Below, in pieces: positions 1-64,000 of a DNA stretch of 64,000 nt. The stretch's first letter is position 1; every line of letters begins with the position of its first letter. The notes beneath the pieces are model-generated. The model did not search any database. It saw nothing but the letters and a program-made list of their open reading frames with translations, and was not told the DNA's origin. Source of the DNA: Antiquaquibacter oligotrophicus (lineage in GTDB: Bacteria > Actinomycetota > Actinomycetes > Actinomycetales > Microbacteriaceae); NCBI RefSeq assembly GCF_020535405.1, contig NZ_CP085036.1:806001-870000 (forward strand), in the 5' to 3' direction. Made by a program: the position numbers and the translations under genes.

Positions 1-86
1 GCCTGGTCGTACAGGTCCATTGCCCACTGGTAGCGGATCGGCTTGAGCAGAAGGCCTTCCTGGAGGCCCGTTCCTAGAATTCCCAT
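1..86 (-). CDS. nrdB: Ribonucleoside-diphosphate reductase beta subunit, N-terminal fragment
   Basis: Only the first 28 codons lie in the window; the gene runs off the left edge. The readable start is MGILGTGLQEGLLLKPIRYQ followed by WAMDLYDQ, which matches the beginning of class Ia radical-generating R2 subunits. The ATG at 86 has a purine-rich GGGAAGAAG stretch just upstream. It is the next gene on the minus strand after nrdA, and only 13 nt separate it from the stop codon at 100-102 that closes the displaced nrdA tail, as expected for an nrdAB operon. R2 houses the dinuclear metal centre and tyrosyl radical, but none of those residues is in view. Confidence 0.85.
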   Translation of the reverse strand, partial: MGILGTGLQEGLLLKPIRYQWAMDLYDQ

Positions 87-170
87 GTCTTCTTCCCGCC
101 TACTGGCAGCTGTCGCATTGAAGGTCGTCCATCGGATCGACCGGAACGTCGTATTCGGCTACCCGATCCA

Positions 171-2630
171 TCACGCACCTGCCTTCGGGGCGAGTCCGCC
201 GAAGCCGCGGCGCGCAGGCGCAGCGGGGGCGGCGGAACCGGCGGATGCCTCGGCCGGGGCCGACTTCGAGGCGACGAGCTCCTCGGTCTTGTTGACCTTG
301 ACCGTGGACTGCTCCGCCGTGTGGCGGGGCTTCATGTGCAGGTAGTACGTCGTCTTCACGCCGCGCTCCCAGGCACCGAAGTAGATGTCCATCATGTCGC
401 CGAGGTCACGCGTCTCGAGGTACATGTTGCGGCTGATCGCCTGGTCGATCCACTTCTGGGCGCGAGCGGCCACCTCGAGGAATGCGTACGGCGAGAGCTG
501 GAAGCTCGTCTTGTACACAGCCTTGAGGTCATCCGGGATTGCCGCGATGTTCTGGATGTCGCCCTGGCTGCGCAGGATCGCCTCGCGCGTCGACTCCCAG
601 ATGCCACGCTTCTGCAGGTCGGCAACGAGGTTGCGGTTCACCTCGAGGAACTTGCCGTTCGAGGTCGCGCGGCTGAAGATCTGCGAGAACTGCGGGTCGA
701 GGCCGGGTGTGGTGCCAGCGACGAGGCCGATGGATGCCGTCGGTGCGATGGCCATGAGTGTGGCGTTGCGCATGCCACCCTTGACCTTCTCGCGCAGCGC
801 ATCCCAGTCGAGACGCGTTGTGCGGTTGACCTTGATCTGCATGCCGCGGTCCTGCTCTGTGAGCGCGATCGAGTCGATCGGCACAAGACCCTGCGACCAG
901 CGGCTGCCCTCGAAGTTGTTGTAGGCGCCACGCTCCTTGGCGAGTTCGGTGGATGCGTCGATCGCGGCGTACGAGACGTGCTCCATGATCTCGTCGATGA
1001 GGTCGTACGCCTCTTCGCTCTCGTAGGAGTGGCCGAGCTTTTCGATGATGTCGGTGAAGCCCATGACACCGAGGCCCACGGCACGGTTCTCCTGGTTGGA
1101 GAAGTCCGCCTCCTTCACGCTCGAGCGGGTGATGTCGATGAGGTTGTCGAGCTGGCGCACCGCGAGGCGTGCCGACTCCTCGATCTTGCCGAAGTCCACC
1201 CGAACAGCGCCCGTTGCCGGGTCGGTGATGAGGTGCTGCGAGAGGTTGATCGATGCGAGGTTGCAGACGGAAACGTTGTCCTCGTCCTGCGGAAGCGTGA
1301 TCTCGGTGCAGAGGTTCGAGAGGTGGATCGTTCCCGTGTTGTTGTTGAGGGCACGGTTGTTGATCGTGTCCTTCCAGGTGAGCCACGGGTGGCTCGTGGT
1401 CTGGAGGGAGATGAGGATCGACTTGAACTGCTCACGAGCGGAGATCTTCTTGAACATCCGCATCTCGCCGGCCTCGGCCTTGGCGACGTACTCGGTGTAG
1501 CGAGCCGAGAACTCCTTGCCGTAGAGCTCGTTGAGGTCGCTCACCTCGAGCGGGTCGAAGAGGTACCAGTCGTCGTCGTTCTGCACACGCTTCATGAACT
1601 CGTCGGAGATCCAGACGGCCGTGTTGGCCGTGCGGGTGCGACGGTAGGGGTCACCCGAGTTGTTGCGCAGCTCGAGGAACTCGGGGAAGTCGAGGTGCCA
1701 GTTCTCCATGTAGAAGCACAGGGCACCGAACTTCTTGCCACCGCGGCTGACGGCGCGCAGGATCGAGTCGATCGTGTGCATGAAGGGGATCGGACCGGTC
1801 GACGTGGTGTTGTTCGAGCGGATGGGCGAGCCCTGCGCACGAAGCTTGGTCACCGAGAGGCCGATGCCGCCGGTGCCCTTGGTGAGCCACATGACATCGC
1901 GTGTGGTCTTTGCGATGTGCTCCATGTCGTCCTGCATCTCCATGACGAAGCAGTTCGCGAGCTGCGGGTAGATGGTGCCGGCGTTGACGAGGGTAGAACC
2001 TGCGGCGAGGTACTCGAGGCTCGACATCTTCTCGTAGAACTTGAGGGCCGCCTCGGTGGGGTTGGCCTCGTTGAGCGAGAGGCCCATGGCGATACGCATC
2101 CAGAAGTACTGGGGAACTTCGAGCGCGTCGCCGTTGCGACCCTTGATGCCGTAACGGTTGTTGAGGGTGACAACACCGATGTACTTGAGGAGCTCGTCGT
2201 GGGCTGGCTCCAGCTTGCTGGCGAGGAAGTCGAGGTCGAACATCTCGACGAGGCGGGGGTCGAGGAGACCCTCTTCGACCCCGCGGGTCACGTTGGGCTT
2301 GAAGTGGGCCCGGTGCAGCTCCTTGAGCTCCTCCGAGGTCGCGTAGTCGCCGAGCACACGCTTGTAGATGGTCTTGAGGAGGAGACGTGCTGCAACGGTG
2401 TCGAAAGCGGGGTCGTCCTTGACGTTCTGCAGCGCGACCTGGATGACGGCCTCGTCAAGCTGCTGCGTCGTGATGCCATCGAAGAGGGTGAGCTCGAGCT
2501 CGGACGCGATCTGGGTGACCCAGGTGATGTTCTCGTCGAGTCCGACGGTCGCCGCCTCGATCGCGAGATTGATCTTGTTCGCGTCGTACGGCTCCCGCTC
2601 GCCACTGCGCTTGACGACTGTAATTCCCAC
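171..2630 (-). CDS. nrdA: Ribonucleoside-diphosphate reductase alpha subunit (class Ia), tail out of frame
   Basis: This is the large subunit that reduces ribonucleoside diphosphates for DNA synthesis. The GTG at 2630 is chosen over an ATG further upstream because AGAGGAG lies just before it and the protein then begins directly with an ATP-cone (residues about 3-93). Active-site landmarks are visible: Cys227 (NCFVM), the N439-L-C441-T-E443 motif, Cys456 (VCNLAS) and the paired tyrosines 762-763 (KTTYYL). The 819-residue reading frame ends in an Ala/Pro-rich linker (LAPKAGA) without the C-terminal CxxC needed for re-reduction by thioredoxin. That tail, ending LQCDSCQ and a TAG at 100-102, is present in the -1 frame. 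One missing base in the CCCC run (GGGG, 187-190 on +) would restore it. Confidence 0.93.
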   Translation of the reverse strand: MGITVVKRSGEREPYDANKINLAIEAATVGLDENITWVTQIASELELTLFDGITTQQLDEAVIQVALQNVKDDPAFDTVAARLLLKTIYKRVLGDYATSEELKELHRAHFKPNVTRGVEEGLLDPRLVEMFDLDFLASKLEPAHDELLKYIGVVTLNNRYGIKGRNGDALEVPQYFWMRIAMGLSLNEANPTEAALKFYEKMSSLEYLAAGSTLVNAGTIYPQLANCFVMEMQDDMEHIAKTTRDVMWLTKGTGGIGLSVTKLRAQGSPIRSNNTTSTGPIPFMHTIDSILRAVSRGGKKFGALCFYMENWHLDFPEFLELRNNSGDPYRRTRTANTAVWISDEFMKRVQNDDDWYLFDPLEVSDLNELYGKEFSARYTEYVAKAEAGEMRMFKKISAREQFKSILISLQTTSHPWLTWKDTINNRALNNNTGTIHLSNLCTEITLPQDEDNVSVCNLASINLSQHLITDPATGAVRVDFGKIEESARLAVRQLDNLIDITRSSVKEADFSNQENRAVGLGVMGFTDIIEKLGHSYESEEAYDLIDEIMEHVSYAAIDASTELAKERGAYNNFEGSRWSQGLVPIDSIALTEQDRGMQIKVNRTTRLDWDALREKVKGGMRNATLMAIAPTASIGLVAGTTPGLDPQFSQIFSRATSNGKFLEVNRNLVADLQKRGIWESTREAILRSQGDIQNIAAIPDDLKAVYKTSFQLSPYAFLEVAARAQKWIDQAISRNMYLETRDLGDMMDIYFGAWERGVKTTYYLHMKPRHTAEQSTVKVNKTEELVASKSAPAEASAGSAAPAAPARRGFGGLAPKAGA

Positions 2631-2715
2631 GAAAATCTCTCCTCTTGGGTCGCCAAAAACGACCCGATCTCTTCCCCTGATGATGCCTCGCGACCCGTCC
2701 CCGGCTGCGCGGTGC

Positions 2716-2765
2716 AATCACTATATAGCGGGGTACCGACACTGCGGTAACCCTAGATGTAGTGG
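2716..2765. promoter_or_regulatory. Two NrdR-like boxes upstream of nrdA
   Basis: Compared with the known NrdR consensus acaCwAtATaTwgtgt, 2716-2731 (core CACTATATAG) and 2750-2765 (core CTAGATGTAG) match at about 11 and 12 of 16 positions. Paired boxes in front of nrd genes are the usual arrangement for this ATP/dATP-sensing repressor. The cores are 34 bp apart, slightly more than the three helical turns normally seen. The nrdR gene is not in the window. Confidence 0.6.
2722..2750 (-). promoter_or_regulatory. Putative nrdA promoter
   Basis: On the minus strand, TTACCG (2745-2750) is followed by a 17-nt spacer and TATATA (2722-2727), a good fit to a housekeeping sigma promoter. The leader to the GTG at 2630 would be about 85 nt. 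The -10 hexamer lies inside the proximal NrdR-like box, which suits repression by occlusion. This was inferred by eye, with no transcript evidence. Confidence 0.5.
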
Positions 2766-2770
2766 GCGTG

Positions 2771-2810
2771 TCATCCACAGATGTGGATAAGTTCGCCCGT
2801 GTTCTACACA
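2771..2810. promoter_or_regulatory. Cluster of DnaA-box-like sequences upstream of nrdA
   Basis: TCATCCACA (2771-2779, +) differs at one position from TTATCCACA; TGTGGATAA (2782-2790) is an exact DnaA box on the minus strand; TTCTACACA (2802-2810, +) matches TTATNCACA at 8 of 9 positions. DnaA boxes are known to control nrdAB in Escherichia coli, so the position between nrdA and the divergent MFS gene makes a regulatory role plausible. No AT-rich unwinding region is present, so this is not a replication origin. Confidence 0.5.
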
Positions 2811-2846
2811 ATTCCACAGGCGCGGCCGGCGAACTAAGGTTGGTCT

Positions 2847-4055
2847 GTGAAGAGCTACCTGGATCTCCTGCGAACGCAGGGGGTCGCGCGCATCATCGCG
2901 GCTCAGCTCACCGCCCGATTCCCGAGCGGGATGCTCTCACTGGCCTATCTCCTGCACGTCGAGCGAGTTCACGACTCGTACGGTGCGGCGGGCCTCGTCC
3001 TCGCCGCGACGAGCATCGGCCAGGCCATCGCCGGACCACTCACGAGTCGGTGGATGGGTGTGTGGGGCATGCGTCGTGTGCTCATCCTCACCCTCGTGAT
3101 CTGCACGGGGGCGATCCTGTCGATCGCCATCATCCCCATGAGCGTGCCGATGTACATGGTGGTGGGGTTCATCGGCGGCCTGAGCACCCCGCCCGTGCAG
3201 CCCGCCGTACGCACGATCTACCCGAAGATGGTGAACTCGCGCCAACTCACACCGCTCTTCTCCCTGGATGCTTCGGCTCAGGAGATCATTTGGGTGGCTG
3301 GCCCTGTCATCACGACCCTCGTCGCGACCCAGGTGTCGACACAATCGGCGATCTTCCTCGCCGCAGCGTTCCTCGTGGTCGGCGGAATCTGGTTCATCAC
3401 GGCCCCGGATGTCGGCCGCGTTCGTATCCCGCGAAGCAAACGCTCCTTCGGCACCGTTCTCACGCGCCGACCGGTGCTGCTCGCGACCATCACGGGCTTC
3501 CTCCTCGTCGGCGCGTGCGCGGCGGTCGAAGCTGGAGTAGTCGCCGTGTTCGGCCACGGCGGGCCCGAGGCCGGCATCGTGCTCGGGATATGGGCTATCG
3601 GTTCCCTCGCGGGAGGCCTCTCGCTCGGGCACGTGCCGATCGGGCCGTGGGCGCTCGCGCGCCGCATGTTCATCGTTTTCGTCGGCATGGCGCTCGCATC
3701 GATCTGGCTCGATTTCTGGTGGCTCGCCTTCGCTCTGTTGATCGCCGGCATCGGCATCGCCCCCGCCCTCGCGGTCATCTTCGCGATCGTGTCGTCGAGC
3801 GTGAAGTTCAGTGACACCGCAGAGGCCTACGGGTGGGTTGGAACGGGACAACTCATTGGCGCCGCCCTCGGTTCTGCCGTGGCGGGCTTCCTGATCGACG
3901 CCAATGGTGCGATCGGCGCCTTCTGGGCGGCGATCGCTTTCGCGTTTGCTGGCGCTCTCGTGCCTACGCTGTTGCGCCGTTGGCACCCCGATCTGCGCGG
4001 GCGCGACGCGAGCCCCATCCCCGACACGGCCCCGGTGCCAACCCAACCGAGCTAG
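2847..4055 (+). CDS. MFS transporter
   Basis: The 402-residue protein is dominated by hydrophobic segments in two halves separated by a basic loop near residue 195 (RIPRSKRS), the layout of a major facilitator superfamily permease. The loop between TM2 and TM3 carries an RWMGVWGMRR stretch resembling the MFS motif A region. Substrate cannot be read from the sequence; relatives are often labelled drug or sugar efflux proteins. The GTG at 2847 is preceded by AAGG. It is transcribed divergently from nrdA and ends before a long inverted repeat that separates it from the convergent FMN reductase gene. Confidence 0.8.
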   Translation: MKSYLDLLRTQGVARIIAAQLTARFPSGMLSLAYLLHVERVHDSYGAAGLVLAATSIGQAIAGPLTSRWMGVWGMRRVLILTLVICTGAILSIAIIPMSVPMYMVVGFIGGLSTPPVQPAVRTIYPKMVNSRQLTPLFSLDASAQEIIWVAGPVITTLVATQVSTQSAIFLAAAFLVVGGIWFITAPDVGRVRIPRSKRSFGTVLTRRPVLLATITGFLLVGACAAVEAGVVAVFGHGGPEAGIVLGIWAIGSLAGGLSLGHVPIGPWALARRMFIVFVGMALASIWLDFWWLAFALLIAGIGIAPALAVIFAIVSSSVKFSDTAEAYGWVGTGQLIGAALGSAVAGFLIDANGAIGAFWAAIAFAFAGALVPTLLRRWHPDLRGRDASPIPDTAPVPTQPS

Positions 4056-4091
4056 CGGGAGCTAGCGAGCTCCAGCACCCCGGGCATCCTC

Positions 4092-4176
4092 ATCCCAAAT
4101 GCAGGAGATTCGGCTGCTGCGCCGCACTCCACGCGGTTGAGGGGCCCGGATCACACGGATCTCCTGTATTTGGGAT
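4092..4176. repeat. Long intergenic inverted repeat, possible bidirectional terminator
   Basis: The 18-nt arms at 4092-4109 (ATCCCAAATGCAGGAGAT) and 4159-4176 pair at 17 of 18 positions around a 49-nt loop. The element lies exactly between two convergent genes (MFS transporter and FMN reductase). It lacks a U-tract, and the loop is larger than in typical intrinsic terminators, so a repeat element or structured RNA is also possible. Confidence 0.55.
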
Positions 4177-4188
4177 CGGGCGCTGCGC

Positions 4189-4743
4189 TCAGCGCAGCGG
4201 GCGCAGCGCCTCGGCGAGGTCGCGCAGCTGGTTGAGCGACGTGTGCAGGAGCGAATCGTGCTTCTCCTCCGGGTGGAAAACGCCGTCCGTGATGTGCTGT
4301 GCGATGAAGTTGATCTCGACGTTGGCGCCCGTCTTGACCAGGCCGATCGTCGTGAGCACGGGCTCGAGAGCTGCAGCTCCACGCGTCCCGGCCGAGACTC
4401 CGCCGTAGCTCACGATCGAGACGGGCTTGTGGTGCCATTCGCGCGACAGGTAGTCGAGTGCGTTCTTGAGCACCGGCGAGTAGGAGTGGTTGTACTCGGG
4501 GCTCACGAGGATGAAGGCGTCAGCGGCATCCACTCGCTCGCTCCACGCGATGGTGTGCGGCTTGGTGTACTCGTGTTTGGCCGGATGATTCGGCTCATCC
4601 ATGAACGGCATTGCGAGTTCCTTGAGGTCGACGAAGTCGACGTCAATGCTCGGGTGTGAGGCGGCGCGCTGGTGGACCCACTGGGCGACCGGCAACCCTG
4701 CCCGGCCGGGGCGAATACTGCCGACGATGATCATGAGCTTCAT
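4189..4743 (-). CDS. NAD(P)H-dependent FMN reductase family protein
   Basis: This 184-residue flavodoxin-fold protein probably uses NAD(P)H to reduce FMN or FMN-bound substrates in the cytoplasm. The N-terminal GSIRPGR loop (residues 8-14) is the phosphate-binding loop for FMN. The signature SPEYNHSYSPVLKNALDYL around residues 82-100 is the hallmark of this reductase family. Length is typical. It is monocistronic on the minus strand and faces the MFS transporter gene across the inverted repeat. The physiological acceptor (quinone, azo compound, chromate) cannot be told from sequence. Confidence 0.88.
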   Translation of the reverse strand: MKLMIIVGSIRPGRAGLPVAQWVHQRAASHPSIDVDFVDLKELAMPFMDEPNHPAKHEYTKPHTIAWSERVDAADAFILVSPEYNHSYSPVLKNALDYLSREWHHKPVSIVSYGGVSAGTRGAAALEPVLTTIGLVKTGANVEINFIAQHITDGVFHPEEKHDSLLHTSLNQLRDLAEALRPLR

Positions 4744-4772
4744 GTGTCAAGTCAACCATTTACCGGCTGGCA

Positions 4773-6077
4773 TCATGCCCGGCGACGGAAGCGCCCGGCG
4801 ATGGATGCCACAGCCGCCACGATCGCCTGAATATCGCCGCGCCGCAGTCCGTAGAAGGCGCTCAACCGGAACCCGAAGAGTTTGCGGATCCACAGGATCG
4901 CGGTGAAGCCGGAGAGCATCGCACCGGCGCACGCTGCGATCGCGGCGCCGGTCGCGCCGAGTATCGGTGCGAGCACGATGATGAGCAAAAGATTGGCCGT
5001 GAATCCCACGGCGAGCGCGAAGGCCCGCAGCCCCGGGCGCCCGCGCGCGCTCAGGCCGATCGAGGCGATCGACCCCGGATTTCCGAGCACCACCCCCCCG
5101 AGGAGGATGAGTGTCGGCACGAGCGCATCGGCGAAGTCCGCGCCGAAGAGAAACGGAATGCCCGGGATGCTCACCAACGCGATTACGACCGCGATGGCGG
5201 CGGTCACGATGGTGGAGGTGCGCGACGCGAGAGCGAGACGTTCGTCTTGCTGGGATTCCGATTCGCTCGAGAACATGACATCACGCATGGCGCTGTTGAA
5301 GACGAGCGGCAACTCGCTGATGCTCACGGCCACGACATAGAGTCCGAGCGCCACCGCCGAGGACAGCGGCAGGAGGATCGCTTGGTCGAACCGAGCGAGG
5401 AGGATGCCGATGAAGGAGCCGACCCACACCCTGCTGCCAAACGACAGCAGCCCCGCGTGGGCGACGAGTTCACGGCCCCCGCGCCGACGCGAGACGTGCC
5501 TCGGCAGCACAACGTAGACGACGGCACCAACAAAAGACGTCCCCGCGATCACGATCGTGGCCGTGAGTTCGGTGAGGGTACCGGTCACGGCGAGCGCAAC
5601 AATCCCCCCTAGCCGGAAAACGGAGGAGATGAGACGCTCCGCGGTCACGAGCCCCCACAGGTGAAGGCCCGCCGCGACGCCGCGGAGACCACTCAGAAGG
5701 AGGCTCGGAAGGAGTGCCACCGCCGCGATCGCGATGAGTCGCGCGATGGCGTCGGAACCCGCGGCGAGCGCCGGAGCGAGCAGGATGATGGCCGCCGTTC
5801 CGAGAGCACCGCCGAGGGTGAGCCAGGCGAGACCCCGTGTCACGACCGCGCGGAGGCTGCCCGTGCTGCGCCCGACGTAGTGGGTCATCGCTTCGGGCAT
5901 CCCGAACGTGGCGATCCCGAGGGCGAGCAGGAGTGGCGCGGTCGCGGCTCCCAGCTCGCCGCGACCCTCGACCCCGAGCACCTGGGCGAGGATCGGCGCC
6001 GTGACGAAGGCACTCAACGGTGGGAACACGTTGCCGACGAGCGACACGAGAACCCGTTCACTCGTGCGGTCAGCCAC
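4773..6077 (-). CDS. Wzx-type polysaccharide flippase (PST/MOP superfamily)
   Basis: The 434-residue protein has about a dozen hydrophobic segments and the N-terminal pattern of oligosaccharide flippases (LVSLVGNVFPPLSAFVTAPI). It would move lipid-linked repeat units across the membrane. The start is a GTG at 6077 that overlaps the stop of the upstream glycosyltransferase by 8 nt. It is the last gene of a minus-strand exopolysaccharide operon that begins with the tyrosine autokinase at 12783, which supports the role more strongly than similarity alone. Confidence 0.82.
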   Translation of the reverse strand: MADRTSERVLVSLVGNVFPPLSAFVTAPILAQVLGVEGRGELGAATAPLLLALGIATFGMPEAMTHYVGRSTGSLRAVVTRGLAWLTLGGALGTAAIILLAPALAAGSDAIARLIAIAAVALLPSLLLSGLRGVAAGLHLWGLVTAERLISSVFRLGGIVALAVTGTLTELTATIVIAGTSFVGAVVYVVLPRHVSRRRGGRELVAHAGLLSFGSRVWVGSFIGILLARFDQAILLPLSSAVALGLYVVAVSISELPLVFNSAMRDVMFSSESESQQDERLALASRTSTIVTAAIAVVIALVSIPGIPFLFGADFADALVPTLILLGGVVLGNPGSIASIGLSARGRPGLRAFALAVGFTANLLLIIVLAPILGATGAAIAACAGAMLSGFTAILWIRKLFGFRLSAFYGLRRGDIQAIVAAVASIAGRFRRRA

Positions 6078-7053
6078 GTCGTCTCCCCCGCGTGAGCGCT
6101 CGGTAGGTCGGCGGGAAAAGTGCGCCCGTCAGGGCGATCCACAGAGCTTTGACGGCCGTGCGGCGGTCGTGAGCGAGGATGCTCGGGATGTCGCGGACAC
6201 GAACGCGCACCTCGAGCCCCGCAACCTCATCCCGCCGCGGCTCACGACGCCGCGCCCACTGCGTGTGGCAGGGAACCACCGCGAAGCGATACCGGAAGGC
6301 GGTCAGGAGCGCACTCGGGGCGTCTGCGAGTTGAGCGAGCACGTCGCTGGCCGCGAGCGCGAGATCGTCGAGGTCGACGGCGCGGCCCGTCGTGATGGAT
6401 CCGCCTCGCTGCACGTAGCTGTAAAGGCGCTCGGGAGTGTGCACAACCGTGCTGCTTGCGGAGAGGGCACCCGCGATGAACGCCATATCGGAGAGCGAGC
6501 GCTGCAGCGGGAACTCGCTCGCAAGATCACGCCGCACCAGTTTGGTCCAGAGATACCCGGTGATGTGTCCGAGGAGAAACTCCCGCACCGCGGCCTCACG
6601 GTCGTGCACGACCCGAGAACCCACGGGGTCCACGGCCCCGGTGCTCACGCCGTCGGGGGTCACAATCGACGCGGAGCACACGGCGACGCCAGCATCGGGG
6701 CGCTCACCGAGGGCCGCGACGAGCGCTCGCAGGATGCTCGGGTCCCATCGGTCGTCGGAGTCCGCGAACCACACGAACTCGCCCGTCGCGTCGGCGAGCG
6801 CGCGATTTCTGCTCGCGGCCACTCCCCGATTGGTGTCGTTGCGCAGCAGGCGTGCCCCCGCAAGGTCGCGGGTCGCATCGTCGAGGAGGTCGGCCGTGCC
6901 ATCCGTCGATCCGTCGTCCACGAGAACGATGTCGAGGCGCGGGTAGTCGAGGGCGCGCAGCGCGGCCACGGCGTGCGGCACGAACTCGGCATCGTTGTGG
7001 AACGCGACGATCACACTGATGGTCGGCAACCGGTCGGTGGACGGGATGCTCAT
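6070..7053 (-). CDS. Glycosyltransferase family 2
   Basis: A 327-residue GT-A fold enzyme expected to add a sugar to the lipid-linked repeat unit on the cytoplasmic face. It opens with ISVIVAFHNDAEF, then VDDGSTDGT (residues about 47-55) for nucleotide binding, and has the metal-binding DSDD motif near residue 98. The C-terminal third (IALTGALFPPTYRALTRG) is mildly hydrophobic and may associate with the membrane. It lies 4 nt after the polymerase-like gene and overlaps the flippase gene by 8 nt, so the three are almost certainly cotranscribed. Confidence 0.87.
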   Translation of the reverse strand: MSIPSTDRLPTISVIVAFHNDAEFVPHAVAALRALDYPRLDIVLVDDGSTDGTADLLDDATRDLAGARLLRNDTNRGVAASRNRALADATGEFVWFADSDDRWDPSILRALVAALGERPDAGVAVCSASIVTPDGVSTGAVDPVGSRVVHDREAAVREFLLGHITGYLWTKLVRRDLASEFPLQRSLSDMAFIAGALSASSTVVHTPERLYSYVQRGGSITTGRAVDLDDLALAASDVLAQLADAPSALLTAFRYRFAVVPCHTQWARRREPRRDEVAGLEVRVRVRDIPSILAHDRRTAVKALWIALTGALFPPTYRALTRGRRRG

Positions 7054-7057
7054 GCCA

Positions 7058-8398
7058 TCACTCGGGCAGCCTGCGGAGTATTCGTGTCTCCTGCGCGTGG
7101 GCCCGCGTCACGATGAAGTACGTCAGGGCGAGAGCGAGCAGGCAGATGACCACCGCGAGGTAGCGCGATGTTCCGTAGTAGAACAACCGCACGATCTCGA
7201 GCACCCCGATGCCCACCGTGCAGTACGCGAGGATCGCCAGCAGCTTGCCGCGCGAGGCGAGGATCGCGACGATCCCGATGACGGCTGCGGAGATCACCCA
7301 GAAGACGAGTCCGCCGAGCGAACCCAGCGCGTTGCCGGGCACGAGCAGCCCGGAGACGTTGCTGAACTCGGGGTTGGACAGCGTCTGGAGGCTCGTGGCG
7401 AAACGACTCGCGTCTTCCCCGGCCGGCCCGAGCAAGGTCGCGTAGAGATCACCCTGTAGCAGGAAGGCGAACGAGAAATCGGAGTCCGCGATCTGGCCTT
7501 GAAGAGCCGCGTTGTTGATGGCCGTCGCGTAGTAGCCGAGGAGACGTTGCCATGCGAAGTCGACGATGCCGCCGTCGAATCGGCCCGCGTAGTAGTGAAG
7601 CCACGATCGTGTGTATTCGAAGACGCCGAAGAAGACGATGAGGCCCACCCACAACGAGGCGTAACTCAGGAGCACGGCCGAGGTGGAACGGAAGAAGAAG
7701 GGTGGTTTGTCCCGGAACACGAGCCACGCGATCGCAACACTCACAAAAACCTCGAGCAGCGCGAGCCTCTCGCTGAACAGCAGTGCTCGAGCAGCGGCAA
7801 CCACGAGCAGTGCCACCACGAGGGGCACAGGACTGCGGCCCGTGAGTTTGCCCCGGAGCACCGCGAGTGGACCGACAACGATGGCAAGCTGCGTCCACGT
7901 CGTCACGCCACTGACCGGGTCGAGGTAGAACTCTTTCAACCGATACGGCGCGGAGGCTTCGCCCTCGACGAGGTCGATGATGATTCCGAGGTCCATTCCT
8001 CGGGCGATGCCGATCACGAGCCATGCCGTGTACGAGGCGAATGTGATCCACGCGAGCACGGTCGTCGCCACGACAACCCACTGCACCTGCGCCGGTGAGA
8101 AGCTTAGCTGACCGGATCTGCGAATGAGTGGTTGGAGCGAGACAAACACCCCGAGGATCACGGCCGAGTACAGCAAGGCCTGGAGCTTGATGTCGGCGGT
8201 CACAAAGAGGGGCTGCCCCCAGAGGTTGACGTAGTAGTCGTCGGGCACGGTGAGAGCCGCGACGAGAGCCGGCAACGGGAGAAGGAGCATGAGTCCGACC
8301 GGCGACCACGCCCAGTGGAGAAGGATCGGAACGGTGGTCGTCGATGGCGTGTCGGCCAGCGCCGGGGCATCCGCGATCTCGGGTGCGGTCGTTGTCAT
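7058..8398 (-). CDS. Wzy-like polymerase / multi-pass membrane protein of the EPS operon
   Basis: The 446-residue protein has about ten or more membrane segments after an acidic, Thr-rich N-terminal tail of some 25 residues. A large extracytoplasmic stretch in the second half (from YTRSWLHYYAGRF to about NPEFSNVSG) resembles the substrate loop of O-antigen/EPS polymerases. No strongly conserved motif identifies it; the call rests on topology and on sitting between two glycosyltransferase genes in an operon that also has a flippase and a chain-length regulator. Its start overlaps the preceding gene by 4 nt. Confidence 0.65.
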   Translation of the reverse strand: MTTTAPEIADAPALADTPSTTTVPILLHWAWSPVGLMLLLPLPALVAALTVPDDYYVNLWGQPLFVTADIKLQALLYSAVILGVFVSLQPLIRRSGQLSFSPAQVQWVVVATTVLAWITFASYTAWLVIGIARGMDLGIIIDLVEGEASAPYRLKEFYLDPVSGVTTWTQLAIVVGPLAVLRGKLTGRSPVPLVVALLVVAAARALLFSERLALLEVFVSVAIAWLVFRDKPPFFFRSTSAVLLSYASLWVGLIVFFGVFEYTRSWLHYYAGRFDGGIVDFAWQRLLGYYATAINNAALQGQIADSDFSFAFLLQGDLYATLLGPAGEDASRFATSLQTLSNPEFSNVSGLLVPGNALGSLGGLVFWVISAAVIGIVAILASRGKLLAILAYCTVGIGVLEIVRLFYYGTSRYLAVVICLLALALTYFIVTRAHAQETRILRRLPE

Positions 8399-9318
8399 CG
8401 ATCCACCGCCGTCGTGCGGCGTGCATCTCCCAGGAGCCGATTCATGACTCCCTCCGCCCGACCCAATCCCACAACGAGGCCATCACCGACGCTGAACCGT
8501 CCGGGTTGCCGAACCCCGAGGGTCAGCCCACCCAGCACGGCCGCCCACGCTCGCCGTGCCCCGAAATCCCATTCCCTGAGGATATGGCCATAGCCGCGCC
8601 CGTAGGCGCGCAGCTTGCGACGGCGCGCTGCACCGTCGAGGCCGTCGGTCTCCCGCACACCCCGTACTTCCAAGTCGGGATCGAAGTGGACGCGAGCGCC
8701 GGATGCACTCATCCGAAGGAGAAGGTCGGTGCCTTCTCCGCTCTGCCACGGCGAGTCGGCTCCAGAACCGAGGTGCTCGTCGAAGCCGCCCGCCGCGAGA
8801 ACCGCATCGACACGCACGAGCATGGCCGCTTCCATCACACGCCAGACGTTTCCCTTGCTCACGGGCACCGTTTCGGCGGGAAAGTCCCGCCGAACTCCCG
8901 CGTCGTCTCGATAGTGACCGGCGACGATCTGTGCGTTCTCATCCGGGGTGAATCTCGCGAAAAAATCGGATGCCACGCGGGAGGTGTCGTTGGGAAAAAA
9001 CACGTAATCCGCTCGCCCCGCGAGCGCCGCTACACCTGCGTTCCTCCCGCGCGAGAGTCCGCGCTGCGACGTCACGCGCTCGAGAGGAAGCACGGCGGCG
9101 AAGCGCCCGCACACCGCCTCCACCGAGAGCTCACCAGCTGCCGAGCCATCGGCGAACGTCGACTGGTCGCACACGATGACGATGGCGGGCGGACGAGTCT
9201 GCGCCGCGAGATCCTCGAGCAAGTGCTGAAGCGATGCGGCGCGCCCGAGCGTGGAGATGACGACGCCGATGCGGGATGCTGGTGCAGATCCGGAGTCGCC
9301 TGTGAGCGAATCATCCAA
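8395..9318 (-). CDS. Glycosyltransferase family 2
   Basis: A 307-residue GT2-like enzyme: IGVVISTLGRAASLQHLLED at the N-terminus, a shortened FPNDT in place of the usual DxD metal site, and a downstream acceptor-side segment GEGTDLLLRMSASG. The only available start is a TTG at 9318, overlapping the upstream GT4 gene by 8 nt, with a GGAG 7 nt before it. The altered metal motif is worth noting, but ND-type variants occur in the family. It presumably adds one sugar in repeat-unit assembly. Confidence 0.8.
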   Translation of the reverse strand: MDDSLTGDSGSAPASRIGVVISTLGRAASLQHLLEDLAAQTRPPAIVIVCDQSTFADGSAAGELSVEAVCGRFAAVLPLERVTSQRGLSRGRNAGVAALAGRADYVFFPNDTSRVASDFFARFTPDENAQIVAGHYRDDAGVRRDFPAETVPVSKGNVWRVMEAAMLVRVDAVLAAGGFDEHLGSGADSPWQSGEGTDLLLRMSASGARVHFDPDLEVRGVRETDGLDGAARRRKLRAYGRGYGHILREWDFGARRAWAAVLGGLTLGVRQPGRFSVGDGLVVGLGRAEGVMNRLLGDARRTTAVDR

Positions 9319-10360
9319 TCGGGCGCTCCGACCTCAGCGAACCGGTGATCGTCTCGAGAAGCCTGCCGGCCGAACGGTCCCACGAGAAACGCTGGGACAC
9401 AACTCGCAGCCCTGCCTCGTTCTCGCGCGACCTGCCGCGCAACGACGAACGCAGAGCAGCCGCGACGCTCGCGGTGTCGTGTGGGTCGACGTAGGTCGCG
9501 GCCTCCCCGCACAGCCACCGGAAAACCGGGATGTCCGAGAGGATCAGGGGCGAGCCGCACGCGGCAGCTTCGACGACCGGCAGGCCGAATCCTTCGGCGA
9601 GGCTCGCGAACACGGTGGCTCGAGCGTTGCGGTAGAGGTCGACAAGCTCGTCATCGGTCACGTAGCCGATGTGGACTGTGCCGTCCGGCCAGGAGATGTT
9701 CTCCCGCTCGAAAATCGAACTCTCGGTGCCTGCCACGACGAGGGGCGTGCGAGCACGTTCCTCAGCTGACAGGGTGCCGTAGGCACTCACCACACGCGAA
9801 AGGTTCTTTCGCGGATCGCGACTACCCACAACAAGAAAATAGGAGCCCGACGTGAGGTCGAGGCGCTCGAGAACGCCCGACGTGTCCGGGCCGTCCGCGG
9901 TGAAAATCTCGCTGGGAGCGTTTGGGATGACGATGACCTCGGGCGCGCGCTTCGCGAGCGCCCGCACCTGCTCGGCGACGGGTTCGCTGACGGCAACGAT
10001 GGTCTTCGCCGAGCGCAAATGCGCTTTCAGAACGAAAGCCTGAACGGACGCGAATCGTGCCGAGAACCACTCCGGGTTGGTGAGCGGAAATAGATCGTGG
10101 ATGGCGACGATGTGCCGGGGATGCACGACGGGCGCGCGCGTGGTGAGGCTCACGAGGGTCCCGCGCCACGTTCGCACCGGCAGAATGAGCTGCACCCACA
10201 ACCAGCGCAGCGGGCTCCACCGGACCCACGACGGCACGAAGACGGGAACGACGACGGATCGCCCGCCGAGGCGACGCGAGATCTCGGTCGCAAACCGCTG
10301 CTGGCCCGTAATGCGCTGCCCGACGAAGGACATATTGAGGTAAACGCGATCGCTCACCAC
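9311..10360 (-). CDS. Glycosyltransferase family 4
   Basis: A GT-B fold retaining glycosyltransferase of 349 residues. The N-terminal half carries MSFVGQRITGQQRFATEIS, typical of mannosyl/rhamnosyl transferases in polysaccharide loci. The C-terminal nucleotide-sugar domain has GSRDPRKNLSRV and the E-x7-E signature in AEGFGLPVVEAAACG (around residues 260-275). Two adjacent GTG codons (10360 and 10357) could start it; the second gives the 4-nt GTGA overlap favoured elsewhere in this DNA. Confidence 0.87.
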   Translation of the reverse strand: MVSDRVYLNMSFVGQRITGQQRFATEISRRLGGRSVVVPVFVPSWVRWSPLRWLWVQLILPVRTWRGTLVSLTTRAPVVHPRHIVAIHDLFPLTNPEWFSARFASVQAFVLKAHLRSAKTIVAVSEPVAEQVRALAKRAPEVIVIPNAPSEIFTADGPDTSGVLERLDLTSGSYFLVVGSRDPRKNLSRVVSAYGTLSAEERARTPLVVAGTESSIFERENISWPDGTVHIGYVTDDELVDLYRNARATVFASLAEGFGLPVVEAAACGSPLILSDIPVFRWLCGEAATYVDPHDTASVAAALRSSLRGRSRENEAGLRVVSQRFSWDRSAGRLLETITGSLRSERPIG

Positions 10361-11307
10361 GAGGCCCCACCGTCGGCGGAGGAGCGGAACTCACCGTCGA
10401 TCCATGCCCACGTCGCGTTCCCCAGTCGGGCGAGTGCGATGTCAGCGGGGGGATCCTCGGCGGGAATACATCCGACACGCACCGGGAACTCGGATCCGAG
10501 TGGCGACGGAACCGCCTGTACGGAGATGCCGTCGCATCCTTCACCGCCCCACACGGCGAGCACGTGGCCGCCGGGTGCGGGCGACGCGGCGAGAATGCCG
10601 GGCACCTCGAGGCTTGCCCACGCCCCTCCCCCGATCGACTCGGCAACGAGGTCGTCGCACACCACGGTTGTTGTCGCGTCTCGAGCCTGTGCCTGTTGGG
10701 CGACCGGGCACGGGCCGGGAACGGATGCCCCCTGAAGATGGACCACATCGGGTGCATCCCGATCGACGTAACGCAGAAGGCTCACCGCTTCGGGCCTAGG
10801 CTCCCAGAACTCGCCAGCGGTGAAGGACGCAAAACCGGCGACATCACAGGAGTCGCCGGCGCGCGCGACAACCCAGATCGTGTCGGCATCGACGACCTCG
10901 AGGGCAAGCACCTGTCTCGCGCGCATCTCGGTTGTCGTCAGAACCGCCCAGGTGGCACCGCCATCGACGCTGTACTCGAGCTGCGCGTCGGGTCCGTCGC
11001 AGGAGCCGAGGGTGGAGCGCCAGATCGTCCTGCCGTCGACAGTAGAGAGGTAACGACCGGAGGATGCCTCGGCCACAGGCTCCTCGGTCGACTCTGGCGC
11101 AGGCGTTGTGCCGTCGTCGAAGGACGGGATCGGGCTGGCGGCCCCGGGCTGCACCTGATTCATCCGGATCACCGCCATCCCGATGAGGATGACATCGATG
11201 AGCAAGAACAGGACAACGAGGATCACACCGATGGCGCGCGCTGCGGAACTGCGAGGCGCCTTCGGACGGCGGTTTGCGGGGGCCGCCGACCTCGGATGCG
11301 AAACCAC
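10354..11307 (-). CDS. Membrane-anchored protein with Asp-box (BNR-like) repeats
   Basis: A 317-residue protein with a basic N-terminus, one membrane segment (about residues 26-48), a Pro/Thr/Glu-rich linker, and an extracytoplasmic domain. That domain contains two Asp-box motifs, SVDGGATW (about 113-120) and, at the very C-terminus, SSADGGASW; these turns mark beta-propeller sialidase/BNR folds. Six or so cysteines suggest disulfides. No catalytic residues can be assigned. It sits inside the exopolysaccharide operon between the autokinase and the GT4 gene, so a role in glycan binding or export is an inference. Confidence 0.6.
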   Translation of the reverse strand: MVSHPRSAAPANRRPKAPRSSAARAIGVILVVLFLLIDVILIGMAVIRMNQVQPGAASPIPSFDDGTTPAPESTEEPVAEASSGRYLSTVDGRTIWRSTLGSCDGPDAQLEYSVDGGATWAVLTTTEMRARQVLALEVVDADTIWVVARAGDSCDVAGFASFTAGEFWEPRPEAVSLLRYVDRDAPDVVHLQGASVPGPCPVAQQAQARDATTTVVCDDLVAESIGGGAWASLEVPGILAASPAPGGHVLAVWGGEGCDGISVQAVPSPLGSEFPVRVGCIPAEDPPADIALARLGNATWAWIDGEFRSSADGGASW

Positions 11308-11391
11308 GTATCTCCCGTCGTTTGCCCCGGAGGGGTGCTCACGACGACGTCGTCGTACTCTCGCTTCCGGGGGTGAAGCGATCCGGCATGC

Positions 11392-12783
11392 TCAGGAGGC
11401 GGGTGTCTCCACTGCGGGCACTGCGCCGGAACCGTACCCATAGTAGCCATAGCGACCGTAGCCGTAGGCGTCCGGTCCCTTGGCCGGAAGCATCGTCAGA
11501 ACGATGCCCGACGCGTCGGCTCCGGCGGTCCGCAGGGCGGTGAGAGCGCCCTTGACCTGGTTCTTTTGAGTACGCCCCGCGGCGGCCACGAGGATGACCC
11601 CACCGACCTTCTTCGCGAGGATCGCGGCATCCGTCACCGGCAGCAGCGGAGGTGCGTCGAAGATGACCGCGTCGTAGTACTCGAGCACGTGGTCGACGAG
11701 CTTCTGCATCGCCGCGGAGCTCAGCAGTTCGCTCGGGTTGGGCGGGAGTGTGCCGGCGGGGAGGACTGAGAGTGTTCCCGTTCCCCACGGCTGGACGACG
11801 TCGGACAGGACAACGCTGCCGATGAGCACGTCGGTGAGTCCGACCGCGCCCTCGAGACCCATGTACTCGGCCACCTTGGGGCGACGTAGATCGGCGTCGA
11901 CGAGGAGCACACGCTTGCCGACATCCGCCAGGGAGATGGCGAGGTTGGCCGAGGTGGTGCTCTTGCCTTCCTGCTCGACGGCCGATGTGGTCACAAACGC
12001 CTGCGAACCCCGCTCGATATCGACGAACTGGAGGTTGGTGCGCAGTGTTCTAAACGACTCGGCACGCGGGCTGCGCGGGTCCTCGTGAACGATGAGCGGG
12101 CGATCGACCGCGCGCGGATCGAAGGCGATTCCCCCGATGATCGGGATGTCGGTGATCGACTCGATGTCACGCTCGTTGCGCACGCGGGTGTCGAGCACTT
12201 CACGGAGTACCGCGACGACCACACCCACCACGAGGCCGATGAAGAAACCGAGACCGAGATTGAGCGGAACGTTGGGGCTCACCGCGACAGTCGGCACGGT
12301 CGCGTCCTGAACCCGCGTGAGTTTCACCGGCGAACCGGTCTCCTCGGTGGATTCGATCTGACGGACAACAGCAGACAAGCTCTGGGATGCCGCGTTCGCG
12401 ATGTCGGCGGCCTGTTTGGGGTCGGTGTCGGTCACCGAGATCGTGATGAGTGTTGTGTCGAGGGGTGAGGACGAGGAGACGGCGAGCGCGAGTTCTGCCG
12501 CCGTGACATCCAGCCGCAGTTTGTCGATGACGGGCTCGAGCACGATCGGCGTGGTCACGAGCGACGCGTAGGTCTTCACTCGGGCCTGGGTGAAGTTGTT
12601 GCCCTGAACGAGGTCCTGTGTTGTCTCGCCTGCCTGGGTCGAGACGAAGACCTTCGACGACGCCGTGTAACGGGGCGTCTGGACGAGCGACAGAGCTGCC
12701 GCGATGCCGACGGCGAGAAGCAGGGAAAGCGCGATGAGAATCCAACTACGGCGAAGAACGCGCACGTAATCGCGAAGTTCCAC
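11392..12783 (-). CDS. Polysaccharide chain-length protein fused to BY-type tyrosine autokinase
   Basis: A 463-residue fusion of a Wzz domain (ELRDYVRVLRRSWILI, with flanking membrane helices near residues 15-37 and 165-190) to a cytoplasmic bacterial tyrosine kinase. The kinase has Walker A EQEGKSTTSA, Walker A' LLVDADLRRP and Walker B VIFDAPP, and ends in a tyrosine cluster (YGYGRYGYYGYG) that is the usual autophosphorylation tail. It controls EPS polymerisation and export. The GTG at 12783 is chosen because it begins at the Wzz domain and has GGAAAGG upstream. It is the first gene of the EPS operon. Confidence 0.92.
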   Translation of the reverse strand: MELRDYVRVLRRSWILIALSLLLAVGIAAALSLVQTPRYTASSKVFVSTQAGETTQDLVQGNNFTQARVKTYASLVTTPIVLEPVIDKLRLDVTAAELALAVSSSSPLDTTLITISVTDTDPKQAADIANAASQSLSAVVRQIESTEETGSPVKLTRVQDATVPTVAVSPNVPLNLGLGFFIGLVVGVVVAVLREVLDTRVRNERDIESITDIPIIGGIAFDPRAVDRPLIVHEDPRSPRAESFRTLRTNLQFVDIERGSQAFVTTSAVEQEGKSTTSANLAISLADVGKRVLLVDADLRRPKVAEYMGLEGAVGLTDVLIGSVVLSDVVQPWGTGTLSVLPAGTLPPNPSELLSSAAMQKLVDHVLEYYDAVIFDAPPLLPVTDAAILAKKVGGVILVAAAGRTQKNQVKGALTALRTAGADASGIVLTMLPAKGPDAYGYGRYGYYGYGSGAVPAVETPAS

Positions 12784-12884
12784 GTCGAAAACCTTTCCCC
12801 AACAGTCCTGATGACATGGTGTCACACATCGCGAGTGCGGCCCGCCACGTTGCGGCTCGCGGTACTCCTTCGTACCGTGTGGGG

Positions 12885-13598
12885 ATGCTCGAACGCTACC
12901 AATCCGGATCCGCTGGGCCGCGCATCCTCCTCGTCCACGGCCTCAGCTCGTCGGCCGACTCGTGGTGGCGCGTCGTGGAGGCCCTCGCGCCGCACGCGCG
13001 TGTGACGACCATCGACCTCCGCGGCCACGGAGCGAGCGCACCCGCGGACTCGTATGCGCTGCGGGATTACGCGTCGGACCTTCCCCGTGAGAATTGGGAT
13101 GCGGTGGTCGCTCACTCCCTCGGAGGTGCCGCCGCGGTCCTTGCTGCCTCCCAGCCGGGATTTGCACGATCCCTTGTCCTCCTCGACCCCGTGCTCGAGG
13201 TGCCGGAAGCCGACTTCGAGGCGGTCCTCGCGGACCAGGTGAGCGAGTTGCGTCTAGACGAGGCGTCCGTCGCCGCAGAAAAGCCGCACTGGGATGAACG
13301 GGATCGGGCAGCGAAGCTCGTCGGTGTGCGTTCCGTCGATCCGGCGGCCGTTGAGGGCAGCTTCCGCGACACCGGCCGGTGGGATGTCCGAGCCGAGGCC
13401 CGCGCGCTGCGCTCGCCCACACTTCTCATCGCGGGAGACCCCGCTATCTACACGATGCTGGACCCCGAACTCGGCCGAACGCTCGCCGCGGAGAACGAGT
13501 CCATCGACTACCGAGTGATCGCCGGCGCCGGGCACTCACCACATCGGGACAAGCCGGAGGAGACGCTCGCGGTTCTCACCGAGCGCCTCCTCGGCTGA
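12885..13598 (+). CDS. Alpha/beta hydrolase
   Basis: The 237-residue protein has the oxyanion-hole HGLSSSADSW, the nucleophile elbow AHSLGG and a late catalytic-histidine motif AGAGHSPH. Substrate is unknown. The ATG at 12885 is preferred to one at 12816: a TACCGT -10-like box lies 6 nt before it (leaderless pattern), and it leaves about 100 bp for the divergent EPS promoter. It nearly abuts the convergent aldo/keto reductase gene, with a 3-nt gap. Confidence 0.82.
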   Translation: MLERYQSGSAGPRILLVHGLSSSADSWWRVVEALAPHARVTTIDLRGHGASAPADSYALRDYASDLPRENWDAVVAHSLGGAAAVLAASQPGFARSLVLLDPVLEVPEADFEAVLADQVSELRLDEASVAAEKPHWDERDRAAKLVGVRSVDPAAVEGSFRDTGRWDVRAEARALRSPTLLIAGDPAIYTMLDPELGRTLAAENESIDYRVIAGAGHSPHRDKPEETLAVLTERLLG

Positions 13599-13601
13599 GA
13601 G

Positions 13602-14588
13602 CTACCAGCGGTGGTGGATCGCCTCGCGGAACGACCTGTCGTAGAGGTCACGCACTTTCGCCGAGAAGTCGGAGGAAAGTCGGGGCACCGCACCTGCCGA
13701 CGCGTTAGATCGAGCCTGGTCGACCGAACGCGCGCCGGGGATGACCGTCGTGACGCCCGGCAACTGGGCGAGCCACGCGAGGGCAGCGACAGGGGCGCTG
13801 AGCCCCTCTGCCTCGGCGAACGACGAGAACTCCTGTGCGGCAGCAACACCCGTCTCGAAGTCGACACCCGAGAACGTCTCGCCGACGTCGAACGCGTCGC
13901 CCTGACGGTTGAAGGTGCGGTGGTCGTTCGCGGCGAAGACCGTGTCCTTCGTGTACTTGCCACTCAGCAGGCCGGACGCGAGCGGGACTCGCGCGATGAT
14001 GGCGACGCCGGCCTCAATCGCGGCGGGAAGGACGATGTCGAGGGGCTTGAGCCGGAAGGCATTGAGGATGATCTGAACGCTCGCGACATTCGGTCGCTCG
14101 ATCGCGAGCAAAGCCTGCTCGACCGTCTCGACACTCACGCCGTACCGCGCGATAACTCCCTCGTCCACGAGGGTGTCGAGCGCATCGTAGGTGGCGTCCT
14201 CGACGTAGACCGGGGTCGGCGGGCAGTGCAACTGAACGAGGTCGAGAGTGTCCTGACGGAGGTTGCGGCGCGAACGATCCGTCCACTGCCGGAAGTTCGC
14301 GAGCGAGTAGTTCTCCGGCACCTGCGCCTCGCGACGACCCATCTTTGTGGCAACAAAGATGTTCAGGTCGGGGCGATCGGCGAGGAAGCCGCCGATGATC
14401 TCCTCGCTGCGGCCATCGCCGTACACGTCGGCGGTGTCGAAGATGGTGACCCCCGCCTCCGCGGAAGCGTCGAGGATGGCGCGGGCATCCGCCTCGCTCA
14501 CATCCCCCCAATCCGCGCCGAGTTGCCACGTGCCCAAACCAATAGCGGAGACGTCGCGACCGAGGCGACGGGTACTACGAATGTCCAT
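13602..14588 (-). CDS. Aldo/keto reductase
   Basis: A 328-residue NADPH-dependent oxidoreductase with a TIM-barrel fold. The AKR tetrad is visible: Asp and Tyr in DTADVYGDGRSEE, Lys in VATKMGRR and His in LVQLHCPP. The C-terminal IPGARSVDQARSN segment is the cofactor phosphate site. The ATG at 14588 (MDIRSTRRLGRDV) gives the canonical N-terminus; an upstream in-frame extension is not protein-like. Substrate is not predictable. Confidence 0.9.
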   Translation of the reverse strand: MDIRSTRRLGRDVSAIGLGTWQLGADWGDVSEADARAILDASAEAGVTIFDTADVYGDGRSEEIIGGFLADRPDLNIFVATKMGRREAQVPENYSLANFRQWTDRSRRNLRQDTLDLVQLHCPPTPVYVEDATYDALDTLVDEGVIARYGVSVETVEQALLAIERPNVASVQIILNAFRLKPLDIVLPAAIEAGVAIIARVPLASGLLSGKYTKDTVFAANDHRTFNRQGDAFDVGETFSGVDFETGVAAAQEFSSFAEAEGLSAPVAALAWLAQLPGVTTVIPGARSVDQARSNASAGAVPRLSSDFSAKVRDLYDRSFREAIHHRW

Positions 14589-14611
14589 GGACGTACGGTA
14601 ACAAATCTGGA

Positions 14612-15409
14612 TCAACCGATGACCGACACGAGCTCCCTCGCGATCCTGGTGCGAACGAGGTGATCGCCGACATCGACGCGATGCATGGTCACGTGGCGCA
14701 TGGTTCCGATGATGCGCAGGGTCGCGGGCGCGATGAACTGGTCGAGTCCGCCGTAGACAACGTCCACGGGCGCGGCGACACGGGAGATGTCGGAGACGGT
14801 GGTCTGCGACTCGATGCAGTTCTTCAGACTGAGGATGAAGGCATCCCAATTACGATCGTTGACCTCGAGCGCGGAGCCGAGGCGTAACAGCCGTGACAGG
14901 GCGGTCGCGCTGGCGATGGTGAGGTCCTTGTTGGCGCGGAGGAACTCGTAGAGCCGCAGATACAACTCGACCTGGCTCCGCGCGCGCGGGTCGCCCAGCT
15001 CGGTCGGCGAGAGATAGACGGGCGGGCTCACGAGCACGAGCCGTGAGACGCGAGCCGGGTTCTGCGCGGCGTAGCGGGCGGCGAGCAGACTGCCGAGCGA
15101 GTGCCCCACGAGGATGAACGGCTCACGCAATGAGAGCGAGCGAATGGTGGCGGCGATGGATGCCACGTGCTCCTCGATCGTGTACGTCGCCCCCGCCGGC
15201 GCTGGCGAGCCGCCGAACCCGAGCAACTCGAGGCTGATGCAGCGGTAGCGGCCTTCTAGCTGCGGGATCACACGACGGAAGGTTGACGCCGACGAGGCGA
15301 TCCCGTGGAGCAGAACGACGACGGGCCCCTCGCCCACGTCGCTTGCGACGTGAAGGAGAGGGGCCCGGTGTCGATGGAGAGCCGACGCGATGCGCGCGAA
15401 CCAGCTCAT
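14612..15409 (-). CDS. Alpha/beta hydrolase
   Basis: A 265-residue alpha/beta hydrolase with VVLLHGIASSASTF (oxyanion region), the nucleophile elbow VGHSLGS and a C-terminal VDVGDHLVRTR that may carry the catalytic histidine. It has the length and shape of lactonase/esterase-type enzymes (MenH/BioH-like). It is separated by 23 bp from the downstream aldo/keto reductase gene on the same strand. Confidence 0.85.
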   Translation of the reverse strand: MSWFARIASALHRHRAPLLHVASDVGEGPVVVLLHGIASSASTFRRVIPQLEGRYRCISLELLGFGGSPAPAGATYTIEEHVASIAATIRSLSLREPFILVGHSLGSLLAARYAAQNPARVSRLVLVSPPVYLSPTELGDPRARSQVELYLRLYEFLRANKDLTIASATALSRLLRLGSALEVNDRNWDAFILSLKNCIESQTTVSDISRVAAPVDVVYGGLDQFIAPATLRIIGTMRHVTMHRVDVGDHLVRTRIARELVSVIG

Positions 15410-15450
15410 GGCTCGAGACTAGCGAGTGGCTCTTGGTGGCGCCTGAGTTA

Positions 15451-15666
15451 TCAGTCGCGCAGTTTCTCCTTGTACTCGTTTTTCGCTTCCGTCGCGTCGC
15501 GGTCGGCCTCGGCCTTGCGCAGCTCCGCTTCCTTGCGCTTGACCTCGGCATCGGCCTGCAGTTCGTCGACCTTGTCTTCGACCCGCTCCTTGGTGTCGTC
15601 GACCCATTCGCCGATCTTTTTACCGGTTGCCTCAGCGGCGTCCTTGGCGTCATCCAGCAGACCCAT
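15451..15666 (-). CDS. Small charged coiled-coil protein (stress-protein-like)
   Basis: A 71-residue, extremely charged protein (MGLLDDAKDAAEATGKKIGE...) predicted to be one continuous helix, rich in Lys, Glu and Ala. Composition and length recall CsbD/LEA-like stress proteins, but no defined motif allows a firm assignment. A perfect AGGAGG lies 5-6 nt before the ATG at 15666, the strongest ribosome-binding site in this area, hinting at high expression. The next 188 bp upstream are non-coding. Confidence 0.7.
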   Translation of the reverse strand: MGLLDDAKDAAEATGKKIGEWVDDTKERVEDKVDELQADAEVKRKEAELRKAEADRDATEAKNEYKEKLRD

Positions 15667-15854
15667 GATGTCCTCCTCGCGGTCGGTACAGGGGGCGTAA
15701 TCACCCTGTGGTGTGACAGTAGTACCGCGGTGCGACTCGTGGAGGGAATGCACACCAGGCTCCCAGACTCGGGACGACCCGCTCACGGCGATGACGCCCA
15801 AATCGTTGCAAACGTTGGGTAGCCATTGCACCGCCGAGAACTTAGCGTGATGCC

Positions 15855-16748
15855 ATGAGGCGCATTCTTCTTATTCCCACAGCACTTGTTCTCGGCGCGA
15901 TCGCACTCACCGGTTGCTCCGCCGGTGGCGCGGACTCCGCGTCCGCACCGGCTCCCGAGGTCGAATACCAGAGTTCAGAGGGCGGCAGCGTTGCCGTCGA
16001 CGAAATGTCGACCGATCCCACGCAGTCGGAGCGGCAGGTCATCGTCACGGGATGGATGACGGTCACGGTCGAGCAACCGCTCGAGGCGGCATCCGAGGCC
16101 ATCAGAATTGCCGAATCCGTCGGGGGGCGTGTGGACGGCAGAAACGAATACGCCCCGGCTGACGGCAACAGGGGCAGCGCGACGCTGACCCTGCGACTCC
16201 CCGCGGAGGGTCTCACCGAGACTCTGGATCGGTTCAAGGAGCTGGGTGAGGTGCAGGAAATCTCGCTGGACTCCTCCGACGTGACCATGGCCACGCAGGA
16301 CCTGGATGCCCGAATCTCTGCGCTGAGCGCCTCCATCGAGCGTCTCGAAGCGCTACTGGCGACGGCGACGGACACGGAAAACCTCATCGCACTCGAGACC
16401 GCGATCTCCGATCGCCAGGCACAACTCGAGAGCATGCAGGCCGAGCGCCGGTACTACGCGGACCAGGTGGCCCTCTCAACGGTGACACTCAATCTCGTGT
16501 CGACCGAGGACGCTCCCGTCGAGAGACCCATCACCTTTATCGACGGGCTCGTCGCGGGATGGAACGCGTTCGTGGGCTTCTTCGCGGGACTCTTGGTGGT
16601 GCTCGGAGTGCTCCTACCCTGGATCATCCTCGCCGCCATCATCACGGCCGCGATCCTGTTCTTCCTGCGGTGGCGCCGCAGCCGCAGGGTCGCGCAGGCA
16701 CCCGAGGAGCCCGCCGCGGCGTCGCTACCTCCCACCCACACTTCGTGA
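15855..16748 (+). CDS. DUF4349-type lipoprotein
   Basis: A 297-residue exported lipoprotein: signal peptide with lipobox LTGC (Cys21), an acidic linker, a DUF4349 domain (about residues 60-220) with a coiled coil around ALSASIERLEALLATATDTE, then a C-terminal membrane helix (about 230-270) and a basic cytoplasmic tail. Having both a lipid anchor and a C-terminal helix is normal for this family. Function is unknown; an envelope-stress role is only a guess. The stop codon is the first triplet of the hairpin at 16746. Confidence 0.82.
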   Translation: MRRILLIPTALVLGAIALTGCSAGGADSASAPAPEVEYQSSEGGSVAVDEMSTDPTQSERQVIVTGWMTVTVEQPLEAASEAIRIAESVGGRVDGRNEYAPADGNRGSATLTLRLPAEGLTETLDRFKELGEVQEISLDSSDVTMATQDLDARISALSASIERLEALLATATDTENLIALETAISDRQAQLESMQAERRYYADQVALSTVTLNLVSTEDAPVERPITFIDGLVAGWNAFVGFFAGLLVVLGVLLPWIILAAIITAAILFFLRWRRSRRVAQAPEEPAAASLPPTHTS

Positions 16749-16803
16749 GGTGCCCACTTCGGTGGGTCTGATCCCAAAAACACCCACCGAAGTGGGCACC
16801 TCA
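16746..16803. terminator. Perfect 22-bp hairpin between convergent genes (TGAGGTGCCCAC family)
   Basis: Left arm 16746-16767 (starting TGAGGTGCCCACTTCGG) and right arm 16782-16803 are perfectly complementary around a 14-nt loop. The left arm begins at the TGA stop of the DUF4349 gene and the element ends 17 bp before the stop of the convergent small gene. A closely related copy lies at 42986-43043. It is probably a bidirectional terminator that also behaves as an interspersed repeat. Confidence 0.75.
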
Positions 16804-16819
16804 GGGGCGGAGCGGAGAA

Positions 16820-17056
16820 CTAGGGGGTTTCGCGGTCGTCGGCCATCGCGAGGTAGCCGCTCAGACGCGCGATGAAGTCGTCGTCGGGACGGTACGAGGG
16901 GTCGGCGACGGCCTTCTCGTAGTGTCCCTCCGCCTCCTGGATCGCGTCGTCGATCTCGAGCACCGCGAGAGCGTTGCGCTGCTCCGCGTCGAGGGCGACG
17001 AGAAACGCGATCGCGCGATCGATGTCAGCGGGGCCGGCGTAGATGTACTCAGACAT
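16820..17056 (-). CDS. Small conserved-looking hypothetical protein
   Basis: A 78-residue acidic protein (MSEYIYAGPADIDRAIAFLV...) with no recognisable domain; it looks mostly helical with a C-terminal DDDFIARLSGYLAMADD. The ATG at 17056 is preceded by GAGAGGAAC at good spacing, which argues for a real gene and against an upstream in-frame extension. It follows the luciferase-like gene on the same strand after a 70-bp gap. Confidence 0.6.
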   Translation of the reverse strand: MSEYIYAGPADIDRAIAFLVALDAEQRNALAVLEIDDAIQEAEGHYEKAVADPSYRPDDDFIARLSGYLAMADDRETP

Positions 17057-17129
17057 GGTGTTCCTCTCAAGAACGGGCATCCCCCACATTAGGACAGCGG
17101 ATGACGCGCGCCCCTCACCGGCGGGCATG

Positions 17130-18167
17130 TCAGCCCGCGAGCATGTCCTTGACCATCGGCACGACCTGGGTGCCGTATAGCTCGATCGAGCGCATCATGT
17201 GCTCGTGCGGAAGGGTACCCGCGGAGTACTTGAGGTCGAAGCGCTGCACGCCGAGTGCCTTCACCTTGGTCGCGAGCTTTCTGGCCACGGTCTCCGGCGA
17301 GCCAAGGTAGAGGGCACCGTGTTCGATCTCGCTGCGGAACTCGGCGACATCCATGGGAGGCCAGCCGCGCTCACGACCGATCCGGTCGCGCATGGCGCGG
17401 TAGTGCTGCCAGTACTGCTCGGCCGCCTCTTCGTCGGTGTCGGCGATGTGGCCCGGCGAGTGAACGGCGACGGGCAGGTCGGGCTTACCCATCTGGGCGA
17501 GCGCGCGGTGAAAAAGCTCGACGTAGGGCGCGAAACGCTCAGGGTCACCACCGATGATGGCGAGCACGAGCGGAAGTTCGTAGCGGGCCGCACGCACCAC
17601 GGATTCGGGGCTGCCGCCGACGCCCACCCAGGTGCGAATGTGGCCGCCCTCGGTGCGCGGGTAGACGTTTTGCTCGCTGAGCGGGGCGCGCAGGCCGCCG
17701 CTCCAAGTGACCGGTTCCTCCTTGAGGAGTTCGGCAAAAAGGTCGAGCTTCTGCTCGAAGAGCTGTTCGTACTGCTGGAGGTCGTAGCCGAAGAGCGGGA
17801 AGGACTCGGTGAAGGAGCCGCGACCAAGGATGACCTCCGCGCGGCCGTTCGAGAGGGCATCCACCGTCGCGAACCGCTGGAACACACGCACCGGGTCGTC
17901 GGAGGAGAGCACCGTGACGGCAGATCCGAGGTGGATGTTTTTGGTCACTGTCGCGAGGCCAGCGAGCACGGTCTCCGGGGTGGAGACGGCGAAGTCGTCG
18001 CGATGGTGTTCTCCGACTCCGAAGAAGTCGAGCCCCACCTCGTCGGCGAGCACACCCTCGGCGACGACGTTGCGGATGACCTGGGCTTGAGTGATCGGCG
18101 AGCCGTCGGGTGCGACTGTCACGTCTCCGAAGGTGTCGAGTCCGAACTCCACCTGCTGCTCTGCCAT
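17130..18167 (-). CDS. LLM-class flavin-dependent oxidoreductase
   Basis: A 345-residue luciferase-like monooxygenase (TIM barrel binding FMN or F420). Typical elements are GLDFFGVGEHHRDDFAVSTP near residues 44-63, LGSAVTVLSSDDPVRVFQRF near 80-100, and LGRGSFTESFPLFGYD. The chemistry is usually oxygenation or hydride transfer on small organics; the substrate is not deducible. AAAGGAAC precedes the ATG. Confidence 0.9.
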   Translation of the reverse strand: MAEQQVEFGLDTFGDVTVAPDGSPITQAQVIRNVVAEGVLADEVGLDFFGVGEHHRDDFAVSTPETVLAGLATVTKNIHLGSAVTVLSSDDPVRVFQRFATVDALSNGRAEVILGRGSFTESFPLFGYDLQQYEQLFEQKLDLFAELLKEEPVTWSGGLRAPLSEQNVYPRTEGGHIRTWVGVGGSPESVVRAARYELPLVLAIIGGDPERFAPYVELFHRALAQMGKPDLPVAVHSPGHIADTDEEAAEQYWQHYRAMRDRIGRERGWPPMDVAEFRSEIEHGALYLGSPETVARKLATKVKALGVQRFDLKYSAGTLPHEHMMRSIELYGTQVVPMVKDMLAG

Positions 18168-18232
18168 TGCTGTTCCTTTACTCAGGTCGATGCGTATGCA
18201 TCGTTCAACCGTGGTGCTGCCTCAGTATTCCC

Positions 18233-19597
18233 TTACGCCGGCCAGCCGTGCTGCGCCGCGACGATCGGCAGTTGCTCGTGGAGTTTTGCGCTGGATTCGA
18301 CCGCGAGCGGGTTGGTGGAGACCCCGTCTCGTGCGACAAGCTTGCCGCCGACGTAGACCTCCTTCAGGTTGCGCAGCCCGCACGCGAGCACATAGTTGGC
18401 CACCGGATGCCACAGCGGTCCGATATCGGGGCGCCGCGGGTCGACCACCAGGAAGTCGCCGTACTTACCCACCTCGAGGGAGCCGACACGATCGTCGATC
18501 CCGAGGACTTGTGCCGACCCCAGCGTGTGCAGCCGAAGCATGAGCTCGGGGCTCATCGTGTTCGGGTCACCCGTGGCGGCTCGCTGCTGGAAGATGCCGA
18601 TACGCATGTTGCCCCACGGGTCGGAGACGTCGGTGCAGGCCTGGTCGTCGAGGCCGACACCCACGGTCATCCCGGCGCGAAGAATGTGGGGCAGATCCGC
18701 GTTTCCGGAGGCGAGACGACCGTTCGACGCGGGTTGCCACGACATACCGGAGCCCGCTTCGGCCGCGCGGTCGATGATCTCGGGAGTCGTCTGGATGAAG
18801 TGACCGAACACGAGGTCGGGGCCGAGCGCCCCGGCATCCGCGTACCACTCGAACTTGCTGCGCTGCACGTCGACGGCCTCCCGCGTCTCCAGGAAGTGCG
18901 CCTGGTTGACGAGCCCGAAACGTCGCATCGCCTCGACCTCGAGCTCTGCGGCGTCGCGGCGCGGAGACCACTGCACGGCGCCGAACACCGCCGTCTTCAG
19001 GCGCAGGGACTGGTCGGCGGCGGCGTCGTGGTCGACGACGGCACCGAGCCGCTCGAAGATTTCGTCATCGGTGCCGACCGTGACATCCATGCCGACCGCG
19101 TTGATGTAACGGATGCCCGCATCAGCTTTCGCGTCGGCTTGCCGCAGCAGGTACTCGACGGGCCGCAGCTCTCCCCCACCGCTCCGCGCGCCTGCGATCA
19201 TCGGCTCCCACGGCAGCCTCGGGTCGGTGAAATCGAACGCGGTTGTCACACCGTTGGCGAGGAAGTCGAGCGAACCGTGGAGGGTGTTCCAGTACATGAG
19301 GTCGGGGCTCACGTTCGCGAAGAACCCGAGCATGGAGTCGCACCAGCCGTAGAGCGTCTGGTCGACGCCAAGCCCCCGAGTGGCGCTCGTGAACAGGTGG
19401 CTGTGCGAGGAGACGAAGCCGGGGGCGACGAACTTGCCGTCGACGTCGAGCACCTCGGTACCGTCGGGCACTGCGGGCGCGGTGCCCGTGCCGCGGTCGG
19501 CGATACGTCCGTCGTCGCCGATGAGCAGCCAGGAGTCGGGAACGACATCGGGGCCGTCGTCGACGGGGACGAGGAGTGCGTTGATCACGAGCAACAT
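18233..19597 (-). CDS. Amidohydrolase family protein (deaminase/chlorohydrolase-like)
   Basis: A 454-residue metal-dependent hydrolase. The HxH metal ligands are in FVSSHSHLFT, further histidines in NQAHFLET and FGHFI, and the late aspartate in GVGLDDQACTD; the C-terminal composite beta domain (GSLEVGKYGDFLVVDP) is typical. The closest relatives by pattern are AtzA/TrzN/guanine-deaminase-like enzymes, but the usual TH(A/L)HL second-shell pattern is altered, so the substrate stays open. The ATG at 19597 has a CACAAT box 7 nt upstream and no Shine-Dalgarno. Confidence 0.82.
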   Translation of the reverse strand: MLLVINALLVPVDDGPDVVPDSWLLIGDDGRIADRGTGTAPAVPDGTEVLDVDGKFVAPGFVSSHSHLFTSATRGLGVDQTLYGWCDSMLGFFANVSPDLMYWNTLHGSLDFLANGVTTAFDFTDPRLPWEPMIAGARSGGGELRPVEYLLRQADAKADAGIRYINAVGMDVTVGTDDEIFERLGAVVDHDAAADQSLRLKTAVFGAVQWSPRRDAAELEVEAMRRFGLVNQAHFLETREAVDVQRSKFEWYADAGALGPDLVFGHFIQTTPEIIDRAAEAGSGMSWQPASNGRLASGNADLPHILRAGMTVGVGLDDQACTDVSDPWGNMRIGIFQQRAATGDPNTMSPELMLRLHTLGSAQVLGIDDRVGSLEVGKYGDFLVVDPRRPDIGPLWHPVANYVLACGLRNLKEVYVGGKLVARDGVSTNPLAVESSAKLHEQLPIVAAQHGWPA

Positions 19598-19659
19598 GTG
19601 CCCATTGTGTCGCGGCCGTGTTGCGGCGACGTTGCGCACCGCTGTGCCACGCTCGACCC

Positions 19660-20291
19660 ATGAAGACCCTCTCCCCCGCCCAATTCGTCGGCGCTGCCTC
19701 GCTTTCGGCGCTCGCGGGATTCGTGGATGCCATCGCCTTCATCTACCTCGGCGGCTTCTTCGTCTCGTTTATGAGCGGCAACACGACCGTCGGCAGCGTC
19801 GAGTTGGCGCAGGGTGGTGATTGGGCTCCGGCCTTCCTCATCGTTGCTGCGTTTGTCATCGGGGTCATCGCGGGCACCGTCATCACGCGCGTGGCCTCCC
19901 GACCTGCGCCCTGGGTGCTGGCGGCCGTGACGCTCCTACTCCTGGTCGGCACCCTCCTCACGGGTATGGGCCTGCCCACCGTCGTGCCGGCGGTGCTCAT
20001 CGCAGCGGGGATGGGCGCTATCAACACCGTCTTCGCCCGGGACGGCGGCCCAGCCCTCGGGCTCACCTACATGACGGGAGCTCTCGTCAAGATGGCGCAA
20101 GAACTCGTCTCCGCGTTCACGGGCGGGAGCCGAACGGCGTGGCTTCGACAACTGGCTTTGTGGTCCGCCATCGCGATCGGAGCCATCGCTGGCGCGCTCG
20201 CGTACGGAGCGATTGGCATCACGGCGATGTGGAGTGCCGTTGTTGGCGCGGTCGCCGCGGTCGTCATCGCGGCCATCGCCGCGCGGCGGGC

Positions 20292-20295
<4 letters not shown>
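19660..20295 (+). CDS. YoaK-family (DUF1275) membrane protein
   Basis: A 211-residue integral membrane protein with about six helices and the DUF1275 opening (LAGFVDAIAFIYLGGFFVSF then MSGNTT). Family members are putative small transporters of unknown substrate. The ATG at 19660 is chosen by the family N-terminus. Its stop overlaps the convergent LysR gene by 4 nt. Confidence 0.85.
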
Positions 20296-22572
<2,277 letters not shown>

Positions 22573-22581
22573 TCTGTAGCC

Positions 22582-23268
22582 ATGCCCCTCACCGTTCTCA
22601 TTCCGTGGCGCCCGAAGCCGTCACGTGTTGCCGCGTTCGACGCCGTCGTGGCCTGGTATCGGGAGAACCTGGGGGACGTCAACATTCGTGCGGTCGACAC
22701 GGACGACGAGGTTTTCAACCTCGCCCGGTGCCGCAACGTTGGCGTCGCGAGCGTCGTCGACCCGGACTCGGTGGTGATCATCAACGACGCCGACACGATT
22801 CCCGAGAAGGATGCCCTCCTCGACGCGATCGCGCAGGCTGCGACGTCGGGGCGTGTTCACCTCCCCTACACGCAGTACCACTGGCTGGGGGCATCCGGTA
22901 CCGCTCAACTGCTGGCTGGCACACCCGCCCAGCAGTGCGACCACGAGGTTGTGCTGGGCGCGTGCTCTGGCGTTTACGTGACGACTCCGACGACGTGGTG
23001 GAGCCACGGTGGGCAAGATGAGCGCTTCCGCGGGTGGGGCTTCGAGGATGCCGCGTGGAACCTCGCCCACGAAACGCTCCTCGGCGAGCTCCCGCGACGT
23101 CACTACGGTCACGTCTTCGCGCTGCACCATGTCGCGGAGTTGCGCGAGGGACCCAACTACGACGCGAACGCGGCGCTCATGGAGCTCTACCGCGAGGCAG
23201 CGTCGAGCCCGGAGTCGATGCTCCAGCTCGTGACGGCTTCGCGCGCGCGACTGGCTCCCGGCGCGTAG
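22582..23268 (+). CDS. GT-A fold glycosyltransferase-like protein (galactosyltransferase-type C-terminal motif)
   Basis: A 228-residue protein beginning LTVLIPWRPKPSRVAAFDAV, with a metal-binding INDADTIPE (about residues 72-80) and a C-terminal GGQDERFRGWGFEDAAWNL, which resembles the GWGxEDxD acceptor motif of beta-1,4-galactosyltransferases. No membrane anchor is present. The ATG at 22582 has TAGTCT 6 nt upstream. Its last 82 nt overlap the convergent MGT-like gene. Confidence 0.78.
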   Translation: MPLTVLIPWRPKPSRVAAFDAVVAWYRENLGDVNIRAVDTDDEVFNLARCRNVGVASVVDPDSVVIINDADTIPEKDALLDAIAQAATSGRVHLPYTQYHWLGASGTAQLLAGTPAQQCDHEVVLGACSGVYVTTPTTWWSHGGQDERFRGWGFEDAAWNLAHETLLGELPRRHYGHVFALHHVAELREGPNYDANAALMELYREAASSPESMLQLVTASRARLAPGA

Positions 23269-24506
23269 CGGAGCGACCGCGACAGCGCGTTGAGCGCGTC
23301 ACGCGGCATCCCGAGCACGCGATCGAGGGCACCCGCGAGTTCTGCGACCGTGGCCGTGTTGGGCGCGAGTGCCACGCCGTACCCGTTCTGCTCGAGGGCA
23401 GCGGCCCCGGCGAACTGGTCGGTGGAGAACGGCAGAGCGACGAGCGGTACACCGAACGTCAGTGCCTCGGTGACGGAGTTGTTGCCGGCGTGCGTTACGG
23501 CGGCCGACGCCGATCGCAAGAGAGTGACCTGGGGCAGGAATCCCCGCACGAGCCAGTCGCCGGGCACCGCGCCGAGAACGTCGGGCGAGGACGATCCGGT
23601 CGCGATCGCCGCACGCAGCCCACGCTCGCGGAGGGCATCCGCCACACGCCCGAGAACATCGCCGCGCACGGATAGGAAACTGCCGAAGCTCACGTAGACG
23701 AAGGGCTCGCCGGATGCCCCGATCCACGCCGCCACCTCGTCGTCGGCGGGTTCCTCGCGCACGGCGGACCCGAGGAAGACGTGCGGCGGTAGCGGTCGCT
23801 CAGCGGGCGACAGCTCGCCGGGGTAGTTGTAGAGCACGAGGTCGCCGTGCTCCTCAAAGGCGCTCGGCGAAGCTGGCAGCTCGGGCGCGAGCACTGAGAG
23901 CGCGCCATTCCACTCCGCGGTGAAGTTCGCACTCACCTCGTCGCACAGCGCACGCAGCTCGGCGAGCTCACCTGCACTCGGGGTGAATGCCGCGGGCCAC
24001 GCGGGCGGAAAACCGTACACCTCGTCGAGGGAGGGCAGTGCCGACGGATGCCCGAGCACAACATCCACGTGGGCGATACGCCCCGCAACCATGGCGAGGC
24101 GCGCGCTGAACGCGAGGTGATCCACGATGATCGCCGTCGGTCGCACCGCCTCGATCACGGCGAGGACGGCCCGCGCCGTCTCGACCGGTTGCCACATGAG
24201 GTCGGTGAGGCGTGCCCTGGCCTGAAACTCGAGGGTTTCGATCATCCCGAGCCTGGTGGCGTCGAAGAAACCACGAAGGGCATCGTCTTCCCCGGGTGGC
24301 TGGTCCTCCGGCTTGATCGTGCCGGGGTTGGATCCACGACCGAGCCGCAGGTCGATGCGCTCGTAGCCGAACGACTCCACGATCGCGGCCGTGGCCGGGC
24401 CCGTGGCCACGACAACTCGCTCCCCCGCGTCCCGCCACGACGTGGCGAGTGTCGCCAGCGGAAGGAGGTGCGAGGCGTAGTCGGGGCTGATGACGAGGAG
24501 CGTCAC
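23187..24506 (-). CDS. MGT/UGT-family glycosyltransferase (GT1)
   Basis: A 439-residue GT-B enzyme. The N-terminal acceptor domain starts LLVISPDYASHLLPLATLA; the C-terminal donor domain has YVSFGSFLSVRGD and the nucleotide-sugar motif THAGNNSVTEALTFGVPLVA (about residues 355-374). Such enzymes glycosylate lipids or small molecules. It overlaps the upstream HEAT-GT4 gene by 4 nt (ATGA), so the two are translationally coupled, and it overlaps the opposite-strand gene at its 3' end. Confidence 0.87.
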   Translation of the reverse strand: MTLLVISPDYASHLLPLATLATSWRDAGERVVVATGPATAAIVESFGYERIDLRLGRGSNPGTIKPEDQPPGEDDALRGFFDATRLGMIETLEFQARARLTDLMWQPVETARAVLAVIEAVRPTAIIVDHLAFSARLAMVAGRIAHVDVVLGHPSALPSLDEVYGFPPAWPAAFTPSAGELAELRALCDEVSANFTAEWNGALSVLAPELPASPSAFEEHGDLVLYNYPGELSPAERPLPPHVFLGSAVREEPADDEVAAWIGASGEPFVYVSFGSFLSVRGDVLGRVADALRERGLRAAIATGSSSPDVLGAVPGDWLVRGFLPQVTLLRSASAAVTHAGNNSVTEALTFGVPLVALPFSTDQFAGAAALEQNGYGVALAPNTATVAELAGALDRVLGMPRDALNALSRSLRYAPGASRAREAVTSWSIDSGLDAASR

Positions 24507-26665
24507 CGCACCGTCACCTCGAAGCCTTCGGACTCCCGTCGGTGATCACGCTCGGCGGCCGCAACGTGGTCGTACACATTCGAAAGCTCACGAGCCATCG
24601 CTTGGATCGTGAAGCTCTCCTCCACGACGGCACGCGAACGCTCCGCGCGGTCGCTCGTCTGCTCGGCGGCGGCGAGGTCGAGCGCGGTCACCATCGCCGC
24701 GCCGAGCTGTTCGGCGTCCCACGTCTGCGTGAGGATGCCCGTGACGTCACGCTCGACGTAGGTCGCCGGTCCACCGCCGTCGGGTGCGACCACGAGTAGC
24801 CCCGTGGCCATGGCCTCGAGTAGGGCGATTCCGAATTCTTCTTTGAGGCTCCCGCACACGTAGATGCCTCTCGGCGCTGCGTAACCCGGCAGGCCGAATC
24901 GTGCCGCGGCGACCCACCGCGCGACGGTGTCGTTGGGCTGATGACCCGGCAAGAGCAGTCCGTGCGTAGCCCGTTCGTCACGGGGAACGATCGCGTCGAT
25001 GAGGTCGAGTTGTTCCTGCTCGTCCGGCGAGGGAGCCACGAGGTCCCCGCCGACAATGAGGAGGTTCGCGCGCTCGGCGAGACCACTCGCCTTCCACGAT
25101 TCGACGATCGTCGCCATTCCCTTGACCCTGTGCAGGCGGCCGACACTCACGATGAGCGGCAGGTCGCGGCGTTCCGCGGGCAGGCCGTCGAGCAGCTCCG
25201 CGAGCGCCTGCAGCGGGGCTGTGGTGGCGCGGCCGCTCGCTGCGGTTGACGCCTCCTCGACCGCGGCATCCACCACTCCAAGGTCGATGCCTTCGGCCAC
25301 GATGCTGTGGCGCTCCGGATGCTGCGTGATGTCGATGCCGACGAGTTCGAGCATGTCGCGCTGCAATTCCGGACGGGGGAAGAGCACCGTTTGCGATGCG
25401 TTCGCCGCGAGACGCTGCACGAGTCGCGAGCGGAACCAGAAATGCTCGTGCTCGTCGACGTCACCGAAGTTTTCGCGGGTGAGTCGACCCGCGACACCCA
25501 GCGAGTTGATGACCGCGTGAGGATCTGGCGCGACCGTGAAGACGACGGGGATACCGAGCTCGCGCGCCACATCGACCGCAGCGAGACTCCCGACATCGGC
25601 CATCCGCAGGTGAATGACGTCGACACTCCCCGCAGCTTTGAGCATGCGACGGATGCCGCGGCGAGCCGTGACCCGCAGCGGCCACGCCGCAGCTGCCGAT
25701 ACGGGCTCGCTGAACAACGGAATACGCCCGAAGCCGTGACCGTGTGTCAGGGACGGGAGTGCGGCCGCGCTCTGCAGCGCCTCGTCGACGCTCCCCCGGG
25801 AAAGGGTGACGACACGGTCGATGGAGCCTGGCCCGGCGAGGAGCGCGTCGCCGAGTCGCACGAGCAGGGTCGCGATGCCGCCGTTGTCACCCTTGCCCGC
25901 CTGGTCGAGGCCGGCGTCGATGTCGGCGTTCAGGAAGAGCTGCGCGACGGTGAGTCCCGCACGATCCGTGCTCGGATTCCACGTCGACGAGATGTCGAGG
26001 AGCGCGAGTTGGGCCACGTGCGCGAGGTGATCGTCGCCCTTGGCGAGCACGGCGAGCGCATCGCTCACGCCGGCATGGCCGGGCCGCTGACCCAGCGCCG
26101 AGATGGCCGCAACCCGCACGATTTCGTGCTCGCCTCGATCCAACGCCGTTCTGAGGAGCACCCGACGCGCCAGTCCGCGACGCACGAGGCTGATGGTCTC
26201 GATGAGCCTCGCCCGCGGCTCGGGCTCGTGCACTCCGAGAAGGGCTCCCTCGAGCCCGACACCGATGAGGTTGGATGCCGTTGCGCTCCACTGCTCGAGG
26301 GTGCGCTGGGCGAGCATCCCCGAGAATCCGCCATCGATGACCATGGCGATGAGGCGGCCGACCGCATCGAACTTCGGTAGGCGGAACCCAATGACCCACG
26401 CTGCGTGTTCGCGGATGAAGGCGCGTTCGCTCGAGAGGAGTGACCCCAAGAGGTTCACGGCTTCGTCGTCGAAGATCTGGCCGAGCGCGTGCACCGAGGC
26501 AATGGCGGCGAGCTGGTCGTCACCGTTGAGCGTCTGCGCGAGGACGCGCAGAGTGCGTACACCCCCGTTGCGGCTTGCTTCGAACGCGAGATCGTCCGAA
26601 AGACGCAGGGCGTCGATGAGTCGTTCTGAATCGCGGATCGAATCGAGCGCAGTCTGAATCCCCAC
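24503..26665 (-). CDS. HEAT-repeat domain fused to GT4 glycosyltransferase
   Basis: A 720-residue protein of two parts. Residues about 1-245 are helical repeats of HEAT/armadillo type (AAIASVHALGQIFDDEAVNL and AFIREHAAWVIGFRLP, for example). Residues about 290-715 form a GT-B glycosyltransferase with LPLIVSVGRLHRVKGMATIV and the E-x7-E signature in KEEFGIALLEAMATGLL. The GTG at 26665 is chosen for its AAGGAG 6 nt upstream; an ATG at 26725 would overlap the divergent gene. The repeat domain is unusual for a GT4 enzyme and may bind a partner or a carrier. Confidence 0.82.
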   Translation of the reverse strand: MGIQTALDSIRDSERLIDALRLSDDLAFEASRNGGVRTLRVLAQTLNGDDQLAAIASVHALGQIFDDEAVNLLGSLLSSERAFIREHAAWVIGFRLPKFDAVGRLIAMVIDGGFSGMLAQRTLEQWSATASNLIGVGLEGALLGVHEPEPRARLIETISLVRRGLARRVLLRTALDRGEHEIVRVAAISALGQRPGHAGVSDALAVLAKGDDHLAHVAQLALLDISSTWNPSTDRAGLTVAQLFLNADIDAGLDQAGKGDNGGIATLLVRLGDALLAGPGSIDRVVTLSRGSVDEALQSAAALPSLTHGHGFGRIPLFSEPVSAAAAWPLRVTARRGIRRMLKAAGSVDVIHLRMADVGSLAAVDVARELGIPVVFTVAPDPHAVINSLGVAGRLTRENFGDVDEHEHFWFRSRLVQRLAANASQTVLFPRPELQRDMLELVGIDITQHPERHSIVAEGIDLGVVDAAVEEASTAASGRATTAPLQALAELLDGLPAERRDLPLIVSVGRLHRVKGMATIVESWKASGLAERANLLIVGGDLVAPSPDEQEQLDLIDAIVPRDERATHGLLLPGHQPNDTVARWVAAARFGLPGYAAPRGIYVCGSLKEEFGIALLEAMATGLLVVAPDGGGPATYVERDVTGILTQTWDAEQLGAAMVTALDLAAAEQTSDRAERSRAVVEESFTIQAMARELSNVYDHVAAAERDHRRESEGFEVTVR

Positions 26666-26733
26666 GACGATCTCCTTAGTGCTGAGCCGCGCGTGGTGCG
26701 ATGCGGCAAGGTCATTATGGTTCACTCGACTGC

Positions 26734-27909
26734 GTGAATACAGGCTCTGGACAGACGGTGGCCATCGGCGATATCGGGGTCGTCGACGGCATGATGCACA
26801 TTGGGGACGAGGCCATGTTCGAGGAGTTCCTCGACCAGGCCCGCGCCCGAGGCGCCGGCGACGTCGTGGCGATCTCGGCGAATCCTTCAGAGACCGCCGA
26901 GCGCTACGGCATCCGCTCGGTCCCCCGCCTCGGATTGTCGGGGTCCCGTGACGAGATGCTCGCGCGTGCCCAGCGCATCCTGGGCGGTGACCTGGGCACG
27001 GATGACCCGGCGAGAGCTACGGTCGACGCGATCTCCACCGCGCGCCGCGTTGTCGTCACGGGCGCTGGCAACCTCGCCTCGACGTGGCCCGTGCACATCA
27101 TCGAGCGCTGGGCGATCGCGATCCTCGCCGAGCGCGCCGGAGTACCGTTCATCGTCACGGGCCAGACCCTCGGGCCGGAGCTGACCGCCGCGGATGCCGC
27201 ACTCCTGAGCGAACTGCTCGACACGGCGGCGCTCGTCGGCGTGCGGGAAGCGGCCTCGTTCCGACTGGCCGACACCCTCGGTGTGCCCGAGGAGCTTCTC
27301 GCCCACAATCCCGACGATGCGAGCTTTCTTGCTCTCGACAGACCGACCGCCGACACCGACGCTGCGCCCCACTGCCTCGTTTCACTGTCAACACACGTGG
27401 GGAGCGCGAGCCGCGCAGATGTTCAGTCGGCCGTTGCCGCCCTCCTCGATTCGATCGCCAATTCTGGGCTCGAAATCGTGTTCCTCGCCCATTTCGGGCC
27501 CATCGCCGGCGAGCAGCGCCGCGGTGACGTGGTCATGCACGACGCGGTGCGCGAGCGGATGACGGCGCCGTCCAGAGTCGAACCGACGGGCAGCTCTACC
27601 GAGGCCGCGTGGCTTGCCCGCCGCGCCGCGCTCGTCGTGAGCAGTCGCTACCACCCCGCTGTTTTTGCTGCCGCCAGCGGTGTGCCGACCGTCGGCATCC
27701 CGGTCGACGAGTACACCACCGTCAAGCTCACGGGGGCGCTCGGCACATTCGGTCAATCGAGCCTCCTTCCGGTCGACTCTCTCCTGGCGGGGACGGGCAC
27801 GGCGGTAGTCGAAGCGGCTCGTCGCCATGAGCCTGATCGAGCCACCCTCACCACCGCGAGGGCCCAGGCCGAGCGCTGGTGGGATCGAGTTTTTGCGACG
27901 GGTGCTTAG
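26734..27909 (+). CDS. Polysaccharide pyruvyl transferase family protein
   Basis: A protein of about 391 residues related to CsaB/WcaK enzymes, which transfer pyruvate ketals (or act as GT-B-like transferases) on cell-wall glycans. The N-terminal MMHIGDEAMFEEFLDQAR contains the GDE motif of the family; later segments VTGAGNLASTWPVHIIERWA and SSRYHPAVFAAASGVPTVG are also typical. The start is uncertain: GTG at 26734 is favoured, but ATG at 26701 is possible. It is divergent from the HEAT-GT4 gene, and both probably modify the same glycan. Confidence 0.78.
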   Translation: MNTGSGQTVAIGDIGVVDGMMHIGDEAMFEEFLDQARARGAGDVVAISANPSETAERYGIRSVPRLGLSGSRDEMLARAQRILGGDLGTDDPARATVDAISTARRVVVTGAGNLASTWPVHIIERWAIAILAERAGVPFIVTGQTLGPELTAADAALLSELLDTAALVGVREAASFRLADTLGVPEELLAHNPDDASFLALDRPTADTDAAPHCLVSLSTHVGSASRADVQSAVAALLDSIANSGLEIVFLAHFGPIAGEQRRGDVVMHDAVRERMTAPSRVEPTGSSTEAAWLARRAALVVSSRYHPAVFAAASGVPTVGIPVDEYTTVKLTGALGTFGQSSLLPVDSLLAGTGTAVVEAARRHEPDRATLTTARAQAERWWDRVFATGA

Positions 27910-27970
27910 CTGCTGGGTCACCCCAAGTCAAGGGGTGCCGGGGAGGAAGATCGCTTAATAGGCTGTCTTG

Positions 27971-28393
27971 ATGCAGAACTCTGAACCTGAGATTGCGGCG
28001 GGTTCACCACCGCTCGTCGAGGAGATGCCGGGGGCGCTCGTCGTCGGTGAAGACGAGGTCTACTCGATCTCAGGCGAGCACTCCGGCCCCGTCGAGGCAT
28101 ACGGAACCCTCACTGTCGAGGGAACTCTACGCGGCGCGCTCACCATTGGCAGCCTCGCACGCGTGATGGTGTCCGGCGACATCGAGGGGCCGGTCGACAT
28201 CAAGGTCGCCGGCACACTCATGGTTCTGCCTCGCGGACGTATTGCTGGCACGATTACCAATCACGGATCTTTCATCAACCAGGGGTGGCGCTCCGGCCGA
28301 GTCGACGGCCGTCTGCCCGACGACCAAGAAGGCTCATTCGTAGCGGAACCACTCCCCGGCATCGAGCGATTCCCCACCCTTCCCGTCCGCTGA
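27971..28393 (+). CDS. Beta-helix protein, bactofilin/polymer-forming-like
   Basis: A 140-residue protein whose middle (residues about 25-110) is a run of short hydrophobic-glycine strands at roughly 18-residue periodicity (GTLTVEGTLRGALTIGSLA, then VMVSGDIEGPVDIKVAGTLM), as in bactofilin-type right-handed beta helices. Acidic, disordered ends flank the core. It could form a cytoskeletal or envelope polymer; the similarity is structural, with no diagnostic motif. The ATG at 27971 has TAGGCT 6 nt upstream (leaderless pattern). Confidence 0.65.
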   Translation: MQNSEPEIAAGSPPLVEEMPGALVVGEDEVYSISGEHSGPVEAYGTLTVEGTLRGALTIGSLARVMVSGDIEGPVDIKVAGTLMVLPRGRIAGTITNHGSFINQGWRSGRVDGRLPDDQEGSFVAEPLPGIERFPTLPVR

Positions 28394-28453
28394 CCGCTCC
28401 GAATACCATGAATCCCCGCGCCATTTCCGTGCGGACCTGAACGAAAGGCCGCC

Positions 28454-30373
28454 GTGAGCGACCGCCTGAGAGCTGCCGACGAGCAGCTCCGCCTCGAGCA
28501 GTGCTCTCGAGAACCCATCCGCACTCCCGGACGCATCCAGTCCCACGGGATGCTCTTCGTGGTGGACAACTCCACCCACGAGATCGTCGTCGCGAGCGAA
28601 AACGCGCGACGCTATCTCGGCACGCGACTCGACCACCCCCAGATCGTCGAAGCTCTGGATGCCGGCACCGTCGTTGATCCCGTGCGCGTGACCTTCGACG
28701 ACGAGCAGTTCGATGCGATCATCCACCCCGGCGATACGACCTCAATCGTTGAACTCGAGCAGACGATCGTCGGCGTCGAGTACGCACGCACCTCCGTCGT
28801 CAGCGCTATTCAGCGACTGGCGTTCATCAACGATCCCGAGGAGCTGCGGAACACGGCCGCGGAGCTGATCCGCTCCATCACGGGATTCGATCGTGTGATG
28901 GTTTACCACTTCCACGACGACGGGCATGGCGAAGTGGTCGCGGAGTCGCGCGCGGACGACATGGCTCCGTACCTCGGGCTGCACTTCCCGGCATCCGACA
29001 TCCCGTCTCAAGCTCGCCACCTGTATACGACCAAGCTGTCCCGGGCGATCGTGAGCACCGAGGATCCCGGGCTCGACCTTCTCGCCGATTCGATAGAACC
29101 GATGTCGATCGATCTCGGCGCGACCGAACTACGGATGGTGTCGCCCTACCACCTCGCCTACATGCGCAATATGGGGCAGGCGTCCACGGTGTCGTTCTCC
29201 AAGGTGAAAGACGGCGTCCTCATCGGCATGATCACGTGCGCCCATCGCACCCCGCGTCGCCTGCCGATCCTGCTGCGCCGCGCGCTCGAGGTTCTGGCCA
29301 CACAGCTCGCGTTCCAGCTGGACTCCATGGAAAAGATTCGTGTGCTGCGCCATGAGGTCGAGGTGCGTGAGCGTCGCGCCGCACTGCTGTCGCCGCTGTT
29401 TGCGTCCGACGATGTCATGAGCGCCCTGCTCCGGGGATCGGCGACCGTACTCGACCTCGTACCGGCCGATGGGGTGGCCGTGCGCCACGGCGACAAGACC
29501 TACACCCTCGGCACGGTGCCGCCGGCGACCGCCATTCGCGCGGTGATGGATGCCGTGGGCGACAACCACCTCGCCTCTCACGTGCTCGGCCGCGTGCGGC
29601 CGGACCTCGCGGAACTCATCCCCGACTACCCCGGACTCATCGTTGTGCCACTCGGGTCCGGTGACTGCATCACCTTCTTCCGGCGGGCCATCACCCACGT
29701 TGTCGATTGGCTCGGTGACCCCGGACCCCAGAACCGCGCTGACGCCCTCTCCCCGCGATTGTCGTTCGAGGCATGGCGCGAGAGTGTGGCCGACTCGGGC
29801 GACCCGTGGGGTTCCGCCGTGCAGGAGGCAATCGATCTCGGAGAGGCACTCAAGGGCGCCATGGCTCGTCGTGCCGAGGCGCGGCTCGCTGAGCTCGCAC
29901 TCCACGACGCACTCACCGGACTTCGCAACCGCCGTTTCCTCGCCGAGAACCTCGAGCGTGCACTCGTCGAACGCCAACAGGCCGACAGTGTTTCGTTGCT
30001 CTTCCTCGACCTCGACGGCTTCAAGTCGGTCAACGACAGCTATGGCCATGACGCGGGTGACGCCGTCATCGTCGAAGTCGCCAGGCGAATCGTCGCGAAC
30101 TCCCGAACGGCGGATGCAGTTGCACGGCTTGGCGGCGACGAGTTCGTGATCGTGTGCGAACACACGACCCCGCAGGAAGCTCACCTCATCGCCGAGCGCA
30201 TTGTTCGTGCCGTCGGCAAGCCCATCGACGCGAAGGGTGTAACAGTGACGGTAACCGCCTCGTGTGGCATCGTCACCGCCGATGATGCGTCATCCGGCGC
30301 GCGACTGCTCGAAGCGGCAGACGCCGCGATGTACCGCGCCAAGGCAGAAGGTCGCAACCGCGTCGCGACCTGA
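28454..30373 (+). CDS. Bacteriophytochrome with GGDEF diguanylate cyclase output
   Basis: A 639-residue red/far-red photoreceptor coupled to c-di-GMP synthesis. Domains: PAS (about 10-105) with the biliverdin-attachment Cys17 in EQCSREPIRTPGRIQSHG; GAF (about 120-300) with PASDIP (179-184), His233 (SPYH) and CAH (262-264); PHY with the tongue PRLSF motif (434-438); then GGDEF (about 480-639), active-site GGDEF at 560-564 and an RxxD inhibitory site at 551-554, exactly five residues upstream. All chromophore-pocket landmarks are intact. No EAL domain is attached. The GTG start has GAAAGG upstream. No heme oxygenase gene for making biliverdin is in the window. Confidence 0.92.
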   Translation: MSDRLRAADEQLRLEQCSREPIRTPGRIQSHGMLFVVDNSTHEIVVASENARRYLGTRLDHPQIVEALDAGTVVDPVRVTFDDEQFDAIIHPGDTTSIVELEQTIVGVEYARTSVVSAIQRLAFINDPEELRNTAAELIRSITGFDRVMVYHFHDDGHGEVVAESRADDMAPYLGLHFPASDIPSQARHLYTTKLSRAIVSTEDPGLDLLADSIEPMSIDLGATELRMVSPYHLAYMRNMGQASTVSFSKVKDGVLIGMITCAHRTPRRLPILLRRALEVLATQLAFQLDSMEKIRVLRHEVEVRERRAALLSPLFASDDVMSALLRGSATVLDLVPADGVAVRHGDKTYTLGTVPPATAIRAVMDAVGDNHLASHVLGRVRPDLAELIPDYPGLIVVPLGSGDCITFFRRAITHVVDWLGDPGPQNRADALSPRLSFEAWRESVADSGDPWGSAVQEAIDLGEALKGAMARRAEARLAELALHDALTGLRNRRFLAENLERALVERQQADSVSLLFLDLDGFKSVNDSYGHDAGDAVIVEVARRIVANSRTADAVARLGGDEFVIVCEHTTPQEAHLIAERIVRAVGKPIDAKGVTVTVTASCGIVTADDASSGARLLEAADAAMYRAKAEGRNRVAT

Positions 30374-30383
30374 GGCGCTGAGG

Positions 30384-30674
30384 CTACTTGGTGGGCTCGC
30401 TCACAATGCGCAGGCCCGCCGGCGCATTCGCCGTGTCCATGAGGGCATCCAGCCACTCACGATTGATCTCCTGTGCGGCCTTGTCGAACTCGAACTGGAC
30501 CGTACTCGAAGGGTTGAGCCAGATCGCGGAACGACCACCGCCATCCCCGTCGACGGAGAAAGCGAAACTCTCGTTGCGGCGAAGCTTCGCCAGAACGACC
30601 ACCTCGACGTGGGCGAGAGTGCGGTCATCCAGTTCAAATACCACAGGTGGTGACCCGTAGAGAAGCTTGCCCAC
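30384..30674 (-). CDS. Small DUF7882-type protein, copy 1
   Basis: A 96-residue protein (GKLLYGSPPVVFELDDRTLA...) of a family I recall as common in Microbacteriaceae and often mislabelled ATP-dependent DNA ligase although it lacks ligase motifs. It shares DDRxLAH, KLRRxESFxF, a GRxxIWL block and the C-terminal ANxPxGLxxVxEP pattern with the protein at 31881. GTG at 30674 is preferred to ATG at 30680 because AAGAAGGGG is correctly spaced for it and the paralogue starts the same way. Function unknown. Confidence 0.72.
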   Translation of the reverse strand: MGKLLYGSPPVVFELDDRTLAHVEVVVLAKLRRNESFAFSVDGDGGGRSAIWLNPSSTVQFEFDKAAQEINREWLDALMDTANAPAGLRIVSEPTK

Positions 30675-30744
30675 GAACATCCCCTTCTTCGACTGTTCTA
30701 TCGTACCGTTGATACTGCACCCGCCCCAGGATCGAGGAGTCATC

Positions 30745-31002
30745 GTGACGATCATGCACCGACTGTCTATCGACGGAAGGGATTACTTCCTTCCGGACCC
30801 CGTTGACGAGTTGCGCGGCAAGATCCTCGAAGCGATCAAGTCCGGCGGCGGCTACGTCAACATCCCGCCGCTGCGCGGTGGGCCCGGTATCGACATCCTC
30901 TTCTCGCCGGGTATGCCCGTCGTGTGGACCCAGATCGAGGTCGGCGAACCGGAGAACGAGGCCGAGACGACACACGACGCGTCCAGCCCGCTCGACATCT
31001 GA
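30745..31002 (+). CDS. Small hypothetical protein
   Basis: An 85-residue protein (VTIMHRLSIDGRDYFLPDPV...) with a basic helical middle and an acidic C-terminal tail. No domain recognised. The GTG at 30745 follows GAGGAG by 6 nt. It is divergent from DUF7882 copy 1 with 70 bp between start codons, so the two may share a control region. A hairpin at 31011 follows its stop. Confidence 0.6.
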   Translation: MTIMHRLSIDGRDYFLPDPVDELRGKILEAIKSGGGYVNIPPLRGGPGIDILFSPGMPVVWTQIEVGEPENEAETTHDASSPLDI

Positions 31003-31010
31003 CGCGCGAG

Positions 31011-31043
31011 ACGCGCACTTCGGTGATCAGCTGAAGTGCGCGT
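31011..31043. terminator. Hairpin between convergent genes
   Basis: An 11-bp perfect stem (ACGCGCACTTC at 31011-31021 with 31033-31043) closes an 11-nt loop. It lies between the small hypothetical gene and the convergent EAL gene and overlaps the last codons of the latter. Probably a terminator for one or both strands. Confidence 0.5.
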
Positions 31044-31785
31044 TGAACTCGTCAGGGGTCATCGGAGCCCCGATGAGGTAGCCCTGAGCGCGCTGACAGC
31101 CGAGCTCGATCGCATGGTTCATCTGGTCGGCGGTCTCGACACCCTCCGCGACGATGCGGATGCCGAGATCTGAAGCCTCGGCGAGCACGGGAATGAGCGT
31201 GCGACGCGCAGCGGAGCGATTGCCGCGGATGAGCGACTGATCGACCTTCAGCTCGGTCGCCGGCAGGTTGCGCAGCTGGTTGATCGACGCGTACCCCGTG
31301 CCGAAGTCATCCACCGACACCCCGACACCCAGGGCACGCACCTCGTGGAGGCACCGCACCGCGCGGGGGAGATCGATGATCGGCTCTGTCTCCGTGATCT
31401 CCATCGTGAGCAACGTCGGGTCCATGCCGAACTCGTCCAGTGTCTCAACGAGTTCACCCGCGAGTTCGGGGCCAAGCTCCGTTGGAGAGATATTGACCGA
31501 GAGCTCGAGACGCTTGCCGGCGGCGCTCCACCGTGTGAGTTGCTGCGCGGCATCCGTCAGCACCGTCCGGCCGACACGGCGAATGCTCCCGATCGACTCG
31601 GCGATGGGAATGAACTCATCCGGCGGAATCACCCCGTAGGTCGGGTGAATCCAGCGCACGAGAGCCTCGACGGCGACGATGTCACCGGAGGAGAGATCGA
31701 TCTGAGGCTGGTAGTAGGTCACCAATTGACGCTGGTCTACAGCCGCGTCGAGTTCGGCCGCGAGGGCCTGGGGTGACAGAAACAC
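31027..31785 (-). CDS. Stand-alone EAL-domain c-di-GMP phosphodiesterase
   Basis: A 252-residue protein consisting only of an EAL domain. All catalytic landmarks are present: EALVRW (40-45), Asn98 in VNISPTEL, Glu129 in MEITETE, the metal-binding DDFGTG (159-164), Lys180 in ELKVDQSLI, Glu214/Glu217 in VAEGVET, and the terminal QGYLIGAPM. It is therefore expected to linearise c-di-GMP to pGpG. It lies 650 bp from the phytochrome-GGDEF gene, which makes the opposing enzyme. The start is the GTG at 31785; no sensor domain is fused. Confidence 0.9.
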   Translation of the reverse strand: MFLSPQALAAELDAAVDQRQLVTYYQPQIDLSSGDIVAVEALVRWIHPTYGVIPPDEFIPIAESIGSIRRVGRTVLTDAAQQLTRWSAAGKRLELSVNISPTELGPELAGELVETLDEFGMDPTLLTMEITETEPIIDLPRAVRCLHEVRALGVGVSVDDFGTGYASINQLRNLPATELKVDQSLIRGNRSAARRTLIPVLAEASDLGIRIVAEGVETADQMNHAIELGCQRAQGYLIGAPMTPDEFNAHFS

Positions 31786-31847
31786 CCACTAATGATGTGT
31801 CACCAAAAAGACTTCGGCAAACAGTAGCGCGAGGAATCTTTGAGGAA

Positions 31848-31853
31848 TATACT
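31848..31853 (+). promoter_or_regulatory. Candidate -10 element (TATACT)
   Basis: TATACT lies 27 bp before the GTG at 31881 of the DUF7882 copy 2 gene and matches the sigma -10 consensus at five of six positions. No convincing -35 was found at 16-18 bp. Confidence 0.35.
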
Positions 31854-31880
31854 CCGCCGCCCTGCCGTAGGATTGAGGGC

Positions 31881-32189
31881 GTGGGACTGCTGAAATACGA
31901 CAAAATCACGGCATCATTCGACGACCGTGTACTCGCTCATCTTCAACCCGTCGTGTGGGGCAAGCTGCGGCGCGGCGAATCCTTCTCCTTCACCTGGAAC
32001 GACAGTCTCAACGAGGGCTCCGGCCGCAAGTCGATCTGGCTGACCCAGGGCGTGCCGATCGTTTTCGAGTACTTCGGCAGCCGTGCACCCGTGTTGAACC
32101 CGCACTGGATTCAGGCGCTCACCAAGAGCGCGAACTCCCCCGGCGGCCTTGTTGTGGTTCCAGAGCCGACCGCCCCTCCCCGCGACTAG
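31881..32189 (+). CDS. Small DUF7882-type protein, copy 2
   Basis: A 102-residue paralogue of the protein at 30384 (shared blocks DDRxLAH, KLRRxESFxF, GRxxIWL, WxxAL, ANxPxGL, VxEP). Length and start (GTG then Gly-Leu-Leu) agree with the other copy. The two copies lie on opposite strands and flank the EAL gene. It is not a DNA ligase: there is no KxDG motif. Function unknown. Confidence 0.72.
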   Translation: MGLLKYDKITASFDDRVLAHLQPVVWGKLRRGESFSFTWNDSLNEGSGRKSIWLTQGVPIVFEYFGSRAPVLNPHWIQALTKSANSPGGLVVVPEPTAPPRD

Positions 32190-32284
32190 CTCGAATAGCA
32201 CACGAGCGTCATGAACTGCAACCCCCGGACGATGGGGTCTACCCCGGGATAGTTTTGCGGCATCACCTCCGGGAAGGACTAGAG

Positions 32285-32470
32285 ATGCCGCCTACTCTCT
32301 CCACCCTCCGCATTGAAGATGCGGGGCAGACCGTGGGCTTTATCGAGCGTGCAGGCGACATCTACGTCGCACTCCGAGGCGCCCGGTATTCGCGGGCCGT
32401 TGAGGTGGCCCAGACCCGCAGCTTCGAGCAGGCCCGAGGAGCTCTGCTGGGATCGGCCCAAGCATCATGA
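32285..32470 (+). CDS. Small hypothetical protein, first of a coupled pair
   Basis: A 61-residue protein (MPPTLSTLRIEDAGQTVGFI...) with a predicted beta-rich first half and a helical tail. No family recognised. GGAAGGA lies 7 nt before the ATG. Its stop overlaps the start of the next gene in an ATGA quadruplet, so the two are translationally coupled. Confidence 0.62.
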   Translation: MPPTLSTLRIEDAGQTVGFIERAGDIYVALRGARYSRAVEVAQTRSFEQARGALLGSAQAS

Positions 32471-32727
32471 CACTCCTCCACCCTGCAGCTGTCGGCTCTC
32501 CGGTCAACGTCTGGTTCGTCGACGAGGTCCCCGACCGCATCGTTCACGGCTCCGAGCGTTACCGCGTTGTGAGCCCGGCAGTCGAATCGGACAAGGGATG
32601 GATGTTCCGCGCGGTCACCGCCGACCGCAAAATCGTCCTCCTCCAGATCGCCCGCGAAGGCGTCGACCATTGGACTTTAGAGCGCATCACGGACACGTCG
32701 TGGCCGGAGCAGCGCGCAACAGCGTGA
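32467..32727 (+). CDS. Small hypothetical protein, second of a coupled pair
   Basis: An 86-residue protein with the pattern NVWFVDEVPDRIVHGSERYR followed by GWMFRAVTADRKIVLLQIA. The shape is loosely reminiscent of DUF6504 proteins, which have a similar WFxDGxPxRFxWxGRRY opening, but conservation is weak. ATGA overlap with the upstream gene; a strong terminator hairpin follows at 32749. Confidence 0.6.
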   Translation: MTLLHPAAVGSPVNVWFVDEVPDRIVHGSERYRVVSPAVESDKGWMFRAVTADRKIVLLQIAREGVDHWTLERITDTSWPEQRATA

Positions 32728-32748
32728 TTCCCCTTATCGAGTGAAGGA

Positions 32749-32782
32749 GGAAGAACCCCCGTTCGGGAGCGGGGGTTCTTCC
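32749..32782 (+). terminator. Strong intrinsic-type hairpin
   Basis: A perfect 13-bp stem (GGAAGAACCCCCG at 32749-32761 with 32770-32782) and an 8-nt loop, 21 bp after the stop of the coupled gene pair. There is no clear U-tract, as is common in high-GC actinobacteria. Confidence 0.75.
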
Positions 32783-32800
32783 ATGTCCGCGGACATGCCC

Positions 32801-32993
32801 GCGGAGGCGGCGTCTCGAAACCTGCGATTCCCCATACCCAGCTGGTTGAGGAGCCGCCGAAGGCGGCGTCTCGAAACCTGCGACCCCCCGTAACCCGCAG
32901 CGGTGGCTTCGATAACGCCGGCTACGCGCGGCTACTCAACCACCAAGCAACCCATACCCCGCTGGTTGAGGAGCCGCCAAAGGCGCGTCTCGT
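32801..32993. repeat. Cluster of four GGTTGAGGAGCCGCC palindromic repeats
   Basis: The gene-free stretch 32728-33177 holds: a partial copy at 32801-32840, a full copy at 32841-32888 (starting GCTGGTTGAGGAGCCGCCGA), an inverted decayed copy at 32902-32945, and a fourth copy at 32961-32993 whose end runs straight into a duplicated tRNA tail. Each unit contains a small hairpin (GCCGCC-GAA-GGCGGC). This has the look of REP-like mobile palindromes. A similar sequence is familiar to me from other actinobacterial intergenic regions. Confidence 0.75.
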
Positions 32994-33011
32994 GGACCCT
33001 AGGGGATTTGA
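32992..33011 (-). repeat. Duplicated tRNA-Ala 3' end (att-like)
   Basis: GTGGACCCTAGGGGATTTGA at 32992-33011 is identical to 33177-33196, which is the T-arm and acceptor end of tRNA-Ala plus one flanking base. The two copies are in the same orientation and 185 bp apart. Duplicated tRNA 3' ends are the usual footprint of site-specific integration, but no integrase gene is present. Confidence 0.6.
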
Positions 33012-33026
33012 CTCCCCACCGGGCCG

Positions 33027-33084
33027 CCAGAAAACCGCGCGGAACGAGTGAGTGCAAGACACGTCGAAGCGCGCGGTTTTCTGG
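33027..33084. repeat. Inverted repeat with 15-bp perfect stem
   Basis: CCAGAAAACCGCGCG (33027-33041) pairs perfectly with 33070-33084 around a 28-nt loop. It lies between the duplicated tRNA tail and the tRNA terminator, with no coding potential of its own. It could be a second terminator or the end of a small decayed element. Confidence 0.5.
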
Positions 33085-33130
33085 ACTGCGCGGCGGGGCC
33101 CCGGGGGTTCGAAGTGTCGCGAGGGTGCCC

Positions 33131-33176
33131 AAAACGCGAGAAACCCCGTCCAGTCGGACGGGGTTTCTCGCGTTTT
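33131..33176 (-). terminator. tRNA-Ala terminator, 21-bp perfect stem
   Basis: The arms 33131-33151 and 33156-33176 are perfectly complementary over 21 bp around the tetraloop AGTC. On the minus strand it begins one base after the tRNA and ends in a T-run (complement of AAAA at 33131-33134), a textbook intrinsic terminator. Confidence 0.85.
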
Positions 33177-33177
33177 G

Positions 33178-33250
33178 TGGACCCTAGGGGATTTGAACCC
33201 CTGACCTCCTCGATGCGAACGAGGCGCGCTACCAACTGCGCCAAGGGCCC
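33178..33250 (-). tRNA. tRNA-Ala, anticodon CGC
   Basis: The 73-nt minus-strand transcript folds as a cloverleaf: acceptor GGGCCCU/AGGGUCC with the G3-U70 wobble pair that is the alanine identity element, D-arm GCGC-AGUUGGUA-GCGC, anticodon stem CCUCG/CGAGG with loop UUCGCAU (anticodon CGC, reading GCG), variable loop AGGUC, and T-arm AGGGG-UUCAAAU-CCCCU. The discriminator is A73. CCA is not encoded. The 3' end is duplicated 185 bp away. Confidence 0.95.
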
Positions 33251-33296
33251 GTGATGCGTTAGCTAGGTTATCAGGTTCCGCAGAGGGCGTGACGCG

Positions 33297-34124
33297 CTAG
33301 CCAGCGGCGCGACGGCGGGCCAGCACGGCGTCGATGTCCGGGGTGGCCGTCGGTGCGGCATCCACGATTCCCATCGCCGCGAAGCCGGTCGCGGCGGGCC
33401 GCACGGGCTCCTCTGCTGCGGGACGGATGCTCGGCACCTGCTCCGCGGCGCGAATGCTCTCCGCTGCCTCCTCCGCGGCTCTGCGCAGCGACGCCGCGAG
33501 GTCGGCCGAGGATTCCGCGGGCGCTGGAGCCTCGGTGCGCGACAGGTACAACGGCTTGGGTACCGCGACGGGAGTCCACTCCGCCTGCACCGTTTCGCGC
33601 ACCTCGGCAGCGACGTGGTGGTCGACGAAGGGCGAACCGCGTCGCGCCTGGGCCGGCGCCGAGCGGCGGGCGCGGGATACCTCCGCGAGACGGCCGAGGA
33701 GAGCAAGGGAGACCACAACGGCGAGGCCCGCTCCCCCGACAACCAACCACCCCGAGGCCGCAGCAGCGCCCGTCATGATAGCGACGAGCTGGGCTACGCC
33801 CACACCCGCCGAGGCGAGCAGCACGACGGCAGCGAGGGCACGCGTGCGACGGAGCCGCTTGGCGGCGAGCTCGTGGGGCGCGGTTTCCTGTCGCGGCGCG
33901 ACGGGGCGTCCGACGGCGACAGGGCCACGCGGGGCGCGACGAAGGGCCTGGGTTGGTGCCTCGGTCGTCTCGGCGAGGACACGAATCGTCTGCTGCAGCC
34001 GAACGGCATTGCGCTCGGTCGCAAGGTATTCGCGGCGCTTCATCCAGGTGGGCACGAGATAGACCAGCCACAGGCCGGCGGCGATGGCGAGCATAACGCC
34101 GCCGCCGAGACCAGTGAGTTCCAT
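33297..34124 (-). CDS. glpR: GlpR/SepX-like cell-division membrane protein
   Basis: A 275-residue protein with an N-terminal membrane helix (about 8-25) followed by the basic stretch LVPTWMKRREYLATERNAVR, a pair of helices in the middle (about 96-140) and a long Ala/Glu-rich disordered tail. This matches the actinobacterial GlpR/SepX family, membrane receptors linking a gephyrin-like protein and FtsZ at the septum. The neighbourhood galU-rimJ-glpR is the usual one, but the gephyrin-like gene normally between them is missing. The assignment is by topology and synteny. Confidence 0.65.
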   Translation of the reverse strand: MELTGLGGGVMLAIAAGLWLVYLVPTWMKRREYLATERNAVRLQQTIRVLAETTEAPTQALRRAPRGPVAVGRPVAPRQETAPHELAAKRLRRTRALAAVVLLASAGVGVAQLVAIMTGAAAASGWLVVGGAGLAVVVSLALLGRLAEVSRARRSAPAQARRGSPFVDHHVAAEVRETVQAEWTPVAVPKPLYLSRTEAPAPAESSADLAASLRRAAEEAAESIRAAEQVPSIRPAAEEPVRPAATGFAAMGIVDAAPTATPDIDAVLARRRAAG

Positions 34125-34192
34125 ACAGGTACGGTACGAGCAGGTCGGTTCAGCGTCGGGGTGGCGCGCCGAGCATCCGGAGCGTCGGGCGC

Positions 34193-34834
34193 TCAGAGGG
34201 GTCGCGATGCCTTCGCGCGGTCCTCCATGGGGATCGTCGCAGCCGTGGCCGGGGCACGCCCGGTCTGCCAGCGACGCAGCACACCGGCGGGCACCTCCTC
34301 GACGGTGAGACCGAAGCAGAAGTGATCGCGCCAGTCGCCGTCGATGTGGATGTACCGCCGTCGCAGCCCCTCGTACCGGAAGCCGAGCTTCTCCACCACC
34401 CGTAGGCTCGGCGCATTCTCGGGCCTGATGCAGATCTCCATCCGGTGCAGTCCCATACCGAAGAAGCAGTGGTCGGTGGCAAGCGCGACGGCCGTCGGCG
34501 TCACGCCCTTGCCGGCGAACCGCTCCGACACCCAGTAGCCGATGGTCGCCGACGAGAGCGATCCGTAGGTGACGGATGACACGTTCAGCTGCCCGGCGAG
34601 CTGCCCGTCGTACTCGATCACAAACGGCAGCCCGTCACCTGCCCGCGCGTGCTGCAGGAGGTTTCGGATGCTCGCCCGCACGTCGAAGGTCATCGCGCCG
34701 TGCGGGTTTGTCGCCTCCCACTTGCGCAGCCAGCTGCGATTGTCTGCGAGCTCCCGTTCGAGGGTGCGGGCATCCCGAACGCGGATCGGACGGATGCTCG
34801 TGCGCCCGTCACGCAGGGTCGGGATGATCGCCAC
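34193..34834 (-). CDS. GNAT acetyltransferase, RimJ-like
   Basis: A 213-residue GNAT protein of the RimJ/RimL group, which acetylate N-termini of ribosomal proteins. Motif A is around IGYWVSERFAGKGVTPTAVA (about residues 93-112), followed by ICIRPENAPSLRVVEKLGFR, the acetyl-CoA/helix-4 region. It follows galU with only 3 bp between and precedes the glpR-like gene. Confidence 0.85.
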   Translation of the reverse strand: MAIIPTLRDGRTSIRPIRVRDARTLERELADNRSWLRKWEATNPHGAMTFDVRASIRNLLQHARAGDGLPFVIEYDGQLAGQLNVSSVTYGSLSSATIGYWVSERFAGKGVTPTAVALATDHCFFGMGLHRMEICIRPENAPSLRVVEKLGFRYEGLRRRYIHIDGDWRDHFCFGLTVEEVPAGVLRRWQTGRAPATAATIPMEDRAKASRPL

Positions 34835-34837
34835 GCG

Positions 34838-35728
34838 CTAGTCCAGGGTGCTGGCGAACGACTGCAGCCACGGCCGCAGTTCGGGGCCGAGGTCGTCACG
34901 CTCGACGGCCAACTGCACGATCGCCTTGATGTAGTCGACGCGGTCACCCGTGTCGTAGCGACGGCCGCGGAAGACCACACCGTACACACCACCGGCGATG
35001 TTGTTGTTGGCGAGCTTCAGGAGGGCGTCGGTGAGCTGGATCTCGTTGCCCTTGCCGGGGGGCGTGCGCTCGAGCACTTCGAAGATTTCGGGCTGGAGCA
35101 CGTAGCGTCCGATGATCGCGAGGTTCGACTTCGCGGTGCCCTGAACCGGCTTCTCCTCGAGGCCCATGATGCGCACGACGTCGTCGTCCTCGGTGGGCTC
35201 GACCGTGGCGATGCCGTACATGTGGGAGGACGCCGGGTCCACCTCCATGAGGGCGATGACGGTCGCACCGCGCGAAGCCTGAACCTCGAGCATCCGGGAG
35301 AGCAGTACGTCCCGTGCGTCAATGAGGTCGTCACCGAGCAGCACGGCAAAGGGCTCGTTGCCCACGTGCATGCGGGCACGGAGCACGGCATGGCCGAGAC
35401 CGCGCGGGTCGCCCTGCCGCACGTAGTGCATGTCAGCGAGGTGGTTGGAGTACTCGACCTTCTTGAGGCGCTGGAAGTCGCCCTTCTGCTCGAGGGTGGC
35501 CTCGAGCTCGGTCATGCGGTCGAAATGGTTCTCGAGTGCGTTCTTATTGCGCCCCGTGATCATGAGTACGTCGTTGAGACCGGCCGAGACGGCCTCCTCG
35601 ACGACGTACTGGATCGCCGGCTTGTCGACCACCGGAAGCATTTCCTTCGGCATGGCCTTTGTGGCGGGCAGAAAGCGGGTCCCCAGACCTGCTGCCGGAA
35701 TGACGGCCTTAGTAATGCGATTCCCCAT
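34838..35728 (-). CDS. galU: UTP-glucose-1-phosphate uridylyltransferase
   Basis: A 296-residue enzyme making UDP-glucose for glycan synthesis. It has the nucleotide-binding AGLGTRFLPATKAMPKEMLP (residues 13-32), GDDLIDA (metal site, about 130), GLEEKPVQG and the C-terminal YDTGDRVDYIKAIVQLAVER. Length is typical. Its product likely feeds the glycosyltransferase loci in this window. The start codon is only 27 bp from the start of the divergent cyclo-ligase gene. Confidence 0.95.
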   Translation of the reverse strand: MGNRITKAVIPAAGLGTRFLPATKAMPKEMLPVVDKPAIQYVVEEAVSAGLNDVLMITGRNKNALENHFDRMTELEATLEQKGDFQRLKKVEYSNHLADMHYVRQGDPRGLGHAVLRARMHVGNEPFAVLLGDDLIDARDVLLSRMLEVQASRGATVIALMEVDPASSHMYGIATVEPTEDDDVVRIMGLEEKPVQGTAKSNLAIIGRYVLQPEIFEVLERTPPGKGNEIQLTDALLKLANNNIAGGVYGVVFRGRRYDTGDRVDYIKAIVQLAVERDDLGPELRPWLQSFASTLD

Positions 35729-35735
35729 GAGGACA

Positions 35736-35748
35736 GGCTATCTACAAT
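35736..35748. promoter_or_regulatory. Overlapping divergent leaderless promoters of galU and the cyclo-ligase gene
   Basis: On the plus strand TACAAT (35743-35748) lies 7 nt before the ATG at 35756. On the minus strand TAGCCT (35736-35741) lies 7 nt before the galU ATG at 35728. Neither start has a Shine-Dalgarno at usable spacing, so both transcripts would begin at or next to the start codon and each -35 would fall inside the opposite gene. Confidence 0.5.
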
Positions 35749-35755
35749 GGAGGGC

Positions 35756-36334
35756 ATGACGGACGCGCCTGAGTCCCAGAAGCGCGCCCTGCGCGCGGAA
35801 CTGCGTGAGCGGCGACGCATCCGCACGGCTTCGGAGCGTGAGCGGGAGGGCACGGCCCTGACCCAGCACCTCATCGATCTCACGAGTGACCTCGGTGCTC
35901 GGTCCATTGCCGCCTACCTTTCGCTGCCGGAGGAGCCGGGCACCCGCGACTTCGTCGAGTGGGCGTGCGAGAACGGCATCCGTGTGCTCATCCCCGTGTC
36001 CCGTGCCGACGGGTTGCTCGATTGGGCACCGTACGACGGCAGCGATGAGGACGAGGACCTTCTGGGGATGCCCACCCCGACGTCTGAGCTGCTCGGGCCC
36101 ATCGCGATCAACTCGGTCGACCTCATCGTTGTGCCCGCGGCATCCGTGGACCGCACCGGCATGCGCCTCGGCTGGGGTCGAGGCTATTTCGACAAAACCC
36201 TCGGTTCGATGGAGAACTGCCCGCCCGTTTATGCTGTCATCTTCGACGACGAGCTTGTCGACTCCGTGCCTTCCGAACGGCACGATCAGCGAGTCGACGG
36301 GGTCGTGACGCCCTCCGGCATCGTCGCCTTCTAA
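35756..36334 (+). CDS. 5-formyltetrahydrofolate cyclo-ligase
   Basis: A 192-residue ATP-dependent enzyme converting 5-formyl-THF to 5,10-methenyl-THF. Signature regions: the N-terminal basic helix KRALRAELRERRR and the C-terminal ATP/phosphate loop TGMRLGWGRGYFDKTL (about residues 138-153). ATG at 35756 fits the leaderless -10 at 35743; the in-frame ATG at 35747 would add three residues. It begins an operon with fmdB-like and mscL genes. Confidence 0.92.
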   Translation: MTDAPESQKRALRAELRERRRIRTASEREREGTALTQHLIDLTSDLGARSIAAYLSLPEEPGTRDFVEWACENGIRVLIPVSRADGLLDWAPYDGSDEDEDLLGMPTPTSELLGPIAINSVDLIVVPAASVDRTGMRLGWGRGYFDKTLGSMENCPPVYAVIFDDELVDSVPSERHDQRVDGVVTPSGIVAF

Positions 36335-36348
36335 CCTCCGGGAGAGCC

Positions 36349-36618
36349 ATGCCCACGTATTCGTACCGCTGCACGGAGTGCGGCACCGCGTTCGACATCC
36401 AGCAGTCGTTCACGGATGATTCGCTCACCGAGTGCCCCACATGCCACGGCGTGCTCCGCAAGGTGTTCTCCCCCGTCGGCGTGACCTTCAGCGGGTCCGG
36501 CTTCTACCGCACCGATAGCCGCTCCAGCGGTTCGACGACAACCCCTGCCGCCTCGAGCGGTGCATCCTCCAGTCCCGCGCCCGCCGCAGCGCCTGCGGCA
36601 TCCGGTTCGAAGGAGTAA
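36349..36618 (+). CDS. FmdB-family zinc-ribbon protein
   Basis: An 89-residue protein with an N-terminal zinc ribbon: YRCTECGTAF and TECPTCHG supply the four cysteines within the first 30 residues. The rest is a low-complexity Ser/Thr/Ala/Pro tail. The family is named after an amidase-operon regulator, but the function is not established. It lies 14 bp after the cyclo-ligase gene and 2 bp before mscL. Confidence 0.88.
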   Translation: MPTYSYRCTECGTAFDIQQSFTDDSLTECPTCHGVLRKVFSPVGVTFSGSGFYRTDSRSSGSTTTPAASSGASSSPAPAAAPAASGSKE

Positions 36619-36620
36619 CC

Positions 36621-37085
36621 ATGCTCAAGGGTTTCAAGGAGTTCATCCTCCGCGGTAACGTCATCGACCTCGCCGTCGCGGTGGTCATCGGCGCTGCGTT
36701 CACAGGCATCGTGAACGCGATCGTGAACAGCGTCTTCAACCCCGCGATCGGTGCGCTGTTCGACGCGGAAAGTCTCGCCACCGCGCTCCCCGTTGTGCTG
36801 CCCACAACCTCGGGCGGCGAGGCGGTGCTGTATTTCGGCGCGGTGATTGCGGCGATCATCCAGTTCCTGCTGGTGGCCGTGGTTGTCTACTTCGCGCTCA
36901 TCGTGCCCATCAACTACATCAAGCGCCGCGCCTTCGCGAAGAAGGACGAGAAGCCGTCCGAGGACGCACCGCCGCCCACGGAGCTCGAACTCCTCGCGGA
37001 GATCCGGGATCTTCTCGCGGCGGACAAGGGCGCCAATGCCGACACGGTTGCGGCATCGGAGACGCACGGCAAACACGCGGAGTAG
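36621..37085 (+). CDS. mscL: Large-conductance mechanosensitive channel
   Basis: A 154-residue MscL: the N-terminal amphipathic helix plus TM1 (KGFKEFILRGNVIDLAVAVV), an external loop, TM2 (residues about 72-98) and a cytoplasmic charged helix with ELELLAEIRDLLAADK, as in the pentameric channel that releases osmolytes on hypo-osmotic shock. Slightly longer than the usual 130-140 residues because of an Ala/Pro-rich linker. Confidence 0.95.
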   Translation: MLKGFKEFILRGNVIDLAVAVVIGAAFTGIVNAIVNSVFNPAIGALFDAESLATALPVVLPTTSGGEAVLYFGAVIAAIIQFLLVAVVVYFALIVPINYIKRRAFAKKDEKPSEDAPPPTELELLAEIRDLLAADKGANADTVAASETHGKHAE

Positions 37086-37099
37086 TCGCTAGCGTCGCA

Positions 37100-37270
37100 T
37101 CACCAGTGCGGAGGAACGTCGCGCTTGAGCCGTTCGTCGTTCTCGGTGTTGCCGTGACGGGGTGGCTCGGGCGTGGGGGCGGGGTCGGAGCCAGGCGGCG
37201 GCTCGGTTGTCACTCTGCGCGAACGCCGCTGCCGCGGAGGGCGCTCTGGTGATTCCGGCTCGTCAGGCAC
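37100..37270 (-). CDS. Small Pro/Arg-rich hypothetical protein
   Basis: A 56-residue ORF beginning GTG at 37270, overlapping the stop of the large helicase-like gene by 8 nt. The sequence is Pro/Arg/Glu-rich and ends NDERLKRDVPPHW, a C-terminal pattern I recall from small Microbacteriaceae proteins in the same position. It is too short and biased for certainty, but the coupling and the ending argue against chance. Confidence 0.5.
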   Translation of the reverse strand: MPDEPESPERPPRQRRSRRVTTEPPPGSDPAPTPEPPRHGNTENDERLKRDVPPHW

Positions 37271-40200
37271 CGGGCGTGACCGACACGGGAGCCGTGACGG
37301 GGGCGGCAGAACCGCCGAGCATCGTGACGATGCGCTCGGCAACGCCATCCGGGTCGCTGAAAAGCTCGAACGAATGAACACGCAGGTAGTGCCAACCGAG
37401 TCGACGCAGGATCTCCGGGCGGAGGCGAAGTGACTCGCGCAGGCTCGACGAGAGGAGCGCGTCATCCGTGTCGATCGCGAGGCACATGCCGCCGCGAGCG
37501 GCCACGAGTCCGAGCTTGCCGCGGTGACCGAGCGCCACCCGAAGGCCGTGGAGCTCGAGTCTGCGTGCGAGGTCGACGAGCATGGGGTTGCTGTCATCCG
37601 GGATCGGTTCCTGGATTTGCCGCGCCGTGACTTCGTTCAGGATCTCGGCGAGGGCGACCGCGCCGTGTTTCATGCGACCGTCGTCGAGATCGGCGGGCTG
37701 GAACGAACTCACGATGGCCATGGAGCGCCGCGCGCGGGTCATCGCGACCGCGAGGAGTCGTTCGCCGCCGGGGAGACCCAGCGCGCCGAAGTCGCTCAGA
37801 ACGCGACCGTGCGGTGTGCGTCCGAAGCCGATCGAGAAGATCACGCGGTCGCGGCTCTGGGCGACGGCCTGATCGATCGTGTAGACCGCAAAGGGCTCCG
37901 AACGGTCGCCGGTGATGTACTCGATGAGTTCGGGCCTGGTCGGGAGCGCCGCGAGCACGGCCTGCATGACCGCAACGGAGTGCTTCTCGCTCGCCGTGAT
38001 CACCATGAGCGACTCGTGCGGCTTGCGTGCCGCGTGATCGAGCACGAGACCCACAACACGATCGACTTCGGCCTGCGGGCTCTCAACCGCACCGGAATCC
38101 GGGTCGGGCATGCCCTGGCCGTCTTCGACGTAGTCGAGGGCAATGCTGCCGTGCCCGAGGAAACTTCCAGCCCACGGGAGCGACTGAATGCGTCCGCCGT
38201 AGAAGCGACGGTTGACGAGTTCGGCGAGATCTTCGCCACCCGGGCGGTAACTGCGGGTGAGCGTGAGAGTCGGCAGCAACTCGGCGAGGGCCGCGAGAAC
38301 GGATGCCCCGTGCGCTTCGTCGATGTCGTGCTCCGGTAGCGCAGCGGTCTCGCCAACGGAGATCTCGAACGGCGCCGGGGTCTGCGTCACGGCGTCGCCG
38401 AGGGCGACAACCTGCTTGGCACGGCGGAGTGCACCCAGGCTTTCGGCGACCGTGAGAGCACCGGCATCCACGATGAACACGGTGTCGAACGGAATGGTGT
38501 CGATGATCGACGGCACCTCGTACGGGGAGGCGAGCCACACGGGCGCGATGGGTCGAGACAGGTGGGGCGCGGTCGTCTGCAGCTCAAGCGAGCTCACGTC
38601 GGCGCGATGGAGGAGCTTTTTGAGCGCCGTCGCCTCGTCCGGCCAGTCGACGATGCCGATGCGCCAGGTCTCAGCCAACTGCCACGCGAGCACGTGAGCA
38701 CTGCCGGCGGCGTGCGCCTCGTCCACGAGACGGAAATCCGCCTCGAGACGGTCGAGCATCGAGGTGTCGGCACCGAGCAGAGCGCGCTGGGTCTCGAGCA
38801 GGCTCTGGAGTGCCGACTTCCACCAGGAGAGTTCGAGTTCCAGCGCGACACGGTCCTCGGGAACGTGGCGGCGGGCGAGATCCTCGATGAGCGGGTCGAG
38901 GTCGAGGTCCCGGAGCGCGGCCATGAGCGCCGTGCGCTCCTGCAGGTTGTGGAGCACGTCCGATTCGGCAGCGAGCCCGTCGACGGTGCTGAGGAGTTCG
39001 ACGATGGGGGTTTCCGCGAGCGGGCTGATGAGCCCGAGCGGACCCTCGAGGGCCGAGAGGTCCTGCACGACCTGGCTGTAGGCGGCCTGCACTTCGCCAA
39101 GACCGACGGGAACCTCGGGGATCGCGCCGACGGCGACGTAACGGTGCCACAGCACCCGCTGCTGCTGGATGCGGATGAGCGCACTGTGCAGGTCGCCGAC
39201 GCGCACGCCCGGCCGCACGTATTCGAGTGCGAGCTTGCGGAGACGTCGGCGGTTGCCTCCGCTCATCTCCGGGCTGTCCTTCCGCGGCGACGTCGCTGCG
39301 ATCAGTTCGGTGAGCGGACGGTCGAAGACCATGGGCAGGAACTTGTCGAGCGTTTCGCGCAGATCGACGAGGAGGCGCAAGTAGATGCCGAGTTCGGCCA
39401 CCGTCTCGTACGGGCGCAGGTGGGTGCTCGCCACGAGTCGGTTTCCGCCCTCGATGAGGCGCGGGAGACTTTCGGAGTGGAGGCGCTTGGCGGTCTCGTG
39501 CGAGCGCAGGGCCTCGTCACCGTCGGCGAACTGGGCGCCGTACCAGGGCGAATCGCCGGGACCGTAGCGGAACTCGCCCAGCTCGGCGGCGGTCACCATA
39601 ATCTCCGCGGCACGTGACCGTGCCGTCGACAGACGCTGGACCGCCTTGCGCGACAACCGGGCCGTCGTTGTGGGCGGGCTCGGCAGGAGGGCGAGTCGGC
39701 TCAGCTCTGCCACACAGTCGAGCATGGAGACGCCGAGTTCCGGATCCTCGTGCGATAACGCCGAGCGGTAGTCCAGCAGCACCTTCCGCAGACGCGTGAG
39801 GGCGTCATCGATCTCGGCGACGGCAGGCTGAGCGGCCTTCTCGTTGCGGGCGATCGAACGGATGAGGTCGCGACGCAGGGTGCGCGGCGAGACGGCGAGA
39901 CCGCCGAGTCCGACATCACCGAAACGCTGAGCAATCGCCTGAAGGGATGCCCGGCGGGGGCTCACAACGAGCACACGCTTGTTTTTCGAGACGAGGGACC
40001 CGATGGCGTTGACGATCGTTTGGGTACCGCCCGTTCCGGGGAGCGTCTTCACGACGAGCGAGTTGCCGGCACCGATCTGGGCGACCACGTTCTCCTGCTC
40101 GGCATCCGCGTCGAGGAGAAGGGCATCCGTCTCGGGGGCGCGGTCGTCGGCGGAAGGCGAATCGACAGGAGCGTAGGCCTCGGTGAGGGTTTTGGCCGCC

Positions 40201-41015
40201 GACTCGTTGCCGGCGAGCGCATCGATGACGGGGTGGGCGAGGTCGCCGGCATCCGTCACGAGGTCGTGGGCAACCTCCGCGAACGTGGAGACGACCAGTC
40301 GCGGGCTGACCTGGAATCCGTCGACGTGGGTCATGAGGCCGCGCAGGCGGTCGATGATCGCGTTGGGCTTGAACGAGCCGTCGTTGTCGGAGAGGGCAGC
40401 GAAGGCTTCGGGATCGAGCACAACCTGGAACTGCTCGGCGAGCGCGCGAGCGAGCGCCGGGTTGAGCACAGCGCTGCCACGGAGCTTGACCTCGAAGTCA
40501 CTGCCGTGGCGCCGAATCGCGAGCGGACGCAACAGGATGGGCGCGCGATAGCTGCGACCGACCCAGGTCCATTCGGCGATGCCGATACCGAGGTGCACGG
40601 AGTCGATTCCGCGAGCGGTTGCAAGGTCGAGGCTGCGAGCGGCGACGGCTGCCGCCGCCTGTCGAGCACCGCGTAGTGCTATCTCGTCGCGGATGAGGTT
40701 GGACAGGAGCGTCGTCTTACCGGTGATGAACTGGGCAAGACCACCGGGGTGGGTCGCGGAGAGTTCGATCCGCGACCGCGGTGAGTCGTCGAAGTGGAGG
40801 AGCGGGTTACGTCCGCCCACCGCTGCGAGCTCGTCACGCCAGCGGATCCACGCCGGTTCGGCCACATTGCCAAGCGCCAGCCGCGGGTCCCCGAGGCTCA
40901 CGGCGTGGGGCAGGGTCGCCTTCATCCGGGCACGAGCTGACCGGTCGGTCTCTTCAGGCTCGACGAGTTCCGGGTCGACCCGGTAGTTCTCGGGAGTTTT
41001 ATCGGCACGCCACAC
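37263..41015 (-). CDS. DUF4011-type SF1 helicase-like protein with degenerate ATPase motifs
   Basis: A 1250-residue protein. The N-terminus (RWRDELAAVGGRNPLLHFDD) is the DUF4011 domain that precedes a class of SF1 helicases; residues about 300-1140 follow the helicase fold and the C-terminus has a reduced endonuclease-like domain. Walker A reads LPGTGGTQT (325-333): the invariant lysine is Gly330. Walker B reads FIVDAGALT: the glutamate after Asp850 is Ala. Late motifs (AVAMTRARRSMAIVS) are kept. It therefore looks like an intact reading frame for a protein unable to hydrolyse ATP. GTG at 41015 is chosen because TACAGT lies 6 nt before it. Confidence 0.8.
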   Translation of the reverse strand: MWRADKTPENYRVDPELVEPEETDRSARARMKATLPHAVSLGDPRLALGNVAEPAWIRWRDELAAVGGRNPLLHFDDSPRSRIELSATHPGGLAQFITGKTTLLSNLIRDEIALRGARQAAAAVAARSLDLATARGIDSVHLGIGIAEWTWVGRSYRAPILLRPLAIRRHGSDFEVKLRGSAVLNPALARALAEQFQVVLDPEAFAALSDNDGSFKPNAIIDRLRGLMTHVDGFQVSPRLVVSTFAEVAHDLVTDAGDLAHPVIDALAGNESAAKTLTEAYAPVDSPSADDRAPETDALLLDADAEQENVVAQIGAGNSLVVKTLPGTGGTQTIVNAIGSLVSKNKRVLVVSPRRASLQAIAQRFGDVGLGGLAVSPRTLRRDLIRSIARNEKAAQPAVAEIDDALTRLRKVLLDYRSALSHEDPELGVSMLDCVAELSRLALLPSPPTTTARLSRKAVQRLSTARSRAAEIMVTAAELGEFRYGPGDSPWYGAQFADGDEALRSHETAKRLHSESLPRLIEGGNRLVASTHLRPYETVAELGIYLRLLVDLRETLDKFLPMVFDRPLTELIAATSPRKDSPEMSGGNRRRLRKLALEYVRPGVRVGDLHSALIRIQQQRVLWHRYVAVGAIPEVPVGLGEVQAAYSQVVQDLSALEGPLGLISPLAETPIVELLSTVDGLAAESDVLHNLQERTALMAALRDLDLDPLIEDLARRHVPEDRVALELELSWWKSALQSLLETQRALLGADTSMLDRLEADFRLVDEAHAAGSAHVLAWQLAETWRIGIVDWPDEATALKKLLHRADVSSLELQTTAPHLSRPIAPVWLASPYEVPSIIDTIPFDTVFIVDAGALTVAESLGALRRAKQVVALGDAVTQTPAPFEISVGETAALPEHDIDEAHGASVLAALAELLPTLTLTRSYRPGGEDLAELVNRRFYGGRIQSLPWAGSFLGHGSIALDYVEDGQGMPDPDSGAVESPQAEVDRVVGLVLDHAARKPHESLMVITASEKHSVAVMQAVLAALPTRPELIEYITGDRSEPFAVYTIDQAVAQSRDRVIFSIGFGRTPHGRVLSDFGALGLPGGERLLAVAMTRARRSMAIVSSFQPADLDDGRMKHGAVALAEILNEVTARQIQEPIPDDSNPMLVDLARRLELHGLRVALGHRGKLGLVAARGGMCLAIDTDDALLSSSLRESLRLRPEILRRLGWHYLRVHSFELFSDPDGVAERIVTMLGGSAAPVTAPVSVTPGA

Positions 41016-41100
41016 ACTGCCACTGTAGGAGCGCACCCTGGGATTTCTGGGCAGATACTCCCGAGTTTCGCGAAGCCGCCGAACCGTAGAATGGCCGATC

Positions 41101-42348
41101 ATGGACCTGCTCGCGGGCGCCTCCCTCGCCGTCGGCACTCTCGTTGTGCTCGTTGTGGCGCTCGGCATCGTCGGGTTTGTTGTCCTGTTCCGCCGCCGCG
41201 GCGATCGATCGGTCACCGGCGGTGGGCTCGCCGAACTGAACCGCACCGCCGGAACTCTCCTGGTTCGGCTCGACGACGACGTGCGGGATGCGGAAGCCGA
41301 AGTCGGTTTCGCGCTCGCGCAATTCGGCACCGAAAGTGCCCAGCCTTTTGTCGCGGCGCTCAACCGAGCGAGAGCCGACCTCGCGGAAGCGTTCAGACTC
41401 CGACAGGCCCTCGACGACGCGATACCGGACACGCCTCGCGAGCAACGCGAATGGACACTCCAGATCATCGCCCTGTGCGAGAGAGCCGAGCGCGAACTCG
41501 GCGAACAGGAGCGCACCTTCCGCCGCCGCCGGTCGGAGGAGGGAAGCGCTGCCAGCACCCTCGAGGGGATCCGCCGGAGCATCCGGGAGCAGCAGTCCCG
41601 ACTGGGTGGAGCCCACGCGCTCGCCGACGAGGTACACACCCGATACGCGACACGAGCGGCAGCGGGCATCCGGCAACTCGTGGACAGGGCCGATTCCCTG
41701 CTCCGCGACGCGGAACACACGACGGATGCCGCGGCCGCCACGATCTCGCAGTCACGCGTGACGGCGGTTGCCCCCGACCTCGCCGAGGCCGCGCGTCAGG
41801 TGCGCGACGCCGCGGAACGCCTCGACGCCGTGGAGCGGCGTGCCGCGGAACTGGCCGAGGCCAGGGCGGCACTCGAGGAACGCCGGGCATCCGCCGCGGC
41901 AGACGTGGACGAGGCTCGGGCCGAAGTCGATCGCGCCCCCGAACCCGAGTCGGCACGCGCCATCCTGGAGGCGATCGACGCCGTGCTCGCCGTCGCGCCC
42001 TCCGACCCGGCGGACCCGGTCGATGACCTGGAGCGTCTCGGCGACGCGCTCGCCCGCCTCGATCTCGCGCTCGCCGCCTCCCGGAACGAGGCCGATCGTC
42101 GGGCACACGCTAGGGCGGCGTACGAGGGAACGCTCGTCTCCGCCCGCAGCCAGATTTCCGTGGCGCGCGAACTCGTCGCGAACGGCAGGGTGGGAGTCGA
42201 CGCCCGCACGCGGCTCGCCGAAGCCGAGCGCCAGTTGGTGATCGCCCAGGCCGAAACCGACCCCGTGGAGGCACTCGACGCGATCCGCCGAGCGGTCACC
42301 CACGCCCGAGATGCCGACGCGCTCGCGCGGTACAACACGATGGGATGA
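41101..42348 (+). CDS. Membrane-anchored coiled-coil protein
   Basis: A 415-residue protein: one N-terminal membrane helix (about 8-31), basic stop-transfer RRRGDR, then a long Ala/Glu/Arg-rich helical region to the end. The layout resembles the C-terminal part of actinobacterial TPM-domain proteins or PspA-like coiled coils, but no TPM domain is present. Function unknown. TAGAAT lies 8 nt before the ATG (leaderless pattern). It is 1 bp upstream of pdxH and probably cotranscribed. Confidence 0.68.
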   Translation: MDLLAGASLAVGTLVVLVVALGIVGFVVLFRRRGDRSVTGGGLAELNRTAGTLLVRLDDDVRDAEAEVGFALAQFGTESAQPFVAALNRARADLAEAFRLRQALDDAIPDTPREQREWTLQIIALCERAERELGEQERTFRRRRSEEGSAASTLEGIRRSIREQQSRLGGAHALADEVHTRYATRAAAGIRQLVDRADSLLRDAEHTTDAAAATISQSRVTAVAPDLAEAARQVRDAAERLDAVERRAAELAEARAALEERRASAAADVDEARAEVDRAPEPESARAILEAIDAVLAVAPSDPADPVDDLERLGDALARLDLALAASRNEADRRAHARAAYEGTLVSARSQISVARELVANGRVGVDARTRLAEAERQLVIAQAETDPVEALDAIRRAVTHARDADALARYNTMG

Positions 42349-42349
42349 C

Positions 42350-42988
42350 ATGAGCGACGCCCTTGCACGCCACACCGACTACGGACAGACGCCCCTCGTC
42401 GAATCCGATGTCAACCCCGACCCGTTTGTGCAGCTCATGAGATGGCTGCAGGATGCCGAGAGGGCCGGTGTCTACGAACCGAATGCGATGGTGCTGTCCA
42501 CGATCGACCCGGACGGAACCCCGAGCAGCAGAACGGTGCTCCTCCGCGACGTGAGCGACGGGCACCTCGAGTTCTTCAGCAACTATGAGTCGGCGAAGGG
42601 CCGAGCCCTCGCCGCGCACCCCGAGGTGTCGATCGTGTTCCCCTGGTACACGATTCATCGGCAGGTGATCGTGCGGGGCTCTACGCGGAGGGCGAGCGCC
42701 GAAGCATCCGACGCTTACTTCGCGAGCCGCCCGCGCGGGTCTCAGGTCGCCTCCGCGGCGAGCGATCAGTCGCGGCCGATCGCGGACCGCGCGGCCCTCG
42801 AGTCCCGTGTGGCCGAGTTCGAGGAGCGTTACGCCGACGGCCCCGTGCCGCGACCGGAGCACTGGGGTGGTTACCTCGTGAGCCCGGCATCCTTCGAGTT
42901 CTGGCAGGGCAGGAGTTCCCGGATGCACGACCGCCTGCTCTTCACACGAGAGAACGAGGCCTGGACTCTCCGCCGCCTCCAACCCTGA
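42350..42988 (+). CDS. pdxH: Pyridoxamine 5'-phosphate oxidase
   Basis: A 212-residue FMN enzyme oxidising PNP/PMP to pyridoxal 5'-phosphate. Recognisable blocks: SSRTVLLRDVSDGHLEFFSN (about residues 60-79), YESAKG, PWYTIHRQVIVRG and EHWGGYLVSPASFEFWQGR. It ends LRRLQP, close to the conserved RLxP terminus that contacts the cofactor. Its TGA stop is the first triplet of the hairpin at 42986. Confidence 0.95.
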   Translation: MSDALARHTDYGQTPLVESDVNPDPFVQLMRWLQDAERAGVYEPNAMVLSTIDPDGTPSSRTVLLRDVSDGHLEFFSNYESAKGRALAAHPEVSIVFPWYTIHRQVIVRGSTRRASAEASDAYFASRPRGSQVASAASDQSRPIADRAALESRVAEFEERYADGPVPRPEHWGGYLVSPASFEFWQGRSSRMHDRLLFTRENEAWTLRRLQP

Positions 42989-43043
42989 GGTGCCCAGTTC
43001 GGCGGGTATTTCCTGCTCGAAACCCACCGAAGTGGGCACCTCA
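42986..43043. terminator. Hairpin of the TGAGGTGCCCAC family, second copy
   Basis: Left arm 42986-43007 and right arm 43022-43043 pair at 20 of 22 positions (one of the two differences is a G-T wobble). The right arm is identical to that of the element at 16746. Like that copy it begins at the TGA of the upstream plus-strand gene and precedes a convergent minus-strand gene. Confidence 0.75.
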
Positions 43044-43057
43044 CGGGATGGTGCGGG

Positions 43058-44395
43058 TCAGTACGCCGCCACACCGCCGGGGCGGGATGAGTTGCGCTTG
43101 CGCGTTTTGCGCGAACTTCGCGCGTAGGTGGTCGCACGCTGACTCGACAGCGCCAGGAGCAGCAGGATGTCGACGGCGACGGGTATGAGGCTCGTGTCGA
43201 GTGTGATCGCCGGGCCACCCGTCGCGACACTCAGCACTTCGAGACCGAGGGCGATCGCGTTCGCGGTCAACGCGACAACCCGGGCCCAGTTGCTGCCGAG
43301 ATACACGAGCCACGCGAGGAACAGTTCGGCGAGGGCGAGGATGGCGAGAAACCAGAGCACACCGGCGAGAAGCGCCCCGGAGTAGAGGCCACTGGGATCG
43401 TACGAGCCAATGATTTCTGGCCACGCCGCAGAAATGGCGACGGCCATGATCACGGTGGACGCAGCACCCAGCACCATCAGGAGGGCTCCGACAACAATGG
43501 GCGCCGGTCGCTTCTGGCGGCTGTCTGTCGGCTCCTCACCCAGCGCGCCGGGTTCGGTGGCGATGGCCCGCAGATCGAGTACGGGAAGATCGCCGTCGGT
43601 GACGATGGAGTCCCCTCCCCCGTTGCGCGAGTGATAGCCGGTGGAGAAGTCCTCGATGACCTTTGTCGTGACGACGGGGGTGGCATCCGTCACCGTCGCC
43701 ACGATGTGATCTCGTTCGTCATCGGTGCGCTCATCGATCTTGTGGGTGATTTGCAGTGTGAAGAGCGAGAAGCCAACGCTCTTGTCGTAGGTTCCGGCGG
43801 CGAGCCAGTCCGCCGGCTGACCGCCCGGGAGCTTCCAGCCGGGTGGGCAGCGCCAGAATCTCACGTGATGGCGCTTGCCCGGGGTGCCGTCGACTTCCTG
43901 CTGGTACGCGAAGTCCTGTTTTCGTCCGAACAGCAGCAGCGGGCTCACGGGTGCTTCGTCATAGCTGCGCCTGAGCACGGTGGACTTGACGATCGTGAGC
44001 CCTGTGGCAAAGGACAGGTCGTCGGCGAGGGTCCACCCAGCTCGGATCATGGCCTCGTGCACCTGGGGTTCCGAGCCGAGGAGTGCGAGGTTGATGGGGT
44101 CGCCGAGGAGTCCGTCGCTCGTTCGGGCTCGGCCAATGAAGTAGTCGGGAACGTAGATGCGCGTGAGGATGCGGTGGAGCCGCGGTAGCACGAGGTAGGC
44201 GAGCAGCACCCAATAGACGACGAGGAAGGCAATCTGCCACCATCCCAGGTCGAAGCTCTGCCGCAGCAGGAGGTAGGCGAGCCACACGGCCGCAACTCCC
44301 CCGAGCAGGAAGAAGACCCAATCGAGTGCACGATCGACCTCCGGCTTCGGAGCGAACTCCGGCACGGGCACCGTGGGGATGGGGCGACGTTTCAC
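43058..44395 (-). CDS. LssY_C-domain membrane protein
   Basis: A 445-residue protein with two N-terminal membrane helices, a soluble domain containing GDPINLALLGSEPQVHEAMI and AGWTLADDLSF (the LssY C-terminal domain signature), and a C-terminal block of about four more helices. LssY_C domains accompany some phosphatase and DedA-type membrane proteins; the function is unknown. The GTG at 44395 overlaps the ion-channel stop by 4 nt, so the two are coupled. Confidence 0.75.
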   Translation of the reverse strand: MKRRPIPTVPVPEFAPKPEVDRALDWVFFLLGGVAAVWLAYLLLRQSFDLGWWQIAFLVVYWVLLAYLVLPRLHRILTRIYVPDYFIGRARTSDGLLGDPINLALLGSEPQVHEAMIRAGWTLADDLSFATGLTIVKSTVLRRSYDEAPVSPLLLFGRKQDFAYQQEVDGTPGKRHHVRFWRCPPGWKLPGGQPADWLAAGTYDKSVGFSLFTLQITHKIDERTDDERDHIVATVTDATPVVTTKVIEDFSTGYHSRNGGGDSIVTDGDLPVLDLRAIATEPGALGEEPTDSRQKRPAPIVVGALLMVLGAASTVIMAVAISAAWPEIIGSYDPSGLYSGALLAGVLWFLAILALAELFLAWLVYLGSNWARVVALTANAIALGLEVLSVATGGPAITLDTSLIPVAVDILLLLALSSQRATTYARSSRKTRKRNSSRPGGVAAY

Positions 44396-45051
44396 GACGG
44401 CCGGTGCTTTCCGACGAGTTCGCCGACATAGGAGACAACAACGGCGGATGCCGTACCGATGATCGCGATTCCACCCGCCATGAGCACCACGGCCCAGGTG
44501 CGCCCGAGCAAGGTCACGGGGTACATGTCGCCGTACCCCACCGTCGCGACGGTGACACACGCCCACCAGATGGCATCTCCGAAGTCGTGGATGGTGGCCC
44601 CGTCGGCTCCTCGCTCGGCGAGCAGCACGGCGAGCGCGATGAAGTAGACGAAGAAAATCGCGTACGCACCGAGGTACACAACGATGCGCGTGCGCACCTG
44701 GGTGCCGCTGCGCCCGCTCAGGTAGGGCACCTTCGCGAGGAGGTTGATGACGCGGAAACCGCGGAAGAGGGGAAAGGCCACCGAGAGGAGATCAACGACG
44801 TTCGCGCGCACGAAAGCCCACCGGTGACCACGGGGCGTGACGAATAGACGCACGAGGTAGTCACCGAGGAAGACGATCCACACCACCACGAGTTCCAGGA
44901 CAACGATCGCCAGGAGGAGAGGTGGGAGGTCGGCGATGATCGCGTACACCGAATAGGTGATCACGAAGAGCCCGCCGAGCACGATGAGCGGGATCGTCGT
45001 GGCAGCCTCCCAGCGTTGCCGGAACGCGATCCTCTGCTCCGCGCGGTCCAT
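44392..45051 (-). CDS. Potassium-channel-like protein (voltage-gated superfamily fold)
   Basis: A 219-residue membrane protein with about six helices. The pore helix and selectivity filter are WWACVTVATVGYGDMYPVT (about residues 163-181), the canonical TVGYGD of potassium channels. The S4-like segment (FRGFRVINLLAKV) has few arginines, so voltage gating is doubtful. No cytoplasmic RCK domain is attached. ATG at 45051 avoids a non-membrane extension upstream. Confidence 0.88.
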   Translation of the reverse strand: MDRAEQRIAFRQRWEAATTIPLIVLGGLFVITYSVYAIIADLPPLLLAIVVLELVVVWIVFLGDYLVRLFVTPRGHRWAFVRANVVDLLSVAFPLFRGFRVINLLAKVPYLSGRSGTQVRTRIVVYLGAYAIFFVYFIALAVLLAERGADGATIHDFGDAIWWACVTVATVGYGDMYPVTLLGRTWAVVLMAGGIAIIGTASAVVVSYVGELVGKHRPS

Positions 45052-45124
45052 GGCCCACAGCTTAGGGTGAGCGCGCTCGGGGGTCACGGGCCGCATTCGG
45101 GGTGCGTTGTGGTGGAGTAGACCC

Positions 45125-45865
45125 ATGCACTTCTCGCGCTACGTTGCGATCGGCGACAGCTTCACCGAGGGCATGGGCGACGACCTGCCCGACGGCTCGC
45201 CGCGAGGCTGGGCCGATCTCGTGGCCCTCGGCCTCGCTCTGTCATCGTCGGAGCCGGTCTCGTACGCCAACCTCGCTATCCGGGGCCGCCTCCTCGCTCC
45301 CATCGTGACGGGCCAGATGGACGCCGCGATCGCCCTCGGCCCCGACCTCGTGAGTATCAACGGCGGCGGCAACGACATCATGCGGCCCTCGGTGTCGATA
45401 CCGGGGATCGCGTCGCACCTGATCGACGCCGTGGACCGGGCCGTGGCATCCGGTGCCCACGTTGTTCTCGCGAGCGGCGCCAACCCGACCGACCACATCC
45501 CGCTCGGCGCCCGGATCGGTGCCCGCGGCGATGCCCTCGCCGAAGCCGTACTCGCCCACCTGCCAAAACAGAACGTGACGTGGGTCGATAACTGGGGTGA
45601 CACGGAGCTTCGTGCGCTGCGCTACTGGTCGACCGATCGTCTGCACTTGAACACACTCGGGCACCGCCGTGTCGCGGCCAGGGTGCTCGCGGCCCTTGAA
45701 GTACCGGTGCCGGATTTCGGGCCGGAGCCCGATGAGCCGCGGCGCCCGCGCACCGCCGAATACTGGCGCGACTACGTTCTGCCGTGGATTGGTCGCAGAC
45801 TCACCGGCAAGTCCTCGGGCGACGCTCGCGAGCCGAAGCGCCCCGAACTGTTGCCGTTGCCATGA
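45125..45865 (+). CDS. SGNH/GDSL-family hydrolase
   Basis: A 246-residue esterase-like protein: block I GDSFTEGMGD (Ser nucleophile), block III GGGNDIM (oxyanion Asn) and block V TDRLHLNTLGHR (catalytic Asp and His). No signal peptide, so probably cytoplasmic. Acyl substrate unknown. It ends just before a terminator hairpin facing the amidase gene. Confidence 0.9.
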   Translation: MHFSRYVAIGDSFTEGMGDDLPDGSPRGWADLVALGLALSSSEPVSYANLAIRGRLLAPIVTGQMDAAIALGPDLVSINGGGNDIMRPSVSIPGIASHLIDAVDRAVASGAHVVLASGANPTDHIPLGARIGARGDALAEAVLAHLPKQNVTWVDNWGDTELRALRYWSTDRLHLNTLGHRRVAARVLAALEVPVPDFGPEPDEPRRPRTAEYWRDYVLPWIGRRLTGKSSGDAREPKRPELLPLP

Positions 45866-45867
45866 GG

Positions 45868-45899
45868 ATGCCCCGCCCGGACGAGTCCGGACGGGGCAT
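45868..45899. terminator. Hairpin between convergent genes
   Basis: ATGCCCCGCCCGGAC (45868-45882) pairs at 14 of 15 positions with 45885-45899; the top of the stem must open to form a loop. It follows the GDSL gene by 2 bp and precedes the end of the convergent amidase gene. Confidence 0.65.
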
Positions 45900-45918
45900 G
45901 CTTCGCCGCGATTACGCC

Positions 45919-48042
45919 TTAATCGTGCTGCCCGGCTTCCATGGCGGATGCCCGCGAGCGACGAACCGCGATGACTGTCGCAGCTCCCGCGAGGAGGAGG
46001 ATCGAGGCACCGATCGGGACACCCCACTGAATGCCGCTACCGGTACTCGCGAGATCCGCGTCAGGCCGCGTAGGTGGCGTGACCGCTGCCACCGGCGGGA
46101 CCGTGAACTCACCCCACCCGAGGAGCGCTCCGCTTTCGTCGAGCGCCACGAGCGAATGCGCGCCCTCGAGGCCCGAGGGCAGTGAGAGTGTCACCGCAAG
46201 GGAGGACGGCATCGCCTCGGTGCCGAGCAGCTGGGGCTCGGAGTAGACGTAGAACGTGACGTCGTCTCCCTCACCGGCGGTCGGAACCTTGGCCGTAAGC
46301 GAGGCGCGCGTGACATTTGAGATCTCGAGGTTTTTGGTCTCGGGCGTGAGGGCGCTCGGGTCGACCGGAGCCGGGGTCCCCGGCTCCTCCGTTCCGGGCT
46401 CCTCCGGCTCCTCCGGCTCTTCGGGCTCGGTGCCGGGGGCGGCGGGAATCGTGAGGCACGCGGCATCCTTCCACTCGTCGACCGCTGATGTCTCTGCGCA
46501 ACGGAAGAGCGACGGGTTGGTCACCTCGGGGGACTGCCACATCATGGATGCCTGCTCGTAGTCGTAGGCGAGCGCGAGCAGAGTCTGCTCGCTCCACGCC
46601 GTGCCGAGGAAGGCGGTGCCACCGGGACGCAGGTTGCCCGGCGTGTATCCGTTGGGAACCACCACGGTCGGATAGCCAGCACGTGCTCCCGTGCCCGTCG
46701 TCGCCGTGTTGGAGACGATGGCGACGATGTCGTTCGCTTCGAGCACAGAGTCGATCGCCGCTCGGGTCTCGGTGATTCCCTGGTCGCGGTTGGCCTCGTA
46801 CGTTGCGAGTTGGGCTGGATCGTCCAAATTCACGAGAATGCCCTCGTCGAAGTAACGCTGACCAAACTTGATCGCCTCGGGATGCGCGAGGTTGTACTCG
46901 CGGATCTCGTCGAACGACTGGATCGGCGCGTCCGCGGGTAGGCGATCGAGGTAGGCGTTCATGTCGCGCTTGAACTCGGCCGTCAGGATGCCTGGAGCGC
47001 TCGTGCCACCGACGGTGACGGGCACGAGGGTCGCGCCCTGCGCGGCGAGCACGTCGAGGGACGCCGTGTAGAGCGGGTCCGTGTTCGCGATGTAACCCAG
47101 GCGTACCCCCTGAAGCGCCGACGTTGACAGCCCTGCCGTGAAGTCGGTGTCGGCGAGCGGATTGGCTGCGGTAGCCGGGTCCTCCGGGTCGATGGCGCTC
47201 ATGGCCGTCAAGAGGGCGGCCGCGTCGTAAACGGTCTTGACCATCGGGCCGGCCGTGTCCTGCGACGAGGAGATCGGGATGACGCCGGTCCGGCTCACGA
47301 GCCCGACGGTCGGCTTGACCGCCGCGAGGGAGTTCGCCTTCGCCGGGCTGAGGATCGAGCCGGAGGTCTCCGTGCCGACTGTGAGCGTCGCGAGGCCCGT
47401 GGCTCCCGCCGACCCGGAACCGGAGCTCGAACCGCTGGGCGTTTGGCTCGCGTCGTAGGGGTTGAGCACCTGTCCACCGAGGGAGCTGTAGCCGGAGGGC
47501 ATGCCGGACGTCAGGTAGTTAGCGAACTCGGAGAGGTTCGTTTTGCCGAGGATGATCGCGCCAGCAGCACGAAGTTCGGTGACAAGCGGGGCATCCGACG
47601 CCGGGTACGAGTTCGCGAGGGAGAGCGCGCCGGCAGTGGTGGGCATCCCGGCGACATCGATGTTGTCTTTGACCAGGATGGGAACACCGTGCAGCGGGCC
47701 GCGGAGGTTTCCGGCAGCGAGTTCGGCGTCGAGCGCAGCGGCCTCTTCGTACACCCTCGGGTTGATCGACCGAACCGAGTTGAGTGCCGGACCACCGATG
47801 CTGAGCGCTTCAATGCGCTCGAGGTACCCGGTCACGAGTTGAACCGACGTGAATTGCTTGGCGTCGAGGCCCGCGCGCACCTCGGGGACACCCGCCGTGG
47901 CTAGGTCGATGGTGGAAAGTGCATCGGACGGTACGGCGGTGGCAAGCGTAGGCGCGACGATGAGGGCGCCTCCGATTGCTCCGGCCGTGATGATGGCGCC
48001 GATTCGTCGACGCCATGGCTTCGAGCGGGCGGGCTCGGACAT
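45919..48042 (-). CDS. Secreted, cell-wall-anchored amidase-signature protein
   Basis: A 707-residue exported protein. A signal peptide (to about residue 37, ending TLATAVPS) is followed by an amidase-signature domain with the Ser-cisSer-Lys triad: LVKDNIDV (Lys), [12 protein letters not shown] (cis-Ser) and [13 protein letters not shown] (nucleophile). Then come a Glu/Pro-rich spacer, a beta-sandwich-like stretch, and a sorting signal: LASTG, a hydrophobic helix and RRSR. LAxTG is the motif of class E sortases in high-GC Gram-positives; no sortase gene is in view. Substrate unknown. AGGGG precedes the ATG. Confidence 0.85.
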
Positions 48043-48139
48043 GGTGTTACCCCTGTTCTCGATGGTGGCTGTGGGAATGATTCAGGAAAGGAATCGCTCT
48101 CAGTGCACCAGGGAGGCGTTTCGGGGTAGTTCCCGGAGT

Positions 48140-48192
48140 ATTACCTTTGTATTAACGGCATGAAAGTAACATTACCTTTCGATTGAAAGGTA
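48140..48192. promoter_or_regulatory. Repeated AAAGGTAA motifs upstream of the amidase gene
   Basis: TTACCTTT occurs at about 48141-48148 and 48172-48179 and, inverted, GAAAGGTA at 48185-48192. The last two form a perfect 8-bp inverted repeat with a 4-nt centre (TACCTTTC-GATT-GAAAGGTA, 48173-48192). The region is AT-rich compared with its surroundings. It is probably an operator for the amidase gene; the adjacent Lrp regulator is the obvious candidate protein. Confidence 0.45.
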
Positions 48193-48223
48193 GAGCGGCG
48201 TTCTCGCCTTTCGAACCCAGGTG

Positions 48224-48775
48224 TCAGGGGGCCGAATCATCCGTGCCTTCGAGTCGTGTGCTGTCGCCGATGACGCGCGCCAGTTCGAGATTCGTCTCGA
48301 CTCTCTGGATACCGGGGATCTGCCAGACCTTGGCCAGAACGAGCGTCTGCAACCCGCGGTGGTCGGCGACTCTGAACCGGACGAGCACGTCCCATTGGCC
48401 GGTCACGATGTGCGCCGCCTCCAGTTCGGGCAGCTCCGAAATGGCGTCCATGATCGCTGCCAGGTCCGCGCCCGCCGTAATCGAAATGGCGAGGTGCGCG
48501 ACGATCGGGAACCCAACCTCCGGCCATCCGATTCGTACCGTGTACCCCTGGATGACGCCCAGGCGCTCGAGCCGCGCGATCCTCTCCCCGATGGCCGGTG
48601 GGGATAAGGGGATCTCCCGGGCAAGAGCCCGATGGGACTTGCGACCATCGTGGCTCAACGCGACCAAGAGTTGGCGATCGATGTCGTCCAGCGCAGCGGC
48701 CGCCTGCGGAGCAGTCGCGAACGCGGCGATGCGTGACATGGGGTTCGCCGCGTCCATGGCGGATTCGGCGTCCAT
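48224..48775 (-). CDS. Lrp/AsnC-family transcriptional regulator
   Basis: A 183-residue regulator with an N-terminal extension of about 30 residues, a helix-turn-helix (LDDIDRQLLVALSHDGRKSH then PPAIGERIARLERLGVI) and a RAM effector domain (HLAISITAGADLAAIMDAIS and later). It senses amino acids in known relatives. It lies upstream of the amidase gene on the same strand, which may be its target. AAAGG precedes the ATG at 48775. Confidence 0.88.
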   Translation of the reverse strand: MDAESAMDAANPMSRIAAFATAPQAAAALDDIDRQLLVALSHDGRKSHRALAREIPLSPPAIGERIARLERLGVIQGYTVRIGWPEVGFPIVAHLAISITAGADLAAIMDAISELPELEAAHIVTGQWDVLVRFRVADHRGLQTLVLAKVWQIPGIQRVETNLELARVIGDSTRLEGTDDSAP

Positions 48776-48830
48776 TGTCAACCTTTCGCGTGGACTAGCT
48801 GCTGGGCCGTTTTGACCGCATCATGACTGT

Positions 48831-49946
48831 ATGCGCTTCGCCGAGTCGCCGCGATCATCCGTCGGAATCGAGTGGGAGCTTTATTGCGCCGACCCGTCGA
48901 CGGGACTGCCGGTCGGGTCGGGGCCAGCGCTACTCGAACGCGCCAGGCGTCCCGACCTTCCCGCGCGGGCACTCCAGCGGGAGTTCATGACGAACACGGT
49001 CGAGATCACGAGCGAGCCCCGGATGCTCGTTGCCGATGCGGTCGCCGATCTGCGGGAGCGCGCAGCTCTCCTCATCGGGGCTGCAGACGAATTCGGTGTG
49101 CAACTCGGCACGGCGGGCACCCACCCACTGGCCCTGTGGCACGAGCAGGTCATCGACGACTCGGTCACACACTACGTCGAACTGCTCGAGCGCACTGCGT
49201 ACGTCGGCAAACAGATGCTCATCTGGGGTGTTCACGTTCACGTGGGAGTCGAGCACGGCGATAAAGCACTTCCCCTCATCTCGCGGCTTCAGCAGTACAT
49301 CCCGCTCTTCATCGCACTGAGCGCTTCCAGCCCCTACTGGCACGGGGAGAATACGGGCTACGCCTCGTACCGCACACTCGTCTTCGAGCAGCTCCCGCAG
49401 GCCGGCCCGTCACCCCACCTGTCGGAGTGGCACGAGTTCGAGACGCTTGTCGCCGCCATGCGGCTCGCCGGTGTCATCACCGAACCGAACGACCTCAAGT
49501 GGGACATCCGCCCCGCTCATCGCTACGGCACGATCGAGATCCGCGTGTGCGATTCGTTGACGCGATTGGACGAGATCGCCGCGATTGTCGCGCTCATCCA
49601 GTGCACGACCGAGTACCTGTCGCGCCAGCTCGACGCCGGGGTCGATTACACACCGCCGCCGAGCTGGCTCATGCGCGAGAACCGGTGGAGTGCGTCGCGT
49701 TTCGGCCTGGGCGCGATCCTGCTCTCGCCGGACGGTTTGGAGCTGCGGGCACTCACCGCCGAGCTCGACGACCTTCTGGGTGTGCTGGCCCCGATCGCGG
49801 AGGAACTCGGATGCTCCGACGAGCTGGCGGGCGTGGCATCCATCGTCCGCGACGGACCCGGTTACGTGCGCCAGCTCGCGGCCGGCGACGCCCTCGCGGC
49901 CGCGCGCCTCACGCTCGACGAGTTCCGTGCGAGCATCGAGGGGTAA
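48831..49946 (+). CDS. YbdK-type carboxylate-amine ligase (GCS2 family)
   Basis: A 371-residue enzyme of the glutamate-cysteine ligase 2 group: GIEWELYCADP (ATP-grasp-like metal site), EFMTNTVEITSEPR, and the central IWGVHVHVGVEHGD. YbdK relatives have weak glutamate-cysteine ligase activity, and the physiological reaction is unknown. It is divergent from the Lrp gene (55 bp) and followed by a zinc-finger protein gene. Confidence 0.88.
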   Translation: MRFAESPRSSVGIEWELYCADPSTGLPVGSGPALLERARRPDLPARALQREFMTNTVEITSEPRMLVADAVADLRERAALLIGAADEFGVQLGTAGTHPLALWHEQVIDDSVTHYVELLERTAYVGKQMLIWGVHVHVGVEHGDKALPLISRLQQYIPLFIALSASSPYWHGENTGYASYRTLVFEQLPQAGPSPHLSEWHEFETLVAAMRLAGVITEPNDLKWDIRPAHRYGTIEIRVCDSLTRLDEIAAIVALIQCTTEYLSRQLDAGVDYTPPPSWLMRENRWSASRFGLGAILLSPDGLELRALTAELDDLLGVLAPIAEELGCSDELAGVASIVRDGPGYVRQLAAGDALAAARLTLDEFRASIEG

Positions 49947-49971
49947 CCCGACGAGCAGAGGAGAGCACCCC

Positions 49972-50322
49972 GTGAGCGAGTTCATCGACGTCACCGTTCC
50001 GCCGAGCGGGCACACGTGTGTGGAGTGCGATGACACCGGCAGTTGGTGGGTGCATCTGCGCCGCTGCGCAGAGTGCGGCCACGTGGGGTGCTGCGACGAC
50101 TCGTTGAATAGGCACGCCACGGCACACTGGCGGGAGACCGGCCACCGCATCATTCAGAGTTTCGAGCCCGGCGAGGACTGGTTCTGGGATTACGAGACCG
50201 AGGACTACGCTGAGGGCCCCGTGTTGGCGCCGCCGCACAGCTACTCGCCACCACAGACCGCGCCGGGCCCGGCGAGCCGCCTCCCGATCGACTGGCAGCG
50301 CCAGCTCGCCGCTAGACGGTAG
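49972..50322 (+). CDS. UBP-type zinc-finger protein
   Basis: A 116-residue protein with a ZnF-UBP domain: CVECDDTGSWWVHLRRCAEC, then CC and the HATAHW...GHRII histidines, residues about 16-65. In eukaryotes this domain binds ubiquitin tails; the bacterial stand-alone version has no known role. The C-terminus is Pro-rich. AGAGGAG precedes the GTG at 49972. Its 3' end overlaps the convergent lactonase gene by 11 nt. Confidence 0.88.
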   Translation: MSEFIDVTVPPSGHTCVECDDTGSWWVHLRRCAECGHVGCCDDSLNRHATAHWRETGHRIIQSFEPGEDWFWDYETEDYAEGPVLAPPHSYSPPQTAPGPASRLPIDWQRQLAARR

Positions 50323-51166
50323 TCGCCAGCCGGTAGACGCGCTCAGCAGTCCCGTGCAGAATGGCGTCGCGTTCACGTGCGCTCAGCGGTGACAGCATCT
50401 CGGTGATCGCCGCCCACGTACGTTCATAGCCGCCGGCGAGCACCGCGATGGGCCAATCGCCGCCGTACAGGAGACGCTCGGCACCAAAGGCCTCGAGGGC
50501 GTCGTCGACAAAGGGGCGCACGAGGTCGGTCGTCCAGGAGTCGAGTGGTCCCGTCGCGGCGTAAAGCCCGGAGAGCTTGGCCACCGAGCGGGGGTTGCGC
50601 GCCACCTCGGCGATGAGCATCCGCCACTCGTCGCGCTCCTCGGGCGTTCCGCCGATCGGCGGCTTTCCGAGGTGGTCGAGCACGATCGTGAGGTCAGGAT
50701 GCTCGGAGCCGATCGTCACAACGTCCGCGATCGCGTGGCGTGTCGAGGTCGGGAAGTCGAGGGGTAACCCGCTCGCCGCAAGCACCGAGAGCCCCTCGCG
50801 CACCTCGGGCCTGTCGAGCCACTCCCGGGGATGCTCGTGGACGAGGTTTCGGATCCCCACGACCCGTGACCCGTCGAAGCTCGCGAGATCGGCGGTCAGC
50901 TGTTTCGCGTCGTCGATCGGACTCCACGCAACAACCCCCAGGATCTCCGGATGCTCGGCTGCGGCGTCGAGCATGACCTGGGTGTCCGCCGCCTCGTCTG
51001 AGGCCTGCACCAGCACGGCGCCCCCGATGCCGCGGTCGGCGAGGGTCGGGGCGATGTCGTCGAATGCGTAGTTGCGGTAGAGCGCTCCTGCATCCGGTCC
51101 GAGCCAGGGGTAGCTGGCGCGTGTGAGGTCCCACACGTGGACGTGGGCGTCGATGGTGCCCGTCAC
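50312..51166 (-). CDS. Amidohydrolase-2 family lactonase (L-fuconolactonase-like)
   Basis: A 284-residue TIM-barrel metal hydrolase: IDAHVHVWDLTRASYPWLGP (HxH), LDHLGKPPIGG and LLYGGDWPIAVLAGG (late Asp). This pattern is that of sugar lactonases of the L-fucono-/L-rhamnono-lactonase group. GTG at 51166 overlaps the stop of the upstream sugar dehydrogenase by 4 nt, so product and substrate are handed between coupled genes: aldose to lactone to acid. Confidence 0.85.
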   Translation of the reverse strand: MTGTIDAHVHVWDLTRASYPWLGPDAGALYRNYAFDDIAPTLADRGIGGAVLVQASDEAADTQVMLDAAAEHPEILGVVAWSPIDDAKQLTADLASFDGSRVVGIRNLVHEHPREWLDRPEVREGLSVLAASGLPLDFPTSTRHAIADVVTIGSEHPDLTIVLDHLGKPPIGGTPEERDEWRMLIAEVARNPRSVAKLSGLYAATGPLDSWTTDLVRPFVDDALEAFGAERLLYGGDWPIAVLAGGYERTWAAITEMLSPLSARERDAILHGTAERVYRLATTV

Positions 51167-52137
51167 GTCAGCGGCCTCACATAGCCGGCATCCTCGAGCT
51201 CCGCCCATAGGGCGCCTGGCACGGGTGCCGCGTACCGCTCGAGTCCGCCCTCGGCCTGGGCGGCGTTGCGCGCGCCGAGCACGGCGCTCACGACCGCGGG
51301 GTGTCGGAGGGCGAACTGCACGGCAACGTCGGGGAGGGTCACCCCGTGGCGGTCGCACATGGCGGCGATCGCTCTGGCGCGGTCGACGACCTCCCGCGGC
51401 GCAGCGCGGTAATCGAAATAGGCGTCATCGGCGACAACGGGTTTGCTGAGCAACCCGGAGTTGTACACGCCGGCGGCGACGATACCGACGCCGCGTTCGA
51501 GCGCGAGCGGGAGGAGGTCATCCTGCGCCGACTGATCGAGAAGTGTGTAGCGCCCCGCGAGCATCATGAGGTCGACGTCGCAGCGCTCGATGAAGGCGGC
51601 GAGCATCGCCGATTGGTTCATGCCGGCACCGATCGCACGCACGACTCCCTGATCGCGCAGCTCCACGAGAGTGTCCATACCGGTTGTCGACGCGGCTTCC
51701 CAGTGGTTGTCGGGGTCGTGCAGATAGAGCACATCGATGCGATCGAGCCCGAGTCGTTCGAGGCTCTGCTCGACGGAGCGCAGGATGCCGTCGCGCGAGA
51801 AGTCCCACTCGCGCCGGTGCGCGGCGGGCACAACGAAGCCGTCGTCATCGAGGTTGTGCGCGTTCTCGGGTGTCGGCACGAGGGCCCGACCGACCTTGGT
51901 CGAGAGTACGTACTCGTCGCGGGGCCGCGAGCGCAGCGCAGCGCCGAGCCGCTTTTCGGCGAGTCCGAGTCCGTAGTGCGGTGCGGTGTCGAAGTAGCGG
52001 ATGCCGCCGACCCACGCCGCGTCGACCGCGGCGGCCGTGTCCTCATCGCTTGTCTCGCGGTAGAGATTGCCGAACGGGGAGGTTCCGATTCCGATCTCCG
52101 TGAGTGCGGGCGCTTCGCCCAGGGTTCGAGTACGGAT
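51163..52137 (-). CDS. Aldo/keto reductase, sugar 1-dehydrogenase type, apparent ATC start
   Basis: A 324-residue AKR of the L-fucose/D-threo-aldose 1-dehydrogenase type: N-terminus RTRTLGEAPALTEIGIGTSP, then FGNLYRE, FDTAPHYGLGLAEKRLG (Asp, Tyr), STKVGR (Lys), YLHDPD (His) and GVYNSGLLS. It would oxidise an aldose to a lactone. The reading frame continues 86 codons upstream of the first ATG (51879), and this part is clearly AKR sequence. Where family members have Met-Arg-Thr-Arg-Thr-Leu-Gly there is ATC (52135-52137), with AAGGAGG 7 nt before it, and no ATG/GTG/TTG is available. Confidence 0.85.
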   Translation of the reverse strand: MRTRTLGEAPALTEIGIGTSPFGNLYRETSDEDTAAAVDAAWVGGIRYFDTAPHYGLGLAEKRLGAALRSRPRDEYVLSTKVGRALVPTPENAHNLDDDGFVVPAAHRREWDFSRDGILRSVEQSLERLGLDRIDVLYLHDPDNHWEAASTTGMDTLVELRDQGVVRAIGAGMNQSAMLAAFIERCDVDLMMLAGRYTLLDQSAQDDLLPLALERGVGIVAAGVYNSGLLSKPVVADDAYFDYRAAPREVVDRARAIAAMCDRHGVTLPDVAVQFALRHPAVVSAVLGARNAAQAEGGLERYAAPVPGALWAELEDAGYVRPLT

Positions 52138-52171
52138 GGCACAACCTCCTTGTCGGGACTACAATTCATCG

Positions 52172-52184
52172 TACATCACACGAA
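52172..52184. promoter_or_regulatory. Candidate GntR operator, site A
   Basis: The minus strand reads TTCGTGTGATGTA, a pseudo-palindrome (arms TACRT/AYGTA) also found at 55540 and 61196. It lies between the divergent sugar 1-dehydrogenase gene and the alcohol dehydrogenase gene, 12 bp before the ATG of the latter, so a bound repressor could block both. Confidence 0.55.
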
Positions 52185-52196
52185 TTACGGAGCGAT

Positions 52197-53219
52197 ATGC
52201 GTACAGCGGCGTACACCGGCAACCATGCCATCGAGATTTCCGAAACCGAAGCATCCGCACCCGGCCACGGCGAGGTGCAGATCGCCGTCGCCTACACAGG
52301 ACTGTGCGGCACCGACCTCCACATCCTGCACGGCAACATGGATGCGCGTGTGACCACCCCGTTGACCTTCGGACACGAAATGAGCGGCACCATCAGTGCG
52401 GTCGGCGATGGAGTCACCGAGTGGAAAACCGGCGATCACGTCACCGTGATGCCGCTCGAGTGGGACGGCACGTGCCCGGCCTGCATCGCGGGCAGCAGCC
52501 ACATCTGCCAGAACCTCGTGTTCGTGGGAATCGACTCCCCCGGCTCTCTCCAGGAGCGCTGGAACGTCTCGGCCGACCTCCTCGTAGCGGTACCCGACGA
52601 CCTCTCGCTCGAGAACGCGGCGCTCGCCGAGCCCGTGGCCGTCGCCGTCCACGACGTGCGGCGGTCGGAGCTGAAAGCTGGCGACCACGTCGTTGTTCTC
52701 GGCGGCGGACCCATCGGTGTGCTCATCGCCTCTGTCGCCCGCTCCGAGGGAGCCATCGTCGCCGTGAGCGAACCGGAGCCCCAGCGCCGCGAGCAGATCG
52801 CGCGACTCGGATTCGAGACGATCGACCCGCGCGAGGTTGACGCCGCCGAGTGGGTGACCGCCTGGACGGACGGCGCGGGCGCCGACGTCGTGTTCGAGGT
52901 ATCGGGTGCGCCGGCGGCAGTGCTCGCCGCGACCGGGCTCGCCAAGGTCCGCGGAACCATCGTGGTTGTCGCCATTCACCCCACCCCGCGCGAGATCGAC
53001 CTGCAGCGTGTGTTCTGGCGTGAGCTGCGCATCCTCGGTGCACGCGTGTACCAGCGCACCGACTTCGAGCGCGCCATCGAGCTGCTCCGCGACGGCACTA
53101 TCCCCGTCGACGAGGTCATCAGCAAGATCGTTCCGCTCGATCAGATCTCCGACGGCGTCTCCGACCTGGAGAACGGCCGCGCGCTCAAGGTTCTCGTTGA
53201 GATCGGCGGTGCGGCATGA
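52197..53219 (+). CDS. Zinc-dependent alcohol/polyol dehydrogenase (MDR family)
   Basis: A 340-residue medium-chain dehydrogenase. Catalytic zinc ligands are in GLCGTDLHIL and FGHEMSG; only two cysteines of the structural-zinc lobe remain (CPACIAGSSHIC), so that site may be reduced. The Rossmann motif is VVVLGGGPIGVLIA. Related enzymes oxidise sorbitol, threonine or L-gulonate-type substrates. It starts a plus-strand operon: its stop overlaps the SDR gene by 4 nt (ATGA). Confidence 0.88.
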   Translation: MRTAAYTGNHAIEISETEASAPGHGEVQIAVAYTGLCGTDLHILHGNMDARVTTPLTFGHEMSGTISAVGDGVTEWKTGDHVTVMPLEWDGTCPACIAGSSHICQNLVFVGIDSPGSLQERWNVSADLLVAVPDDLSLENAALAEPVAVAVHDVRRSELKAGDHVVVLGGGPIGVLIASVARSEGAIVAVSEPEPQRREQIARLGFETIDPREVDAAEWVTAWTDGAGADVVFEVSGAPAAVLAATGLAKVRGTIVVVAIHPTPREIDLQRVFWRELRILGARVYQRTDFERAIELLRDGTIPVDEVISKIVPLDQISDGVSDLENGRALKVLVEIGGAA

Positions 53220-53971
53220 CCGGCGCGTTCGACCTGAGCGGGCGCCTCGCCGTCGTCACCGGCGCGCGCCGCGGCATCGGCTATGCGATGGCGGATGCCC
53301 TCGCCGAAGCCGGTGCAGACATCATCGGTGTGAGCGCCTCCCTCACCGACGAGAGCGACATCGCCACCCAGGTGCGCTCGCGCGGGCGCAGCTTCGAGGC
53401 GATCTCGTGCGACTTCGCGGATGCCTCGGCCGTGGCATCCCTCGCAGAGTCCCTCGCCGCACGACCGATCGACATTCTCGTCAATAACGCAGGCACCATC
53501 CGTCGCGCGCCAGCAGCCGAGCACCCGCAGGAGTGGTGGGACGAGGTGCTGCAGGTTGACCTCACGAGCCCCTTCGTGCTCACCAAGGCGATCGGCGCCG
53601 GGATGCTCGAGCGCGGGTACGGCAAGGTCATCTTCACGGCGTCCCTGCTGTCGTTCCAGGGTGGCATCACGGTACCGGGTTACGCGGCCGCGAAGTCCGG
53701 CATCGCGGGGCTCACGAAGGCGCTCGCCAACGAATGGACGCAGCGCGGTGTCACCGTCAACGCCATCGCACCCGGGTACATCGCGACCGACAACACACAG
53801 GCACTGCAGGATGACCCCGACCGCTCGGAGGCGATCCTCTCCCGTATCCCCGCCGGGCGATGGGGTCGCGCGAGCGACCTCGCCGGGGCGACCGTGTTTC
53901 TCGCGGCGCCCGCATCCGACTACGTCTCGGGCATCACGCTCCCGGTCGACGGCGGCTGGTTGGGGCGATGA
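53216..53971 (+). CDS. SDR oxidoreductase, KduD-like
   Basis: A 251-residue short-chain dehydrogenase: TGARRGIG (15-22), NNAGTIRR, Ser in ASLLSFQGG and YAAAKSG (Tyr-Lys). The NNAGTIRR and APGYIATDNTQAL segments are characteristic of 2-dehydro-3-deoxy-D-gluconate 5-dehydrogenase (KduD), so it probably oxidises or reduces a 2-keto-3-deoxy sugar acid. It overlaps both neighbours by 4 nt. Confidence 0.9.
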   Translation: MTGAFDLSGRLAVVTGARRGIGYAMADALAEAGADIIGVSASLTDESDIATQVRSRGRSFEAISCDFADASAVASLAESLAARPIDILVNNAGTIRRAPAAEHPQEWWDEVLQVDLTSPFVLTKAIGAGMLERGYGKVIFTASLLSFQGGITVPGYAAAKSGIAGLTKALANEWTQRGVTVNAIAPGYIATDNTQALQDDPDRSEAILSRIPAGRWGRASDLAGATVFLAAPASDYVSGITLPVDGGWLGR

Positions 53972-54597
53972 GTAGCCTCGGCGCTCTCGCGGGACACCGC
54001 ATCGTGCCGGTGATCGTCATCGACGACGCGGGAGCGGCAGCAGACCTCGCCCACGCACTATCGGAGGGCGGGATCGGATGCGCCGAGGTGACGTTTCGCA
54101 CGAACGCGGCAGCCGACGCGATCGCCGCCATGGCAGCCATCGAGGGTTTCACTGTCGGCGCCGGAACGGTGATCTCGAGCGAGCAACTGCACGCCGCTCG
54201 CGACGCGGGCGCAACGTTTGTGGTGAGCCCCGGGTTCGATGCGGGACTCGTCGATGAGACCCGGTCTCTCGGACTCGGCGTACTCCCCGGCGTCGCCACG
54301 GCGAGCGAGACGATGGCCGCCGTGAATGCCGGGTTCGACGCGGTCAAGTTCTTTCCGGCCGATCGCCTCGGCGGGCTCGCCACCATTCGCGCGCTCGCCG
54401 CGCCCTTCCCCGGTATCGGGTTCGTGCCGAGCGGCGGCGTGACGGCCGCCACCGCCCCCGAATACCTCGCAGACCCCGCGGTGCCCGCCGTCAGCGGGTC
54501 GTGGATGGCGTCGCGCGCTCACCTCGAGGCACGAGACTTCGCCACGATTGCCCGACTGAGTGCCGAAGCCACACGCGCGATCGGCGTTCGACCGTGA
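53968..54597 (+). CDS. KDPG/KHG-type aldolase
   Basis: A 209-residue class I aldolase that splits 2-keto-3-deoxy-6-phosphogluconate-type substrates into pyruvate and an aldehyde. The Schiff-base lysine is in FDAVKFFPADRLGG (about residue 125), preceded by GAGTVISSEQ and VVSPGFD and followed by VPSGGVT. Length matches Eda. Coupled to KduD-like and kinase genes by 4-nt overlaps, it completes a kinase-aldolase route. Confidence 0.92.
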   Translation: MSSLGALAGHRIVPVIVIDDAGAAADLAHALSEGGIGCAEVTFRTNAAADAIAAMAAIEGFTVGAGTVISSEQLHAARDAGATFVVSPGFDAGLVDETRSLGLGVLPGVATASETMAAVNAGFDAVKFFPADRLGGLATIRALAAPFPGIGFVPSGGVTAATAPEYLADPAVPAVSGSWMASRAHLEARDFATIARLSAEATRAIGVRP

Positions 54598-55529
54598 GCG
54601 GCGTCGTCACACTCGGCGAGACCATGGGTCTGCTCGTGGCCGAAAACCCGGGGCCGCGTCCCACCGGGTTCAGACTCGGCATGGGTGGGGCGGAAAGCAA
54701 CCTCGCCATCGGACTCGCGCGACTCGGGGTCGAATCCACGTGGATCGGCAGACTCGGATCTGACAGCACCGGTGACCTCATCGCGCGAGAACTGCGCGCC
54801 GAAGGGGTCACGTCACGGATCACCGTCGACCCGGATGCCCCGACCGGGCTCATGATGAAGAGCTGGCCGGTCGCCGGCCGCACGAGAGTCGAATACCACC
54901 GCCGCGGCAGCGCCGGGAGCAGGCTCGAGCCGGACGACATCGACGAAGAGGTCGTCGGCCGGGCATCCGTCGTCCACGTCACGGGGATCACACCAGCACT
55001 CTCGGAGACGGCGGGTGCCGCGGTGGATCGCGCCATCGAAATCGCATCGGGAGCGGGCATCCCGGTCTCCCTCGACATCAACCACCGCGCGTCGCTGTGG
55101 CGTGACCGTGACGCCGGCGCGGTTTACCGCTCCCTCGCGGCGCGCTCCACCATCCTTTTCGCCGGCGACGATGAGGCGCGACTTCTCGTCGACGGCGATA
55201 GCCCGGAGCAGCTCGCGGTCGCGCTCAGCGGACTCGGGCCCACCCGGGTTCTCGTCAAGCTCGGGGCTGAGGGATGCGTCGCCCTCATCGATGGAGACCT
55301 TTTCCGTGTCCCGGCGGTACCCATCACACCGGCCGACACCGTGGGCGCGGGTGACGCCTTCGCGGCGGGGTACCTGGCCGAGTACGTCTCGGGGCTGAGC
55401 TCCGAGCAGGCGCTCGGCACCGCGGTGCTTGCTGGTGCGTTCGCGTGCCTCGGAGCTGGCGATTGGGAGAGTCTTCCGCATCGCCAGGACCTGGGTTTTC
55501 TGGACGGATCGGACCCCGTTCAACGCTAG
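54594..55529 (+). CDS. PfkB-family sugar kinase (2-keto-3-deoxygluconate kinase-like)
   Basis: A 311-residue ribokinase-fold kinase: N-terminal GETMGLLV and GGAESNLAIGLARLG, C-terminal anion hole and catalytic Asp in ITPADTVGAGDAFAAGYLAE. In this context (next to a KDPG-type aldolase) the most likely substrate is 2-keto-3-deoxygluconate or a close isomer. Starts at GTG 54594 inside a GTGA overlap. Confidence 0.9.
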   Translation: MSGVVTLGETMGLLVAENPGPRPTGFRLGMGGAESNLAIGLARLGVESTWIGRLGSDSTGDLIARELRAEGVTSRITVDPDAPTGLMMKSWPVAGRTRVEYHRRGSAGSRLEPDDIDEEVVGRASVVHVTGITPALSETAGAAVDRAIEIASGAGIPVSLDINHRASLWRDRDAGAVYRSLAARSTILFAGDDEARLLVDGDSPEQLAVALSGLGPTRVLVKLGAEGCVALIDGDLFRVPAVPITPADTVGAGDAFAAGYLAEYVSGLSSEQALGTAVLAGAFACLGAGDWESLPHRQDLGFLDGSDPVQR

Positions 55530-55539
55530 GGATTGATCC

Positions 55540-55552
55540 TACGTGTGATGTA
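55540..55552. promoter_or_regulatory. Candidate GntR operator, site B
   Basis: TACGTGTGATGTA, matching sites A and C at 11-12 of 13 positions. It lies 50 bp before the dehydratase gene, and a TATGCT possible -10 overlaps its right end (55551-55556), so binding here would be expected to affect initiation. Confidence 0.55.
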
Positions 55553-55601
55553 TGCTGTTTAGACGCGACTGATCGTCGCGATATCGAGACCGTCAAGGGC
55601 G

Positions 55602-56768
55602 ATGATGAAGATAACGGGATACCGCGCTCTGCGTACCTTCCACGACTGGGGTCGCCCCGTGGGCGACGTCAACGGCTTCGTGAGCTCCGGCATTACCGAG
55701 GTCCCCGTCGTTGTCCTCGAGACCGACGAAGGCATCACGGGTGTCGGCATGGGCTCCCACCAGGACATCGATCGCCTCTACCCCGCCCTCGACGGGCAGG
55801 ATCCACGAGCCGTCTCCATGCTCTATGACCGGATGCTCGCGCGCGTCTTCAAAGCTGGCCACGCCGGCGCCACCTTCGGTGGACTCGGCACACTCGACAT
55901 GGCGCTGTGGGACATCAAGGCCAAACTCGCGGGTGAACCCCTGTGGCGCCTGCTCGGCGGGGGTGACCGCTTCGTCGCCGGTTACGCCTCCGGGCTCGAC
56001 ATCGCCCTCGACGACGACCAGCTCGCCTCGTTCTACAAGACCATGGCCGAGCGCGGGTTCAGTTCGGGCAAACTCAAGGGCGGCCGCAACGTCGACGACG
56101 ACAACCGTCGTCTCGGAATCATTTACGAGGAGTTGCGTCGCAACGCCGCGCACCCGGCCCTCATGCTCGACGCGAACGAATCGTGGAACCTCAAGCAGGC
56201 CGTCCGCCACATCGCGGCTGTCGAGGCCGTGCACGACCTCACGTGGATCGAAGAGCCGCTGCGTCGCTGGGATGCCGCGGGCCACGCGCGACTCACACGC
56301 TCGATCCGCGCCGCCGTCGCCACAGGCGAGAACCTCACGGGACTGGAGCAGTACACCCCGCTCTTCGACGCCGGAGCAGTCGATGTCGTACAGGCCGCGA
56401 GCGTGTGGGGCATCACGCACTTCCTTCGAGTCGCCTACGCCGCACACAGTCGTGACCTCCCGGTCAGCCCCGTCGGCCTCACCGCCAACCCGGCAGTAGC
56501 CCATGCCGCGGCCGTGATCCCCAACCATCTCTCGGCTGAAGTGCAAGACCTCGGATCGCCGCTCGGCATCACCATCGACGTCGAGTACTCCGACGGCGGC
56601 ATCGTTCTCGGCGAAACCCCCGGCGTTGGCGTGACGATCGACGAGGATGAGATCGCGACCGCGGCCAAGACCGAGGCATCCTGGCTCATCAAGGAAGGCC
56701 CGCACGTGCGGCCGGATCGCGCGGGGCTGCAGCTCGTCGCCGAGCGCGCCGCGCTTCCGTTGGCCTGA
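55602..56768 (+). CDS. Enolase-superfamily sugar-acid dehydratase (MR/MLE family)
   Basis: A 388-residue mandelate-racemase-group enzyme. Metal ligands: Asp in LMLDANESW, Glu in TWIEEPLRRWD, Glu in ATGENLTGLE; KLKGGRN near residue 163 is the position of the KxK-type base. It would dehydrate a sugar acid (fuconate, gluconate or galactonate class) to a 2-keto-3-deoxy acid, the missing step between the lactonase and the KduD/kinase/aldolase enzymes. Specificity is not readable. Two adjacent ATGs (55602, 55605) are possible starts. Confidence 0.88.
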   Translation: MMKITGYRALRTFHDWGRPVGDVNGFVSSGITEVPVVVLETDEGITGVGMGSHQDIDRLYPALDGQDPRAVSMLYDRMLARVFKAGHAGATFGGLGTLDMALWDIKAKLAGEPLWRLLGGGDRFVAGYASGLDIALDDDQLASFYKTMAERGFSSGKLKGGRNVDDDNRRLGIIYEELRRNAAHPALMLDANESWNLKQAVRHIAAVEAVHDLTWIEEPLRRWDAAGHARLTRSIRAAVATGENLTGLEQYTPLFDAGAVDVVQAASVWGITHFLRVAYAAHSRDLPVSPVGLTANPAVAHAAAVIPNHLSAEVQDLGSPLGITIDVEYSDGGIVLGETPGVGVTIDEDEIATAAKTEASWLIKEGPHVRPDRAGLQLVAERAALPLA

Positions 56769-56781
56769 AGCCTCTGACCTT

Positions 56782-56787
56782 TACACT
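56782..56787 (+). promoter_or_regulatory. Leaderless promoter of the GntR gene (-10 TACACT)
   Basis: TACACT lies 7 nt before the ATG at 56795 and is preceded, after 16 bp, by TTGGCC at 56760-56765 as a possible -35. No Shine-Dalgarno is present, so the transcript probably begins at the start codon. This gives the regulator its own promoter inside the operon. Confidence 0.45.
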
Positions 56788-56794
56788 GAAACCC

Positions 56795-57568
56795 ATGAGT
56801 GAGCACGTCGCGAGTCCCGTCCCCCTGCGACGCTCCGTGCTCGGCGGCTCCGACCCGAGGACTCCCCCGGCACGATTAGGCGTCGCGGTAGTCGCCGACC
56901 TTGTCGCCGCGATCGTCACGGGTGAGCTCGAGCCCGGCGATGTACTGCCCCCCGAAAGTACCCTCAGCCAGCGATTCGGGGTGAGCCGCACCGTGATTCG
57001 CGAATCCGTCAAACGAGTCGAGGAGAAGGGTCTCGTGGTCGTCGCGCAGGGTCGCGGCACAACCGTCAACCCGCCGAGCGCGTGGAACGTGCTCGACCCC
57101 GTTGTGCTGTCCGCGCTCGTCGACCACGACGACACACTCGGTGTGCTTGACGAGCTCACGATCGTGCGCGCAAGCCTCGAAGCGTCGATGTCGGCCGAAG
57201 CCGCGCGACGCCTCAGCCCCGAGTCATCCGCCGACCTCCAGAACGCCTTCGACGAGACCGCGAAGCACCTCGGGGACTTCGACGCCTACAACGATGCGGA
57301 TGCCGCGTTCCACTACCTGATCATGGAGCAGTCCGGAATCCGTCTCGCGGCGAACATCACGCGCATCCTGTTCGCCCGCGCGCGTGAGAGCGCCCGCTTC
57401 ACCGGCAATCAGGGCCCGGAAGCGATGGACATCACTCTCGATGAGCACCGCAGGATTCTCGAGGCGATCCTCCAGGGTGATGCTGACGGTGCAGCCCAAG
57501 CGATGCAGGAGCACATTGCGAGCGCGTGGGCGCGACGTCGCCCGAAGGACGAGCCGAAGCGCTCCTAG
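56795..57568 (+). CDS. GntR/FadR-family transcriptional regulator
   Basis: A 257-residue regulator: winged helix in residues about 28-92 (LVAAIVTGELEPGDVLPPES then RFGVSRTVIRESVKRVEEKG) and a C-terminal FCD ligand domain with the metal-binding histidines of that fold (FHYLIM, DEHRRIL, QEHI). FadR-group members usually respond to sugar acids and repress their catabolic genes. Its location in the middle of the sugar cluster and three copies of one pseudo-palindrome in front of the transcription units point to it as the local regulator. Confidence 0.9.
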   Translation: MSEHVASPVPLRRSVLGGSDPRTPPARLGVAVVADLVAAIVTGELEPGDVLPPESTLSQRFGVSRTVIRESVKRVEEKGLVVVAQGRGTTVNPPSAWNVLDPVVLSALVDHDDTLGVLDELTIVRASLEASMSAEAARRLSPESSADLQNAFDETAKHLGDFDAYNDADAAFHYLIMEQSGIRLAANITRILFARARESARFTGNQGPEAMDITLDEHRRILEAILQGDADGAAQAMQEHIASAWARRRPKDEPKRS

Positions 57569-57591
57569 CGCTGCCTGCCGCGCACGTCGGC

Positions 57592-57921
57592 CTAGTCGAG
57601 GTGCCAGACCTCGTCGAACTCCTGCCAGCGCACACCCTCGGGAGCGTCATCGTCGAACCCGTACTGACACGGGTCGGTGCGTGACCACCACTCGCGAGTG
57701 ACGGGATCCTCCGCCATCTTGGCCTGATCGGCGTCGTAGTCCTCACCGATGTACTCGTAGTAGCCGAACAGCACATCACCGCGGACGAAGATCGTGAAGT
57801 TACGGATGCCACACTCGGTGATGGTGGCCTCGACCTGCGGCCAGACCGCGGAGTGCAATTCGAGGTACTCCTCGCGCTTCTCGGGTAGAACACGGCAAGC
57901 CATGCCGAAGCGACGAGTCAT
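57592..57921 (-). CDS. L-rhamnose mutarotase-like protein
   Basis: A 109-residue RhaM-family protein that interconverts sugar anomers. Typical features are RFGMACRVLPEKREEYLELH, SAVWPQVEATITECGIRNFT, GYYEYIGEDYD and a C-terminal WQEFDEVWHLD. The catalytic His is in the LHSAVWP segment. It overlaps the permease gene at 57918 by 4 nt, tying mutarotation to uptake and suggesting a 6-deoxy-sugar or similar aldose as substrate. Confidence 0.92.
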   Translation of the reverse strand: MTRRFGMACRVLPEKREEYLELHSAVWPQVEATITECGIRNFTIFVRGDVLFGYYEYIGEDYDADQAKMAEDPVTREWWSRTDPCQYGFDDDAPEGVRWQEFDEVWHLD

Positions 57922-58808
57922 TCCTTTGTTCCTCCCGCAGTCATTCCCGAAACGAGGAAACGCTGCGAGAACAGGAATATCAGGAGAACCGGTGCAACGG
58001 CAAAAAGTGTTGCGAGAGCGAGGGTGGGAAGGTCGATCGTTGTCGACGACGCGTTGGTCGGATTGAACTGCGGCACGTTGGACAGCAGTTCGGCGATGCC
58101 GACCTGGATGGGCGCCCTGCGGCCCGGCACCATGACGTACGGCAAGAAGTAGTTGTTCCAGTTCTGCACGAAGCTGAAGAAGCCAACCAGGGCGATAACG
58201 GGCGTGGCGAGCGGCATCGCCACCTGCGCGAAAACCCGGAACTCCCCCGCGCCGTCAATACGTGCAGCGTTGAGCAGATCACGCGAGACCGTCGTCGAGA
58301 AGTAGATGTAGGTCAGGTACACCCCGAACGGGAAGAACGAGAACGGCAGAATCACCGAGAGCGGGGTTCCCACGAGTTTCACCGCGCTCAATTCGAGGAA
58401 CACGGGCAGCACCAGTGCCGTGTTGGGGATCAACATCACGATGAGGGTGATGGCCAGCAGCGTACTGCGACCCTTGAACTCGGTAAGAGCTAGTGCATAG
58501 CCGGCCGGGATGCTGATCACGAGGGTGATGACGAGGGCAACAAGTGAGTAGAACGCCGCGTTGCCGAGCCACACCCAGATCAGACCGTTCTGGAAGCTCG
58601 TGAGACTCTCCCAGTTGGCGGCGAGTTGATCGAACCCGCCGAATGAGAACGGGTTGTCGAGGAGCAGCTGGCGCGCGTTTTTGGTCGGCGCGAGCAATAG
58701 CCACACGATGGGCGTGATGAAGAACAGGACGAAGCCGACAATGATGATGCCGGCAATGCCTCGGCCCGTCCACCGGAGGGCCGTCTTGGGGGCATTAGTC
58801 GCGCTCAA
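57918..58808 (-). CDS. Sugar ABC transporter permease (MalG/CUT1 type)
   Basis: A 296-residue inner-membrane protein with about six helices and the EAA loop DLLNAARIDGAGEFRVFAQVAMPLA-type segment facing the ATPase. Typical C-terminal permease of a CUT1 importer. The start is a TTG at 58808 chosen because GGAGG lies 5 nt before it and the ORF upstream of that is non-membrane shadow; it overlaps the preceding permease gene by 14 nt. Confidence 0.9.
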   Translation of the reverse strand: MSATNAPKTALRWTGRGIAGIIIVGFVLFFITPIVWLLLAPTKNARQLLLDNPFSFGGFDQLAANWESLTSFQNGLIWVWLGNAAFYSLVALVITLVISIPAGYALALTEFKGRSTLLAITLIVMLIPNTALVLPVFLELSAVKLVGTPLSVILPFSFFPFGVYLTYIYFSTTVSRDLLNAARIDGAGEFRVFAQVAMPLATPVIALVGFFSFVQNWNNYFLPYVMVPGRRAPIQVGIAELLSNVPQFNPTNASSTTIDLPTLALATLFAVAPVLLIFLFSQRFLVSGMTAGGTKE

Positions 58809-59739
58809 AGAGACCTCCACGGAACACAAAGAAGACCGACAGTCCGAGCGCGACAACAAGCAACACGAGGGAGATCGCAGCTGACCCGTTGAAGTCGTTC
58901 TGACGGAACGCGTAGAGGAACGCGAGTTGGTTGAGTGAGTAATCCTGGGGCACAACGCCGCGCGTGGCCTGCGACAGCACGCGCGGCTCAACGAAGAGTT
59001 GGGTTCCCGCGGCCAGCGACAGGATCGCCATGTACGAGATCCACTTACGAAGGAGCGGGATCTGGATGTACCAGGCCGTCGAGATCGGGCCAGATCCGTC
59101 GATACGGGCGGCCTCCATCACATCGGTGCTGATGTTGTTGAGGGCGCCGTACATGATGACGATCCATCCGCCCGCTCCGGTCCAAAACGCGATGATCGCG
59201 AGAACGATCGGCAGTGAGTCGAGTTGGACGGTCGTGACGAGGCTTTCGCTCCCGAGGGCCCTGAGAAGGAAGGACACGGGGCTCACCGTCGGGTCGAGCA
59301 CAAACAGCCAGAGCATGACGCTCGCGGCCCCCGCGAGCGCGCCGGGGATGTAGAAGATGAAGCGCGATGCGTTGGAGAGCCAGCGGACGCGGATCGCATG
59401 AACGATGAGGGCGAGCAGAACAACGAAGAGCAGGAGCGCCACCAACCAGATGGCGACGTAGGCGGCGACGTGGGCCACCGCGGGAAGGAAGCGGTAGTCG
59501 GCAAAAACTCTCGCGAAGTTGTCGACACCGACAAAGGCGCCCTGCTTGGTGAACGCGAGGAAGACCGCGTACAACGCCGGGAGGATGCCGAAGAAGACGA
59601 GGAACAGCGTGTAACCACTCACGAAGAAGTACCCCGTGACGGCCTGGGCTCGGGTAGTGCTTCCGGCGCGGCCTCGGCGCACGCCGGCTGGCTGCCGCTC
59701 CGTGAGGGGAGCGGCAGCCAGCGGGGTGTTAGTACTCAT
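58795..59739 (-). CDS. Sugar ABC transporter permease (MalF/CUT1 type)
   Basis: A 314-residue permease with a soluble N-terminal tail (1-32), about six helices, and the EAA loop DVMEAARIDGSGPISTAWYI (about residues 203-222). It pairs with the downstream permease in the importer. The binding-protein gene lies 26 bp upstream. No ATPase gene is nearby, so a shared MsmX/UgpC-type ATPase encoded elsewhere is expected. Confidence 0.9.
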   Translation of the reverse strand: MSTNTPLAAAPLTERQPAGVRRGRAGSTTRAQAVTGYFFVSGYTLFLVFFGILPALYAVFLAFTKQGAFVGVDNFARVFADYRFLPAVAHVAAYVAIWLVALLLFVVLLALIVHAIRVRWLSNASRFIFYIPGALAGAASVMLWLFVLDPTVSPVSFLLRALGSESLVTTVQLDSLPIVLAIIAFWTGAGGWIVIMYGALNNISTDVMEAARIDGSGPISTAWYIQIPLLRKWISYMAILSLAAGTQLFVEPRVLSQATRGVVPQDYSLNQLAFLYAFRQNDFNGSAAISLVLLVVALGLSVFFVFRGGLFERD

Positions 59740-59765
59740 CGAATCAGTTTCGGGTGGGGGTTCTC

Positions 59766-61124
59766 TTACTGAACGGTGTAACCGACGACGGTCGCTTCGT
59801 TCTCCATCTCGGTCTGCCAGGCGTCCGCGACATCCGCGATGGACTGACCTGCAGCGAGAGCCGGAACGACGATCTTCGAGTACGAGGTCTCAGCGCTGAA
59901 GTTGGGGAAGCCCCAGCCACTCCACACGCTCGAGGCAGCCGTGTTGATCGAGGTCTCGAAGTCTCCGGAGAAGAATCCGCTCGAGGCCTGGTCGGCGACC
60001 CACGTGTCGGCTGCCGACTGGTAGGCGGGAAGGCCACCCGTACCCGCAACCTCGGGGTCGCTCACGATGTACTCGAGGAAGGTCTTGACCGCTTCGAGGT
60101 TCTGCGAGTGGCTCGAGGCGAACCACGTTCCACCACCGACGTTGCCGGTGACCTTCTCGTCACCCTCCCAGTAGAGCGGCTCAGCGGTGCCCCACTGACC
60201 CTCGGCGGCGTTGACGCTGTCGGGGTTCTGGAACAGTGCACCCGCATACCAGGCAGGGCCGGGGATCGCGAGGAGGTTTGCCGACTTCGCAACGAACTCG
60301 GCACTGAACACACTGTCCTGGATGAGGCTGCCGTTGGCGACCATGGTGTCGAGCATCTCGGTGACGCGCACCGAGTTCGGCGCGTTCACGTCCGAGCTGA
60401 ACGTGTTGCCGTCGACCTGGAAGATGGGCGCTGCGCCCGCCCAGTAGTAGACGTAGGGGCCGACGAAGCTGTCACCGACCGAACCGAGGAAGTAACCGGG
60501 GTGCTCGGTGGCAAGACGCTCGCCGAGTGCCTCGTACTCTTCCCACGTGGTGGGAACTTCGTAGCCGAACTCGTCCATGAGCTGCTGGTTGTACCAGAAG
60601 AGCACGGGGGCGAGGTCGTTGCGCAGACCCCACACGGTGTCGTCGACCGTTAGCGGGTCGAGAGCGCCGGATGTGAATCCATCGAGGAAGTCCTCATCGA
60701 AGTAGCCCTTGTTGAGGGGCGCCGCGAATGCCTGAACGCCGTTGGCCTCCTTGGACGCCCACGATGCATCGTTGTTCTGAGTCGAGAAGACGACATCCGG
60801 CCATCCCTCACCGGCCTGGTCGGCAAGCGCGATCTTGGTCTGGAAGGTCGCGGATCCGCTCGCGGAACCGTCGTCGATGACGAGGTCGACCTCGATGTCG
60901 GGGTGTGCGGCCTGGAAGGCCTCGACCGCGGGCTGACGCGTGGCGTCTGCCCAGATCGTGATGGGGCTGCCCTCTACCTGCTCGGCGATGGCAAAGCCGT
61001 AATCCTCGTTTACTTCACCCGTGCCGCCCGAGCACGCGGCGAGCATGCCGGCAACCGCTACAGCGGCGGTGGCAGCAAAGATGCGGCGGGATCGAGTGAA
61101 CGGTCGGCGATGCTGTGATGACAT
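59766..61124 (-). CDS. Extracellular sugar-binding lipoprotein of ABC importer
   Basis: A 452-residue family-1 solute-binding protein: twin-Arg-like basic N-terminus, hydrophobic core and lipobox LAAC (Cys31), then a bilobal domain with ITIWADATRQPAVEAFQAAH and FSTQNNDASWASKEA, ending FLEYIVSDPEVAGTGG-type helices. It delivers the sugar to the two permeases encoded just downstream. Site C of the putative operator lies 72 bp upstream. Confidence 0.92.
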   Translation of the reverse strand: MSSQHRRPFTRSRRIFAATAAVAVAGMLAACSGGTGEVNEDYGFAIAEQVEGSPITIWADATRQPAVEAFQAAHPDIEVDLVIDDGSASGSATFQTKIALADQAGEGWPDVVFSTQNNDASWASKEANGVQAFAAPLNKGYFDEDFLDGFTSGALDPLTVDDTVWGLRNDLAPVLFWYNQQLMDEFGYEVPTTWEEYEALGERLATEHPGYFLGSVGDSFVGPYVYYWAGAAPIFQVDGNTFSSDVNAPNSVRVTEMLDTMVANGSLIQDSVFSAEFVAKSANLLAIPGPAWYAGALFQNPDSVNAAEGQWGTAEPLYWEGDEKVTGNVGGGTWFASSHSQNLEAVKTFLEYIVSDPEVAGTGGLPAYQSAADTWVADQASSGFFSGDFETSINTAASSVWSGWGFPNFSAETSYSKIVVPALAAGQSIADVADAWQTEMENEATVVGYTVQ

Positions 61125-61195
61125 GTCGCGTGCCTTTCTGGGTCGACGTCGTTGACGACTAGCGCGCCGGTATCGGCGTTATACGTAGTAGATCA

Positions 61196-61208
61196 TACAT
61201 GTGACGTA
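61196..61208. promoter_or_regulatory. Candidate GntR operator, site C
   Basis: TACATGTGACGTA, the most symmetrical of the three sites (arms TACAT/ACGTA around GTG). It lies in the 126-bp gap between the binding-protein gene (start 61124) and the VOC gene (stop 61251), next to a second TACGTA at 61182-61187. It is well placed to control transcription of the importer operon. Confidence 0.55.
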
Positions 61209-61250
61209 TTCGCAATGGCGCGAAAAATCCGCGTCCTCATTGGTGGAGGT

Positions 61251-61661
61251 CTACTCCGGAGCGCCGTTGACGAGCCAGTTGATACCGAATCGGTCGACAA
61301 ACATCCCGAACCGGTCGCCCCAGGGTGCGACCTCGAACGGCACGATGATCGTTCCGCCTGCGGTCAAGCCGTCCCAGTACCGCTGCAATTCGGTGTTGTC
61401 ATCGCCGTGAAGCGAGACCGAGACGTTGTCACCGGGAGTCAAGCCCATCGAGTTCGGGACATCGGCTCCCTGGAGGATGAGGCCCGTTGGGGTTTCGAGT
61501 TGGGCGTGCATAACCTTGTCGGCCTCAGCGGGGTCATCCGCCATCTGAAACTCACCGAGGGTCATCACAGACAGCTCGCCGCCGAGCACGGACTGGTAGA
61601 ACCCCATCGCTTCTCGCGCAGAGTCCCGAAAATTCAGGTACGGGTTCAGATGAATGGCCAC
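61251..61661 (-). CDS. PhnB-like VOC-superfamily protein
   Basis: A 136-residue glyoxalase/VOC-fold protein of the PhnB/YjdN type: AIHLNPYLNFRDSAREAMGF, then MHAQLETPTGLILQGAD and the C-terminal APWGDRFGMFVDRFGINWLV. Members bind metals and small ligands; the function is mostly unknown. GTG at 61661 follows AAGGAG by 6 nt. Confidence 0.85.
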   Translation of the reverse strand: MAIHLNPYLNFRDSAREAMGFYQSVLGGELSVMTLGEFQMADDPAEADKVMHAQLETPTGLILQGADVPNSMGLTPGDNVSVSLHGDDNTELQRYWDGLTAGGTIIVPFEVAPWGDRFGMFVDRFGINWLVNGAPE

Positions 61662-61725
61662 GCTAACTCCTTCGTCAGGTCGGTCACTCCAGGATGCCAC
61701 GGGGACATCGTCGCGCGGCACTGTG

Positions 61726-62124
61726 TTAGTCGAACATCCCCTGGCTTGCCAGCACACCCTCGATCTCGATGATGATCGCCACACGTTCGGGGTTTGGGCG
61801 GGGCTGCCGGTAGCGGCCCGCGTACAGCTCGACTGCCTCGGCGACGGATGCAGCATCCCTCGCCACGCGTGCCGTTCCCGTGATGGTGATCCACCGGCCG
61901 CCCTCGACCTGGCAGATCGTCACGTGCGGATCCCGTTCGATGTTGCGTACCTTCTGCGAGCCCCCGCCCGAGATGATGCGGGCCACGCCGTCGCGCAACG
62001 TGAAGCCGACCGGTACGACGTGAATCGAGCCGTCTTTCGCGACGGTGGAGAGTGTTGCCAAGTGGTAATCGCTGAGAAACTGTCGGGCTTCGTCGGTCAG
62101 ATGGACGGTAGTGAAGTCGCGCAC
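61726..62124 (-). CDS. PPOX-class (F420/FMN split-barrel) oxidoreductase
   Basis: A 132-residue split-barrel flavin-type protein: ARQFLSDYHLATLSTVAKDG, HVVPVGFTLRDGVARIIS and a C-terminal VAIIIEIEGVLASQGMFD. Such small actinobacterial proteins often use F420 or FMN; the substrate is unknown. GTG at 62124 gives the family-like start; a GTG at 62145 is also possible. Confidence 0.82.
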   Translation of the reverse strand: MRDFTTVHLTDEARQFLSDYHLATLSTVAKDGSIHVVPVGFTLRDGVARIISGGGSQKVRNIERDPHVTICQVEGGRWITITGTARVARDAASVAEAVELYAGRYRQPRPNPERVAIIIEIEGVLASQGMFD

Positions 62125-62165
62125 ACCCCAGCATCCCACGCCCACCCGCCTCCCAGGTCAACGAT

Positions 62166-62195
62166 GTATCGTTACGTATCGCTAGGTATCGCCGG
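62166..62195. promoter_or_regulatory. Three tandem 10-bp GTATCG repeats upstream of padR-like gene
   Basis: GTATCGTTAC (62166-62175), GTATCGCTAG (62176-62185) and GTATCGCCGG (62186-62195) follow each other without gap, i.e. one per helical turn, and end 25 bp before the ATG at 62221. CGAT at 62162-62165 precedes them. Likely an operator for the PadR protein itself; autoregulation is usual in that family. Confidence 0.5.
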
Positions 62196-62220
62196 ATGCC
62201 GCGACGGGAAAGGACACGCC

Positions 62221-62745
62221 ATGCGCACCACACCCCCCACCGGCTTCGATCTCTGGGAGAGCCTCGACGGCCTCCGCGAAGCCTTCGCCCCCAAGGTCGC
62301 CGCACGAATGGGGCGCGGAGACATCCGCACCGCCATCCTCGTTGCCCTCCTCGAACAGCCCATGCACGGGTACCAAATCATCCAGGCCATCGAAGCGCGC
62401 ACCAACGGCGCGTGGAAGCCAAGCCCCGGATCCATCTACCCCACGCTGCAGCTCCTCGCCGACGAAGGACTCGTCACCGCCGAGCAACAGGGCGAACGCA
62501 AGGTGTACTCGCTCACCGAAAGCGGCCGCGCCGTCGCCGACGAATCGGCGGAAGGCCCCCTCCCCTGGGCGCCGCGCCGGTCGCGCGAATGGGAAGCGAA
62601 GACGGAACTCCCCAAGGCGGGCGCCAAGCTCGCACAGGCCGCAGCGCAAGTCGCCCAGTCCGGAACACGCGACCAGCAGGACCGCGCCGTCGCCGTCATC
62701 GACGAAGCACGGCGCAAGATCTACACGATCCTCGCCGAGGACTGA
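62221..62745 (+). CDS. PadR-family transcriptional regulator
   Basis: A 174-residue regulator with the PadR winged helix: GDIRTAILVALLEQPMHGYQ, GAWKPSPGSIYPTLQLLADE and GLVTAEQQGERKVYSLTESG (residues about 34-105), followed by a charged helical C-terminus for dimerisation. The ATG lies just after the tandem repeats. It is 4 bp upstream of the ABC1-kinase gene and probably regulates that pair. Confidence 0.92.
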   Translation: MRTTPPTGFDLWESLDGLREAFAPKVAARMGRGDIRTAILVALLEQPMHGYQIIQAIEARTNGAWKPSPGSIYPTLQLLADEGLVTAEQQGERKVYSLTESGRAVADESAEGPLPWAPRRSREWEAKTELPKAGAKLAQAAAQVAQSGTRDQQDRAVAVIDEARRKIYTILAED

Positions 62746-62749
62746 GGGG

Positions 62750-64000
62750 ATGCCGAGCAGCGGCACAACTGAGCCGCCTGCCCTCCAACAACATCGCGCG
62801 CGCTACCGGCGCATCATGCGCTTCGCGACGCGTGTGCTCGTGCAAGCGTGGTGGTTCGAACTCGTGCTCCCGCGTTTCGGTCTCGCGCGTTTCGCCGCGC
62901 GGGGGCGAATCCCCCGCCTGCAGAAGGTCGCGCGACGCTTTCACGGTCTCGCCATCGAACTCGGCGGGCTGATGATCAAGGTCGGACAGTTCATGTCGTC
63001 GCGCCTCGACGTGCTCCCACCCGAGATCACTCGCGAGCTCGAGGGACTCCAAGACGAAGTCGCGCCCGAAGCGTTCGAGAGGATTCGTGCGCAGGCGGAA
63101 GCGGAGTTGGGGCTGTCACTCTCGGACGCGTTCGCCTCGTTCGACCCGGTGGCCATCGCCGCGGCATCCCTCGGCCAGGCCCACCGCGCGACACTGTCGG
63201 AGGGCCTCGCCGCCGATCTCGGTTTCACGGACGTTGTGGTCAAAGTCCAACGCCCCGGCATCGAATCGATCGTCGAGGTCGACCTCGCGGCCCTTCGGCG
63301 AGTGTCGCGGTGGCTCGCGCGTGTGCGCATCGTGTCATCGCGTGTCGATGCGCCAGCGCTGGTCGAGGAGTTCGCCGCGACGAGCCTCGAAGAGATCGAC
63401 TACCTGCACGAGGGCGCAAACGCCGAGCGTTTCGAGGCCGACTTCGCTGGGGATGCGCGAGTTGCCGCGCCGACGGTCGTGTGGGAGCGCACCACTCTGC
63501 GTGTTCTCACGCTCTCGGATGTCACGGCCATCAAGATCAGCGATGTCGCGGGCCTCACCGCCGCCGGCATCAACCCCGCGGAGGTAGCTCAGGAGCTCGC
63601 ACGCGCGACGTTCCAGCAGATCTTCGTCGCGGGCTTCTTCCACGCCGACCCGCACCCCGGCAACATTTTCGTCACCCCGGGGGCTACCGGCGAGCCCGGC
63701 GATTGGCGTCTCACCTACATCGACTTCGGGATGATGGGCGAGATCACCGACACCCTCCGCGCTGGGCTGCGTGACTTCATCCTCGCCGTCGTCGCCCGGG
63801 ACTCGCGCGCCCTCGTCGCCTCGCTCGAACGACTCGAAGTGCTCCTGCCGTCGACGGAGACGGACGAACTGGAGCGGGCCATGTCCGCCCTGTTCGACAG
63901 GTTCGGCGGCATGGGGGTAGCGGAGCTCCAACGGGTGGACCCCCGAGAACTCGAGGTCTTCGCGGCACGATTCGGGGAAACCATCCGTTCACTGCCGTTC
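62750..64000 (+). CDS. UbiB/ABC1-family atypical kinase, truncated by window end
   Basis: 417 codons are visible and the frame stays open to the edge. Residues 72-86 carry the KxGQ signature (LMIKVGQFMSSRLDVLPPE); later VVVKVQRPGIE (ATP-site lysine), HADPHPGNIF (catalytic-loop Asn) and TYIDFGMMGEI (metal-binding Asp). UbiB proteins act in isoprenoid-quinone biology in other bacteria; in actinobacteria, which make menaquinone, the role is unclear. The ATG at 62750 has GAGGGG immediately upstream. Confidence 0.9.
   Translation, partial: MPSSGTTEPPALQQHRARYRRIMRFATRVLVQAWWFELVLPRFGLARFAARGRIPRLQKVARRFHGLAIELGGLMIKVGQFMSSRLDVLPPEITRELEGLQDEVAPEAFERIRAQAEAELGLSLSDAFASFDPVAIAAASLGQAHRATLSEGLAADLGFTDVVVKVQRPGIESIVEVDLAALRRVSRWLARVRIVSSRVDAPALVEEFAATSLEEIDYLHEGANAERFEADFAGDARVAAPTVVWERTTLRVLTLSDVTAIKISDVAGLTAAGINPAEVAQELARATFQQIFVAGFFHADPHPGNIFVTPGATGEPGDWRLTYIDFGMMGEITDTLRAGLRDFILAVVARDSRALVASLERLEVLLPSTETDELERAMSALFDRFGGMGVAELQRVDPRELEVFAARFGETIRSLPF

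Follow-up and report, generated by a model that had tools for sequence, protein, structure and literature searches.

A probable trans-acting redox tail peptide in the class Ia ribonucleotide reductase of Microbacteriaceae

In the Microbacteriaceae examined here, bacteria of soil and water, the gene for the large subunit of class Ia ribonucleotide reductase (RNR), the enzyme that supplies DNA precursors, is very probably split, so that the redox tail would be a separate peptide acting in trans on NrdA. Class I RNRs re-reduce their active site through two cysteines carried on a flexible tail at the C-terminus, as described in the available passages of PMC5704485 and PMC9531940, and the latter counts 1737 of 2022 class I sequences with a C-terminal CXXC. 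Judged by those same passages of PMC9531940, the NrdA analysed here would fall among the class I RNRs without a C-terminal CXXC. Its gene lies in a 64-kb window of the genome of Antiquaquibacter oligotrophicus (Microbacteriaceae), which consists of one contig of 2.9 Mb. A short open reading frame (ORF) beside nrdA encodes the missing cysteine pair; comparison of sequences predicts that it is translated and that its product binds NrdA and acts in redox.

The 3' end of nrdA in the window

The window NrdA has an N-terminal ATP-cone, an all-alpha domain and a full catalytic barrel (2-523 of the 523 positions of the barrel model), the domain content of a class Ia enzyme. Its LANC, SNLC, SVC and TTYY motifs align with identical residues of the solved NrdA 5im3, and we take these to be the active-site cysteines and the tyrosine dyad of NrdA. 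With 379 bits against the NrdJ_Z model, below the cut-off of 400, and a best match to PRK06539 (1621 bits), the protein does not classify as a class II (B12) catalytic subunit. It is also the sole PF02867 match in its genome. Across 27 genomes of the genus, class I/II barrel-family large-subunit genes number one per genome, two drafts showing two contig-end pieces. Because this tail-less NrdA is the only PF02867 enzyme of its genome, the enzyme must work.

As the sequence-only reading had noted, the nrdA frame stops at position 171 (TGA at 173-171, minus strand) with a C-terminus that reads ...GFGGLAPKAGA and contains no cysteine. The CxxC tail of a class Ia large subunit is thus absent from the NrdA polypeptide itself, and in 77 of the 78 family genomes surveyed NrdA has no cysteine past the TYYLH anchor. 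The same reading had correctly placed a tail in the -1 frame, with its TAG at 102-100 and a gap of 13 nt (99-87) before nrdB, and had pointed to the run at 187-190, which is CCCC on the coding strand and GGGG on the plus strand. It missed the ATG at 171-169, in the tail frame, which overlaps the nrdA stop codon. From this ATG the tail reads MDRVAEYDVPVDPMDDLQCDSCQ, and the TGATG overlap suggests likely translational coupling (Table 1). A GTG stands one codon further ahead in the tail frame (174-172, minus strand), and this frame is open back across more than 200 nt. The window tail is a complete ORF with its own start and not a chance reading frame, given a like ORF in 75 of 78 family genomes and a pN/pS of 0.22 in the tail frame (see below).

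By eye, the nrdA/tail junction contains no slippery heptamer of the X-XXY-YYZ type, as had been stated before, and the RNA fold around it is no more structured than those of shuffled sequences (z -0.62). No Rfam match was found within window positions 1-3500. For the peptide we obtained no NCBIfam match at E<=1 and only sub-threshold Pfam matches (DUF5816, E 0.05-0.12; one zinc-finger model, E 0.32); on these grounds, we rejected its assignment to the RiPPs or any other known family of peptides. Opposite nrdA, the plus strand holds an open frame of 809 aa (window positions 321-2750), probably a shadow of nrdA codon bias.

Table 1. Features of the nrdA region and the second tail copy in the A. 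oligotrophicus genome (positions are those of the window unless a contig is named)
Feature	Position	Strand	Remarks
nrdA, class Ia RNR large subunit	171..2636	-	821 aa from GTG 2636-2634; PRK06539 1621 bits
Detached tail ORF, MDRVAEYDVPVDPMDDLQCDSCQ	100..171	-	23 aa; ATG 171-169, TAG 102-100; -1 frame relative to nrdA
TGATG stop-start overlap, nrdA / tail ORF	169..173	-	likely translational coupling
nrdB 5' end	1..86	-	ATG 86-84; runs past window edge
Tandem NrdR-box-like sites	2718-2733 and 2750-2765	.	nrdA promoter region; 16-bp spacer
Second tail copy, MDNETDTIGGYAVPMDPMDLLQCDSCQ	G000:C1:1879425-1879505		GGGAGG ahead of ATG; inverted repeat past stop (by eye)

Detached tails in the family and fused tails outside it

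We read the nrdA 3' ends of 78 family genomes: the window genome, 25 more of its genus and 52 of other genera. A tail ORF adjoins nrdA in 75 of them. Relative to nrdA, this ORF lies in frame 2 in 62 genomes, in frame 0 in 7 and in frame 1 in 6, and a possible start codon is present at or close around the junction in all 75. The first possible start is at +2 in 27 tails (TGATG, TAATG and TAGTG types), at -1 in another 27 (ATGA, GTGA and TTGA types); the remaining 21 have it at -5 or between +3 and +61. A nrdB-like start follows within 150 nt past the tail in 74 of the 75 genomes. For 9 tails, no frameshift ahead of the nrdA stop could lead into the tail frame, and for 9 more this frame is open only within the last 15 nt before that stop. 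In G041 (a single contig of 0.93 Mb) and in G079, the nrdA stop is directly followed by nrdB; no tail was found between the two genes, even by a looser motif search, and the only tail gene is unlinked (L114, L115). An 86%-complete draft (L092 in G035), whose nrdA 3' end is apparently damaged or misassembled, was excluded from the frame counts.

The tail peptide is under purifying selection. Calculated on the last 17 codons of copies found by a motif search, which favours conserved proteins, pN/pS was 0.22 for nrdA-linked tails (74 distinct sequences), 0.13 for unlinked copies preceded by NrdR-like boxes (13), 0.31 for other copies (22) and 0.17 for copies from IMG/VR (58). The two shifted frames gave values of 1.3 to 5.5 over all sets, and 1.8 and 2.7 in the nrdA-linked set. 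The scripts for the box, pN/pS and nrdA 3'-end sets kept only C..C copies, so that the invariance of the cysteines is built into these sets; with looser search criteria, too, every tail copy recovered beside nrdA had C..C. Among the motif-selected linked copies, conservation at two-decimal precision is complete for P, D, P and M of VPxDPM, and Y and V reach 0.99.

The peptide co-occurs with class Ia NrdA. Among 120 family genomes, it is present in all 55 that have class Ia NrdA and in 1 of the 65 without an NrdA match, a 77%-complete draft (G138) in which the NrdA query matched nothing. Within the window genus it occurs in 26 of 27 genomes, the exception (G006) being the one without class Ia NrdA; the large subunit of that genome is represented only by a 29%-identical protein, presumably NrdE-like. 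In total, the peptide was found in 41 of 85 genera, and the sampled genomes are related, so these co-occurrence counts are not independent.

Outside the family, homologues of the peptide form part of NrdA. A class-wide search of 345 genomes returned 39 with NrdA at E<=1e-180. The 23 non-family NrdAs are 62-75% identical to the window protein, and 20 of them carry the tail fused; two others are truncated at contig ends, and the remaining one (G762) is tail-less. The fused C-termini follow the pattern CPxDPxxxxxCxxCQ (e.g., ...ACPVDPQERLQCESCQ) and can be aligned with the detached peptides. In the outgroup Actinomycetes (L133, L135-L145, L147-L154), NrdAs 70-75% identical to that of the window end in a homologous motif, ...CPVDPQERLQCESCQ. 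Whereas these tails are fused in frame, the detached ones have Y-x-V-P-x-D-P-M-D ahead of the cysteine pair; the segment in this position reads YxVPxDPMD in detached tails and xACPVDPQER in fused tails. That outgroup NrdAs end in a fused homologue supports the identification of the detached peptide as the class I redox tail, as had been proposed from the window. In 18 of the 20 outgroup genomes, a nrdB-like start comes no more than 150 nt behind the fused nrdA. Across the 23 outgroup genomes, alignment A2 detected one tail each in 21, two in G612 and none in G762; in G612 and G716 the NrdA contigs are broken, and one A2 tail match is on another contig.

The G762 protein (L155, from another family) is 62% identical to the window NrdA and tail-less, with the C-terminus ...VRRSTGTVAQLHL, and alignment A2 found no tail elsewhere in that genome. 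On this evidence, a tail-less NrdA may exist without the peptide. In a 396-genome sample of the phylum, alignment A1 returned the window genome and four weak matches only, one of them a fused NrdA tail. This alignment is weak outside the family (its match to the fused G358 tail reached no better than E 5e-4), and distant detached tails could escape it. We rejected as tails three weak phylum matches (L080, L081, L083) that resemble what we take to be succinate dehydrogenase iron-sulfur subunits and have a chance-like YxVPADPMD segment. An ORF of G048 (L124, contig C98), presumably acetyltransferase-like and ending in ...DPMDELGCEGCE, gave a weak tail match (E 0.002) that could be chance or a fusion; it was not counted as a member.

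Unlinked, plasmid and phage copies

Two or more tail copies are present in 51 of 56 peptide-bearing family genomes, and the second copy of the window genome is listed in Table 1. Tandem sites resembling NrdR boxes precede nrdA, and they are the only such pair in the window. We scored 42 unlinked copies, including four phage and three plasmid ones, with what we take to be the NrdR box consensus, so the boxes are known from their sequence score alone. Such tandem boxes stand ahead of 16 of the 42 copies, one in each of 16 genomes, with the sites 32-33 bp apart. Their pair scores of 32-37 were reached by 0 of 100 shuffles, and the other 26 copies score 24 or less. A boxed copy occurs in 16 of the 17 bacterial genomes tested; from the exception, G078, part of the copies were fetched. 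NrdR binds best to boxes with spacers of 15-17 bp, according to the accessible part of PMC12051234. Predicted box pairs with this spacing are found at nrdA and at the 16 unlinked copies.

The boxed copies look like a single locus. Two genes downstream of the window genome's copy, which we take to be dehydratase-like and murB-like, each have a homologue close to 14 of the 15 further boxed copies. The unboxed copies that we inspected adjoin plasmid- or phage-like genes, their neighbours including presumed ParA-type ATPases. No RNR gene stands behind the unlinked copies inspected. For this reason we rejected the possibility that the peptide is a regulatory leader; its fused homologue better accounts for the conservation.

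Several unlinked copies depart from the common form. Divergent pairs of copies about 450-500 bp apart lie in plasmid- or island-like DNA in four genomes (L060, L061, L066 and L069 in G002, G025, G023 and G007, respectively), and some of these copies are followed by a stretch like FxTPA. Longer versions carry the tail motif at their end (L063, L067, L073, L074, L120); their N-terminal part looks common to some (e.g., AIIAQVTKTDLHPDGTTETTDSYTI), and a fusion to another small module is possible. Some mobile copies are degenerate; L065, for example, is missing one of the two cysteines.

A composite peptide query matched 19 plasmid records (15 from Clavibacter, 3 from Leifsonia and 1 from Gryllotalpicola) and gave 7 phage matches with weak E-values of 0.03 to 9. 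Tail peptides are present in four phages, CN1A, CMP1, phiPsal1 and Pan2, the first two as two records each; a Klebsiella phage match (E 9) was discarded, as no C-terminal motif was found in it. An RNR barrel gene was detected in none of these four phages and three plasmids (0 of 7), with controls positive in 11 of 14. In IMG/VR, a pattern search gave 353 matches, 316 of which were confirmed, and we fetched the best 80 of the 316. All 80 stretches have the tail motif before a stop, and it yields an ORF of 20-32 aa when the start is assigned by an ad hoc rule; tblastn found NrdA in none of the 80 fetched stretches. Ten neighbour proteins from nine of the best-80 contigs were compared with PHROGs: eight belong to portal, terminase, virion/tail, endolysin, helicase or HNH families and two to families of unknown function. 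The peptide of Pseudanabaena phage Pan2 (L132), MDDFDTIDGFACPNDPADLVSCESCQ, is closer to the fused outgroup tails than to those of Microbacteriaceae; Pan2 may infect an actinobacterium, or detached tails may extend further than seen here.

A tail acting in trans and its alternatives

In the model we favour, the NrdA of class Ia-using Microbacteriaceae ends just past the catalytic barrel and a short linker, and the CxxC-bearing mobile tail would be produced on its own, as a peptide roughly 20-50 aa long. This peptide would dock on NrdA via the conserved YxVPxDPMD segment, bring its reduced cysteines into the active site, re-reduce NrdA at each turnover and depart, and the spent peptide would be reduced by thioredoxin or NrdH. 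The docking segment may have been acquired by the detached form in place of the tether. Phage and plasmid copies could supply more tail to the host NrdA, those of phages during infection. We also lean, with rather less assurance than for the split itself, toward a broader proposal: the class Ia RNR of this family would have three parts, the third being a diffusible and exchangeable redox peptide, made from both the nrd operon and an NrdR-controlled stand-alone gene, and phages and plasmids would contribute versions of their own, about 20-60 aa long, that sustain or raise host dNTP synthesis. The solved relatives compared here are not known to test a tail acting in trans.

The position of the window tail, in the -1 frame next to a run of C, speaks for the missing base that the sequence-only reading had proposed, whether as an assembly error or as a real frameshift. 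An error or recent frameshift confined to the window genome has a negligible chance of being correct: the split recurs in 75 of 78 family genomes with tails in three frames and a possible start of their own, NrdA is tail-less in 77 of 78, and two genomes have unlinked tails only. The comparison with relatives that the earlier reading had called for turned up, one damaged draft aside, no family NrdA with a cysteine tail of its own and, in its place, separate adjoining ORFs in 75 genomes. The other mechanism it had offered, a programmed -1 slip that yields full-length NrdA, draws some support from the 62 of 75 tails in a frame reachable by such a slip and from the long open stretch upstream of the window tail. 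However, the remaining 13 tails lie in other frames, and slippage is ruled out as a general mechanism because an in-frame stop, a closed frame (9 of 75, with 9 more open only close to the stop) and an unlinked gene (G041 and G079) each exclude it. The junction shows neither excess RNA structure nor a heptamer, and unlinked genes encode the same tail; we consider a programmed slip highly improbable.

Two further explanations accept the tail as a free peptide and give it another role. Yeast Sml1 competes at the R1 C-terminus, and the peptides could be tail-mimicking regulators or inhibitors of an RNR in which a redoxin reduces NrdA directly. Phages and plasmids carry the peptide where NrdA was not found, and a decoy role is conceivable there; the multiple copies per genome also count in favour of this view. 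We nevertheless think this unlikely, since NrdA is the only PF02867 protein of its genome and tail-less, leaving a mimic nothing to mimic; moreover, every nrdA-adjacent copy found has the cysteine pair, and in outgroups NrdA itself includes the homologue. Alternatively, the peptide might serve another partner, for example as a general small thiol carrier that is merely co-regulated with nrdAB, and its unlinked copies do stand beside unrelated genes. The peptide is absent from those sampled family genomes in which class Ia NrdA gave no match, save one incomplete draft, and it is fused to NrdA in outgroups; this leaves little room for such an explanation.

The closest precedent for a trans-acting class I tail is the split class II RNR NrdJa/NrdJb of Pseudomonas aeruginosa, in which, in the passages available of PMC5704485, a C-terminal cysteine module for re-reduction has its own gene. 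The detached tail ORF likewise encodes a redox C-terminus separately. It differs in belonging to a class Ia enzyme rather than class II and in being a tail of about 20-50 aa instead of a zinc-finger module; it is also present in at least two copies in most genomes, and on plasmids and phages too. The NrdA of phage Aeh1, split by the homing endonuclease gene mobE, similarly consists of two cooperating polypeptides in the accessible text of PMC2988022. There, an inserted mobile gene divides NrdA, whereas here the redox tail alone is released, no gene lies between the parts, and extra tail genes exist elsewhere. The open-access literature searched (titles, starts of abstracts, and passages among the matches listed) contained no report of a separately encoded class I tail and no occurrence of the tail peptide strings. 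Within that literature, a separate redox C-terminus in class II (NrdJb) and a split NrdA in phage Aeh1 are known already, and a class I tail as a free peptide would be new.

The tether that joins the tail to the active site is commonly regarded as belonging to the class I enzyme, and a natural enzyme with a free tail would give direct access to measurements of tail binding, exchange and reduction. Such a case would also show that the redox subunit of an essential enzyme can travel on phages and plasmids, with the tail genes of these elements among the smallest auxiliary metabolic genes. A detached tail could further explain NrdA records without CxxC. Annotation easily overlooks genes of 20-40 codons, as illustrated by the Clavibacter and Pontimonas phage copies, which have no annotated feature. 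On the Leifsonia plasmid NZ_CP065038.1 (L125), a 33-aa tail peptide (WP_223361114.1) is annotated as 'ribonucleotide-diphosphate reductase subunit beta', which looks like a naming error by association.
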